From the NCBI GenBank assembly GCA_016781505.1, contig JADDQF010000104.1, forward strand, positions 1 to 40,804: a DNA stretch of 40,804 bases, in the 5' to 3' direction. Below are positions 1 through 40,804 of the stretch, one piece after another. How positions within the stretch are numbered: the stretch's first letter is position 1; each line of letters starts with the position of its first letter. The stretch is from a bacterium. Lineage in GTDB: Bacteria > Chloroflexota > Chloroflexia > Chloroflexales > Kallotenuaceae. A model generated the notes under the pieces. That model saw only the letters and a program-made list of their open reading frames with translations, ran no database searches and was not told the origin of the DNA. Made by a program: the position numbers and the translations under genes.

Positions 1-345
1 AACAAGCTCTTTATCGAGGTGTATCTTGACGAGGATGTGGATGTGCTCATCGCAGAACTCATACGAGCGCGTGGATTTTCAGCCACCACTACGGTCGAAG
101 CTGAACAACTGCATCATGACGATGATGCCCAGCTTGCGTACGCCGTTGCACACGACAAAACGTTTGTGACGCACAATCGAGCGGATTTCGAGATACGTGC
201 TGAGGCGTATTTTGCGGCCGGACACGTTCACCCCGGTATCATTATCGCTGTCCGTCGTTCACCGTATGAGATTGCGCGACGACTGTTGGTCATCCTGAAT
301 AATGTAACCGCTGACGAGATGCGCAACCAAGTACGCTACATTTGA
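1..345 (+). CDS. DUF5615 PIN-like protein (5' end outside window)
   Basis: Small PIN-like nuclease-fold protein of the DUF5615 type, often the toxin-like half of a pair with a DUF433-type partner. Acidic residues sit in the expected places: LDEDVD near the N-terminus, then DDDAQLAYA, then FVTHNRADF. The family pattern is acidic strand, helix, and a THNRxDF turn. The frame is open to base 1. A GTG at 19 could start it, but the in-frame codons before it (NKLFIE) read like the first strand of the fold, so the true start is probably just upstream of the window. About 108 to 115 residues is normal for the family. Any partner gene would lie upstream and cannot be seen. Whether it acts as a toxin or RNase is inference from the family. 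Confidence 0.8.
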   Translation, partial: NKLFIEVYLDEDVDVLIAELIRARGFSATTTVEAEQLHHDDDAQLAYAVAHDKTFVTHNRADFEIRAEAYFAAGHVHPGIIIAVRRSPYEIARRLLVILNNVTADEMRNQVRYI

Positions 346-460
346 ATATATTGGGCAGCACTGCTACACCGAACAAATTGTGGCAATGGACGCAGCCTAT
401 TCGTCCGGCTAGCACTGTTCATTTCTGGGTCAAACCCTCTTCAGGTAGCTCTAGGCCGCT

Positions 461-481
461 CTGAAGGAGTCAACCCTTCAG
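461..481. terminator. Weak hairpin between convergent genes
   Basis: CTGAAGG and CCTTCAG form a 7-bp stem around a 7-base loop, between the convergent ends of the DUF5615 gene and the acetyltransferase gene. There is no U-tract on either side, so intrinsic termination is doubtful. The rest of 346-486 shows no gene. Confidence 0.3.
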
Positions 482-486
482 CCCTG

Positions 487-1092
487 CTAGGCCTCGGCGG
501 CACCGAGTGCAGGATGATCAAGAATGCCGACGACCTGGAGCCAGGGCGGATCGGGGTACGGGTTGCGCTCAATCCGCATGCCGAGCCGCCGCATCACGCC
601 CATCGAGCCCGCGTTATCGTAGCTTGTGGTAGCCACAACCCGGCGCAGTCGCAGCTCCCCAAACGCATAATCGACCAGGGCTTGTGCTGCTTCGGCCGCA
701 TAGCGCCGTCGCTGCTGCGCCGGCGAGATGGCGTAGTACAGGCCAAACTCAGGCGATGCCAGGCCCGTTGCCGTCGAATCCAGGCCATACGACGGTAGCT
801 GACCAAACGCATTCAGCGCCGGAGCATAGCCGCATGCGCCGATCAATAGGTTCGTGTCCTTGAGCACCACCGCCCGGTCGCCGTACGGCGGCTGATACAG
901 CTTGGCGAGCTCCCCATAGCTCAGCACGGTCCACTGCAGCCATTCCCGGCGCTCCGCATATTGTCGCGGGCCGACATCACCGACATCGGCCTCGCTCAGC
1001 TCGATATCCAGGATCTGATGCAGCGCGTCCAGGTCATCCAGGGTAAAAGGCCGCACCAACAGGCGGGCGGTTTCCAGGGTCGGCATCAGCAT
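487..1092 (-). CDS. GNAT N-acetyltransferase (RimJ/RimL-like)
   Basis: 201-residue GNAT-fold enzyme of the RimJ/RimL type, which transfers an acetyl group from acetyl-CoA to an amine. The N-terminus (LETARLLVRPFTLDDL) is the standard opening of this subfamily. Acetyl-CoA motif A is at about residues 126-140 (QQRRRYAAEAAQALVDYAF). The usual Q/RxxGxA/G is changed to QRRRYA, with Arg where Gly is expected. Motif B follows as NAGSMGVMRRLGM. The start is ATG 1092, preceded by GGAG at 6-base spacing; a second ATG lies two codons in. It ends 50 bases upstream of where the purine nucleoside phosphorylase gene stops, on the same strand. The acceptor substrate cannot be told from sequence. Confidence 0.85.
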   Translation of the reverse strand: MLMPTLETARLLVRPFTLDDLDALHQILDIELSEADVGDVGPRQYAERREWLQWTVLSYGELAKLYQPPYGDRAVVLKDTNLLIGACGYAPALNAFGQLPSYGLDSTATGLASPEFGLYYAISPAQQRRRYAAEAAQALVDYAFGELRLRRVVATTSYDNAGSMGVMRRLGMRIERNPYPDPPWLQVVGILDHPALGAAEA

Positions 1093-1146
1093 CGTGTTCT
1101 CCGGTAGCTGTTGGCGTTGTGCGACATGGCCGCTCAGCGTTGCCGT

Positions 1147-1977
1147 TCAGCACAGCTCTGCCAGCAGCCGTTTCAACAGTGCTGTAAACTTCGGCTTGAC
1201 CGCTTCACCGGCCGCCAGCACTTCTTCATGATTAGCCGGCGGCGCGTCCGGCGTGGCAATGTTGGAGATCATTGAGATGCCGAGCACGCGCATCCCGCCA
1301 TGCCGCGCGACGATCACCTCGGGCACGGTTGACATGCCCACCGCGTCAATGCCGAGCAGCTGGAGCAGGCGCAGCTCCGCGGGTGTTTCAAAGGAGGGCC
1401 CGGTCAGCATGGCGTACACGCCGTCGTGCAGCGTAATGCCTTCTGCCGTTGCCAGGGAATGCAGCAGCCTCCCTAGCCCGGCATCGTAGGCGTCGGTTAG
1501 GGCCGGGAAGCGCAGCCCAAGCCGTGGGTCGTTCGGGCCGCGCAGAGGATGCTGCCCAGTCATGCCCGGAAAATTGATATGATCGGCGATGCGCATCAGG
1601 TCGCCCACCTGCCAGTCGGCCCGCAGGCCACCGGCCGCATTGGTGACAATCAGGGTATGCGCGCCCAGCTCACGCAGCACCCGCACCGGAAAGGTCGTCT
1701 GATCGAGCTCGTAGCCCTCGTAGTAGTGAAAGCGGCCCCGCATGACCGCGACGTTGCAGCCGCTTAGGTTTCCGATCACCAGCTCGCCGCGGTGTCCTTC
1801 AACGGTGGAGCGCGGAAAATGGGGGATGTCGGCATAGGCCACGGTGGCCGCCGCGGCAATGTCGTCGGCCAACGCGCCCAGCCCGGAGCCAAGAATGAGG
1901 GCAACATCAGGCTTGAGATCAGTATGCTGGCGGACTGCTGCCGCAGCGACGTTGATGCGGTCGTAAAGGTCGGTCAT
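1147..1977 (-). CDS. punA: Purine nucleoside phosphorylase (trimeric type)
   Basis: 276-residue purine nucleoside phosphorylase of the low-molecular-mass trimeric (inosine/guanosine) class. It cleaves purine nucleosides with phosphate to the base and ribose-1-phosphate in cytoplasmic purine salvage. Visible family blocks are ILGSGLG (phosphate-binding Ser), VEGHRGELV (His), MRGRFHYYEGY, TNAAGGL, LTGPSFETPAELR (phosphate/base site), VGMSTVPE (Met/Thr contacting ribose) and ISMISNIA. The reading frame extends to a TTG at 2004, but ATG 1977 has AGGAG five bases upstream and fits the family N-terminus, so I use it. No other salvage gene is adjacent. It sits in a minus-strand run between an acetyltransferase and a bPH2 membrane protein. 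Confidence 0.95.
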   Translation of the reverse strand: MTDLYDRINVAAAAVRQHTDLKPDVALILGSGLGALADDIAAAATVAYADIPHFPRSTVEGHRGELVIGNLSGCNVAVMRGRFHYYEGYELDQTTFPVRVLRELGAHTLIVTNAAGGLRADWQVGDLMRIADHINFPGMTGQHPLRGPNDPRLGLRFPALTDAYDAGLGRLLHSLATAEGITLHDGVYAMLTGPSFETPAELRLLQLLGIDAVGMSTVPEVIVARHGGMRVLGISMISNIATPDAPPANHEEVLAAGEAVKPKFTALLKRLLAELC

Positions 1978-2067
1978 GTCGTCTCCTGCGCTAGCCACGG
2001 TCAACGGTCAGCGGGCAGCTCAGGATCGTGCCAGGCAAAGCTGAGGACTGCGCGGGATGTCCGACCG

Positions 2068-2715
2068 CTAAATTCGTGATAACAGCTCGCGTTTTTTGGC
2101 CTCGAACTCCGCTGGCGACAAAATGCCACGATCACGGAGCGCGGCTAACTGTTCAAGCACGGCTCGAACATCGCGGGGATTATCATAGGCCTGGACGGGT
2201 GCTCGGTCAAGGTAGCCGTCGTAACGTGCCCGCGCCTCCTGCATGGCTCGCTTAAACTGGATCGGCCCGCGAATAGCGTGCATCCGGTTAATGCCTTCCT
2301 CATTCGCCGTCAAAATTTCGACATCGCCATAGTTAAAGATGCGGCCGATCCAGCTTTGCCGCAGCTCGATGTCATTAATCTTTTCAAGTGATGAGTCCAT
2401 GACATTTTTGCTCAACACGCCTTGCAGCTGGAGCACGCGCCGGTCGGTGATCACAAACTGCTCGTTGCGCCACCGAATAATATCGGCTACAGCGCTAAAC
2501 GCGACAACGATGCCCAGGGCGGCTGCCCCAAACAGGACCAATTCCTGCGGTACCGCGGGAAACGGCCGTAATGCCACCAGCACGTAGGCGGCCGCGATCA
2601 ATAGCATGATCAGCACGACCTCGGTCAGCACCTGAGCGAACGGAATGAACCAATGTTGGCGCGTCTCAAAGACGATCTCCTCGTCTTCGCCGAGCAAACT
2701 GCGCAAATAACTCAT
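2068..2715 (-). CDS. bPH2-domain membrane protein with C-terminal SHOCT domain
   Basis: 215 residues. A soluble N-terminal segment (LGEDEEIVFETRQHW) is followed by two membrane helices at about residues 28-48 and 56-75. Next comes a bacterial PH (bPH2/YdbS-like, former DUF304) domain with the hallmark WRNEQFVITDRRV and a later VEIL segment, and then a C-terminal SHOCT motif (LAALRDRGILSPAEFEAKK). bPH2 proteins are small membrane proteins of mostly unknown role, and SHOCT is a short oligomerisation-type domain. The start is ATG 2715, with GGAG at 5-base spacing. The longer open frame to 2802 lacks a ribosome site and family similarity. Function is unknown. Confidence 0.85.
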   Translation of the reverse strand: MSYLRSLLGEDEEIVFETRQHWFIPFAQVLTEVVLIMLLIAAAYVLVALRPFPAVPQELVLFGAAALGIVVAFSAVADIIRWRNEQFVITDRRVLQLQGVLSKNVMDSSLEKINDIELRQSWIGRIFNYGDVEILTANEEGINRMHAIRGPIQFKRAMQEARARYDGYLDRAPVQAYDNPRDVRAVLEQLAALRDRGILSPAEFEAKKRELLSRI

Positions 2716-2862
2716 GATGGCTCCAGCATAATCAACAGTTCTTTTCGGTTGTACCGAGGTGGTTAAGGTCTTAAGAATGGGAAGGATCGGGGTCACCCCC
2801 AAACCCCCGACCTGTCGGCGCGCTCCTCAGTCAACCACTGCGACGACTGTGTGGACACTGCT

Positions 2863-3636
2863 TCAGGAGGCAAAGCGAACGGCGTCAAGAAACTCTACAG
2901 ATTTGAGGTCGCGCTCAAGGATTGGCCGCAGTGTGGCCCGCAGCACCCGCTCGATCTCTTGACGTAATGGTTCCGATAGTCGCTGCAGCTGTTCGGTAGC
3001 AGCGAGTGGCTCACGCTGCAGAAAGCGAAGCGCTTTAAAAGCCGGCAAGCTGATGGGCAAGGCGTGCGGCTCGAGGCCGGCACACACCGGACACAGCATG
3101 CCCCCACCTGCTGCGCTCCAGCGGTCGGCCGCCTCCGTGAGTGGTGTTTGGCAACTGGTGCAGTTGAACAGGTTAGGCCGATAGCCGAGCAGATTGAGCA
3201 TGTGCAGCTCGAAGAAGCGAGCAACCAGATCCAATGCCGCGGCGGGAATGGTATCAAGGGTGTGCAGCGTGTCCACTACCAAGTTGTACAGCGGCGGGTT
3301 TTCTTCGTCATCGCCCGTCAACTTATCCAACAGCTCGGCGACATAGTACGCATACGACAGCCGGGGCAGTTCCTCATGCAGGCGCTTATACGCATCCACA
3401 ATTTGCGCGTCGGTTACAATATCCAGGTTGCGGCCTGTGGCTAGCTGCAGCTCCGCCCGATTAAAAAGCTCGACATGGCCCGCCCGCCGGCTCGTCGTTT
3501 TGCGGGCGCCTTTCGCCAAGACCCGCCGCTTCCCATAGCGCGCCGTAAAGAGCGTGAGTAATCGGTCTGCCTCGCCAAAATCACTGCGCCGCAGAATCAC
3601 GGCTTCCGTTCGATATAACCGATCACGACCGCGCAT
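2863..3636 (-). CDS. recO: DNA repair protein RecO
   Basis: 257-residue RecO, the recombination mediator that works with RecR (and RecF) to load RecA on SSB-coated single-stranded DNA and anneals strands. The N-terminal OB fold is recognisable (LYRTEAVILRRSDFGEADRL, then RRVLAKGARK). A helical core follows, and a C-terminal zinc site has Cys159/Cys162 (CTSC) and Cys182/Cys185 (CPVC). The length matches the family. The start is ATG 3636. The ribosome site is weak (AAAGGTG about 11 bases away). A TATAAT at 3675-3680 lies 38 bases upstream. The gene stands alone between an XPB-like gene and a bPH2 gene. Confidence 0.95.
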   Translation of the reverse strand: MRGRDRLYRTEAVILRRSDFGEADRLLTLFTARYGKRRVLAKGARKTTSRRAGHVELFNRAELQLATGRNLDIVTDAQIVDAYKRLHEELPRLSYAYYVAELLDKLTGDDEENPPLYNLVVDTLHTLDTIPAAALDLVARFFELHMLNLLGYRPNLFNCTSCQTPLTEAADRWSAAGGGMLCPVCAGLEPHALPISLPAFKALRFLQREPLAATEQLQRLSEPLRQEIERVLRATLRPILERDLKSVEFLDAVRFAS

Positions 3637-3674
3637 AGTTTACGTTACACCTTTAGCAACACATTCGTATCTAT

Positions 3675-3703
3675 ATTATACCGCTCGCTCCGCTTGTGCC
3701 AGG
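3675..3703 (-). promoter_or_regulatory. Candidate recO promoter
   Basis: Minus-strand TATAAT at 3675-3680, placed so that transcription would begin about 30 bases before recO. The position 17 bases further upstream (3698-3703, CCTGGC) is a poor -35 and falls inside the hairpin that ends the preceding gene. The call rests mainly on the -10. Confidence 0.4.
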
Positions 3704-3728
3704 GCCAGAAGTTGCATTTGGCCCTGGC
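3698..3728 (-). terminator. Hairpin terminator after the XPB-like gene
   Basis: A perfect 10-bp stem, GCCAGGGCCA pairing with TGGCCCTGGC around an 11-base loop, begins 9 bases past the stop codon of the minus-strand gene. The T-rich flank (CTTTATTTA) is on the plus-strand side, so as a minus-strand terminator it has no U-tract. It may act as a pause or 3'-end-stabilising structure instead. Confidence 0.5.
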
Positions 3729-3737
3729 CTTTATTTA

Positions 3738-5696
3738 TCATCGGCTTGCGTCGCGGTCCTCAATCTGCTTGACAAAAGCGGTGGCCGCTTGGCGGGCCGC
3801 ATCAGCCCAGCGTGGCGGTACCAGGTCGGCTAGTCGCTGCAGCGCAGCCGGCGTAAGCTCACACGGTAAATCCAGCTCCGTGCATGTACGAACATAGGCA
3901 AAAGCAGCAAGCACCACCGCCTTGATGTCGCGCTCATCCAGCGGGTGCTGTGGGTCGATCCGGTCGTCGCGCAGCCCGAACCCTGCCCGGCGTAGTCGCT
4001 CGGCGAGCTCGTCTGCCGCGCCGTGTGGCACGCGCAGCACGGTCGGCGACAGCTGCTCGGCATCGGCGAGGTCGAGCACTCGGGCAGCTCGTACCTGAGC
4101 AAGCACCACGGGATCGGCGGCATGGAGCAGCACCGCGTGCTCAAGACGAATCTGCTCCGCCTGGCCGCCCCATTCCAGCAGTGTGTAGGCAACCGCCGGC
4201 GGAACGGCATCGCCGCTGTGCTCTTGCAAAAAGCGCAAAACATCGGACGCTGAGATGCCGCGCTGGATCGCTTCCAACAGCGCTGGCCGCGTGAGCACAT
4301 AGGTTGCGAGCGGCCCGCGTTGCCTGGGCTCGGCAACACGGCCAAGCTGGAACTTGGCGTACATTGATGCGGACAGGGGACACAGCACTTCAAAGGTGCT
4401 CTGCACGACCAGCGGGGTTGCCGGCGGCTCCGGTGGCGCGGGACCATCCGCCAGGATGTGCGTGCCCAGCGGCGTTAAGCGCACCGTGACCGGTTGGTCG
4501 TCCGTTCCGTGCCCAACCTCAACCAAGCCCAACCACTGCAGCGGCCCGCACAGCACTTCGGTGATTAGCCTGCCTTCAACCAGCTCCCAATCCGCCCAGC
4601 CGCTAACCAGCTGATCCGCGCTGTTGTACAGCAGCCAGGTGTCGTATCGGCCATCGCGCCGCTGAAAATCGGGCTCAACCCGATATATTTCGCCGATGAT
4701 CTCATGGAGGCTGACCCAATCTCCTTCCGGCAAGGTCGCCAGAAGCGCCAGCAGATTACGGCGCGTGGCGGTACGGTTCAGCGTGTAGGACGCGCCGCCT
4801 TTCCAGCGTAACCCACACAGCAGGGTCAGGTCGTCGCTGGTGCTGCCACACCAGCCGTTGAGCAGGCGCCGCACGCGCTCTCCCTGCGGTGTGCGCAACC
4901 AATCGATGGACTGTGCGGTTGGCCGCAGATCGCCCTCGCCGCGGGCAGCGCTGCCAAGCGTCGCACTGCCGACCGTCCGGCGCAATAGCCCGGCTTCAAC
5001 AAGCATCACGCGGGCCAACGCCACAAACGGCCAATCCTGCTCGCGGCGAATGGCTCCTACGTCGATGTGGTCGCCTAGCTGTTTGGCCACGCGTACCAGG
5101 CTCGCCTTGTTAAGCGCGCCGTCTTCTAACGCCTTCAGTTGACCGGCATTAGCGAGCGTGAGCAGCACAACAAGCAGGTCTTCCAGCTCCCGGAGTCCGG
5201 CCGCCGATCTGTTACGCAATCCTGGTTCAGCGGCTGCGTGGAGCCGCAACCTGCGGTCACGGGGCGGGACTGCCGGCAAGAGCGGCAGCAGGTCATTGGG
5301 AATACGGTAGATCGCGCCGCGCTCGTCGTGGGAACGAAAGATCAAGCCAAGATTGTACAGCCGCTCCGTGGCGGTAGCGGGGCCTTGCAGGGCTTGGAGA
5401 TACGCGCGGGGATGCTCAAAACTGCCAGGCTCGCGGACTGCGCCGTATTCGCGGTGCATCACCGCTACCGGCAGTGCGCCCTGCTCCTGGAGCACGCGTG
5501 TAAGCGCCGCCTGCTCGCCTGGCAGCAGCCGCTCCCAGATCGCCCGTACGCGGGCCGGATCGCGCATCACGCCGAGCAGCGCTTCTGGTGCAGCGCTGGG
5601 TGCAGCCCACAGCTGGGCCATGACCCGGCGATCAACAGGCGATAACAGCTCAAGCAGCCGGTGCAATTCCGGTTTGGCGCGAAGATCGCGCGGCAT
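3738..5696 (-). CDS. XPB/Ssl2 N-terminal-like (Helicase_C_3) protein without helicase motor
   Basis: 652-residue cytoplasmic protein. The C-terminal half, roughly residues 420-545, matches the helicase XPB-subunit N-terminal (Helicase_C_3) pattern: VVQSTFEVLCPLSASMYAKF, TYVLTRPALLEAIQRG, SASDVLRFLQEHSGDAVPP, then YTLLEWGGQAEQIRLEHAVLL. The N-terminal part is helical and rich in winged-helix-like segments (LTRVLQEQGALPVAVMHREYG). No Walker A/B or other helicase motif is present. In other bacteria such proteins are annotated as helicase-associated and are sometimes encoded near an XPB-type helicase, but none lies in this window. The start is ATG 5696, with AAGGA at 7-base spacing; the open frame continues to 5747 without a better site. 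A role in DNA repair or transcription-coupled processes is inference only. Confidence 0.75.
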   Translation of the reverse strand: MPRDLRAKPELHRLLELLSPVDRRVMAQLWAAPSAAPEALLGVMRDPARVRAIWERLLPGEQAALTRVLQEQGALPVAVMHREYGAVREPGSFEHPRAYLQALQGPATATERLYNLGLIFRSHDERGAIYRIPNDLLPLLPAVPPRDRRLRLHAAAEPGLRNRSAAGLRELEDLLVVLLTLANAGQLKALEDGALNKASLVRVAKQLGDHIDVGAIRREQDWPFVALARVMLVEAGLLRRTVGSATLGSAARGEGDLRPTAQSIDWLRTPQGERVRRLLNGWCGSTSDDLTLLCGLRWKGGASYTLNRTATRRNLLALLATLPEGDWVSLHEIIGEIYRVEPDFQRRDGRYDTWLLYNSADQLVSGWADWELVEGRLITEVLCGPLQWLGLVEVGHGTDDQPVTVRLTPLGTHILADGPAPPEPPATPLVVQSTFEVLCPLSASMYAKFQLGRVAEPRQRGPLATYVLTRPALLEAIQRGISASDVLRFLQEHSGDAVPPAVAYTLLEWGGQAEQIRLEHAVLLHAADPVVLAQVRAARVLDLADAEQLSPTVLRVPHGAADELAERLRRAGFGLRDDRIDPQHPLDERDIKAVVLAAFAYVRTCTELDLPCELTPAALQRLADLVPPRWADAARQAATAFVKQIEDRDASR

Positions 5697-6100
5697 GTGA
5701 TATTCCTTCTTGGGGCAAACGGCACGGGGCCTAGTCATTCCACACAAGCATACCGGATTTGCCCGCTGCGCACAACGCGCACGCCGCCTCCCACGTTGAT
5801 CACCGCCGGAGGCTGATGGTAAGATGGCGCGGCGCTAATGCCTTCAGAAACGGATTGGCAGGCAGTGCTGCTGCGCTGTATGCTGATTTGTGTGCCCATC
5901 GCGGTTGATGATGCGGCTTGTCCTGCTGGTGAGCGTGCGCGGTGAAAGGACGGAAGAACGAGCATCATTGCCCGCTGCTACGTTAAGTTGCTCATGTCAT
6001 GTAACCGATCTTGCTATAGCCTTGGTACACGCAGAGGCAAGCTGTTATCAGTAGCCTTGGTTTCTGGCATTGAGTTAGCGTATTAAAAGAGGAAAGGTGT
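5697..6100. other. 400-base non-coding region between divergent genes
   Basis: I see no convincing gene here. A minus-strand open frame at 5735-5968 has no ribosome site or recognisable family. A weak minus-strand promoter for the XPB-like gene can be drawn at 5747-5775 (TTGTGC, 17 bases, TATGCT). A 10-base direct repeat, TAGCCTTGGT, occurs at 6017-6026 and 6052-6061, 35 bases apart, upstream of the TerC-family gene. I looked for the conserved core of the manganese (yybP-ykoY) riboswitch that often precedes terC-like genes and did not recognise it. Confidence 0.5.
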
Positions 6101-6850
6101 ATGGGCGAGTTGTTTACGGGAGCAGGATTGGTCGCATTGTTGACGTTGACGTCGTTGGAGATCGTGCTGGGTGTCGATAATATCATCTTTATCTCGATCC
6201 TGGCTGGCAAGCTGCCGGCCGAGCAGCAGAAACGAGCCCGTCAGACCGGCCTGGCGTTGGCGCTGATCACGCGCATTGCGTTGCTGCTTTCGCTTTCGTG
6301 GATCATCGGGCTGACCGAGCCCTTGGTTGCTGTTTTTGGCTTTGAAGTCAGCGGCCGCGACCTGATCTTGATCCTGGGCGGTTTGTTCTTGCTTGGCAAA
6401 TCAACCTACGAGATCCACGAGCGCCTTGAAGGCGAAAGTGGACACGGCAGCTCCCGTGCAGCCGCGTCCTTTACCTCGGTCATCATCCAAATTCTGCTGC
6501 TGGACGTCGTCTTCTCGCTCGACTCGGTGATCACGGCAGTGGGGATGGTCGACGAGATCATCATCATGGTCACGGCGGTGATCATCGCGGTGGCGGTGAT
6601 GCTCCTCGCTGCGGGCTCCATTAGCGACTTTGTGAATCGGCATCCGACCGTTAAGATGCTGGCGCTCTCGTTCTTGTTGCTGATCGGGGTTAACCTGTTG
6701 GCGGAAGGCTTTGGCCAGCACATTCCCAAGGGCTATATCTACTTCGCGATGGCCTTTTCGGTCTTTGTCGAAATGCTCAATCTGCGCATCCGCAGCAAGA
6801 GCAACCCGGTGGAGCTGCATACGCCCTATGTCGATGCCCCAGGGCACTAG
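6101..6850 (+). CDS. TerC/YgdQ-family integral membrane protein
   Basis: 249 residues with seven or so membrane helices. TerC-family proteins have been linked to tellurite resistance, manganese export and metalation of secreted enzymes. The two intramembrane acidic motifs of the family are present: EIVLGVDNIIFISILAGKLP at about residues 20-39 and LDVVFSLDSVITAVGM at about 134-149. The conserved KSTYEIHE segment of the central loop is also there. The start is ATG 6101 behind a purine-rich AGAGGAAAGG. The gene is monocistronic. It overlaps by four bases the end of a convergent small gene. The metal specificity is not visible from sequence. Confidence 0.92.
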   Translation: MGELFTGAGLVALLTLTSLEIVLGVDNIIFISILAGKLPAEQQKRARQTGLALALITRIALLLSLSWIIGLTEPLVAVFGFEVSGRDLILILGGLFLLGKSTYEIHERLEGESGHGSSRAAASFTSVIIQILLLDVVFSLDSVITAVGMVDEIIIMVTAVIIAVAVMLLAAGSISDFVNRHPTVKMLALSFLLLIGVNLLAEGFGQHIPKGYIYFAMAFSVFVEMLNLRIRSKSNPVELHTPYVDAPGH

Positions 6851-7086
6851 TGCCTGGTTTCGGCGGGCCCGTCCGGCTGATCTTCAGCTGTCGGGTCCGC
6901 ATTTTGCGGCGCGTCACCTGCCGGCCCTTGATCGGCGATGGTTTGAATGCGGCGAGCCAAGCCCACGGCCACACCCAGCGCAAGCGAGCTGGCTACGATC
7001 ACGCATACCAGCGCTAGAATGACCCGCACCGAGGTTAGCGAGGTGTCAGCGCCCGTTTGGAGCAGCTGCATCAAGACCCATACCAT
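6847..7086 (-). CDS. Small single-pass membrane protein, unknown function
   Basis: 79 residues if started at ATG 7086; the frame is open further upstream to 7203 but would then overlap the LysR gene. One clear membrane helix (VRVILALVCVIVASSLALGVAVGL) is followed by a hydrophilic acidic/proline tail. No family is recognised. A minus-strand TACAAT at 7094-7099 lies so close to the ATG that transcription would start at or near the start codon, which would make a leaderless message; no Shine-Dalgarno sequence is visible. Its stop overlaps the end of the convergent TerC-family gene by four bases. Existence as a gene is plausible but unproven. Confidence 0.45.
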   Translation of the reverse strand: MVWVLMQLLQTGADTSLTSVRVILALVCVIVASSLALGVAVGLARRIQTIADQGPAGDAPQNADPTAEDQPDGPAETRH

Positions 7087-7192
7087 AACCGCTATTGTAA
7101 CATCGTCCCGCTTGCGGATGGTTCGGCAGCTGAGCTTTTGGCCGACTACGTCGTGGTAGCTTGGCGGTGCTACCTCCCACGCGGATGGCTGC

Positions 7193-8137
7193 ATGCTTAA
7201 CACGGATCACCTGCAAACATTTCTGGCTGTAGCCGAAACCGGGAGCTTTACCGCTGCCGCGACGCGACTGGGCTTTACGCAGCCGGCAGTCAGCCAGCAT
7301 ATCAAGCTGCTTGAAACGCATGTTGGCGAAGTCCGGCTGTTTCGCCGTGTCGGCAAGACGATGCAGCTGACCCATGCGGGTGAGGAGCTGCTGGTCCACG
7401 CGCGCGAAGTCGTGAGCCTGGCGCTGCGCGCGGAGCAGCATATGCTTGGTCTGCGCGGCCATGTTACCGGGCGGATTGGCATTGGCTGCGCCCCGACCAG
7501 CGGTGAGCGGATGGTGCCGGCGCTGCTCGCGGCCTTTCATCTCAAGCATCCGGGAGTGCAATTTGCCGTGGATGTGGGCCTGGCCGAGCATTTGTTTACC
7601 TGGCTCGGCAACGGCCAGGTGCAGGCGGTGCTGGTCGACGAGCACCCGCGCCGCCGCGCCTATGATGTGTTGGAGCTGGGCGGCGAGCCGGTTGCGTGTA
7701 TTGCAGCACGCGGCCATGAGCTTGTACGTCGCGCCAGCGTAAGCATGGCGGATCTCAGCGACTGTCCCCTGATTCTGCCTCAGCGGGGTATGACGCTGCG
7801 CCGTACGTTGGAAGATCAGTTTCGCCGCCAGGGTGTTGGGCTGGGCCAGCTCCAGGTTGTGTTGGAAACCGACAGCGCAGCTGTGGCTGCCCAAGCAGCC
7901 GCCGACGGTCTGGGCGTTGCCTTTGTGCCACGCATCCGGCTGCCCAAGACCAGAGATATCGGCGGCATTGCCTTAGACGGACCACCCGTTGAGCAGCCCT
8001 GGTTTATGGTTCGGCAGCGCGGCAGTGCTGCGAGCCGTCCCGTCGACGAGTTGTGGGAGTTTGCCGACAGTGGACCTGGCCGCAAGCTGCTGATGCGGCT
8101 AGGCTTAAACGCGCCCCATGCTGCGAAAGAGCCGTGA
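7193..8137 (+). CDS. LysR-family transcriptional regulator
   Basis: 314-residue LysR-type regulator. The winged helix-turn-helix occupies residues 1-62 (LQTFLAVAETGSFTAAATRL, TQPAVSQHIKLLE, then LFRRVGKTMQLTHAGEELL). A linker helix and a periplasmic-binding-like effector domain follow. Members such as CysB, CbbR and OxyR sense a small metabolite and usually act on a divergent or nearby promoter. The divergent small membrane protein gene starts about 110 bases away, so the shared region could hold its operator. The start is ATG 7193 with a weak GGATGG upstream. The stop codon overlaps the GTG of prmC (GTGA), so the two are probably translationally coupled. The effector is unknown. Confidence 0.92.
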   Translation: MLNTDHLQTFLAVAETGSFTAAATRLGFTQPAVSQHIKLLETHVGEVRLFRRVGKTMQLTHAGEELLVHAREVVSLALRAEQHMLGLRGHVTGRIGIGCAPTSGERMVPALLAAFHLKHPGVQFAVDVGLAEHLFTWLGNGQVQAVLVDEHPRRRAYDVLELGGEPVACIAARGHELVRRASVSMADLSDCPLILPQRGMTLRRTLEDQFRRQGVGLGQLQVVLETDSAAVAAQAAADGLGVAFVPRIRLPKTRDIGGIALDGPPVEQPWFMVRQRGSAASRPVDELWEFADSGPGRKLLMRLGLNAPHAAKEP

Positions 8138-8976
8138 CAACCGTTCGACAAGCGCTCCAGCAGGCCAGCGTGGCGCTGGCCTCAGTCTCCGCCTCGCCGC
8201 GGCTGGATGCCGAAGTGCTGCTGGCTCAGGTGCTTGGGACGAGTCGCGTAGCCATACTTGCGGATGCCGACCGGCCGCTGGAGCCGCCGCAGTGGGAGGC
8301 CTACAACGAACTGATTGCCCGACGCGCTGCGTTGGAACCGATCGCGTATATCACCGGCCACAAAGAATTTTATGGCTTCGACTTTGTGGTCGATCCGCGC
8401 GTATTGGTGCCGCGGCCGGAGACCGAGCTGATCATCGAGCTGGCGCTGGACTGGTGGCCGCGCAAACTCCTGCAAGCCAACACAATCGCCGATATTGGTA
8501 CCGGCAGTGGTTGTCTGGCGGTAACCCTGGCCCTGCTGCTGCCACAAGCACATGTGTATGCGGTGGATCTGTCGCGCGACGCGCTTGAGGTTGCCCGGCT
8601 TAACGCGCAGCGGCACGACGTCGCTAGCCGCGTGACCTTTTTGCATGGAAATGGGTGCCAGCCCTTGCCGGAGCTGGTAGCGCTGTTGGTGTCTAATCCG
8701 CCGTACACGGTGCTAGCCGAGGTTGATCAGAATGTGCGGCGTTGGGAGCCGCAGCTAGCCCTGGATGGCGGCGCGGAGCGCGGCCTGGCGATTCCCATCC
8801 ATATTCTGCGGCAAGCGCCATCCTATCTGCTGCCCGGTGGCCAGCTGTTAATGGAGATTGGCGCGTGGCAAGGCGTCGCGGCGTTGGAAGTGACGCAGCG
8901 TGCATTTCCGCAAGCACGGGTTAGGCTACACCAGGATTTGGCTGGGCTGGATCGGGTTGTGGCTGTTGAAACATAA
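8134..8976 (+). CDS. prmC: Peptide chain release factor N5-glutamine methyltransferase
   Basis: 280-residue PrmC (HemK), which methylates the glutamine of the GGQ motif in release factors RF1/RF2 using S-adenosylmethionine. A helical N-terminal domain that recognises the release factor is followed by PRPETE (residues 93-98). The SAM-binding motif is DIGTGSG (120-126), the AdoMet-ribose acidic residue is in AVDLSRDAL, and the catalytic NPPY is at 188-191. The start is GTG 8134, which overlaps the LysR stop by four bases; the longer frame to 8053 reads through LysR coding sequence and is unlikely. No prfA gene is adjacent, although prfA-prmC pairing is common elsewhere. Confidence 0.95.
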   Translation: MTTVRQALQQASVALASVSASPRLDAEVLLAQVLGTSRVAILADADRPLEPPQWEAYNELIARRAALEPIAYITGHKEFYGFDFVVDPRVLVPRPETELIIELALDWWPRKLLQANTIADIGTGSGCLAVTLALLLPQAHVYAVDLSRDALEVARLNAQRHDVASRVTFLHGNGCQPLPELVALLVSNPPYTVLAEVDQNVRRWEPQLALDGGAERGLAIPIHILRQAPSYLLPGGQLLMEIGAWQGVAALEVTQRAFPQARVRLHQDLAGLDRVVAVET

Positions 8977-8978
8977 AA

Positions 8979-9014
8979 GCCCCGCTGTCTGGCGTCCTGG
9001 GCAGACAACGGGGC
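8979..9014 (-). terminator. Bidirectional intrinsic terminator between prmC and CAP gene
   Basis: The stem is GCCCCG/CGGGGC, one mismatch, then TGTCT/AGACA around a 12-base loop. Read on the minus strand it is followed by TTTTATGTTT, a proper U-tract for the CAP-domain gene ending at 9036. It begins two bases after the prmC stop and can serve both genes. Confidence 0.75.
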
Positions 9015-9035
9015 GCTTGTATGTTGATCTGGACG

Positions 9036-9545
9036 TTACTTGCGCATACCGACGGCCATCACATAATAGTCGTAGTACTGGCCGGGATCGTTGTCACGAT
9101 GCGCGTAGCCAAGACCGATTTCGGTCACTTTGGCGTGAAGAATAACACGTTTGTGTCCGGGGCTGTTCATCCAGGCATTGACGACCTCGTCGGCGCTCAC
9201 AAAGCCGGCGGCCAGATTTTCGCCGAAGTGCTTCCAGCGATAGCCACAGGCCGCCAAACGTCGTCCTGGGGTCGAGCCATCCGGTCCGGTATGGCTGATC
9301 GTTGCTTGCGCAGCTTGAACGTCGCTGTACCGCTGGGCGCAGGTCATCAGCACCGGATGCACGCTCAAAGGACGTAAGCCGGCTTCGCGGCGCCGTACAT
9401 TCACCAGGTCCACGATGCGCTGCATTTGGGCACTGAGCACGATTTTGTTTGGCTTGCGAGCGGGCGCGGCGAACGTTGAGGCAGAAGGCGAGACAAGCGC
9501 GACAAGGGCGAAAAAGAGCACGAGAGCAAATTGAAAACGGCGCAT
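9036..9545 (-). CDS. Secreted CAP (SCP/PR-1) domain protein
   Basis: 169 residues. A signal peptide (MRRFQFALVLFFALVALVSP, with likely cleavage after TFAAPA at about 25-27) is followed by one CAP domain, as in the YkwD family. Family marks include IVDLVNVRRREAGLRPLSVH, CAQRYSDVQ, ISHTGPDGSTPGRR (cavity His), HFGENLAAGF (Glu), then AWMNSPGHKRVIL (second His) and EIGLGYA. CAP proteins of this type are secreted and mostly uncharacterised. Two cysteines (in LMTCAQR and AACGYR) could form a disulfide. The start is ATG 9545, with AGGA four bases upstream; the open frame runs to 9626, but that would bury the signal peptide. The gene is monocistronic with its own terminator. Confidence 0.9.
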   Translation of the reverse strand: MRRFQFALVLFFALVALVSPSASTFAAPARKPNKIVLSAQMQRIVDLVNVRRREAGLRPLSVHPVLMTCAQRYSDVQAAQATISHTGPDGSTPGRRLAACGYRWKHFGENLAAGFVSADEVVNAWMNSPGHKRVILHAKVTEIGLGYAHRDNDPGQYYDYYVMAVGMRK

Positions 9546-9701
9546 GATCCTATCCCTTTGTAAATTAGGTTGTAGTACAGCAATGTCAGGGAGTGTGATG
9601 ACGCCCCTACATAGGAGCATGTCCACATCCTACCGGTAAACCGCGTGCTTGCCTATGCAGCTTCGGTAACGGTTTGGCGTATGTGAGGAACCATTCGCCG
9701 T

Positions 9702-9719
9702 ATAGTTCGATTGAACTAT
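9702..9719. promoter_or_regulatory. Palindrome upstream of HAD gene, possible operator
   Basis: ATAGTTC-GATT-GAACTAT is a perfect 7-bp inverted repeat with a four-base centre, 45 bases before the HAD phosphatase start and in an otherwise plain leader. The size and symmetry suit a dimeric repressor site. The regulator is unknown. Confidence 0.35.
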
Positions 9720-9763
9720 GTGTCCCAGCTGGCTACGTTTCAGTCTGAACAGGAGGGAGTTGT

Positions 9764-10576
9764 ATGCGCTATCGTTTGTTGGCGCTGGATCTAGATGGAA
9801 CGATTATTGGTCGCGACCTCCGCGTGCCTCCGGGAACGGTGGCGGCGATCCAGGCGTTTCAAGCGCAGGGCGGCCGTGTCACGATCGCTACGGGGCGCAC
9901 CATGCGGACCACCGCGCCATTCGCCGATGCCCTCGGTGTTGACGGGCCGCTTATTTGCTACCAGGGCGCGCTGATTCGCGACCATCGCAGCGGGCAGGTG
10001 CTGTTTCACGATCCGGTACCGCCCGCACTGGCTTCAGAAGCTGTCGCACAATTGTTGGCAGCCGGTGTTTATGTCCATGCCTACATCGACGACGAGCTGT
10101 ACGTGCCCTGGGAAGGCAAAGAGGTTACGCTGTATCAGTCGTTTTCGGCCCTGCAGCTAACCGTGCATGTTGTCGCCGACCTCCCTGCATTTGTGGCTGA
10201 GCGTCCTCCGACGAAACTGTTGTTTATCGAGGATGAAGCGCAGGTAGCGCCGCGGATCAAGGGTCTCCAAACGCACTTCGCCAATCGGCTGCACGCGGTT
10301 CGCTCACACGCGCACTTTGGCGAGCTGACCGTGGCGGGCTGTACCAAAGGTCGCGCGCTGGCTCAGCTGGCGGCGCTGCTTGAAATCCCGCAATCCGCGG
10401 TTGCGGCGGCGGGTGATCAGCAGAACGATGTTGAGATGGTGGCCTGGGCTGGCCTGGGGTTAGCTGTGCGTAGTGGCCCACCCGAGCTGCGAGTGGTAGC
10501 TCAAGCGTTGATCGACGGGCCGGAACAGGCGGGCTTAGCTGCCGCGATCCACCAGCATCTGCTCGAAACAGTTTGA
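9764..10576 (+). CDS. Cof-type HAD-IIB phosphatase
   Basis: 270-residue HAD-superfamily hydrolase with a C2B-type cap. Motif I is LALDLDGT (nucleophile Asp9 and acid/base Asp11), motif II is TIATGRT, motif III is the Lys in CTKGRAL, and motif IV is GDQQNDVEM, the two acidic residues that hold magnesium. Such enzymes dephosphorylate sugar phosphates, flavin precursors or other small phosphoesters, and specificity lies in the cap. The start is ATG 9764 behind a strong AGGAGGGAG. It precedes glpK by 160 bases on the same strand, so a role linked to glycerol phosphate is possible but unproven. An 18-base palindrome lies upstream. Confidence 0.9.
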   Translation: MRYRLLALDLDGTIIGRDLRVPPGTVAAIQAFQAQGGRVTIATGRTMRTTAPFADALGVDGPLICYQGALIRDHRSGQVLFHDPVPPALASEAVAQLLAAGVYVHAYIDDELYVPWEGKEVTLYQSFSALQLTVHVVADLPAFVAERPPTKLLFIEDEAQVAPRIKGLQTHFANRLHAVRSHAHFGELTVAGCTKGRALAQLAALLEIPQSAVAAAGDQQNDVEMVAWAGLGLAVRSGPPELRVVAQALIDGPEQAGLAAAIHQHLLETV

Positions 10577-10735
10577 CGGCCGTTCTTGGCTTGCTGTACC
10601 ATTAGCCCCGGTTGAGGCGGGATCGAGTGGGCTAGTTGTGGGGGCGGTCGCTCCCGTTGAGCGCGTGATTGTCGGCCTGTTGGGAAGCCTCGGCCGCCCA
10701 TGCCGCCTGATTCAAGGATTGCAAGGAGGCATCCG

Positions 10736-12256
10736 ATGCCACAGTATGTTGCTGCGATTGACCAAGGCACCACCAGTACGCGCTGTATCATTTTTGATCA
10801 TGGCGGCAACATTGTCTGCTTCGATCAACAGGAACACGCGCAAATCTATCCGCGACCCGGCTGGGTCGAGCACGATCCGGCCGAGATTTGGCAGCGGACG
10901 CAAGCGGTGATCCAGGGCGCCCTCAACAAGGGCAATATTTCAGTCGCCGACATAGCCGCGGTGGGGATTACCAATCAGCGTGAAACAGCCGTGGTGTGGG
11001 ACAAAACCACCGGCCAGCCGTTGTATAACGCGATCGTGTGGCAAGACACCCGCACCGATCAGCTCTGCCATCAGCTGGCCCGTGAAGGCGGCCAGGATCG
11101 GTTTCGAGCGCAGACGGGCTTGCCGCTGGCTACCTATTTTTCCGGCCCTAAAATTCGTTGGATCTTGGACCACGTTTCAGGGGCGCGCGAAGCCGCGGAG
11201 CGCGGCGACGCCCTTTTTGGCACCATCGATACCTTTCTGATCTGGCATTTGACGGGTGGAGTTAATGGTGGTGTGCATGTTACCGACGTTACCAATGCAT
11301 CACGGACCTTGTTGATGAATCTCCAAACCCTGGATTGGGACGACGAGATTTTGACAGTGCTCAATGTGCCGCGCCAGATGCTGCCTCACATTCGGTCGTC
11401 CAGCGAGGTGTATGGCACCGCGCAAGGTGCGCTCGCCGGCATTCCGGTTGCGGGTGTGCTTGGCGATCAACAGGCGGCGACCGTGGGCCAGACTTGCTTC
11501 GACGTCGGCGAGGCTAAAAATACGTACGGCACCGGTAATTTTATGCTGATCAATACCGGTACCGCCGCAGTTCCTTCCGCCAGCGGCTTGCTGACCACCG
11601 TTTGTTACAAGTTCGGCGCTGCACCGGCAGTCTACGCGCTGGAGGGTTCGATTGCGATCACGGGCGCGCTGGTGCAGTGGCTGCGCGACAATCTCGGCCT
11701 GATCGAGCGGTCATCCGATATCGAAGTGTTGGCGAACACCGTGGCCGACAACGGCGGCGCGTATTTCGTGCCGGCCTTTTCGGGCCTGTTCGCGCCCTAC
11801 TGGCGCAGTGACGCGCGGGGAGTATTAGTTGGATTGACGCGCTATGTGAACAAGGGGCATATTGCGCGGGCGGCACTGGAGGCGACGGCGTTCCAAACGC
11901 GTGAAGTGCTCGACGCGATGGAAGCGGACTCGGGCGTTAAGCTTACGTCGCTGCGGGTGGACGGCGGCATGGTCGTCAACGATACGCTGATGCAGTTTCA
12001 AGCCGACATCCTGGGCGTGCCGGTTGTGCGGCCCAAGATAGCCGAGACGACCGCGCTTGGCGCGGCTTATGCGGCTGGCCTAGCGACAGGTTTTTGGCGT
12101 AATGTGGACGAGCTGCGGGAAAACTGGGGCGTTGATCGCACGTGGGGCCCGGCGATGGCGGAGGAACAGCGCGCCCAACTGTTTCGCCATTGGAAGCGGG
12201 CGGTCGAGCGCTCGTTTGGCTGGATCGAGGATGCGGACGGAGCGGCAGCGAGCTGA
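10736..12256 (+). CDS. glpK: Glycerol kinase
   Basis: 506-residue FGGY-family kinase that phosphorylates glycerol with ATP to sn-glycerol-3-phosphate. The N-terminal phosphate loop is [10 protein letters not shown] (residues 7-16). GITNQRET and VWQDTRT follow, and the ATP-binding [10 protein letters not shown] is near residue 243, followed by [14 protein letters not shown]. The FGGY C-terminal signature region shows [10 protein letters not shown] and [10 protein letters not shown]. The length is normal. The start is ATG 10736, with AAGGAGG at 6-base spacing; an upstream in-frame ATG at 10700 has no such site. glpD follows on the same strand after 156 bases, giving a complete route from glycerol to dihydroxyacetone phosphate. 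No glpF facilitator gene is in the window. Confidence 0.97.
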
Positions 12257-12412
12257 GCAGCCTGCGCTGAGCTCCCCCTCCGTGCACATTCGGCACCATC
12301 CGGGCCAGGTTGGCTCGCTTGTGCCCTGCCAACATGGATCAAAACGGCGTCGGGGTGAGTGAAAGCAGACTACAATACACACGTGGCGTTGAGTTAACGA
12401 AAGAGCAGGGAT

Positions 12413-13966
12413 ATGGCGCGGAGCGACATGCTCGAGCGGGTAAGATCCGAAGCAGAGTGGGATGTTGTGATTATTGGTGGCGGTGCAACCGGGTTGGGCG
12501 CTGCGGTCGACGCTGCCTCGCGTGGGTACAAAACGCTGCTCCTGGAAGCCTATGATTTCGCAAAGGGTACGTCTAGCCGCAGTACCAAGCTTGTGCACGG
12601 CGGCGTGCGCTATCTTGCTCAAGGCAATGTGCCGCTGGTGCGTGATGCCCTGCACGAACGGGGCTTGCTTCAGCGCAACGCGCCGCATATCGCGCACAAG
12701 CTGGCCTTTGTGATCCCGCTCTACGCCTGGTGGGCCGGTGGCTGGTATGGCATGGGCATGCGCGTCTACGATCTGCTCGCCGGCAAGCTGGGCATAGGCT
12801 CTTCCCAGATCGTTGGTTTTGGCGGGGCGATCCAGCGCGTGCCAACCCTGCAGCGCAAAGGGCTGCTGGGCGGCGTGGTGTATTACGACGGGCAATTCGA
12901 CGACGCGCGACTGTCGATTGCGCTGCTGCGGACGTTCTTGGATCAGGGCGGCGTGGCGCTGAATTATCTGCCGGTCACCGGTATGGTCAAAAACGGGGAT
13001 GGCCGCGTTGCCGGCGTGCGGGCGCGTGACGCCGAGAGCGGCGAAGAGTTTGAGATTGCCGCGCGCGCCGTGGTGAATGCAACGGGCGTGTACGCCGACA
13101 CGCTGCGCCGAATGGATGAGCCGCAGGCCAAGCCGATGCTCGCGCCCAGTCAGGGCATTCATTTCGTGTTGGACCGCTCGTTCCTGCCGGGCGATCATGC
13201 GATCATGATCCCGCGCACCGATGACGGCCGCGTCTTGTTTGTGATCCCTTGGCACAACCGCGCGGTGCTGGGCACCACCGATACACCGGTAGCGGATGCG
13301 CCGATCGAGCCGCGGCCGCTGGAAGAAGAGATTAGCTTTCTGCTGGACCATGCCAACCGGTATCTTAACAAGCCGGTGCAGCGCTCGGATGTGCTCAGCA
13401 CCTTTGCTGGTCTGCGTCCGCTGGTCAAAGCCGGCAATGGCAGCACCGCGGCGTTATCCCGCGACCATACCCTGGTTGTTTCGCGCGGCGGCTTGATCAC
13501 GATCACCGGTGGAAAGTGGACCACGTATCGCAAGATGGGTGAGGATACCATCAACAAAGCGATCACGGTTGCGGCGTTGCCCAAGCGGCCGTGTGTGACC
13601 CGTACCCTCAAGCTGCGGGGGTGGCAGGAATATCGCGGGGACGATGATCTTGCCTTGTACGGGGCGGATAGGTCAGCGCTGAAGCAGGTGCTGGCCGAGC
13701 AGCCCGGCTGGAACGAGCTGCTCCATCCACGGCTGCCCTACCGCACCGGCGAGGTCGTCTGGGCGGCGCGCTACGAAATGGCGCGCACCGTGGAAGACGT
13801 GTTGTCGCGCCGTACGCGCGCGCTGCTGCTTGATGCGCGAGCTAGTCAGGCGGTGGCGCCCAAGGTGGCGGCGCTGCTGGCACAGGAGCTGGGCTTTGAC
13901 GATGCCTGGCAGGCCGCGCAGGTGGCGGCCTACCGCTCCCTCGCCGATGGCTATCTGCTGCACTAG
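12413..13966 (+). CDS. glpD: Glycerol-3-phosphate dehydrogenase (FAD)
   Basis: 517-residue FAD-dependent glycerol-3-phosphate dehydrogenase. It oxidises the product of GlpK to dihydroxyacetone phosphate and passes electrons to quinone at the membrane. The dinucleotide fold is VVIIGGGATGLGAAVDAASR (residues 18-37). FAKGTSSRSTKLVHGGVRYL is the GlpD signature, GTTDTP and FAGLRPLV form the substrate end, and GGKWTTYRKM precedes the C-terminal DAO_C domain. The start is ATG 12413 after GCAGGG; a second ATG is five codons in. A TACAAT at 12371-12376 could be a -10, but no good -35 is seen, so it may also be transcribed with glpK. Confidence 0.96.
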   Translation: MARSDMLERVRSEAEWDVVIIGGGATGLGAAVDAASRGYKTLLLEAYDFAKGTSSRSTKLVHGGVRYLAQGNVPLVRDALHERGLLQRNAPHIAHKLAFVIPLYAWWAGGWYGMGMRVYDLLAGKLGIGSSQIVGFGGAIQRVPTLQRKGLLGGVVYYDGQFDDARLSIALLRTFLDQGGVALNYLPVTGMVKNGDGRVAGVRARDAESGEEFEIAARAVVNATGVYADTLRRMDEPQAKPMLAPSQGIHFVLDRSFLPGDHAIMIPRTDDGRVLFVIPWHNRAVLGTTDTPVADAPIEPRPLEEEISFLLDHANRYLNKPVQRSDVLSTFAGLRPLVKAGNGSTAALSRDHTLVVSRGGLITITGGKWTTYRKMGEDTINKAITVAALPKRPCVTRTLKLRGWQEYRGDDDLALYGADRSALKQVLAEQPGWNELLHPRLPYRTGEVVWAARYEMARTVEDVLSRRTRALLLDARASQAVAPKVAALLAQELGFDDAWQAAQVAAYRSLADGYLLH

Positions 13967-14006
13967 GGTTGCCCAGCCTAGTTAAGGTTTCGTTAAAAAC
14001 TTCGCC

Positions 14007-14036
14007 TTGATATGGCGGCGGCCTTTGCACTATAAT
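14007..14036 (+). promoter_or_regulatory. Near-consensus promoter without a sense gene
   Basis: TTGATA (14007-14012), an 18-base spacer and TATAAT (14031-14036): five of six and six of six matches to the vegetative sigma consensus. It is on the plus strand, yet the next gene downstream (rpmB) is on the minus strand. A transcript would start near 14043 and meet the perfect hairpin at 14081-14114 within about 40 bases. Confidence 0.6.
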
Positions 14037-14080
14037 GCAGGCGCTATGAGGCATCAACGTGCGTATCGTGTGCAGAACAA

Positions 14081-14114
14081 CACACAGGCCCATCCATGTG
14101 GATGGGCCTGTGTG
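14081..14114 (-). terminator. rpmB terminator, perfect 15-bp stem
   Basis: CACACAGGCCCATCC pairs perfectly with GGATGGGCCTGTGTG around the four-base loop ATGT. On the minus strand it begins 18 bases after the rpmB stop and is followed by TTGTTCT. On the plus strand the flank is AAACG, so it is a weaker terminator in that direction. Confidence 0.8.
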
Positions 14115-14132
14115 AAACGATCTGTCGGCGAG

Positions 14133-14315
14133 TTAGCGGGTTTTGGCGGCCGTCCGGATACAGCGGGTGCAGATCTTCACTTTAGTCGACTTGCCTTCCT
14201 TGACAACCGTCACCGTTTGCAGGTTCGGGTTGAAGCGGCGGCGCGTATGCCGTTGAGAGAAGCTGACCGCATTGCCGAAGGACGGGCCTTTACCGCAGTT
14301 AGCGCATTTTGCCAT
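14133..14315 (-). CDS. rpmB: 50S ribosomal protein L28
   Basis: 60-residue bL28, a protein of the large ribosomal subunit. It starts MAKCANCGKGPSFGNAVSFS and keeps RRRFNPNLQ and VKICTRCIRT. It is the zinc-binding (C+) form, with cysteines 4, 7, 49 and 52. The start is ATG 14315, with AGGAGG nine bases upstream. It is monocistronic with its own promoter (14419-14447), a leader of roughly 100 bases and a strong terminator. It is divergent from asp23-fakA, the same arrangement as rpmB with yloU-yloV in Bacillus subtilis. Confidence 0.97.
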   Translation of the reverse strand: MAKCANCGKGPSFGNAVSFSQRHTRRRFNPNLQTVTVVKEGKSTKVKICTRCIRTAAKTR

Positions 14316-14418
14316 GAGCGGATGCCTCCTAAAGCCTAGGTCTTGGCGAGCTTAATCACTCGTTATGTGCAATGGCAGAGCAGCCGTTACCCTGTGGGCA
14401 GTCGACTGCTCTCGGAGC

Positions 14419-14447
14419 ATAATACCATAGCACAGCATGTTGCGCAA
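14419..14447 (-). promoter_or_regulatory. rpmB promoter
   Basis: On the minus strand: TTGCGC (14442-14447), a 17-base spacer and TATTAT (14419-14424). It would give an untranslated leader of roughly 95 bases. Within that leader, AGAGCAG and CTGCTCT can pair, and the 12-base palindrome GCAGTCGACTGC lies inside, so the leader is structured. Confidence 0.55.
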
Positions 14448-14499
14448 ACCGTTGGCTGGCAGCTGCCGGGCAGGCGGTTTGGGGGTGAACGGAGTTTGC

Positions 14500-14871
14500 A
14501 TGAGCGACCGAAAAGAGCAGCCGAATACCCGTATCTCGCCGCAGGGCATGATCGAAGTGTCGCCGCGCGCCATCGCGACCATCGCCGCCCAGGCCGTGTG
14601 CCGCTCGTATGGGGTGGTCGGCATGGCCCCGGCGAATTTGCGGGACAGCGTGGTGCAGGTCTTGCGCCAGGAAGACCAACATCGGGGCATTGAGGTGCAT
14701 ATCAACAAAGATAGTATCGCGGTCGATCTGTATGTTGTGCTTGAATACGGCACGCGCATCTCGGAGGTGGCGCAGCAGGTGATCGCCACGGTCTCCTATG
14801 CGCTCAACAAGTCCTTGGGTATGCCGGTCTCGACGGTTAATGTGCACGTTCAAGGCATTCGTACCGAATAA
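14500..14871 (+). CDS. Asp23/Gls24 family envelope stress response protein (YloU-like)
   Basis: 123 residues of the Asp23 family. The core pattern is visible: ISPQGMIEVSPRAIATIAAQ, then VQVLRQEDQHRGIEVHINKD, AVDLYVVLEYGTRISEVAQQ and TVSYALNKSLGMPVSTVNVH. In Firmicutes such proteins (Asp23, YloU) associate with the membrane envelope, and the yloU gene directly precedes the fatty acid kinase gene, as here. The start is ATG 14500, with GGAG at 5-base spacing; the frame is open to 14437. Its stop codon lies 65 bases before the chosen fakA start, so co-transcription is likely. Confidence 0.88.
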   Translation: MSDRKEQPNTRISPQGMIEVSPRAIATIAAQAVCRSYGVVGMAPANLRDSVVQVLRQEDQHRGIEVHINKDSIAVDLYVVLEYGTRISEVAQQVIATVSYALNKSLGMPVSTVNVHVQGIRTE

Positions 14872-14936
14872 TGCAGCTGGGCGGAGGCCGGCCGCGTGGC
14901 CTTGGCGCAGTGGGATACGGTTTGATGGGAGGATTC

Positions 14937-16622
14937 ATGGATCAGCAAGGGTCGGTCTGCGATGGCGTGATGCTGCTACGCGGATTGGAGGCGGCGGCGC
15001 ATTGGCTTGAGCAGCATGTGGGCGAGGTCAACGCGCTCAACGTGTTTCCTGTGCCCGACGGCGATACCGGCACCAATATGCATTTGACGCTCGGCGCCGC
15101 CGTTAAGGACGTGCAGCCACTGCCTTCGGCGGCTGCCGTGGCCGACCAGGTATATCGCAAGGCGCTGATGGGCGCGCGCGGCAACTCCGGCGTAATCCTG
15201 TCGCAGATTATCCGTGGGTTTGCGGAGGGGATCGACGGCAAGGCCCAGCTGGATGGCCCTGGTCTGGCCGAGGCGTTTCGCCGCGCAGCTGAGCGCGCCT
15301 ACAAAGCGGTGATGAAGCCGACCGAGGGAACCATCTTGACGGTGGCGCGGGTTGCAGGCGAAGACGCCGTTGCCGCGGCCGCAGCCGATGCCGGCTATAC
15401 GCAGGTATTGGCGGCAGCCGTGGCCGGTGCGAACCGCGCCGTGGCTGAAACGCCCAATCAGCTCAAACAATTGCGCGATGCGGGCGTGGTCGATGCCGGC
15501 GGCAAGGGTTTGGCGATTGTGCTGGAAGGCTTGCTCAAGCAGGCCCGCGGCGAGACCATCGAACGACCCGTTGGCTCGGCGGCGGTCGAGGTCGCGTTCG
15601 ACATCGACGAGATCCATAGCGAGGACGATTTCGGCTATTGTACGACGTTTTTGCTGGAAGGGTCGGATATTCCCTTTGAGGATGTGCGCGCGATGATCGC
15701 CAACATGGGGCAGTCCGTGGTGGTGGTGGGTGACGAAACGCTGGTCAAGGCCCACGTCCATACCGAGCGCCCCGGCGATGTGCTGAACTACGCCATCGGC
15801 TTCGGCGCGCTAACCGGGATCGAGATCGCCAATATGGACAAGCAGCGGGCGGCGATCAAAGATACGGGTCTGGTCTCGACCGAGTCTTCGCGCGCGCCCA
15901 AGGAGTCGACGGCGGCGCTCGGCGGCGGTACCCGCGGCGCCGTCGTGGAGGACGAGGAGGTTGCGCCGATCGGGATTGTGGCCGTTGCGCCAGGCCAGGG
16001 CTTTGTGGATATTTTCCAGTCGCTCAACGTCGGCAACGTCATCACCGGCGGCCAGACGATGAATCCCAGCACCAAAGATCTGGTTGAAGCCATCAGCCAG
16101 CTGCCACAGCGGGAAGTGATCGTGCTGCCCAATAACTCCAACATTCTGATGGCGTCGCGGCAAGCGCAGGAGCTCGTCGACAAAACGGTGCGGATCATCC
16201 CATCCAAAACGGTGCCCCAGGGCATGGTCGCGATGCTGGCCTTCAACTATACGGAAGACCTCGAAGACAATGTTGCGGCGATGACCAAGGCGTTGGGCAA
16301 CGTCCGCACGCTGGAGATCACAACCGCGGTCCGCGATGCGACGGTGGACGACAAAGCGGTCCGCTCCGGCCAGACCATCGGGCTGCTGGATGGTACGCTG
16401 GTTGAGGCTGGCGATGATCGCGATGCGGTAATCGATGCGATGTTGGAACGGGTCGACATGGATCGCTACGAGGTTGTGACGATCTACTATGGGGCCACAA
16501 CCGACGAAGCCCAGGCCCAAGTGCTGGCCGACCGGATTACTGAGCGCTACAGTCATTTGGATACCGTTGAAGTGCAGAGCGGTGACCAACCGTTTTATGA
16601 TTTCATCATTTCAGCCGAATAA
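14937..16622 (+). CDS. fakA: Fatty acid kinase catalytic subunit FakA (DAK2/YloV family)
   Basis: 561 residues. The N-terminal DhaL/DAK2 kinase domain has NVFPVPDGDTGTNM (Asp41 and Asp43 for magnesium-ATP), MGARGNSGVILSQIIRGFAEG, PTEGTILTVARVAGEDA and VVDAGGKGLAIVLEG. A middle domain (DFGYCTTFLLEG to VKAHVHTERPGDVLNYA) and a C-terminal FakB-like domain (IGIVAVAPGQGFVDIF, GGQTMNPSTKDLVEAI, LPNNSNILMASRQA) follow. FakA phosphorylates fatty acids held by FakB (DegV) proteins, which feeds exogenous fatty acids into phospholipid synthesis; two such fakB genes follow. The start is ATG 14937, with GGGAGG four bases upstream. A first ATG at 14871 overlaps the asp23 stop but gives an unusual glycine-rich leader. 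Confidence 0.92.
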   Translation: MDQQGSVCDGVMLLRGLEAAAHWLEQHVGEVNALNVFPVPDGDTGTNMHLTLGAAVKDVQPLPSAAAVADQVYRKALMGARGNSGVILSQIIRGFAEGIDGKAQLDGPGLAEAFRRAAERAYKAVMKPTEGTILTVARVAGEDAVAAAAADAGYTQVLAAAVAGANRAVAETPNQLKQLRDAGVVDAGGKGLAIVLEGLLKQARGETIERPVGSAAVEVAFDIDEIHSEDDFGYCTTFLLEGSDIPFEDVRAMIANMGQSVVVVGDETLVKAHVHTERPGDVLNYAIGFGALTGIEIANMDKQRAAIKDTGLVSTESSRAPKESTAALGGGTRGAVVEDEEVAPIGIVAVAPGQGFVDIFQSLNVGNVITGGQTMNPSTKDLVEAISQLPQREVIVLPNNSNILMASRQAQELVDKTVRIIPSKTVPQGMVAMLAFNYTEDLEDNVAAMTKALGNVRTLEITTAVRDATVDDKAVRSGQTIGLLDGTLVEAGDDRDAVIDAMLERVDMDRYEVVTIYYGATTDEAQAQVLADRITERYSHLDTVEVQSGDQPFYDFIISAE

Positions 16623-16650
16623 ACGACATTTTTGATTAGCACAAGAGGAA

Positions 16651-16710
16651 GCTGGTGGATTTGGCGTTGTCGTTTCCATCCGACAGGCGAATAATCCCGA
16701 ATCCGCCAGC
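16651..16710 (+). repeat. Long hairpin between fakA and first fakB
   Basis: Bases 16651-16664 pair with 16697-16710 as a 14-bp stem with two G-T wobbles (GCTGGTGGATTTGG against CCGAATCCGCCAGC). Inside the loop, TGTCG and CGACA form a second short stem. It ends 12 bases before the fakB ATG, which has only a weak ribosome site (AAAAGAA). It could adjust fakB translation or be a processing site. Confidence 0.5.
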
Positions 16711-16722
16711 CAAAAGAACATT

Positions 16723-17565
16723 ATGCCCGGCGTGAAGATTGTTACCGACAGCACAGCGGATATTCCACCTGCCCTGCTGCGCGAGCTTGAGATCGAAGTT
16801 GTGCCCCTCCAGATAACTATCGGCGGAGAAACTTTTCGATCTGGAGTGGATTTGACCAACGAGCAGTTTTACAAGCTGTTGAGCGAGGGCCAGGGCCCGC
16901 CCTCGACCACTGCACCGCCAACAGCCGTGTTTGAGCAGACCTATCGGCGTTTGGCGCAACACTATGAGTCGATTATCTCGGTGCATATTTCCAGCCATCT
17001 CAGCACGGCGCACAAAGCTGCCGCCCAGGCACGCGAGCGGCTGCCGGTCTCGTTGGCCCGGATCGAGGTGATCGACAGCCATTCGGCGTCGATGGGCCTG
17101 GGCCTGACGGTGATCGCGGCTGCCCGCATGGCGCAAGCAGGCGTGCCCATCGACGAGATTGTGCGGCACGTGCATTACCGGGTGCAGCATACGCATAGTG
17201 TGTTTTTTGTCGATACCGTCGAGTATTTGGATCGTTCCGGCCGTGTCAGCATGGCTACGAATTTTGCCAGCTCGATGTCGCGGATCAAGCCGCTCTTGCT
17301 GATCGACGAAGGTCATATTGTGCCGTACGAGCGGACGCGTACCCGGGCTAAAGCGATCGATGGGTTGTTCACATTCGTGGAAGACTTTCCCAACGTGCGG
17401 GAAGTAGCCGTGATGTACAGCACGTCGCCCGAAGATGTTGAAAAGCTGCTGGACAAGCTTATGCTGATCTTCCCGCGGGAGCAGGTGCTGATCGCCGAGT
17501 ATGGTCCGGCACTCGGCGCTCATCTAGGCCCAGGCGCCATGGGCGTGGCCGCGTACGAAGGATAA
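16723..17565 (+). CDS. fakB: DegV family fatty-acid-binding protein (FakB-like), first copy
   Basis: 280-residue DegV protein, the subunit that binds a fatty acid and presents its carboxylate to FakA. The family opening VKIVTDSTADIPPALLRELE is intact. FRSGVDLTNEQFYKLL, PSTTAPPTAVF (the usual TSQPS-type segment), ISVHISSHLSTAHKAAAQA, VIDSHSASMGLGL and VEYLDRSGRVS follow. ATG 16723 is used; its ribosome site is poor and a large hairpin lies just before it. It shares its layout with the next gene but is clearly diverged (IGGETFRSGVD versus FGNETFQDGVD), so the two may bind different acyl chains, as paralogous FakB proteins do in Staphylococcus. The lipid preference is not visible. Confidence 0.92.
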   Translation: MPGVKIVTDSTADIPPALLRELEIEVVPLQITIGGETFRSGVDLTNEQFYKLLSEGQGPPSTTAPPTAVFEQTYRRLAQHYESIISVHISSHLSTAHKAAAQARERLPVSLARIEVIDSHSASMGLGLTVIAAARMAQAGVPIDEIVRHVHYRVQHTHSVFFVDTVEYLDRSGRVSMATNFASSMSRIKPLLLIDEGHIVPYERTRTRAKAIDGLFTFVEDFPNVREVAVMYSTSPEDVEKLLDKLMLIFPREQVLIAEYGPALGAHLGPGAMGVAAYEG

Positions 17566-17649
17566 CCGAACGTTTGACAGGTGAGGCTCCCGGACTCGCC
17601 TTGTTCATCTTTGTCTGCGCCTTTTGCTGGATACGTTTAGGAGGCTTAA

Positions 17650-18483
17650 GTGAGTGTAGCTGTGGTTGTCGACAGTACCGCTGATATTCCCCAGGCCATG
17701 CGCGACGAGTATGCTATTTCGGTCGTTCCGCTGTCGATTATCTTCGGCAACGAGACGTTTCAGGACGGCGTCGATATGACGAGCGACCAGTTTTACCAGC
17801 GGCTCACCGAGAGCAACGTGCATCCCTCAAGCTCGCAACCGTCGCCTGGCGCTTTTGCGGAAGTGTACGAGCGGCTGGCGCAAAACCACGCGGGCATTAT
17901 CTCGATTCATATAAGCGGCAAACTGAGTGGCACCGTCCGCTCCGCGGCGCAAGCGCAGGAATTGGTGCCCAATATCCCGATCCGGGTGATCGACTCGGGC
18001 AGCGTCTCGATGGGCTTCGGCTTTTTGGGCTTGGAAGCTGCCAAGCTCGCCCGCGCAGGTCACACCCTGGACGACATCGCCACACAGATCGAGCGCATGG
18101 TGCCAAACATTCGGCTATGGGCCGTGCTGGATACGCTCAAATATTTGGAGCGGGGCGGTCGGATCGGCCGTACCCGCGCTTTTTTGGGCACGCTGTTGAA
18201 CGTCAAGCCGATGATTCAGATCAAAGAAGAAGTGCTGCCGGCCGAGCAGGTGCGGACCCATAAAAAGGCGATTGCGCGAATGGTCGATCTGGCCTCTGCT
18301 GAAGGCCCGTATGAGCATCTGGCCGTGCTGCATAGCGCAGCGGAACCGCTAGCCACCGAGCTGGCCAACCAGCTTGGATCGCTCCATCCCCGTGACCAAA
18401 TCGTTACCGCCCAGCTCACCGGCGTGATCGGGGTGCATGGTGGGCCAGGCGTGCTGGGCGTGACCGGCATCAAAAAGGCGTAA
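17650..18483 (+). CDS. fakB: DegV family fatty-acid-binding protein (FakB-like), second copy
   Basis: 277-residue second DegV protein. It opens VAVVVDSTADIPQAMRDEYA and continues with FQDGVDMTSDQFYQRL, SSSQPSPGAFAEVYERLAQ, ISIHISGKLSGTVRSAAQA, VIDSGSVSMGFGFL, LKYLERGGRIGRTRAFLGTL and VKPMIQI. This copy keeps the canonical SSQPS, SGKLSGT and RGGRIG elements better than the first. The start is GTG 17650, with AGGAGG at 5-base spacing, so it probably has stronger initiation than the first copy. An 11-bp hairpin about 90 bases downstream may end the asp23-fakA-fakB-fakB unit. Confidence 0.93.
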   Translation: MSVAVVVDSTADIPQAMRDEYAISVVPLSIIFGNETFQDGVDMTSDQFYQRLTESNVHPSSSQPSPGAFAEVYERLAQNHAGIISIHISGKLSGTVRSAAQAQELVPNIPIRVIDSGSVSMGFGFLGLEAAKLARAGHTLDDIATQIERMVPNIRLWAVLDTLKYLERGGRIGRTRAFLGTLLNVKPMIQIKEEVLPAEQVRTHKKAIARMVDLASAEGPYEHLAVLHSAAEPLATELANQLGSLHPRDQIVTAQLTGVIGVHGGPGVLGVTGIKKA

Positions 18484-18574
18484 ACGCCCGCTTGTGCTGC
18501 CGTACGCCGTGGGACACACCATGCTGCTGCGTGCACCCCCGCGCCCTTAAGCGCTCACCACCGGCGGGGCAAGC

Positions 18575-18606
18575 CAGACTCGCTTCACTAGCTGCAAGCG
18601 AGTCTG
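18575..18606 (+). terminator. Terminator after fakB pair
   Basis: CAGACTCGCTT pairs perfectly with AAGCGAGTCTG (11 bp, 10-base loop), followed by CGGTTTGTT. It lies between the second fakB and aroQ on the same strand. The U-tract is broken, so strength is uncertain. Confidence 0.6.
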
Positions 18607-18655
18607 CGGTTTGTTAGCGGTAGTTGGCTGAGCAAACGCAACCCAGGAGCTTAGT

Positions 18656-19081
18656 ATGCGCGTTATGGTGCTGCATGGTCCAAATCTTAACATGCTTGGT
18701 ACCCGCGAGCCCGAAATTTATGGCCGCACCACGCTGGTCGACATCGACGCGGCGCTGGTGCAGCGGGGTGTGGAGCTTGGCGTCGAGGTGTGGACCTTTC
18801 AGTCCAACCATGAGGGTGGGTTGATCGATGCCTTGCAGGCGGAAGCGTCGCGGAGCGACGGGGTAATTATCAATCCGGGGGCGTTTACGCACTACAGCTA
18901 TGCGTTGCGCGATGCGCTTGCCGCGGCCCATCTGCCAACCATTGAAGTTCACCTGTCGAATGTGTACGCGCGCGAGCCCTTTCGCCACCACTCGGTGATC
19001 GCGCCGATCGCAACCGGGCAGATCAGCGGACTCGGCTGGCGCGGCTATGTGCTAGCCCTGGAGTGGTTGGCGGCACGGTAG
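18656..19081 (+). CDS. aroQ: 3-dehydroquinate dehydratase, type II
   Basis: 141-residue type II dehydroquinase, third step of the shikimate pathway: it removes water from 3-dehydroquinate to give 3-dehydroshikimate. The active-site pieces are all visible: [18 protein letters not shown] (catalytic Arg17 and Tyr22), [29 protein letters not shown] (Asn, His), then [17 protein letters not shown] (His and Arg) and [11 protein letters not shown]. The start is ATG 18656, with CAGGAG six bases upstream. No other shikimate gene is in the window. It is followed on the same strand by the M24 peptidase-efp-accB genes, a neighbourhood seen in many bacteria (aroQ-pepQ-efp-accB). Confidence 0.96.
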
Positions 19082-19168
19082 CTCCTGCGGGCGTGAAAGG
19101 TGCTCCTTCCTTCGCACACGCGCCCCCGTCCAACGGGCTGGTGAACGAAACGCGAGGCAGAGATCGTA

Positions 19169-19177
19169 TGGTATACT
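19169..19177 (+). promoter_or_regulatory. Extended -10 upstream of the M24 peptidase gene
   Basis: TGGTATACT is an extended -10 (TGn plus TATACT at 19172-19177). It would start transcripts about 60 bases before the peptidase gene. The -35 position is poor. The plus-strand genes from here through accB could be served by it. Confidence 0.4.
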
Positions 19178-19242
19178 GCTTATCGCCGCACATGGGCGCG
19201 GTGGTTTTTGTGTTGTTCAGAATGTAGCGGGAGCACAGCAGG

Positions 19243-20334
19243 ATGCAACATCGGCTTGAGCGATGTCGGGAGCGGCTTGCCGCGGAGCAGCTTGACGGGC
19301 TGCTGGTGACGAGCGCAGCCAATCGCCGTTACCTCAGTGGCTTTACCGGCTCGGCAGGTGCGCTGCTCGTTTCCGCTGAGCGTGCGTTCCTGTTGTCGGA
19401 CGGCCGCTACGCGGTGCAAGGCCCACAAGAAGCGCCTGCGTTTGAATGGGTGCTGCTGTCCGATGCTGCGCCGCTTGCGAAACAGCTTCCGCAGCTCGCC
19501 CGCCAGTGTGGCTTGCAGCGCATCGGCTTTGAAGCCCAGGACCTCAGCGTGGCGCAGTACACCAAGCTGCAGCACGAGCTCCAGGCAGCTGAGGTGCCCG
19601 CCGCGTGGGTCGCAACCGAAGGTTTGATTGAAGGCCTGCGGGAAGCCAAAGACGCCGACGAGATTGCCACGCTCCGGCGGGCCATTGCGATCACGGATGA
19701 TGCATTTGCCGCAGTGCGACCAATGCTGCGTCCAGCCATGCGTGAGCGGGAGGTCGCCTGGGAGTTGGAAAAGGCGATGCGTGAGCGCGGCGCGGAAGCG
19801 CTGGCCTTCGAGGTGATTGTCGCCGCTGGTGACAATGGCTCGCGTCCGCACGCCCGTGCCAGCGATGCCCAGCTTGGCGTGGGCCGGCCGGTGGTGCTGG
19901 ATTTTGGCGCGCGGCTGGCGGGCTATCACGCCGACATGACCCGCACGGTTGTGCTCGGCGAGGCCGACGACACGTTCTGGCATGTGTACAACACGGTGCT
20001 GGAAGCCCAGCAGGCGGCAGCCGCCGGAGCATCTGTCGGCAAGACGGGAGCGGAGATCGACGCTTTGGCGCGCGAGCTTATCACGGCGGCGGGCTATGGC
20101 GAGGCGTTTGGCCATGGCTTGGGCCACGGCGTTGGCCTACAGATCCACGAAGGGCCGGCCGTGCGTCGGCTCAGCCAGGCGAGATTGTCGGCCGGAGCGG
20201 TCTTCTCGGTTGAGCCGGGCGTTTATTTGCCGGGCTGGGGTGGTGTGCGGATCGAAGACTTGGTCTTGTTGACGGATGCCGGGCCTGAGACACTAACTCA
20301 GTCGCCCAAAGATCCCGTTCTTGTGATCCCATGA
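19243..20334 (+). CDS. M24 family Xaa-Pro aminopeptidase
   Basis: 363-residue metallopeptidase of the pita-bread fold, predicted to remove an N-terminal residue before proline. An N-terminal creatinase-like domain (VTSAANRRYLSGFTGSAGAL) is followed by the catalytic domain with all five metal ligands: Asp in VLDFGAR, Asp in YHADMTRTVV, His in GHGLGHGVGLQIHEGP, Glu in SVEPGVY and Glu in VRIEDLVLL. The length matches the PepQ/YqhT-type enzymes that precede efp. ATG 19243 follows a weak GGGAG/CAGG. It ends 40 bases before efp on the same strand. Confidence 0.93.
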   Translation: MQHRLERCRERLAAEQLDGLLVTSAANRRYLSGFTGSAGALLVSAERAFLLSDGRYAVQGPQEAPAFEWVLLSDAAPLAKQLPQLARQCGLQRIGFEAQDLSVAQYTKLQHELQAAEVPAAWVATEGLIEGLREAKDADEIATLRRAIAITDDAFAAVRPMLRPAMREREVAWELEKAMRERGAEALAFEVIVAAGDNGSRPHARASDAQLGVGRPVVLDFGARLAGYHADMTRTVVLGEADDTFWHVYNTVLEAQQAAAAGASVGKTGAEIDALARELITAAGYGEAFGHGLGHGVGLQIHEGPAVRRLSQARLSAGAVFSVEPGVYLPGWGGVRIEDLVLLTDAGPETLTQSPKDPVLVIP

Positions 20335-20374
20335 TGCAAAAACAAAACATGACATACCTTAAGGAGTTGACCAA

Positions 20375-20938
20375 ATGCCAGTTGTTGATACCGGTTCAAT
20401 GAAAAAAGGGATGACCATCACCTTTGATGGCGAGCTTTACAAGGTGTTGGAGCACGAACATAACAAGCAGGGCCGCGGCACGGCCAACGTCCGCCTCACG
20501 CTGCGCAATGTACGCACCGGCTCCACTACGGTCCGCACGGTGATGGCCGGTGAGCGGTTCGAGCAGGCAATTCTGGAAAACAAGAAGGTGCAGTACCTGT
20601 ACCGCGACGGCGACGATTTCTATTTCATGGATCAAGAAACGTTTGAGCAGCCCGTGGTCAATGCCGACATCATCGGCGATGCGGCCAAGTACATGAAAGA
20701 AGGGCAGGAGCTTGAGCTGCGCTTCTACGGTGACGAGGCGCTGGATGTGTCGCTGCCGACCGCCGTTGAGCTGGCGATCACCGATACCGAGCCGAACTAC
20801 AAGGGCGATACCACCACCGGCGGCAAGCCCGCAACGCTGGAAACGGGCGCCGTGACTCAGGTGCCCTTCTTTGTGAACCGCGGCGAGGTTGTGCGTGTCG
20901 ATACGCGCACCGGTGAATATATCGAGCGCGTCAGCTAA
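20375..20938 (+). CDS. efp: Elongation factor P
   Basis: 187-residue EF-P, which binds between the P and E sites and relieves ribosomes stalled on consecutive prolines. The three beta-barrel domains are all present: the KOW-like N-terminus MKKGMTITFDGELYKVLEHE, the middle VQYLYRDGDDFYFMDQETFE, and the C-terminal VPFFVNRGEVVRVDTRTGEY. The loop that contacts the P-site tRNA reads HNKQGRGTANVRLTLRN. The tip residue that is Lys34 in Escherichia coli is Arg34 here. ATG 20375 follows AAGGAG. Between efp and accB there is a 76-base hairpin. Confidence 0.97.
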   Translation: MPVVDTGSMKKGMTITFDGELYKVLEHEHNKQGRGTANVRLTLRNVRTGSTTVRTVMAGERFEQAILENKKVQYLYRDGDDFYFMDQETFEQPVVNADIIGDAAKYMKEGQELELRFYGDEALDVSLPTAVELAITDTEPNYKGDTTTGGKPATLETGAVTQVPFFVNRGEVVRVDTRTGEYIERVS

Positions 20939-20943
20939 TACGA

Positions 20944-21019
20944 GGCAACAGGCATCAGGTGACAGGTTTCAGGCAGAGCCATGATCGCTCCTGAAGCCTG
21001 TTGCCTGTTACCTGTAGCC
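20944..21019 (+). repeat. Large CAGG-rich hairpin between efp and accB
   Basis: Bases 20944-20973 and 20990-21019 are two 30-base arms that pair over about 24 positions, with a 16-base loop. Each arm is itself built from degenerate units of the form ACAGG/CAGG spaced every 8 to 11 bases. It lies six bases after the efp stop codon and ends just before the accB ribosome site, so it may be an attenuator or 3'-end structure. Confidence 0.6.
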
Positions 21020-21035
21020 TAGCGTTGGAGGGTGT

Positions 21036-21548
21036 ATGGGAGATCACGAGCGCAATGGCGTTCTGTTGACCGACGAAGTGCGTGAGCTCGTCGCGCTGAT
21101 GAAAGATTCGGATATTGCCGAGGTGTTGATCGAGCGCGGTGATGCAAAGCTGCATCTTAAGCGCACAACGCCAGCCGCGCCCGCTCCGGTCACTGTTCCC
21201 GTGTATAGCGCGCCGCCCATGGCGGGGGTGCAACCAGTGGTAGCGCCGGCGGTCGCTGCTGCTCCTGTTGTTGCCCCGCAAGACGCGGAAGAGGCTCAGC
21301 CAGTGTCGGGCCTGGCCGTGACCGCGCCAATGGTCGGCACATTCTACGGCTCGCCCTCGCCCAAAGATCCGCCCTATGTGCGCGTTGGCGATGAGGTCCG
21401 GCCAGGTGACGTGCTCGGCATCATCGAAGCGATGAAGATCATGAACGAGATCGAGTGCGAAGTGCATGGACGGGTCGCACAGGTGTTGGTGCAAAGCTCC
21501 CAGCCCGTTGAGTACGGCCAAACGTTGATGGTGATCGAGCCGCTGTAG
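21036..21548 (+). CDS. accB: Biotin carboxyl carrier protein of acetyl-CoA carboxylase
   Basis: 170-residue BCCP. The N-terminal region (LTDEVRELVALMKDSDIAEV) is followed by an alanine/proline linker at about residues 44-92 and a C-terminal biotinyl domain from about 94. It contains VGTFYGSPSPKDPPYVRVGD and the biotin site EAMKIMNEI, with Lys134 the expected biotinylated residue. It carries carboxyl groups from biotin carboxylase to the transferase for malonyl-CoA synthesis, the entry to fatty acid synthesis. ATG 21036 follows GGAGGG. accC is not immediately downstream, which is unusual since accB-accC pairs are common; xseA follows instead. The fak genes nearby share the lipid theme. Confidence 0.96.
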   Translation: MGDHERNGVLLTDEVRELVALMKDSDIAEVLIERGDAKLHLKRTTPAAPAPVTVPVYSAPPMAGVQPVVAPAVAAAPVVAPQDAEEAQPVSGLAVTAPMVGTFYGSPSPKDPPYVRVGDEVRPGDVLGIIEAMKIMNEIECEVHGRVAQVLVQSSQPVEYGQTLMVIEPL

Positions 21549-21625
21549 CAAGGTGCGGATGGTGGCGGAGATTGCTGCCCACTATTTTGAAGCTTGACCT
21601 CTTTCGTTTGCTAAACAGCTAAGGC

Positions 21626-21661
21626 GTGGTGGCGCCCACAATTTCCACAAAGCGCCACCGC
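21626..21661 (+). repeat. Hairpin in the xseA leader
   Basis: GGTGGCGC (21628-21635) pairs with GCGCCACC (21652-21659), extended by a wobble and one more pair to 10 bp, with a 16-base loop. It ends ten bases before the xseA ATG, occupying the place where a ribosome site would be expected. It could be an accB terminator lacking a U-tract or a translational control element. Confidence 0.45.
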
Positions 21662-21671
21662 AATATTCACC

Positions 21672-22883
21672 ATGCATATATTCTCGATCAGCGACCTCAC
21701 CGGCTATATCGGCGAGATGCTCGACGCCGACCCGATCCTCAGTGATGTGTGGGTCGAAGGCGAGGTCTCGAACTGGAGCCGCGCAGCCTCGGGCCATTGT
21801 TATTGGACCCTGCGTGAAGGTGACGCTCAGCTGCAAACGGTCTGCTGGCGGCAGCAAGCGCTCAAGCAGCCGCGCTTGCCTACCAACGGCGATCAGGTGC
21901 TGGTCCATGGCCGGGTATCCTTTTGGCCGGTCAGCGGTAAACTGCAGCTGTATGTTGATCTGATTCGTCCGGCTGGTATCGGGCTGCTGCACGCGCAGGT
22001 TGAGGCGCTCAAGCAGCGGCTGGAGTCCGAAGGGCTGTTCGATCCCGGCCGGAAACGACCGATTCCAGCTCTGCCGCGGCGGATTGGCGTGGTTACCTCG
22101 CCAACTGGCGCTGCCCTGCGCGACATTTTGTCGGTGCTGCGAGAGCGCTGGCCGCTCTGCGAGGTTGTGCTGGCGCCGGCGGTGGTGCAGGGCGAGCAGG
22201 CGCCCGAAAGCATTGTTGAGGCGTTGTATAACCTGTATGGCGTTGAGCTGGATGTGATCATCGTGGCGCGTGGCGGCGGCTCAATCGAAGATTTGTGGGC
22301 GTTTAACGACGAGGTGGTTGTGCGGGCCGTATTTGCGAGTCCGGTGCCGGTGATCACGGGCGTGGGCCATGAAACCGACACAACCGTGGTGGACTACGTG
22401 GCCGACCTGCGCGCGCCCACACCTTCGGTAGCGGCCGCGTATGCTACGCCGAACGTTGGTGAGCTGCGAAACGAGCTCCTTGGGCTGGTCACGGTGCTGC
22501 ATACGACCATGACCCAGCGGCTTGACGGAGCGCGTGACGAGCTGGAGCATACGCGCCGGCATATAGGGCGACTGTCGCCACACCTCCGGCTCCAACATGA
22601 TCGGCAGCTGCTGGCTCAAACGCGAGCTCGGCTCGAACGCAACGCCGCCACAACCTTCACACTGCAGCGGCTGCGGCTCGACCATCTGCGGCAACAGCTC
22701 GAAACACTTAATCCACGCGCCACACTTGCCCGCGGCTATGCGGTTGTACGTGGGGCGGACGGCACAGTTGTGCTTGATCCCGCCACCGTTACGGATGGAG
22801 ATACGCTCGTGCTTGAGCTGCGCGATGGCCTGCTGGGTGCGCGCGCCGAAGGTGCGCCCCGTAAATACCCGAATGAGACATAA
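21672..22883 (+). CDS. xseA: Exodeoxyribonuclease VII large subunit
   Basis: 403-residue XseA, the catalytic subunit of exonuclease VII, which degrades single-stranded DNA to short oligonucleotides. The N-terminal OB fold (VWVEGEVSNWSRAASGHCYW, then VHGRVSFWPVSGKLQLYV) is followed by the catalytic core. That core has RIGVVTSPTGAALRDILSVL, IIVARGGGSIEDLWAFNDE, PVITGVGHETDTTVVDYVAD and RAPTPSVAAAYATPN. A long coiled-coil region and a C-terminal segment (NPRATLARGYAVVR) complete it. The length is within the family range. ATG 21672 has no clear Shine-Dalgarno sequence and sits behind a hairpin. The small subunit gene xseB follows 74 bases later. Confidence 0.96.
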   Translation: MHIFSISDLTGYIGEMLDADPILSDVWVEGEVSNWSRAASGHCYWTLREGDAQLQTVCWRQQALKQPRLPTNGDQVLVHGRVSFWPVSGKLQLYVDLIRPAGIGLLHAQVEALKQRLESEGLFDPGRKRPIPALPRRIGVVTSPTGAALRDILSVLRERWPLCEVVLAPAVVQGEQAPESIVEALYNLYGVELDVIIVARGGGSIEDLWAFNDEVVVRAVFASPVPVITGVGHETDTTVVDYVADLRAPTPSVAAAYATPNVGELRNELLGLVTVLHTTMTQRLDGARDELEHTRRHIGRLSPHLRLQHDRQLLAQTRARLERNAATTFTLQRLRLDHLRQQLETLNPRATLARGYAVVRGADGTVVLDPATVTDGDTLVLELRDGLLGARAEGAPRKYPNET

Positions 22884-22957
22884 TCTTCCCCTACCCAAGG
22901 CGGGACCGATGGACTATGGACATAGCGCCGCTTGTCGCTAAAGATTGAGGAGTTATT

Positions 22958-23206
22958 GTGCCACGACCAAAAGCTGCGCCGGAGACGGCTGCGCCAAGCT
23001 ATGAGGCGCTCATGGAGCGCTTACAACAGGTGGTCGCGCGTTTGGAAACTGGGGAATTGCCGCTGGCCGAGGCTGTGGCGCTGTATGAAGAGGGCGTCGC
23101 GCTCGCCGCGCGCTGCCAACAGCTACTCGAAGCTGCCGAGCTGCGGGTGCAGCAGTTGATCGTCGGCGTCGATGGGGTTGAGGTTGTGCCCTGGGAGCCT
23201 GAATAG
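22958..23206 (+). CDS. xseB: Exodeoxyribonuclease VII small subunit
   Basis: 82-residue XseB, the small helical subunit that binds the coiled coil of XseA. The family pattern is clear: SYEALMERLQQVVARLETGE, LPLAEAVALYEEGVALAARC, then a second helix LLEAAELRVQQLI. The start is GTG 22958, with GAGGAG at 5-base spacing, far stronger than the initiation region of xseA; this agrees with several small subunits being needed per large one. The N-terminal MPRPKAAPETAAP is an added low-complexity lead. Confidence 0.95.
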   Translation: MPRPKAAPETAAPSYEALMERLQQVVARLETGELPLAEAVALYEEGVALAARCQQLLEAAELRVQQLIVGVDGVEVVPWEPE

Positions 23207-23297
23207 CCCGGTGCTAGCGCTCAGTCGGGGCTACGTGTTGAAATACGGCTAGCGTATTGCGCTGCCTCGGCCGCATCTTGTTGCATCGGAGTCCATT

Positions 23298-25289
23298 ATG
23301 TACGACGAACGTGTATACCGCTATCCGCGCCGCATAACGTGGCCGATCGAGCTCCTTTGTGGTCTGGTTGTGCTGTGGGCCGCACTGGACGTTGCCCGTG
23401 TGGCCTTGTTGCTGCTGTGGCAGCGCTGGCCCGTCGCGCCGTTCTTGCTGAACCGTGTGCCGGGGCTAGAGCAATTGATCGCCTGGCTGGAGCGGACGGG
23501 CCCACAACAGCTCACTCCCCAAAGCTTTGTCACGCCATTGTTGTGGCTACTGGTGACACTTTTTGGCGCGCTGATGCTGCGTAACACCCTGCCCACGGTT
23601 CGTTGGAGTCCCCGTGGTCTGCTGGTGGCCTTTGGCGGCGATTGGGTTCCCCTGCGCTGGGAAGGGCTGCGCGCACTGCGCGTTACCGATACGCCCGATG
23701 GCAAGCGCTTTGTTGTGCTGGTGCAGGCCGACGGGCAAGACCTCACGCCGTGGCATCGCCTGTATAGCTTTTTGTACCGCTTCAGCTTGAAACGCGGCTT
23801 TCTGATCAGCTCGGCCATGCAAGGCGGCGAGCAGCTGCTGCAAGATATTATGGGCGAGATCACGCGGCGGAACAGACTGGGCGAAAAGCTACAGGTGGAG
23901 ATGACTGAGGCTAGCCCATCGCCGCTGTTTGGATTGTTGCTTGGTGATCCGGGCTGGCTCAAAGGTGGCGCGCAGGATGAGCAGCCGATCTTTCAGCCCG
24001 TCGCGACCGCGGCTACGCTTGGCAGTGCGGCAGCACTGACGATGCCGAGCATGGGTGGTTTAGCGGGAGTGCCCACGCCTACTTCAGCTGTAACGAAACA
24101 AGCTTCTACGCCTGCCGCGCCCACGCAAGCTCACGATGCGATTCGGTCCGACTATCCGCGCGCGGTGCTCCTCGGGTTGAACGTGCTCACGGTGGTGATT
24201 ATTGGCTTTGCCTTGTGGCGTTATCTTGTGGCCTGGACGACGTTTTTGATCTTCAGCTTTCCCCGCCTGCGCGACGCCGCGCTGTTCCGCAATGTGCCGA
24301 TTGAGCCGCTGGTGTCACACTGGGGCCTGCTGATTGGCGCGCACGTTGCCTTGCTGCTGGCGGCGGTCTTTGTGGTGCTGCTGCGGCATCTTTTCCCGGC
24401 GGTCGCGTTGGATAGCCAGGGGCTTGTCTTTACCGCGTTCGGGCGGTCGCGTCATCTCGCCTGGGAGCACGTCAGCTTTGTGAAGGCCACCAATATCCGG
24501 GCTGAGCAGCACATGATTTTGGTCGAGGCTGAGGGCAAGCATCTGCCCTGGTACTACCTGCTGGGCTCGTGGCTGTATGACGGCGGCAGTGGTCGGGGAG
24601 CCTTAATTTGGCCGATGCTGCCACAGTTCGAGCCCTTGATGCAGCGGCTGGCATTGGAGTTGACCCGGCGGCAGCAGCCGGATCAGCCCGTTAAGCTGCG
24701 CGATGATCTGCCGGGCTGGGTGCTGCTGCTGGTCGCTCGCCCGGCGGAGGCCCTTGATCGGCTGGTGCGGCTCCAGGATGGCGAACGGGATATGCCACAG
24801 GCTCTGGAAGCAGCTTCCACGCTCCGGGCTGCCATGCGCATGATGTGGGTCGCCGCCGCGCCTGCCGGGCTGTTGTTGCTGTATTGGATGATGTATAAGG
24901 GCCAGATCTTGTTGTTGCAAATACCACTCTTGCTGTTCCTGGCGATCGTGTGGGGTGGCGCCGAGTGGCCGTTGGCTTCGTTCCTGGCTTCGTCGCTGGA
25001 TCAAGTTATGGGAGCGGGCAACAAAGGTTATCAAGGCTTATACATGTATCCCACGGCGCAGCTTCCACGGCTGCTGCCGCTTGGCCTGGCGATCCTGCTG
25101 ACGCTGATGGGCTTTCCAACCCTGGCGCTTGTGGTATGGGGCGCGGGGATTGCTTGGTCAGGGCTACTAACAGCAGGGCTGTGGGAAGCCTTGTATGGCT
25201 GGCGTGGGCCACTCTTGTTGTGCGGCTCGATTATGACGGTGTTTTTCCAAATTCTGACACTGGTCGGGGTGCTCGTGCTGCGCGCATAA
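23298..25289 (+). CDS. Large membrane protein with duplicated PH-like module
   Basis: 663 residues, no named family recognised. It contains two repeats, each a pair of membrane helices followed by a soluble PH-like domain. Helices at about 14-40 and 78-96 precede residues 101-195 (SPRGLLVAFGGDWVPLRWEG, ending GEITRR). Helices at about 292-312 and 346-366 precede residues 369-460 (DSQGLVFTAFGRSRHLAWEH, ending LELTRR). A linker at about 225-285 is rich in Ala, Thr and Pro. The C-terminal third (from about 510) has five or six helices, resembling a Yip1-type bundle. It starts at ATG 23298 after GGAG. A strong terminator follows. The bPH resemblance is judged by eye; the function is unknown. Confidence 0.75.
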   Translation: MYDERVYRYPRRITWPIELLCGLVVLWAALDVARVALLLLWQRWPVAPFLLNRVPGLEQLIAWLERTGPQQLTPQSFVTPLLWLLVTLFGALMLRNTLPTVRWSPRGLLVAFGGDWVPLRWEGLRALRVTDTPDGKRFVVLVQADGQDLTPWHRLYSFLYRFSLKRGFLISSAMQGGEQLLQDIMGEITRRNRLGEKLQVEMTEASPSPLFGLLLGDPGWLKGGAQDEQPIFQPVATAATLGSAAALTMPSMGGLAGVPTPTSAVTKQASTPAAPTQAHDAIRSDYPRAVLLGLNVLTVVIIGFALWRYLVAWTTFLIFSFPRLRDAALFRNVPIEPLVSHWGLLIGAHVALLLAAVFVVLLRHLFPAVALDSQGLVFTAFGRSRHLAWEHVSFVKATNIRAEQHMILVEAEGKHLPWYYLLGSWLYDGGSGRGALIWPMLPQFEPLMQRLALELTRRQQPDQPVKLRDDLPGWVLLLVARPAEALDRLVRLQDGERDMPQALEAASTLRAAMRMMWVAAAPAGLLLLYWMMYKGQILLLQIPLLLFLAIVWGGAEWPLASFLASSLDQVMGAGNKGYQGLYMYPTAQLPRLLPLGLAILLTLMGFPTLALVVWGAGIAWSGLLTAGLWEALYGWRGPLLLCGSIMTVFFQILTLVGVLVLRA

Positions 25290-25346
25290 GGGAAACCGGC
25301 GCAACCGTGCGGCTTGTTCAAAGCCTACGTGCGAGTCCGGCCTCCG

Positions 25347-25376
25347 AACACCAGGAGCAAACCTGCTCCTGGTGTT
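25347..25376 (+). terminator. Intrinsic terminator, perfect 13-bp stem
   Basis: AACACCAGGAGCA pairs with TGCTCCTGGTGTT around the loop AACC, followed on the plus strand by TGTCCTT. It lies between the convergent ends of the duplicated membrane protein gene and the hydrogenase-like operon. On the minus strand no U-tract follows. Confidence 0.8.
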
Positions 25377-25381
25377 TGTCC

Positions 25382-26203
25382 TTAAGCCCCCAGCCAGATA
25401 CGCCCCGCCAGTGCGACGGCAGCCAGGGGCAGGACGATGAGCCAGCAAAAGCGGAGCGCGTGCCGGATCGTCCGATGTACTGCACCGCCTTTGAGGCCGC
25501 GCCCAACCAGCGCCACCGCCAAGGCCAGCCACACTTTCAAGCCTAGCTGCTGCCACCAGGACAGCCCTGGAGCCGTCACAAACACACTCGCGATCAGCGT
25601 GATCAGCAGCACACTGCGGAGATCATGGGACCAGCGGGCGACACCGATGTCGGCATGAGGCAGGTGGGAGTCGGCGTCGCCCAAGCCTAGCCCACTTTCG
25701 CCCCCAAAAGGCTGCCAGCGTGCCGCTGCGGGTAGGGCTAGCAGGGCGGCCGCAGCGCCCAGCAACAGTGGTCCCAGCTCCACCAGCGTTTCCCCCCGCC
25801 AGCCAAACCCGACCAGCAGCGCAATCCACAGCACGGCGCGGCCACTGACTCCGATCTGCGCCTCACGCACCGCCGCCCGGTTCACTGCTGGCAGCGAGGA
25901 CAGCAGGCCAGGAAGCAACGCGACCAAAAAGCAGCCCTCGATGAGGGCCCATGTCCGCCAAAGATCAAACGGCGGGACGGGCGCAAAAGGACTAGCCGGC
26001 CACGGCAGCAGCGCAATCGCCACCAGGGCAAGCACAACCGACAGGGCGTGCGCGAGCGAGCCTTGACCAAGCAGAGCCAGCCATGTTTTCCGGATGGCCT
26101 GGGTGCCGCGTGCTCCGCGGCCCAATGCAGCAATCAGCACCAGCGTCAGCGAACACACCCACAACAATCCAGGATAAACAAACAATTGAAAGAGGGTGCT
26201 CAT
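25382..26203 (-). CDS. HyfC/NuoH-like membrane subunit, divergent
   Basis: 273 residues with about eight membrane helices. It is the last gene of the hydrogenase-like operon and is read as the membrane arm anchor (NuoH/HyfC/HycD type), which in relatives joins the catalytic module to the proton-translocating part. The match is weak and partly positional: the opening FQLFVYPGLLWVCSLTLVLI, VNRAAVREAQIGVSGRAVLW in the middle, then DLRSVLLITLIASVFV and LGLKVWLALAVALVGRGLKG, which correspond to the late helices of HyfC. The conserved loop with acidic residues of NuoH is not recognisable. ATG 26203 is chosen because it opens directly into a helix; the frame extends to 26227. An alternative is an unrelated membrane protein. 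Confidence 0.6.
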   Translation of the reverse strand: MSTLFQLFVYPGLLWVCSLTLVLIAALGRGARGTQAIRKTWLALLGQGSLAHALSVVLALVAIALLPWPASPFAPVPPFDLWRTWALIEGCFLVALLPGLLSSLPAVNRAAVREAQIGVSGRAVLWIALLVGFGWRGETLVELGPLLLGAAAALLALPAAARWQPFGGESGLGLGDADSHLPHADIGVARWSHDLRSVLLITLIASVFVTAPGLSWWQQLGLKVWLALAVALVGRGLKGGAVHRTIRHALRFCWLIVLPLAAVALAGRIWLGA

Positions 26204-26276
26204 ACGCCTACACCAGTGTGGGGACACAGCAACTTGTATGCGTGTCGATGTTGATACGTTCGTGCCGGTCGGCAGT

Positions 26277-26663
26277 TCATGTCGCGATGATGCGCGGCTG
26301 CCGGGCGGCCTCCAGCAGCGCTTCGGCTACGGTATCCACGATGGGTGGGCAGCCATCGACTTTACGGCGGGCCTCGATGTTGGGCTGCGCCGCGATGCCG
26401 CCTTTGCCAAACGGATAGCCGTCAATGGCACAGCGTCCGACCACCACAACCGGTAGTCGACCCTGAATCAGGGTTGTATAGGTTGCGAGCAAGGCGCCGC
26501 GGCTTGTCGTCGGAACACTGCCGGTAAGCACAACAACATCGGCGGCTTGGGGCGTGGCGGCCCACGCTAACTCGGGCGTACCTTCGACGGCTGCCCAAAC
26601 TTCCGCCGCGCAGGCTCCGCAATCGCCGGCGCATAGATGAAACACTCGCACTGTCCGTGGCAT
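26277..26663 (-). CDS. Hydrogenase small subunit / NuoB-like iron-sulfur protein
   Basis: 128-residue protein of the NuoB/HyfI family, which holds the iron-sulfur cluster nearest the active site. The ligands for one 4Fe-4S cluster are present in the hydrogenase arrangement: Cys15 and Cys18 (DCGACAAEV), Cys78 (VVVGRCAIDG) and Cys105 (DGCPP). The LTGSV turn of the family is also there. Complex I NuoB uses a tandem Cys-Cys instead, so this is closer to group 4 hydrogenases. An extra Cys11 lies just before the first pair. The start is ATG 26663, with GGAG at 5-base spacing. The gene lies between two membrane subunit genes of the same operon. Confidence 0.8.
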   Translation of the reverse strand: MPRTVRVFHLCAGDCGACAAEVWAAVEGTPELAWAATPQAADVVVLTGSVPTTSRGALLATYTTLIQGRLPVVVVGRCAIDGYPFGKGGIAAQPNIEARRKVDGCPPIVDTVAEALLEAARQPRIIAT

Positions 26664-26739
26664 GGGTTGCTCCGTGGTATCCGCCGATGAGCTGCCGCAA
26701 GTCAGGCAATACGCTTACGCAGATGTTGCTTGCTTTGGC

Positions 26740-28263
26740 TCAGCGGCTCAGAAAAGGAAATGCTCGCGCGATGTCGTCAAGCTCCATGACAACTGGCTGT
26801 GGCCACAGGCCGAGGCCCAGGCTGAAGCTGGCGAGCAGCACAATCAGGATCCGCACGCCCCATGGGGCGTATGGTACAGCCACCATACCCAGCCGGTCCA
26901 GATCGTCTGAAAACAGGCTCCGTATTGTGGGCATGTCGCGCGGCTGCAACAACATGCGCGCAATCAGTCGAGCCCCGGCTAGACTGCTCAACACGAGTGC
27001 GGCTGCCACCAAGCTGCCGACCAGCACGCCCTGACCTTGCATTGCGTGGATCAGCAGGAGGCGCGGTGTGAAGCCGCTTAGCGGCGGCACACCCAGCAGC
27101 AGCAGGATGCCGACCAAAAATGCGAGAGCGGCGAGGGAACGCTCCCGTAGCGCGCCGGCTTGCTCGCGCCGACCGGGAACGTCCCGTTCGAGCAGGGTTA
27201 GCCCAAGGGCGATCAGCGCCATGCTAAACACATGATTAAGTGCTCCCAGCAGCACCGCGCCGATGCCGGCGATCGTGGACAGGGCCATCCCGATCGCCAA
27301 CAAGCCAAGATTGGCAATCGCTAAACCGGCAATCGCCCGCCGCGCCTGGAGCGTGAGCAGGGCTTGTGCGCTCCCGCCGAGGACTGAAAGACCGCCCAGT
27401 CCAAGGATCAAGTGGTGCCCCGTAGCATTGCCGGCAAGCAACTGTGGCTGCGTTTGCAGCACGACCAGCAGCACCGGCAGCGCCAGAATCGTCAGCATGC
27501 CGACATGCAGAAACATCGCTGCGGGCGGTGTTTCATCCAGCACATCAGGCAGCCACCAATGAAAAGGGATCAGGCCGAAACGAATGCCAAAACCGACCAA
27601 GAGGAGGCCAAAGACGGCATTGGTAAGCGTTGGCCCGCTTCTGGCCAGCTGGGTACTGAACGCAGTTGCCAGCACAACGCCAATCAACAGCAGCACGCCG
27701 CCGAGTGCTACCAGCAGTGTGTATTTAAGCGCCATACCAAGCGTTTGTGGTCGGAGCAGCACGGCGCTGCCGGCGGGTTGGTCCACGAGCTGGAGGCTGC
27801 CAGCCAGACTGGCCAGGAGCAGCACGACCGCAGCCACAAACGGCTCCTGCACAATCAGGATTGCCGCGCTGAGGCCGACGATCAGCAGCAGAATCGCAAC
27901 AAAATTTTCGCCCTGGGGCACAAGCGTCGTCAACAGCGCAAGCGCTAGGCTGCTTAAGCTGAATGTTGCCAAAAATAAGCGACCGAGCTCATTGTAGTTG
28001 ATGCTTAGATCCAAAAGCTGCGCCGGCTGATTAATCGGCACGCTCAGCGCCAGCCACAGCTCGGACGCAAGTACAGCGACGCCCAGCCAGCCAGTCAATG
28101 TGCTATCCCGGCGCAGGACGAAGGCGCCGACGGCTGCGGCTAACGGAAACAAAATCAGAAGAAGGTAGATCATGGCGTGCGTAACGGTGTTCGTGCGTAC
28201 GGTTCCGAGCTGCTTAAAAAGGATCTGATACCGGTTGCGCCTTTCACGCCATCCGGTTGCCAT
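26740..28263 (-). CDS. Antiporter-like (NuoN/HyfB/HyfF type) membrane subunit
   Basis: 507 residues with about 14 membrane helices, of the proton-conducting membrane transporter family shared by complex I, Mrp antiporters and hydrogenase 4. The best marks are ALKYTLLVALGGVLLL and FGIRFGLIPFHWWLPDVLDE followed by PPAAMFLHVGMLTI. The lysine that normally sits in the FxKxxxxPFH element is Arg here. The glutamate usually found in the WE-type helix 5 is not seen, with LLLASLAGSLQLVD in its place. ATG 28263 lies three bases after the stop of the upstream gene and may be coupled; ATG 28173, which opens straight into a helix, is an alternative start. Neither has a clear ribosome site. Confidence 0.82.
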   Translation of the reverse strand: MATGWRERRNRYQILFKQLGTVRTNTVTHAMIYLLLILFPLAAAVGAFVLRRDSTLTGWLGVAVLASELWLALSVPINQPAQLLDLSINYNELGRLFLATFSLSSLALALLTTLVPQGENFVAILLLIVGLSAAILIVQEPFVAAVVLLLASLAGSLQLVDQPAGSAVLLRPQTLGMALKYTLLVALGGVLLLIGVVLATAFSTQLARSGPTLTNAVFGLLLVGFGIRFGLIPFHWWLPDVLDETPPAAMFLHVGMLTILALPVLLVVLQTQPQLLAGNATGHHLILGLGGLSVLGGSAQALLTLQARRAIAGLAIANLGLLAIGMALSTIAGIGAVLLGALNHVFSMALIALGLTLLERDVPGRREQAGALRERSLAALAFLVGILLLLGVPPLSGFTPRLLLIHAMQGQGVLVGSLVAAALVLSSLAGARLIARMLLQPRDMPTIRSLFSDDLDRLGMVAVPYAPWGVRILIVLLASFSLGLGLWPQPVVMELDDIARAFPFLSR

Positions 28264-28266
28264 AGG

Positions 28267-28971
28267 TTAATGCTGCTCAAATAAGCTCCCAAACTCAAGT
28301 GTGTGCAGGCGGCCATACAGCAGGCCGCTGAGGTAGGCGACGATGACGGCCAACATCAGGCTCAGTAGCTCCAGCAGGCCGACATGCAGCACACTCTGTG
28401 GAGCTGCAACGCCGAGGTACAACAACTTGGCGCTGGCGACTAACACCAACATGCCCAGCCCAAGCTTCAGCACATCCAGCGCCGTGATCAGGATCAGCAA
28501 GCCGCAGAGCAACAAGAAAATCCAGCCGGCATCCACGATCTGTTGGCGCGCGACGGGGTAGAACGTCGACAATAGCCATGTGGCTAAGCCAGCCAGGACC
28601 ACCCCGCCGAATGGCACAATCGAAGCGCCCCAGCGTCCCGTCACAAGGCCACGTTGGTGTTGAGCACGTCGTGCGGCTCGGCGGAGCTCCAGCAGCGCAA
28701 ACTCGTCAAGCTCTGCGGGGCTATAATCCTTGGTAAAGTTAAGGGCAGTGATGAGCAGAATTAATCCAGCGCTTAGGGCTGCGACCGCCTGGGCGATCAG
28801 CAGCGGCCAAACCGTCGAGCCTTTGACGACGTTCACGGTTTGCCAGGTTAATCCAATGCGGCATAGTTCGGTGCCGAGCAGCAGTGGGATGGTCCAGCGC
28901 CAATCGTTGACCACGACAAGCGCGCCAACCACAAGTACTAAGCTGATCAGGAGTCCAACTGTTATAGCCAT
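28267..28971 (-). CDS. HyfE-like membrane subunit
   Basis: 234 residues with six to seven helices. It resembles HyfE of hydrogenase 4, which is NuoK/MnhC-like at its end. The C-terminal part, with LKLGLGMLVLVASAKLLYLG and LLELLSLMLAVIVAYLSGLL, and the earlier LLLGTELCRIGLTWQTVNVV and WPLLIAQAVAALSAGLILLI carry the NuoK-like glutamate helices. A charged loop (about residues 83-112, LDEFALLELRRAARRAQHQ) separates the two halves. The start is ATG 28971, three bases after the stop of the preceding gene. It ends three bases before the next ATG, so the three central genes are tightly coupled. Confidence 0.7.
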   Translation of the reverse strand: MAITVGLLISLVLVVGALVVVNDWRWTIPLLLGTELCRIGLTWQTVNVVKGSTVWPLLIAQAVAALSAGLILLITALNFTKDYSPAELDEFALLELRRAARRAQHQRGLVTGRWGASIVPFGGVVLAGLATWLLSTFYPVARQQIVDAGWIFLLLCGLLILITALDVLKLGLGMLVLVASAKLLYLGVAAPQSVLHVGLLELLSLMLAVIVAYLSGLLYGRLHTLEFGSLFEQH

Positions 28972-28974
28972 GCT

Positions 28975-30690
28975 TTATTGCGCCGCCAGCAGCAACACTG
29001 TGATGAGGCTGACGACGACGAGTGCGAGATAGTAGCGCCGTTCCAGTAGGTGCCACGGAGCGGAGAAGCGCTCCCGCTGGCGCGCCAACCACTGCCACAG
29101 CGCGTGTAATGGTCCAGGCTCGGGCACGACCAACGGCCACAACATGGCGCGGAGCGCCACAAACGGCAACGTCCAGCCCGGCTCTTCATCGAGCGGCTCG
29201 CCACCGCCGAATTGCACCCCTGGGCGTGGATGCCGGAGGGCGCGGTTGACCAGGCCAAAGGCCAGCAACACGATCAGGGTCGTCACGGCCGTTGAAATAA
29301 TGGCAGCCAGCGGCGGAGCCTGCGGCCCGGTAACGGAGGGATCGCCCAAAATCCATTGCCAGATATTGTCCGGTACGAGTCCTCCGAGCAGCAGTCCGGT
29401 CATCAGCAACAAGGGCCAGCCACCGCCGCGCTGCTCAACGGCGGCCAGCGGCGAGCGGAAGGCCGGCCGACGAAAAAACGCAACCAGTGTCGGGAGATAG
29501 CTGAGCGCCAAAAGCGTAGAGCCTGCCAGCAGAACGGGTGGGAGCCATGGCTGTGCGGGTGCTAACAGCAGCACCACCCGTCGAAGCGCATACCCAAGCA
29601 GCGGCGGCAGTCCCGCGCAGGACATCGCCGCCAAACCATACGCGATACCGGCGCGGCGCAATGGTTGTGGCAGCGGCGGCAACGTTGCAAACCGATCATC
29701 GCGCGTGACGCGCTCCAATTGTCCGGCCGCGAGCGCAATGCTGGTGCTGGTCACCGCGGTATGGGCCAGCAGCCCGATTGCGATAGGGCCGGCGGCCGGT
29801 TGGCCGGTGCCGAAGGTCACCGCCAACAACGCAAGCTGCGCAACGAGCTGCCCGCTAAACGCCTCCATCAGCCGGCGTGCCGCCACAGCATTCACCGCGC
29901 CCAGCAGGAGCCCAGATACACCAACCAGCAGTACAGCGGCGGTCGTTTGCTGTGACCATGTGGGGGCAGTTTCGGTTGCATAGCGGACAAATAGATAGCC
30001 ACTCAACAGGGGTAGGCCCAACGCCGTGGTCGGGGCTCGTACCAGCAGCGGGGCTGTCGTGGTGGTGCCCCAACGCGGTGCGAGGCCAATCAGCAGCGCG
30101 CAGCCGGCCAGCCAAGGCCCTCCGAGCACCTGGGCACCCGCCAGTGTTGGAGTGGCTGCATACACGAGCACCGCCAACGCCAAGACCAAGATCGGCAGGC
30201 CACTCAAGGTAGCCTCACGGTTGTGAGCTGTGGTGGTCTGCTGCATGATCGTGCCGCCCATCCAGGTGGTGCCAAGACCAAGCCATACGCCGATGGGGGT
30301 GGCGCTGAAGATCGTCAGCAAGCCGCCGAGCACCAGGATCAGCAGCCCGGCAAAAACCAGCCCGAATGCGCGGGTGGTTCTGCCGAATGTTGAGGCCAGG
30401 CCTCCGCTGATGATAATTGCGCAGAGGAGCCAGATGCTGCTGAAAAAGGTGGGCAGGCTATCGCTTGCGAAGCGCAGCTCAAGCGCGGTGTCGTTCAGCG
30501 TGCCCCACACGAACCCGGTCTGTGGCGGCAGGTGGCCGCTCAGCTGCGCCGCGGGCAGGCCCAGCAGTGTGACGAGCCCCAGGGTTGCGAGCAAGCCGAG
30601 GCTGAAGGTGCGGACCCGGCCGCTCAACGCCCAGATGGCGAGCGCCACGAGGAGCAGGCCCAGACACAAGCCCAACAGCAACACAGCCAC
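28975..30690 (-). CDS. Second antiporter-like membrane subunit, degenerate
   Basis: 571 residues with about 15 helices and a soluble C-terminal tail. It is of the NuoL/HyfB type by length, topology and operon position, but strongly diverged. The segment that should carry the helix 7 lysine and the PFHxWLPDA element reads IGLAPRWGTTTTAPLLVRAP and lacks both. IAIGLLAHTAVTSTSIALAA and CAGLPPLLGYALRRVVLLLA are the recognisable later helices. I use GTG 30690, which lies two bases after the large-subunit stop and has CGAGGA six bases upstream. The open frame reaches 30717, which would overlap the large-subunit gene by 25 bases. The C-terminal tail includes a positively charged helix near a last membrane span. 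Confidence 0.72.
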   Translation of the reverse strand: MAVLLLGLCLGLLLVALAIWALSGRVRTFSLGLLATLGLVTLLGLPAAQLSGHLPPQTGFVWGTLNDTALELRFASDSLPTFFSSIWLLCAIIISGGLASTFGRTTRAFGLVFAGLLILVLGGLLTIFSATPIGVWLGLGTTWMGGTIMQQTTTAHNREATLSGLPILVLALAVLVYAATPTLAGAQVLGGPWLAGCALLIGLAPRWGTTTTAPLLVRAPTTALGLPLLSGYLFVRYATETAPTWSQQTTAAVLLVGVSGLLLGAVNAVAARRLMEAFSGQLVAQLALLAVTFGTGQPAAGPIAIGLLAHTAVTSTSIALAAGQLERVTRDDRFATLPPLPQPLRRAGIAYGLAAMSCAGLPPLLGYALRRVVLLLAPAQPWLPPVLLAGSTLLALSYLPTLVAFFRRPAFRSPLAAVEQRGGGWPLLLMTGLLLGGLVPDNIWQWILGDPSVTGPQAPPLAAIISTAVTTLIVLLAFGLVNRALRHPRPGVQFGGGEPLDEEPGWTLPFVALRAMLWPLVVPEPGPLHALWQWLARQRERFSAPWHLLERRYYLALVVVSLITVLLLAAQ

Positions 30691-30692
30691 GG

Positions 30693-31769
30693 CTAATCCT
30701 CGGCGCAGGTCATGCACGCCCCCACCGAGGCGACGATAACTGCCGCGTTCTCGACGAGCTGACCGGCGAGCAGTGCGCGCAGGACCAACCGGTGCGGCGC
30801 GCCAAGTGCTTCCAGTTGGAGGGTAGTGAGGCGGGTGCCGTCGCTAACCAGGGTGTGGCGAATCGGTCCAGCTGGTGCTTCGACGGTGACGCTGCTGGTG
30901 CCGGGCGGCAACGCTTCCACGACCTGGCCTTGCCATGCTCCGGCCGGCAGCTGTTCCAAAAGGCGCTGCACAAGCTGCAAGCTATCAAACGTTTCCAGCA
31001 GCAAGAGCATAATGCGGGCGTAGGTGTCGCCGCCGGTTTGGGTAACCTGCGCCACCTTGACCTCGGCGTACGACGCGTAGGGCGCATCCGTGCGCAGATC
31101 GCGCTTGATCCCGGACGCGCGGCCAACCGGCCCACTCACGCCAAGGGTTTCGGCTGCGGGCTGGAGCAGGGTGCCAACGCCAACGACCCGCCGGGTAAAG
31201 GCGCGGCGCGTGATCGTGCGGTCGATTAGGCGGTACAGCATAGCCGCGGGCTTTCTGACCAGCCGCAACATAGCTGCGCGCTCCTCGTCGGTTAAATCGA
31301 CCTGAATGCCGCCCGGTCGGGCAAAATCGACCACCAGCCGATGCCCGGTCAGATGCTGCATGGCCGCCAGCACCCACTCCCGCAGCGCGAAGAGCTGTCG
31401 CTGGACTTGCCCAAGGCCCAGCAGGTCAAACACAACCGCCGTGGTTTGGAGGTGCGATGCAGCGCGCTCTAGCTCGGCGGCCACGGTGCGCAACACCTGC
31501 GCTCGCGGCGGCACGGATAATCCCGCCAATGCTTCAAGGGCCATGGTCCAGGCGAGCGCGTGATGATGGGAATGAACGCCGCAAATACGATTGATCAGGG
31601 TGTAGCTGCGGGCAAGATCGAAGCGCCGGATGCGGTCAGCGATATTGCGCGTGCTGTAACCGTCGCGGTGCTCGATATCTTGAATAATATCGCCATCAGC
31701 GCGCAGCACGATCCGCTGGGGGGACCGCAGCGCAGGATGGAATGGACCAAGCGGGAGCAGATAGCTCAA
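30693..31769 (-). CDS. [NiFe]-hydrogenase-like large subunit with altered metal site
   Basis: 358-residue protein of the hydrogenase large subunit/NuoD superfamily (HyfG/HycE/EchE branch). The N-terminal half shows PLGPFHPALRSPQRIVLRAD, GYSTRNIADRIRRFDLARSY and the L1 motif RICGVHSHHHALAW (residues 61-74). Canonical L1 is RxCGxCxxxH: Cys63 and His70 are kept, but the second cysteine position is His66. The C-terminus keeps an L2-like CMTC pair (Cys352, Cys355), ends three residues later, and lacks the usual DP before it. So three cysteines and a histidine replace four cysteines. There is no N-terminal NuoC/HycE domain. The start is TTG 31769, with GGAG about 10 bases upstream and a strong promoter at 31799-31828. 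Confidence 0.85.
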   Translation of the reverse strand: MSYLLPLGPFHPALRSPQRIVLRADGDIIQDIEHRDGYSTRNIADRIRRFDLARSYTLINRICGVHSHHHALAWTMALEALAGLSVPPRAQVLRTVAAELERAASHLQTTAVVFDLLGLGQVQRQLFALREWVLAAMQHLTGHRLVVDFARPGGIQVDLTDEERAAMLRLVRKPAAMLYRLIDRTITRRAFTRRVVGVGTLLQPAAETLGVSGPVGRASGIKRDLRTDAPYASYAEVKVAQVTQTGGDTYARIMLLLLETFDSLQLVQRLLEQLPAGAWQGQVVEALPPGTSSVTVEAPAGPIRHTLVSDGTRLTTLQLEALGAPHRLVLRALLAGQLVENAAVIVASVGACMTCAED

Positions 31770-31798
31770 AACGTCTTAACTCCACCAATCGGGCCGCG

Positions 31799-31828
31799 AT
31801 TATACCATGCAGCCCCATGGAGTGCTAA
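31799..31828 (-). promoter_or_regulatory. Promoter of the hydrogenase-like operon
   Basis: Minus-strand TTAGCA (31823-31828), an 18-base spacer and TATAAT (31799-31804) preceded by TGG, giving a perfect extended -10. It would produce a leader of about 23 bases before the TTG start of the large subunit gene. It separates this operon from the glycosyltransferase genes that end at 31881 on the same strand. Confidence 0.65.
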
Positions 31829-31880
31829 CCAGTGTTGCCTGCCGCGTATTGCTTCGCGGGGCGGACATATTCCCCGTTTG

Positions 31881-33170
31881 TTATGCGCCTTGCGTGTCGG
31901 GGACGGTACGTGAGCTTGGACGTTCGGCATCATGGTGCGGAAGCAGCGCGTCGGCAAGGGCGATAATGCGCTCAGCCCGGCGCCGATAGGTCCAGGGCTG
32001 TGCTTGCTCCGCCGCGGCCTGCCCCAACCGTTCGCGGCGTTGGGGATCGGCGGCCAGCTCCTCCAACGCTGTCCGAAGGTCGTCAACATCGCCGCGGCGC
32101 ACAAAGCGGGCGGCACGCTCATCGATGACCTCACGCAGCGCGGGCAGATCGACGGCGATAATCGGCCGGCCCATCGCCATGTACTCGAAGAGTTTGAGCG
32201 GCGATGCGGTCACATCGGTCACGGTGTCGGGAATGGCGAGCACATCCGCCGCGGCGAGATACTGGGCGACCACGGGCTGGGGCTGAGGCATCACAAACTG
32301 CACCCGCTCCGCGAGGTTAAGGCTGGCGACTTGTTCGCGCAGCGCCGCTACTTCAGCTGGCCGTCCACCCACAAAGATGAGGTTGGCATCCGGTAGTCCT
32401 GCTTGCGCAAACGCTTGGACAAGTCGATCCAGCCCTCGATGGGCAAAGGTCATGCCGGCGTAAACGATCACAAACTGGTCGGGTGGAAGGCCAAAAAGTC
32501 GGCGGGCGGCAGCTCGATCCTGCGGCAGATACACGGTTGCGTCGAACGCGTCGGGGATGACGGCAGCACGCTCTGGTCGCCAGCCGAGCTGGTCGAGCTC
32601 GCGGAGAAAATGGTCGGTCAGCGAGACCACGGCATCCGCACGAGTGAGCGCCACCCGATCCATCAAATGCAGCAGCCCTTCCGCCCAGCGCTCCTTGGCC
32701 CGCGACGGATTGGCGGTCTCCCAGTCGTGCGCCTCATACACGACTTGGGCACCGTACAGCTTGCCGAGCAGCCCGGCCCACCACGCGGCAATCACGATTT
32801 GCCGCGCGTACACCACATCGTAACGCCGACCGCGCAGCCGCTCAAGCAGCAGATAGCCCAGGCACATCCAAGCCCAGGCCGTATGTTCGAGGTAATACAA
32901 CAGCGTTGTTCTGTATAAACGCGAAAGCCGCCCGATGCCCGGCCGGAACAGATGGACCGCGCCGACCTCTGCGAAGCGCGATGGCTCGCGCCACTTGCTG
33001 GGAATCAGGGCCAGGGTCTGCGGCGCGATTTGGCGTAGCTCACGTAAGGTGGTCCAGGTCTGAATGGCGTTGGCCGACTGCAGCATCAGGCTGGTCGGGT
33101 AGGCGAGATAACAGATGCGTGGAGTCTGCTGAGCGGGCTTGGGCTTCGTCATGCGCGGTTCCGATTCCAT
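31881..33170 (-). CDS. GT4-type glycosyltransferase
   Basis: 429-residue GT-B fold transferase of the GT4 group. The N-terminal acceptor domain starts RICYLAYPTS. The C-terminal nucleotide-sugar domain has VIVYAGMTFAHRGLDRLVQA, LIFVGGRP, then ASPLKLFEYMAMGRPIIAVD. The Glu of the final helix is kept, but the first Glu of the usual EX7E element is not, a variant seen in the SPLKLFEYMA subgroup. Two possible starts are ATG 33170 and ATG 33152, neither with a strong ribosome site. It is last in the run of three transferases. Donor and acceptor are unknown; the context suggests a cell-surface glycan or glycolipid. Confidence 0.85.
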   Translation of the reverse strand: MESEPRMTKPKPAQQTPRICYLAYPTSLMLQSANAIQTWTTLRELRQIAPQTLALIPSKWREPSRFAEVGAVHLFRPGIGRLSRLYRTTLLYYLEHTAWAWMCLGYLLLERLRGRRYDVVYARQIVIAAWWAGLLGKLYGAQVVYEAHDWETANPSRAKERWAEGLLHLMDRVALTRADAVVSLTDHFLRELDQLGWRPERAAVIPDAFDATVYLPQDRAAARRLFGLPPDQFVIVYAGMTFAHRGLDRLVQAFAQAGLPDANLIFVGGRPAEVAALREQVASLNLAERVQFVMPQPQPVVAQYLAAADVLAIPDTVTDVTASPLKLFEYMAMGRPIIAVDLPALREVIDERAARFVRRGDVDDLRTALEELAADPQRRERLGQAAAEQAQPWTYRRRAERIIALADALLPHHDAERPSSRTVPDTQGA

Positions 33171-33264
33171 AGTTTGCGGTCAAGCGGTACGGATACAGGA
33201 GCGTGCCGAGGCACAGTTCTGCGACAGCAATCCGTGGCGTCCAAGCTGCGGATGTTTCATCCTG

Positions 33265-34518
33265 CTAGCTCCTGCCCACGGATACTTTTCCAGCCCGGCG
33301 CTGAATCGCCGCGCGAAATACGTTCTCAAGCTCTCCAACGAGCGTATCCTCGCGATAGCGTGTGGCAATTGTCGCCTGACCACCGGCCACAAGCCGTTGC
33401 CGGAGGTCAGCATTGTCCAACAGCTGGAGCACACCACGGGCAAGGTCGGCGGCGTCGTTGTAGCGCGTCAGCCAACCGTTGACGCCATGCTGCACAATCT
33501 CGCTCACCACCGGGATGTCCGTAGCCACCAGCGGGCAGCCGGCCGTCATCGCTTCCAAAAGCGTTAGGCCAAAGCCCTCGTAGCGCGTCGGCGTGATATA
33601 CACATCCGCGGAGCGGTACAGGTTGACCAGGTCTGCGTCCGCTACCCGTCCACGGAGCTCAATTCGGTCGGCCACCTGCAGTTCATGCGCCAGCTGTTGG
33701 AGCTTGGTCTGGTCTTCCCGGTTAAGCCCGGAAACGTACTGCACCGTCGTGGTAGGGTAGCGCTGCACAATGGTTGGCAGGGCGCGCAGCAACAGATCGT
33801 AGCCTTTGCGCGGTGTAAGCTGACCAATAAAGAGCAGCGCCGGTCTGGGCAGAGCGACCGGTTGCGGCGGGAGCGCCTCCATGGCCGCGAAGTCCAACCA
33901 CAGGGGCACCATCTGCTGCGGCTGGGTCAGGCCCATAGCGCGCATCACGTTGGCTTCATACTCCGAGCAGGGCACCAGGACATCGGCGGCTTTTAGCGGC
34001 GCGTGCAGCCAATAGTTGCGCAGATGATCCCGTAGGCGTCCATCACGGCGCGTGCGGCGGAGCACGTCGGCGCGGCTCCACACGATGCGCTCGTACTTAG
34101 GCTGCTCATCCAGCGGATGCTCACGGTCATCCACAACATATCGGTCGTGAAGCGGTCCAAGCCAGGTGTAGGCAGTTGGAATAGCGCGTTGCTTGGCCCA
34201 CTCCGTCGCGCCAAAGGCCAGCACATTCCTGGGGTGCAGCAGGTACAGCACATCAAACGGCCCGGTCGCATCCAGCGCCGAGCGCAGACGATTGTTCGGC
34301 CAATGCCGCACGGGCACGCGTCGGACATGAATGCCATCGATCTGGTCCTGCTCGGCTTGCAGCGCCGGCACCTTCGGATCATGGTAGGCGATATTGACGA
34401 CATGATGCCCGCGCCGCACCAGCGCCCGGCCGATCACTCGTTCGGGCCAGTGCCGAAACTCGTGCGTCACACCTCCCATGCCGATGATCGCGATCCGCAG
34501 TTTGGCCCCTGCTACCAT
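33265..34518 (-). CDS. GT4-type glycosyltransferase
   Basis: 417-residue GT-B transferase of the GT4 group. The acceptor domain starts RIAIIGMGGVTHEFRHWPER. The donor domain shows LLFIGQLTPRKGYDLLLRAL and RVADADLVNLYRSADVYITP, and the EX7E element is complete in YEGFGLTLLEAMTAGCPLVA. ATG 34518 follows a weak GGA. Thirty-eight bases separate it from the preceding gene on the same strand, which suggests one transcript. The substrate is not readable from sequence. Confidence 0.88.
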   Translation of the reverse strand: MVAGAKLRIAIIGMGGVTHEFRHWPERVIGRALVRRGHHVVNIAYHDPKVPALQAEQDQIDGIHVRRVPVRHWPNNRLRSALDATGPFDVLYLLHPRNVLAFGATEWAKQRAIPTAYTWLGPLHDRYVVDDREHPLDEQPKYERIVWSRADVLRRTRRDGRLRDHLRNYWLHAPLKAADVLVPCSEYEANVMRAMGLTQPQQMVPLWLDFAAMEALPPQPVALPRPALLFIGQLTPRKGYDLLLRALPTIVQRYPTTTVQYVSGLNREDQTKLQQLAHELQVADRIELRGRVADADLVNLYRSADVYITPTRYEGFGLTLLEAMTAGCPLVATDIPVVSEIVQHGVNGWLTRYNDAADLARGVLQLLDNADLRQRLVAGGQATIATRYREDTLVGELENVFRAAIQRRAGKVSVGRS

Positions 34519-34556
34519 GCTTTATCCAACGTCATAGATTACGGGTTGCGCACCGC

Positions 34557-35702
34557 TCACGAGCACTGTGGCCGCGTGGCCGAGGACACTAAGCGCTGAT
34601 ACACTGCTTCAACGCGATCGGTCACTGCTTCCCAGGTAAAGAGCCGGTGGACGTGTCTGCGGCCTTCCATGGCGAGCTGCCGGCCAAGCGCGGGGTCGTC
34701 CAGTATGCGCTCGATCGCCGCCGCCAGGGCTGCGGGATTTTGGGCGGGAACCACCAGGCCGCTCTGCCCATCCACCACGACCTCTTGAAAGCCAAGCCAA
34801 TCCGAAGCGATCACCGGCCGCGCGCAGGCCAACGCCTCACACAAGGCCATGCCAAACGTTTCACTGGCAAAGCTGGTCCCAACCACCACGTCGGCCGCAG
34901 CATACAGTTGTGGCATTTGGGCGTGGGGCGTGCTGCCCAGAAATGTAACCTGGCCTTGGAGGCCAAGCCGGGCAACCAGTTGCTCCAACGTCGGGCGGTA
35001 GGTGCCCGCGCCGCTGATCAACAAGCGGAGCTTACGCTGGGGCACCAGCAGGCGTAATGCCTGGATCGCGTATTGAACGCCTTTCCACGGCTGGAGTCGG
35101 CCCACAAACAGGATACCGCGCTCGTCGGCCTGGAGCCAATGGCTCCGCTCGTTTGCATCGAGCAGCTGGGGCTGAAAAAGCTCGGCATCAAAGCCGTTGA
35201 AAACGACCTCCGGCTCGCGGTGGTAGCGTGCTTTCAGGGTGCTGGCGTTGTATCCCGAGCACGAGAGCATCGCATCTGCCGTCTGGGAAAGCGGCTGATC
35301 GAATGGGTAGAAGTCTTCGCCGTGGCCGTGATAAATAACTTTCGCCCCGGCGGCGTGGGCGAGCGGGCCCACCACAAAGTCATAGGGCTTGTGCAGATGC
35401 AGGAGATCAGGCTGGAGCGCAAGCGCGTTCGGGACCGCCGCCGGCATCAGCGACATGCGCTCCAACAGTTTTGTGAGCTCGACATGACGGCGGAACGGTT
35501 TGAAAGCGCGCCACGTCATCCGCTCCACAAACGGAAAGCGTAGCACGCGCACGGCGGGCACACTTCGGCTGATCGTGCCCGCTCCCCCAATAATGGTAAC
35601 GGTGTGGCCGCGCCGCGCCAAATGTCGGCTGAGCTCCCACACAAACGTTTCGACGCCGCCTTCCTTGGTTGTGGTCGTTAAGTTGTACTGAACAATGTTC
35701 AC
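34557..35702 (-). CDS. GT4-type glycosyltransferase
   Basis: 381-residue GT-B transferase of the GT4 group. It opens IVQYNLTTTTKEGGVETFVW, with the typical GGVE acceptor loop. HLHKPYDFVVGPLA and YHGHGEDFYPF follow, then the donor domain ILFVGRLQPWKGVQYAIQAL, TFLGSTPHAQMPQLYAAADV and the EX7E element in ASETFGMALCEALACARPVI. The start is GTG 35702, six bases after the stop of the phosphatase gene upstream, which suggests translational coupling. This is the first of three transferases in tandem. Confidence 0.9.
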   Translation of the reverse strand: MNIVQYNLTTTTKEGGVETFVWELSRHLARRGHTVTIIGGAGTISRSVPAVRVLRFPFVERMTWRAFKPFRRHVELTKLLERMSLMPAAVPNALALQPDLLHLHKPYDFVVGPLAHAAGAKVIYHGHGEDFYPFDQPLSQTADAMLSCSGYNASTLKARYHREPEVVFNGFDAELFQPQLLDANERSHWLQADERGILFVGRLQPWKGVQYAIQALRLLVPQRKLRLLISGAGTYRPTLEQLVARLGLQGQVTFLGSTPHAQMPQLYAAADVVVGTSFASETFGMALCEALACARPVIASDWLGFQEVVVDGQSGLVVPAQNPAALAAAIERILDDPALGRQLAMEGRRHVHRLFTWEAVTDRVEAVYQRLVSSATRPQCS

Positions 35703-35708
35703 GGCGGG

Positions 35709-36572
35709 CTACAGCCACTTCCAGCTAAGGCGGCGAGGCGGCGCTGGCTGGACTTCGCCGGGATCGAGTGGCGGCAGTGTGTAGACAAAACCAGGCCCGC
35801 CCGCACACATACCGCTGTCGACGTTGACGCACAGGCCGGCGGCATACACCAGCGGCTGGGTTACCGCTTCCGGCCGAACGCCCAGGATCGTGCTGATTGG
35901 CGTGTGGCCATGGATAATCTGGCGCCCACCGTACAGCTCCAGCAGCTTGGCTGCCTGCGCTTGCCGTGCAGGATGCGGTTGCCCGGGCCGTTTGTCTGCA
36001 AACGCTAAGCGCTCGCTAAACTGATCAAACAGCCGCTCCCACGCGTCGCTGTCATCGCTGTGCAGCACATTGACGAACGCAGCATTGACCTGTTCGATTG
36101 ATCGTCCGTATTCGGGGTACAGTGTTGCATCGGCATGAATCAGCAAGCGATCTGCTACCAATGCCATTCCCGGTAAGTTGGTGAGCCATGCCAGATGGGT
36201 GGGTTTGAGGCGCTCCATATCAGTACGCTGACCACCGTTGCGTTCCCAGCAGTCGCGAAAGCTCAAGCCCCAGCCGTTGCGGCGAGACCCAAAGCGCCAC
36301 GCGCCTAAGAAAAGCGGCTCGTGATTACCCAGCAGCGCTCCAACGCAGCCTCCACAGGCAGCGGCCTCAGTTTGGAGGCGCATGATTAATTCGACCACGC
36401 CAATCCCGTCTGGTCCACGGTCGAAAAAGTCGCCGGTAAACCACAGCTCGGTGTTGTTGGCGCACCAATGCCCGGCGTTGTCAATGATCTTGGCGGCTTG
36501 CAGTAATGTGGTTAGCTTGGCCAGCTCGCCATGAATATCGCCGATTACCAAAACCGGCCCTGGTTCAGCCAT
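35709..36572 (-). CDS. PPP-family metallophosphoesterase
   Basis: 287-residue calcineurin-like phosphoesterase of the PPP (serine/threonine or ApaH-like) branch. All metal motifs are present: GDIHGE (Asp12, His14), TGDFFDRGPDG, LLGNHEPLF, LIHADATLY and IHGHTPISTILG. Such enzymes hydrolyse phosphoproteins or dinucleoside polyphosphates. The start is uncertain: ATG 36572 gives the standard lead into GDIHG and has purine-rich GGGGAAAG upstream, while ATG 36593 has none. An extended -10 promoter candidate lies at 36609-36636. It is first in the glycosyltransferase run, with only six bases before the next start. Confidence 0.9.
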   Translation of the reverse strand: MAEPGPVLVIGDIHGELAKLTTLLQAAKIIDNAGHWCANNTELWFTGDFFDRGPDGIGVVELIMRLQTEAAACGGCVGALLGNHEPLFLGAWRFGSRRNGWGLSFRDCWERNGGQRTDMERLKPTHLAWLTNLPGMALVADRLLIHADATLYPEYGRSIEQVNAAFVNVLHSDDSDAWERLFDQFSERLAFADKRPGQPHPARQAQAAKLLELYGGRQIIHGHTPISTILGVRPEAVTQPLVYAAGLCVNVDSGMCAGGPGFVYTLPPLDPGEVQPAPPRRLSWKWL

Positions 36573-36608
36573 ATTTCGTTCTTTCCCCATCATGCCATAC
36601 GAGTTGAC

Positions 36609-36636
36609 AGTATAGCATTGCTTTAACCACCGTCCA
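36609..36636 (-). promoter_or_regulatory. Candidate promoter of phosphatase-glycosyltransferase run
   Basis: Minus strand: TGGACG (36631-36636), a 16-base spacer and TATACT (36609-36614) preceded by TGC, an extended -10. The opposing small membrane protein gene has a plus-strand TACAAT at 36670-36675, so 36594-36697 is a divergent promoter region. Confidence 0.45.
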
Positions 36637-36697
36637 CTAGCCCTGCACCACCATTGCGCGCCGCACTGTTACAATAGGGCAATAAACAGGGAGAAGT

Positions 36698-37000
36698 ATG
36701 ATGTATTGGTTTCTGACGCCCCGCTGGGTCGTAGGGGCGGCGCTGGCGGCGTTCCTGGTTGGCGCTGTCGGTTTATGGAGCGGCGAGATGCGCTGGAGTC
36801 CACTGGCTTTACTTGTCGGCGAGCTCCTGGCGATCTATGCTGCCATTCTGTGGACGACGCCAACAATTCCGCCATTCAGCACGCGTCCTGTTGACACGGC
36901 GGAATCAGAACAGCCTGCTGATAACACGCCGACGACACAGGCTGATGGTGCGGATGCGGCGGCGGAGAGCTCCGCCTCAGCAGCGACCGAGGAGCGATAA
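36698..37000 (+). CDS. Small membrane protein, unknown function
   Basis: 100 residues with two membrane helices (about 9-27 and 35-53) and an acidic, alanine-rich C-terminal tail of low complexity. No family is recognised. The ribosome site GGGAGAAG sits before two adjacent ATG codons (36698 and 36701); the second has the better spacing. A TACAAT at 36670-36675 may serve as its -10. It stands alone, divergent from the phosphatase gene. No gene is seen in 37001-37171 downstream. Function is unknown. Confidence 0.65.
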   Translation: MMYWFLTPRWVVGAALAAFLVGAVGLWSGEMRWSPLALLVGELLAIYAAILWTTPTIPPFSTRPVDTAESEQPADNTPTTQADGADAAAESSASAATEER

Positions 37001-37171
37001 AAGGTGTTAGCCGTTCCCGTACGCGCACGTTGAACAGATAAGCCAGCTCGTTAGTTGTTTGCTGCCGCTGTAGGATGCATATTTGTTTCGCCAAGCGCAC
37101 CACTCGCCTACCAGTGCTGAGTAATGCGTAGGCTCGTGAAGAGTTTGGCTCGCCATAATCCCTGGCAAACA

Positions 37172-37209
37172 AACATGGCGCGATCTCAGGTTCGAGATCG
37201 CGCCATGTT
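37172..37209. terminator. Bidirectional terminator, perfect 16-bp stem
   Basis: Bases 37172-37187 pair with 37194-37209 with no mismatch around a six-base loop. On the minus strand TGTTTGCC follows, on the plus strand CATTGTTGCTTTT. It ends 27 bases past the stop of the zinc ribbon gene and can also stop transcripts from the small membrane protein gene. Confidence 0.85.
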
Positions 37210-37236
37210 CATTGTTGCTTTTGGTGGAGGCGCTGG

Positions 37237-37725
37237 CTACGAGTAGACTTTGGCTCGGGCTACGTCGGGCATCTGGATCGTTTGCGCGCCGGCTGTGCCC
37301 ATGCTGGCTGTTGATCCGCAATACGGGCAGAGCTGCCACGTCAAGTCAACGGTGCGCTCACACGTGTTGCAGCGTCGCCGCAGCTCGGTTAAGCAGTACG
37401 GACACACAATGAAGTCGGCGTCGGTGCCCCGCTGGCAGTTCGGACACACATGGTCGTCTTCGATGTCACGCCGCAAATATTCTTCTTCCAAGGCGCGCTC
37501 ATACTTTTCCGCCAACGTCTGCTTGGGACGCATCAGCAAGTACAGCACAAGCCCTGGTAACTGCAGCACGAGCACAAGCGCAACCGCGAGGACCTGGGCC
37601 GTGATATCTTGGGTGCGGGAGCGAATATCCCGGTACGTCCATACGGCCGTGGCAAAGAGCAGCAGCACATAGTAGGCGCCAAACACGATTGCGACAGTGC
37701 GCAAAATATCCAGAATGTTCTCCAC
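37237..37725 (-). CDS. Membrane-anchored double zinc ribbon protein
   Basis: 162 residues. Two N-terminal membrane helices (about 9-30 and 43-65) are followed by a charged helix (KYERALEEEYLRRDIED) and two zinc ribbons. The first has Cys94/97 and Cys108/111, the second has Cys119/122 and Cys133/136, the DZR pattern. The role is unknown; such proteins may organise complexes at the membrane. The start is GTG 37725, with AGGAG nine bases upstream. Its promoter candidate is at 37804-37832 and a strong terminator follows. Confidence 0.8.
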   Translation of the reverse strand: MENILDILRTVAIVFGAYYVLLLFATAVWTYRDIRSRTQDITAQVLAVALVLVLQLPGLVLYLLMRPKQTLAEKYERALEEEYLRRDIEDDHVCPNCQRGTDADFIVCPYCLTELRRRCNTCERTVDLTWQLCPYCGSTASMGTAGAQTIQMPDVARAKVYS

Positions 37726-37803
37726 GAAAACCGGCTCCTAAACATAACGTAAGGCTCGGGGAAGCAGCGCTATCTACGCCCTTGCCAAGCCTTCGCGTAT
37801 GGC

Positions 37804-37832
37804 ATCATACCATCCTCGTTCACATTATGCAA
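37804..37832 (-). promoter_or_regulatory. Promoter of the zinc ribbon gene
   Basis: Minus strand: TTGCAT (37827-37832), a 17-base spacer and TATGAT (37804-37809) preceded by TGG. It would give a leader of about 70 bases and lies between darA and the zinc ribbon gene, both on the minus strand. Confidence 0.55.
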
Positions 37833-37872
37833 AGGTTAAGGCGTGCCGTTGTCCAGGAGCCGCCGCGCGGCA

Positions 37873-38202
37873 TCAGGCTCGCCCAAGCACCTCTGCATTA
37901 ACCACAAACACGGTTGCGCCACCCACCTGCACTTCGATCGGTGTTGACGGATAAAACTCGCCGGATTCGGCGACCGGTGGCAGCGGCGCGACGAACTTGG
38001 TGCGCGTGTAACAATGCTTGCGGATCGTTTGCATCACATCGTCGACGTGGTGATCGGGCACGACGATAAAAAGTGTGACATTGCCTTCGCGCAAAAAGCC
38101 GCCCCGGCTACTGACCCTGGTAATGCCGATATGTTGGCTCACCAAGGCCTTGGTGAGCACATTTTCGTCTTGGCGTTGGATAACCACGATCATCAGCTTC
38201 AT
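37873..38202 (-). CDS. darA: Cyclic di-AMP receptor (DarA/PstA, PII-like)
   Basis: 109-residue PII-like protein of the DUF970 family, the small trimeric receptor for cyclic di-AMP known as DarA (Bacillus subtilis) and PstA (Staphylococcus). Diagnostic features are MKLMIVVIQRQDENVLTKAL, VSSRGGFLREGNVTLFIVV with the glycine-rich loop, DDVMQTIRKHCYTRT, then VQVGGATVFVVNAE at the end. In relatives the T-loop and B-loop hold the nucleotide between subunits. ATG 38202 overlaps the tmk stop by four bases (ATGA), and AGAGGA inside tmk serves as ribosome site. The tmk-darA order is also found in Firmicutes. The downstream target is unknown. Confidence 0.92.
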   Translation of the reverse strand: MKLMIVVIQRQDENVLTKALVSQHIGITRVSSRGGFLREGNVTLFIVVPDHHVDDVMQTIRKHCYTRTKFVAPLPPVAESGEFYPSTPIEVQVGGATVFVVNAEVLGRA

Positions 38203-38903
38203 GCGGTGTGGTCCTCTAACGGGCGAATCCCTGATAGGCGCGGCTCGATCACGTGCCAGATGCGTGCGCTTAGCTCGTCCATCGATAGGTGGGCATCCAG
38301 CACCTGCCAGCGCTCAGGCTCGAGCTTGACCAATTCGAGGAAACCGCTCCGCACGCGCTCATGATACGCCAGATCGCGGGCGTCGAGCCGATTCCACTCC
38401 TGCGGCCCCGCCTCGGGTGGGCGTGGCGAAAGGGGGCTGGCATTGCTTGGCCGTTGCGCTGCTTTGCGCTTGCGATCCAGCCCTTCTTGAGCGGGCAGGT
38501 CGAGGTAAAACGTTATATCTGGGCGCAGTCCACCCGTAGCAATCCGGGTCAGCGTGCGCAGCTCGTCCAGGTCTTGACCCGAGCCAAACCCTTGATAGGC
38601 GAGCATCGAGTCCGCAAAACGATCACAGACCACGATGCCGCCCAGCGCCAGGTACGGCTGGATGCGCTCGGCCACGTGCTGGGCGCGCGCTGCCGAGAAT
38701 AACAGCGTTTCCGTCGTCGAGACCATCTCGCTATGCTGCAAGTCAAGCACAATCCGGCGGATCAGGTCGGAGATGGGCGTGCCACCCGGCTCGCGCGTGA
38801 CGATCACGGGATACGATGCGGCCGCTAAACGCTCGTACAAACGGCGTGCCTGGGTCGATTTGCCGCTGCCTTCCGGCCCTTCAAATGTAATAAATAAACT
38901 CAT
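38199..38903 (-). CDS. tmk: Thymidylate kinase
   Basis: 234-residue dTMP kinase, which converts dTMP and ATP to dTDP for DNA synthesis. The P-loop is GPEGSGKST (residues 9-17). TREPGGTPISDLIR is the family DRx-type base-binding region, and CDRFADSMLAYQGFG holds the catalytic Asp-Arg pair. The lid region (about residues 145-170) carries a proline/serine-rich stretch (AQRPSNASPLSPRPPEAG), longer than in typical enzymes. ATG 38903 follows AAGGG. Its stop overlaps the darA start, so the two are coupled. Confidence 0.95.
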   Translation of the reverse strand: MSLFITFEGPEGSGKSTQARRLYERLAAASYPVIVTREPGGTPISDLIRRIVLDLQHSEMVSTTETLLFSAARAQHVAERIQPYLALGGIVVCDRFADSMLAYQGFGSGQDLDELRTLTRIATGGLRPDITFYLDLPAQEGLDRKRKAAQRPSNASPLSPRPPEAGPQEWNRLDARDLAYHERVRSGFLELVKLEPERWQVLDAHLSMDELSARIWHVIEPRLSGIRPLEDHTA

Positions 38904-39026
38904 CGTGGCCCTTGTGCGCCGCTGGCTCTATGCTAAGCCGCCTTACACAGTGTTCTTGGTAATGACCCGCAAAGATCGGGCTAGCTGGCCCACCGAAGTT
39001 GCACTAGCATACTGGTTAACGAACAA

Positions 39027-39055
39027 AAAGGCAAAAGCCGATCACTTTTGCCTTT
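39027..39055 (-). terminator. Intrinsic terminator of the R3H ATPase gene
   Basis: AAAGGCAAAAG pairs with CTTTTGCCTTT (11 bp, seven-base loop). On the minus strand TTGTTCGTT follows, a good U-tract, about 20 bases after the stop at 39076. The plus-strand side also has some T, but no gene reads that way here. Confidence 0.85.
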
Positions 39056-39075
39056 CTGTTGCATCACGACCCGAG

Positions 39076-40785
39076 TTAACGCGAGATTTTGACGCGGCGG
39101 TGCGGCTCTTTACCGCGGCTTTCCGAATGCAAGTTGTAGCGTTCGGCCATCTGGTGCTGGAGCCGACGCACAAATGTCGCTTGCGGCTTGAGTTCCACCG
39201 CATCGGCCGCGCCGTTGATAACGCGCCCGATCGCCTCTTCGGTCTCGATCATCGCATCGGTCATCGGGTCGGCCGGCTCGTCGACGTTGAACACATCGGC
39301 CAGCATCGTCTCCATCTGCGTTTGCGTGTTCGAGCGCAGCACGTACACCGGCACGCCGTCCTCCTCGGCCCGCTGTAAGCGGGTGGGATTTTGGCGATAA
39401 TGGTTTTTCAGCGTCATCACGATGGTCGCCTCGTCGATGTCGCGCACGATCGTGGCCGGCACCCGCAGACGCTCGATCGCTTTTTCCAGCCGGTTGCGGC
39501 TGACGCCGAACGGGAAGATGCGGGCCGTTTTGGGCGGCGCTTTTTCCTGCGGCGGCGCTACCGCAAACTGATCCGCGCGATTTTGAACGGGCGCCGCGCT
39601 GTCGGCCCGGATGGGTGGTCGCTCGCGCTGCTCCTCACGACCACTCCGGCCATCGCGACCATCCCGGCCATCACGGCCATCGCGACCATCCCGGCCACGA
39701 CCATTGCGGTCACGGCTCATGCTGGGCGCGCGGCGGCCACCCCCACGCATGAATTGCTCCATGGTCACATCGTCCTGCACCGGCGCTTGCTCGATCTTGA
39801 CCTGTCCGTCCGCGTCTTTGACGCGGTGTTCAGGCTGCGGCTCATCGCCCCGCAGCAGCGTATCCACCGCGGCGGCGACATCCCGATACACGATCATGTC
39901 GTCGATCGACCGAATCTCAACCAGCACATCAAAGGTCGGCGGCGCTTTGCGCTCCAACACCGTCTTTTGCGTGCCACGCCGCCGCGCCTCTTCGTCGCCC
40001 AGCGTCACCGCTTGAATCCCGCCGATCAGGTCCGACAGCGTCGGGTTGATCATCAAGTTTTCCAGGCTGTTGCCATGCGCCGTGCCTACCAGCTGAACGC
40101 CGCGCTCGGCAATCGTGCGGGCAGCCTGTGCTTCGAGCTCGGTGCCGATCTCGTCGATCACGATCACCTGCGGCATGTGATTTTCGACCGCTTCGATCAT
40201 CACGCTATGCTGCTCGGCTGGCCGTGGCACTTGCATCCGCCGCGCACGGCCGATGCCGGAGTGCGGAATATCGCCGTCGCCCGCGATTTCGTTCGAGGTG
40301 TCCACGATCACGACGCGCTTGCGGAAGCTATCGGCGAGCACGCGGGCCATTTCGCGCAGCAGGGTCGTCTTGCCCACGCCCGGCCGACCCAGCAGCAAAA
40401 TGCTCTGGCCTTCTTCAATCAAGTCTTGCAGAATATCGATCGTGCCAAAAACAGCGCGGCCCACCCGGGACGTCAAGCCAATCACGATGCCCGAGCGATT
40501 GCGAATCGCCGAGATACGGTGGAGCGTGCGTGGAATGCCGGCGCGATTATCTTCGCCAAATTGCCCGATGCGCGAAACCACATATTCCAAATCTTCGCGC
40601 GTAATTTCCATCTCCGACAAAAACGCTTCGGCGTTGCGAAAGCGTGCCTCGGGCAGCCGGCCCAAATCCATGACAATTTCGATCAATTCGTCGCGGCGGG
40701 TGTCGTCGTCAATTGGGCGGCGAATGTGAGGCGGCAACGTGTTCAGCAGAAGGTCAATGTTGCTGGTAATGACCTGCTCTATCAT
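39076..40785 (-). CDS. AAA-type ATPase with R3H domain (SpoIIIAA/Ycf45-like)
   Basis: 569 residues. An N-terminal helical region leads into a RecA-type ATPase core with Walker [12 protein letters not shown] (residues 131-141), [20 protein letters not shown], Walker [11 protein letters not shown] (about 207-216) and a [11 protein letters not shown] sensor. This resembles the SpoIIIAA/Ycf45 branch of secretion-type ATPases. A linker follows with a GRD tandem repeat (about 362-383). The C-terminus (about 535-569) is an R3H nucleic-acid-binding domain, [20 protein letters not shown] then EPHRRVKIS. The start is ATG 40785, with GGAGG about 14 bases upstream, which is far. Its function is unknown; RNA or single-stranded DNA binding is inferred from R3H. 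Confidence 0.88.
39637..39705 (-). repeat. Nine-base tandem repeat encoding Gly-Arg-Asp
   Basis: Inside the R3H ATPase gene, a degenerate nine-base unit (GGCCGTGAT/GGTCGCGAT type on the minus strand) is repeated about six times. It encodes a run of GRD units ending in GRSGR. The reading frame is kept throughout. The copy number may vary between strains. Confidence 0.75.
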
Positions 40786-40804
40786 AAATCTGTATCTATC
40801 CTCC

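Follow-up and report, generated by a model that had tools for sequence, protein, structure and literature searches.

A six-gene, hydrogenase-4-related membrane complex of Chloroflexales, very probably devoid of hydrogenase and canonical proton-pump activity

A block of six genes encoding a putative membrane complex lies on the minus strand of a Chloroflexales contig, between positions 25382 and 31769 of the window, the 40,804-nucleotide stretch of DNA analyzed here. An ORF check of the window returned six minus-strand ORFs with exactly the order and coordinates reported in the initial annotation, namely LSU (large subunit)-AP1-HyfE-AP2-NuoB-NuoH. The block opens with the HycE/HyfG/NuoD-like LSU (30693..31769; 358 aa, TTG start), followed by AP1, a NuoL/MrpA/HyfB-like antiporter subunit of 580 aa (28975..30717), a HyfE-like membrane subunit of 234 aa (28267..28971), and AP2, a NuoN/M/MrpD/HyfF-like antiporter subunit with an ORF of 507 aa (26740..28263). 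A NuoB/HyfI-like small subunit of 128 aa (26277..26663) and a NuoH/HyfC-like membrane anchor with an ORF of 281 aa (25382..26227) complete the set. Homologues of AP2 begin at the ATG at 28173, inside the called ORF, and the true start of the NuoH-like gene is likely an inner ATG near 26203. The genes had been described as separated mostly by 2-3 bases, which does not hold: only two gaps measure 3 bp, AP1/HyfE and HyfE/AP2 (the latter only with the first AP2 ATG), and the other junctions comprise a 25-bp overlap of LSU and AP1 as called, a 76-bp spacing between AP2 and NuoB, and at least 49 bp between NuoB and NuoH.

Signals of a transcription unit flank the block. A promoter-like TTAGCA-18-TATAAT element with the TG extension of an extended -10 (31799..31828, minus strand), identified by consensus match only, sits 30 bp upstream of the LSU start and is the probable operon promoter. 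Directly past the last stop lies a 13-bp inverted repeat, AACACCAGGAGCA-GGTT-TGCTCCTGGTGTT (25347..25376, minus strand), which probably marks the transcript end; a terminator scan did not return this repeat, which is without a T run. The promoter-like site before LSU together with the inverted repeat past the last stop makes a single operon likely. A 663-aa protein (23298-25289) was rejected as a seventh subunit, as it is encoded on the opposite strand and found only in the window's family.

The recurrence of the block in related genomes was confirmed across the order. Of 60 Chloroflexales genomes, 59 carry LSU and all 60 carry the NuoH-like gene, with one copy each. The same gene order appears in dozens of genomes, and the operon is kept across four families, which we take to be a Kallotenue-like family (f1, that of the window), Herpetosiphonaceae (f2), Roseiflexaceae (f3), and Chloroflexaceae (f4). 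Named loci from a profile scan agree with the assignments of f2-f4, and a narrow LSU profile scan of genome contigs retrieved Roseiflexus, Chloroflexaceae, and Herpetosiphonaceae MAGs along with distant Cys-less complexes. The order LSU-AP1-HyfE-AP2-NuoB-NuoH is kept in f1 and f3; NuoB is missing in most members of f4, and f2 possesses two loci, LSU-AP1-HyfE-AP2 and NuoB-NuoH-ABC-ABC. An ABC ATPase and permease adjoin the NuoH end of the block, or of its NuoB-NuoH part, in f2, f3, and f4, a neighborhood that hints at a function in transport or in the envelope. The window's family has no ABC pair beside the block, the homologue being located elsewhere in the genome, which leaves the ABC genes unsupported there as fixed subunits. 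Neither ferredoxin nor NuoC, NuoEFG, or dehydrogenase genes were found in the block at any locus examined.

Outside the order, a strong HyfE-like profile match was obtained only in G319, a genome of the same class that carries LSU-AP1-HyfE-AP2 plus a Cys-less NuoB-like protein (L164). The AP1-HyfE-AP2 trio alone, without LSU, NuoB, or NuoH, occurs in other Chloroflexota (L165-L168); the remaining LSU-like genes examined there form part of ordinary clusters of the complex I or group 4 type. Comparison of the window with two congeners revealed purifying selection on each of the six genes (dN/dS ~0.1-0.3), with the lowest values in LSU and NuoB, which indicates that the complex is in use.

The initial assignment of the block to the relatives of hydrogenase-4 and complex I was borne out by Pfam, PDB, profile, and fold matches. 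LSU matches Pfam Complex1_49kDa (E=1e-38), and its best solved relatives in the PDB are FHL HycE and MbhL, ahead of NuoD; the protein starts at the NuoD-like domain, without a NuoC domain, and has no cleavable C-terminal tail. AP1 resembles NuoL/MrpA (profile E=5e-25) and AP2 resembles NuoN/M/MrpD (profile E=4e-29). The NuoB-like protein, a short member of Pfam Oxidored_q6 (E=2e-7) with a CxxC...C...C pattern, displays in the window four candidate 4Fe-4S ligands (C15, C18, C78, and C105), as in the proximal cluster of group 4 enzymes. No significant sequence match was found for the NuoH-like or the HyfE-like protein among Pfam, NCBIfam, and PDB profiles, and hhalign of these two proteins against E. 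coli HyfC and HyfE returned nothing significant. An AF2 model of the NuoH-like protein (pLDDT 86) matches NuoH/ND1 in the PDB (probability 1.00, TM 0.65-0.72); the fold search with predicted models thereby settled the identity of NuoH, not that of HyfE, for which neither a Pfam nor a PDB-fold match was found. The HyfE-like protein aligns collinearly with the HyfE of E. coli and of L157, and its gene occupies the place of HyfE beside the HyfF-like gene. Collinearity and position, with no significant score, thus support a putative HyfE identity. A cytoplasmic motif of this subunit, LDEFxxxELRRAxRRA, is specific to the order.

Phylogenetic analysis of 67 sequences using IQ-TREE, with 30 members of the order and five NuoD included, placed all 30 order LSUs in a single clade (100/100) on a long stem (0.92), with the mini-complexes L093/L098 of other Chloroflexota as its sister (98/99). 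A 100/100 split separates the clade, on the group-4-hydrogenase side, from the five NuoD; HycE/HyfG, MbhL, and the Cys-less Hyf-type clade fall outside the order clade, and a quick tree agrees with this result. The order LSUs therefore constitute a well-supported clade of their own, outside the characterized groups sampled, the outcome that the initial annotation had named as support, and the tree rejects a third complex I.

The NiFe site of the large subunit is altered in the window. Group 4 [NiFe] hydrogenases display four Cys in the L1 (RxCGxC..H) and L2 (DPCxxC) motifs; the window has no working motif of this kind (RICGVHSHHH ... GACMTC). In the L1 motif RICGVHSHHH (31560..31589, minus strand), C63 is retained, the second ligand position is H66, and H70 follows; in the L2 motif C352-x-x-C355 (30705..30716, minus strand), GACMTC replaces DPCxxC and the preceding aspartate is lost. 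Three of the four NiFe cysteines are thus present, with the bridging second L1 Cys replaced by His. At position 66, the window's family has His (5/5) and Herpetosiphonaceae have Asp (6/6); Cys is found there in Roseiflexaceae and most Chloroflexaceae, and three sequences carry Ala or Ser. C63, C352, C355, and H70 are invariant in an 18-sequence alignment, and in a wider LSU set (n=38) H70 is found in 38/38 and the three cysteines are mostly retained. All four ligands are gone from the LSU of L023, and one is missing from several others, observations that count against a metal site.

Among the 60 genomes of the order, 33 carry the maturation gene HypD. It was not found in the window's genome, two complete members of its family, Herpetosiphon, and others (none in G000, G003 (100% complete), G005 (99%), or G021, with control genomes positive), and LSU is conserved there. 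Four-Cys copies of LSU also occur in genomes without HypD (f3 g5, L066, L070, L076), which indicates that the site is independent of the NiFe maturation pathway. Two other NiFe hydrogenases are known in Chloroflexus (PMC8004040) and explain its Hyp genes. Judged from its motifs and gene content, the window complex is not a hydrogenase: its NiFe site is broken and the maturation gene is absent from its genome.

The membrane arm has undergone a second loss, that of the Glu/Lys pair termed strictly conserved in Mrp (PMC9568556), where it belongs to the MrpA/MrpD-type subunits. In AP1, the Glu-TM5/Lys-TM7 pair is missing in 19/19 sequences, with Gly, Ala, Ser, or Val at Glu-TM5 and an uncharged residue at Lys-TM7 (G149 and L209 in the window). 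In AP2, Lys-TM7 is replaced by Arg in 17/18 sequences (R228 in the window, 27580-27582) and is Lys in 0/18, and Glu-TM5 was not found in the alignment of these 18. A basic residue is present in AP2 at TM7 (R228) and mostly also at TM12; with these remaining, ion conduction could persist despite the missing Glu/Lys pair. Both residues are found in the controls, which comprise E. coli NuoL/M/N and HyfB/F, NuoL/M of the window's genome, and a Chloroflexota hydrogenase (L083). Glu-TM5 and Lys-TM7 are also both present in Cys-less Hyf-type complexes, so a complex can lose the NiFe site and still keep the pump pair. As AP1 of G319 and of L168 still carries the pair, its loss appears to have come later, within Chloroflexales.

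The electron path has a different history in each family. The four NuoB ligands mostly survive in Roseiflexaceae and in the window's family, where L065 is without one. All four Fe-S cysteines are lost from the NuoB-like protein of Herpetosiphonaceae, and in most Chloroflexaceae the NuoB-like gene is absent genome-wide, only the NuoB of complex I being found. Since Herpetosiphonaceae and most Chloroflexaceae do without the electron path, a function that needs no electrons is indicated there at least; in two lineages or more, the complex is probably independent of redox chemistry. For the order as a whole, we put redox independence just short of an even chance. A redox role is possible in f1 and f3, since the NuoB Fe-S ligands (f1, f3) and the four LSU cysteines (Roseiflexaceae) mostly persist. 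Of the initial description of an energy-converting, hydrogenase-related complex, the relatedness stands, while energy conversion is doubtful given the lost Glu/Lys pair and, elsewhere, the loss of Fe-S ligands or of NuoB; the electron donor and acceptor that it left unassigned may not exist.

Several known systems resemble the block in part. E. coli Hyf (hyfA-J) and Hyc have the large, small, NuoH-like, HyfE-like, and HyfB/HyfF-like subunits in common with it (HyfE by collinearity and position only), and HyfE lies next to HyfF (L110), as in the block. Hyf also possesses the ferredoxin subunits HyfA/HyfH and the NuoC domain of HyfG, none of which is found in or beside the block; the block further differs from Hyf/Hyc in being without the NiFe ligand set and the Glu/Lys pair and in forming a clade separate from HycE/HyfG. 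The same six-subunit set is encoded by mycobacterial Rv0082-Rv0087. It is likewise shared by the Cys-less Hyf-type complex L157 (HyfB-C-E-F-G-I), in which the NiFe cysteines are lost as in the block, so that the subset is not unprecedented, contrary to the initial view of it. Cys-less Hyf-type/Ehr loci (e.g., L157 and L134) come from Acidobacteria, Elusimicrobia, and Deltaproteobacteria. They differ from the block in clade (100/100 each), gene order, and LSU length (~530-540 aa versus 358), and their antiporter subunits keep the Glu-TM5 and Lys-TM7 that those of the block have lost. One account presents Ehr complexes as relatives of group 4 that lack Ni/Fe ligands and are suspected of redox-coupled charge translocation (PMC6349859). 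The block shares with them its relation to group 4 and the lack of the Ni/Fe-coordinating residue set; the Glu-TM5/Lys-TM7 pair, taken as the residue proxy for redox-coupled ion translocation by Mrp-like subunits, is lost from it.

The MBS of Pyrococcus is a group-4 descendant that has partly lost its NiFe cysteines, two remaining (PMC7684303), and the loss in the block is likewise partial; MBS keeps a full Mrp-type module and a catalytic Fe-S cluster, whereas the block has lost cluster ligands and pump residues in several lineages. Complex I has homologous NuoB, NuoD, NuoH, and NuoL/M/N folds, and two nuo clusters are present in the same genomes, but the block is without NuoA, C, E-G, and I, and its LSU is separated from NuoD by the 100/100 branch. 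The L093/L098 mini-complexes combine NuoB, NuoH, and a large subunit without NuoC or ferredoxin, like the block, but have one antiporter-like protein each and no HyfE-like gene seen, compared with two and a HyfE-like gene in the block. Pfam scans of the block revealed no DabA-type zinc subunit of the kind that stands beside NuoL-like DabB in DAB systems. Two published accounts of Chloroflexus respiratory complexes (C. aurantiacus, C. aggregans) report only two complex I clusters and leave the locus, which lies near 1.526 Mb in C. aurantiacus, unmentioned (PMC3150298, PMC8004040), and a published description of the complex was not found in the open-access full text searched.

Taken on its residues, the complex is very probably neither a hydrogenase nor a canonical proton pump. 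The four cysteines kept in several Roseiflexaceae and Chloroflexaceae and the HypD of 33/60 genomes would suit a functional group-4 [NiFe] hydrogenase, but H66 replaces the bridging Cys in the window, HypD is lacking in the window's genome and in many genomes with a four-Cys copy, and the Hyp genes of Chloroflexus have the other explanation given above; hydrogenase identity was rejected on the L1/L2 motifs and the missing HypD, and we regard it as extremely improbable. Hardly more credible is a functionless relic in decay. The complex has indeed shed ligands, subunits, and pump residues step by step, but the ORFs are intact, and the low dN/dS of all six genes, the near-ubiquity of LSU, and the retention of the operon across four families led to the rejection of a pseudogene. 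Vectorial CO2 hydration of the DAB type, with Zn bound by Cys3 plus His, Asp, or Cys in the NiFe pocket and coupled to the membrane potential via the antiporter-like arm, is very unlikely. Each form of the variable ligand (C, H, or D) is a common Zn ligand, and DAB complexes use antiporter-like subunits for an enzyme of this kind (PMC13144422). Against this stand the occurrence of the complex in heterotrophic Herpetosiphonaceae, a block without a DabA homologue, the loss of the AP residues required for H+ flow, and L023 without any ligand.

Two further alternatives place ion transport at the center. An Mrp-like cation/H+ antiporter to which LSU, NuoB, and NuoH are regulatory add-ons would agree with AP1 being nearest NuoL/MrpA, AP2 nearest NuoN/MrpD, and the existence of LSU-free AP1-HyfE-AP2 trios; it is nonetheless unlikely, with the Glu/Lys pair missing and homologues of the MrpA C-terminal part, MrpB, MrpE, MrpF, and MrpG not seen in the block. 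We attach limited but real weight to a working Ehr-type redox pump, in which electrons would pass from a soluble donor through the NuoB [4Fe-4S] cluster and reach an acceptor close to the former NiFe site, with the membrane arm moving H+ or Na+ via a non-canonical residue set. The NuoB cysteines kept (mostly) in the window's family and in Roseiflexaceae, the role suspected for Ehr (PMC6349859), and the pair retained in G319 AP1 speak for such a pump. It is opposed by the absence of Glu-TM5/Lys-TM7 from both antiporter subunits throughout Chloroflexales, by two lineages that lost the NuoB ligands or gene and retained the rest, and by a block without ferredoxin, NuoC, NuoEFG, or dehydrogenase genes.

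The best explanation, which we hold to be somewhat better than an even bet, is an Ehr-like, hydrogenase-4-derived complex that has ceased to act as a hydrogenase or a canonical proton pump. A hydrogenase-4/Ehr-type ancestor would have given rise to one membrane complex consisting of a soluble LSU and NuoB module and a NuoH-HyfE-AP1-AP2 membrane arm. In LSU, a thiolate cluster of C63, C352, C355, and position 66 (C/H/D), with H70, would hold one non-NiFe metal ion, zinc or iron. Such a single-metal site is the most likely reading of residue conservation, and the Cys3-(Cys/His/Asp) site plus the invariant His persists in most LSUs. Binding or chemistry there would be mechanically coupled to the arm, acting as a gated channel, carrier, or scaffold, and the ABC exporter encoded alongside in three of the four families may be a partner. 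This specific metal-site and transport mechanism is itself put forward as doubtful.

The superfamily and the six-subunit set are already known, and the unusual feature here is the combined loss of the NiFe site and the pump pair. A single coupling device, the Glu/Lys pair of the antiporter-like subunits, is held to be common to complex I, Mrp, MBH, and MBS, together with an evolutionary route that leads from hydrogenase to complex I. On an electron-free reading, the NiFe pocket would have been rebuilt as a single-metal site (Cys3 + Cys/His/Asp) that drives or senses via the membrane arm, and the arm would have abandoned the canonical Glu/Lys proton channel. We suggest, tentatively, that this could be the first complex-I-superfamily machine with a hydrogenase-type peripheral arm to operate electron-free, with an ABC exporter partner and conserved throughout Chloroflexales. 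An order-wide complex under selection, deprived of the NiFe site and the pump pair and, in two lineages, also of the Fe-S path, would constitute a natural experiment on the capabilities of the superfamily scaffold once redox chemistry is removed.

The sister clade to the window's large subunit is formed by mini-complexes at two loci in other genomes (L093, 3114-8469; L098, 2462-7210), each comprising a large subunit, one antiporter-like protein, NuoB and NuoH. These also contain 3-4 Cys and possess neither NuoC nor a ferredoxin. Hyf-type complexes devoid of the NiFe cysteines, with a distinct large-subunit clade, were found at L101 (2837-8121), L102 (1088-7166) and L126-L161, with hosts spanning Chloroflexota, Acidobacteria, Deltaproteobacteria and others. 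Their L1 is exemplified by RISGTSAFAH, and the pump Glu/Lys pair is retained in those checked. Stand-alone trios of two antiporter-like proteins flanking HyfE (AP1-HyfE-AP2) occur in other Chloroflexota (L165, 7718-11930; L166, 7427-11707; L167, 6450-10794; L168, 7657-11560), with the large subunit, NuoB and NuoH all absent from the neighborhood; the Glu/Lys pair is gone from L165-L167.

An ABC ATPase and a permease adjoin the NuoH-like gene (L037, 14072-15903; L103, 9972-11764), an arrangement preserved in three families. The permease displays an N-terminal FTLxEYLRSGR and lacks a Pfam match. In the window's family, the ABC-gene homologue lies at another locus (G000:C70:3766-4488 in the window's genome), not beside the NuoH-like gene.

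Immediately upstream of the six-gene operon are three clustered family 4-type glycosyltransferases (31881-35702, minus strand). Convergent with the operon is a gene (23298-25289, plus strand) for a 663-residue membrane protein without a Pfam match, which adjoins xseAB and is conserved in the window's family.

The HyfE-like protein (28267-28971) carries a charged loop, LDEFxxxELRRAxRRA (residues about 85-105), that is almost invariant across Chloroflexales and shorter or missing in the trios and E. coli HyfE. This loop is a possible docking site.
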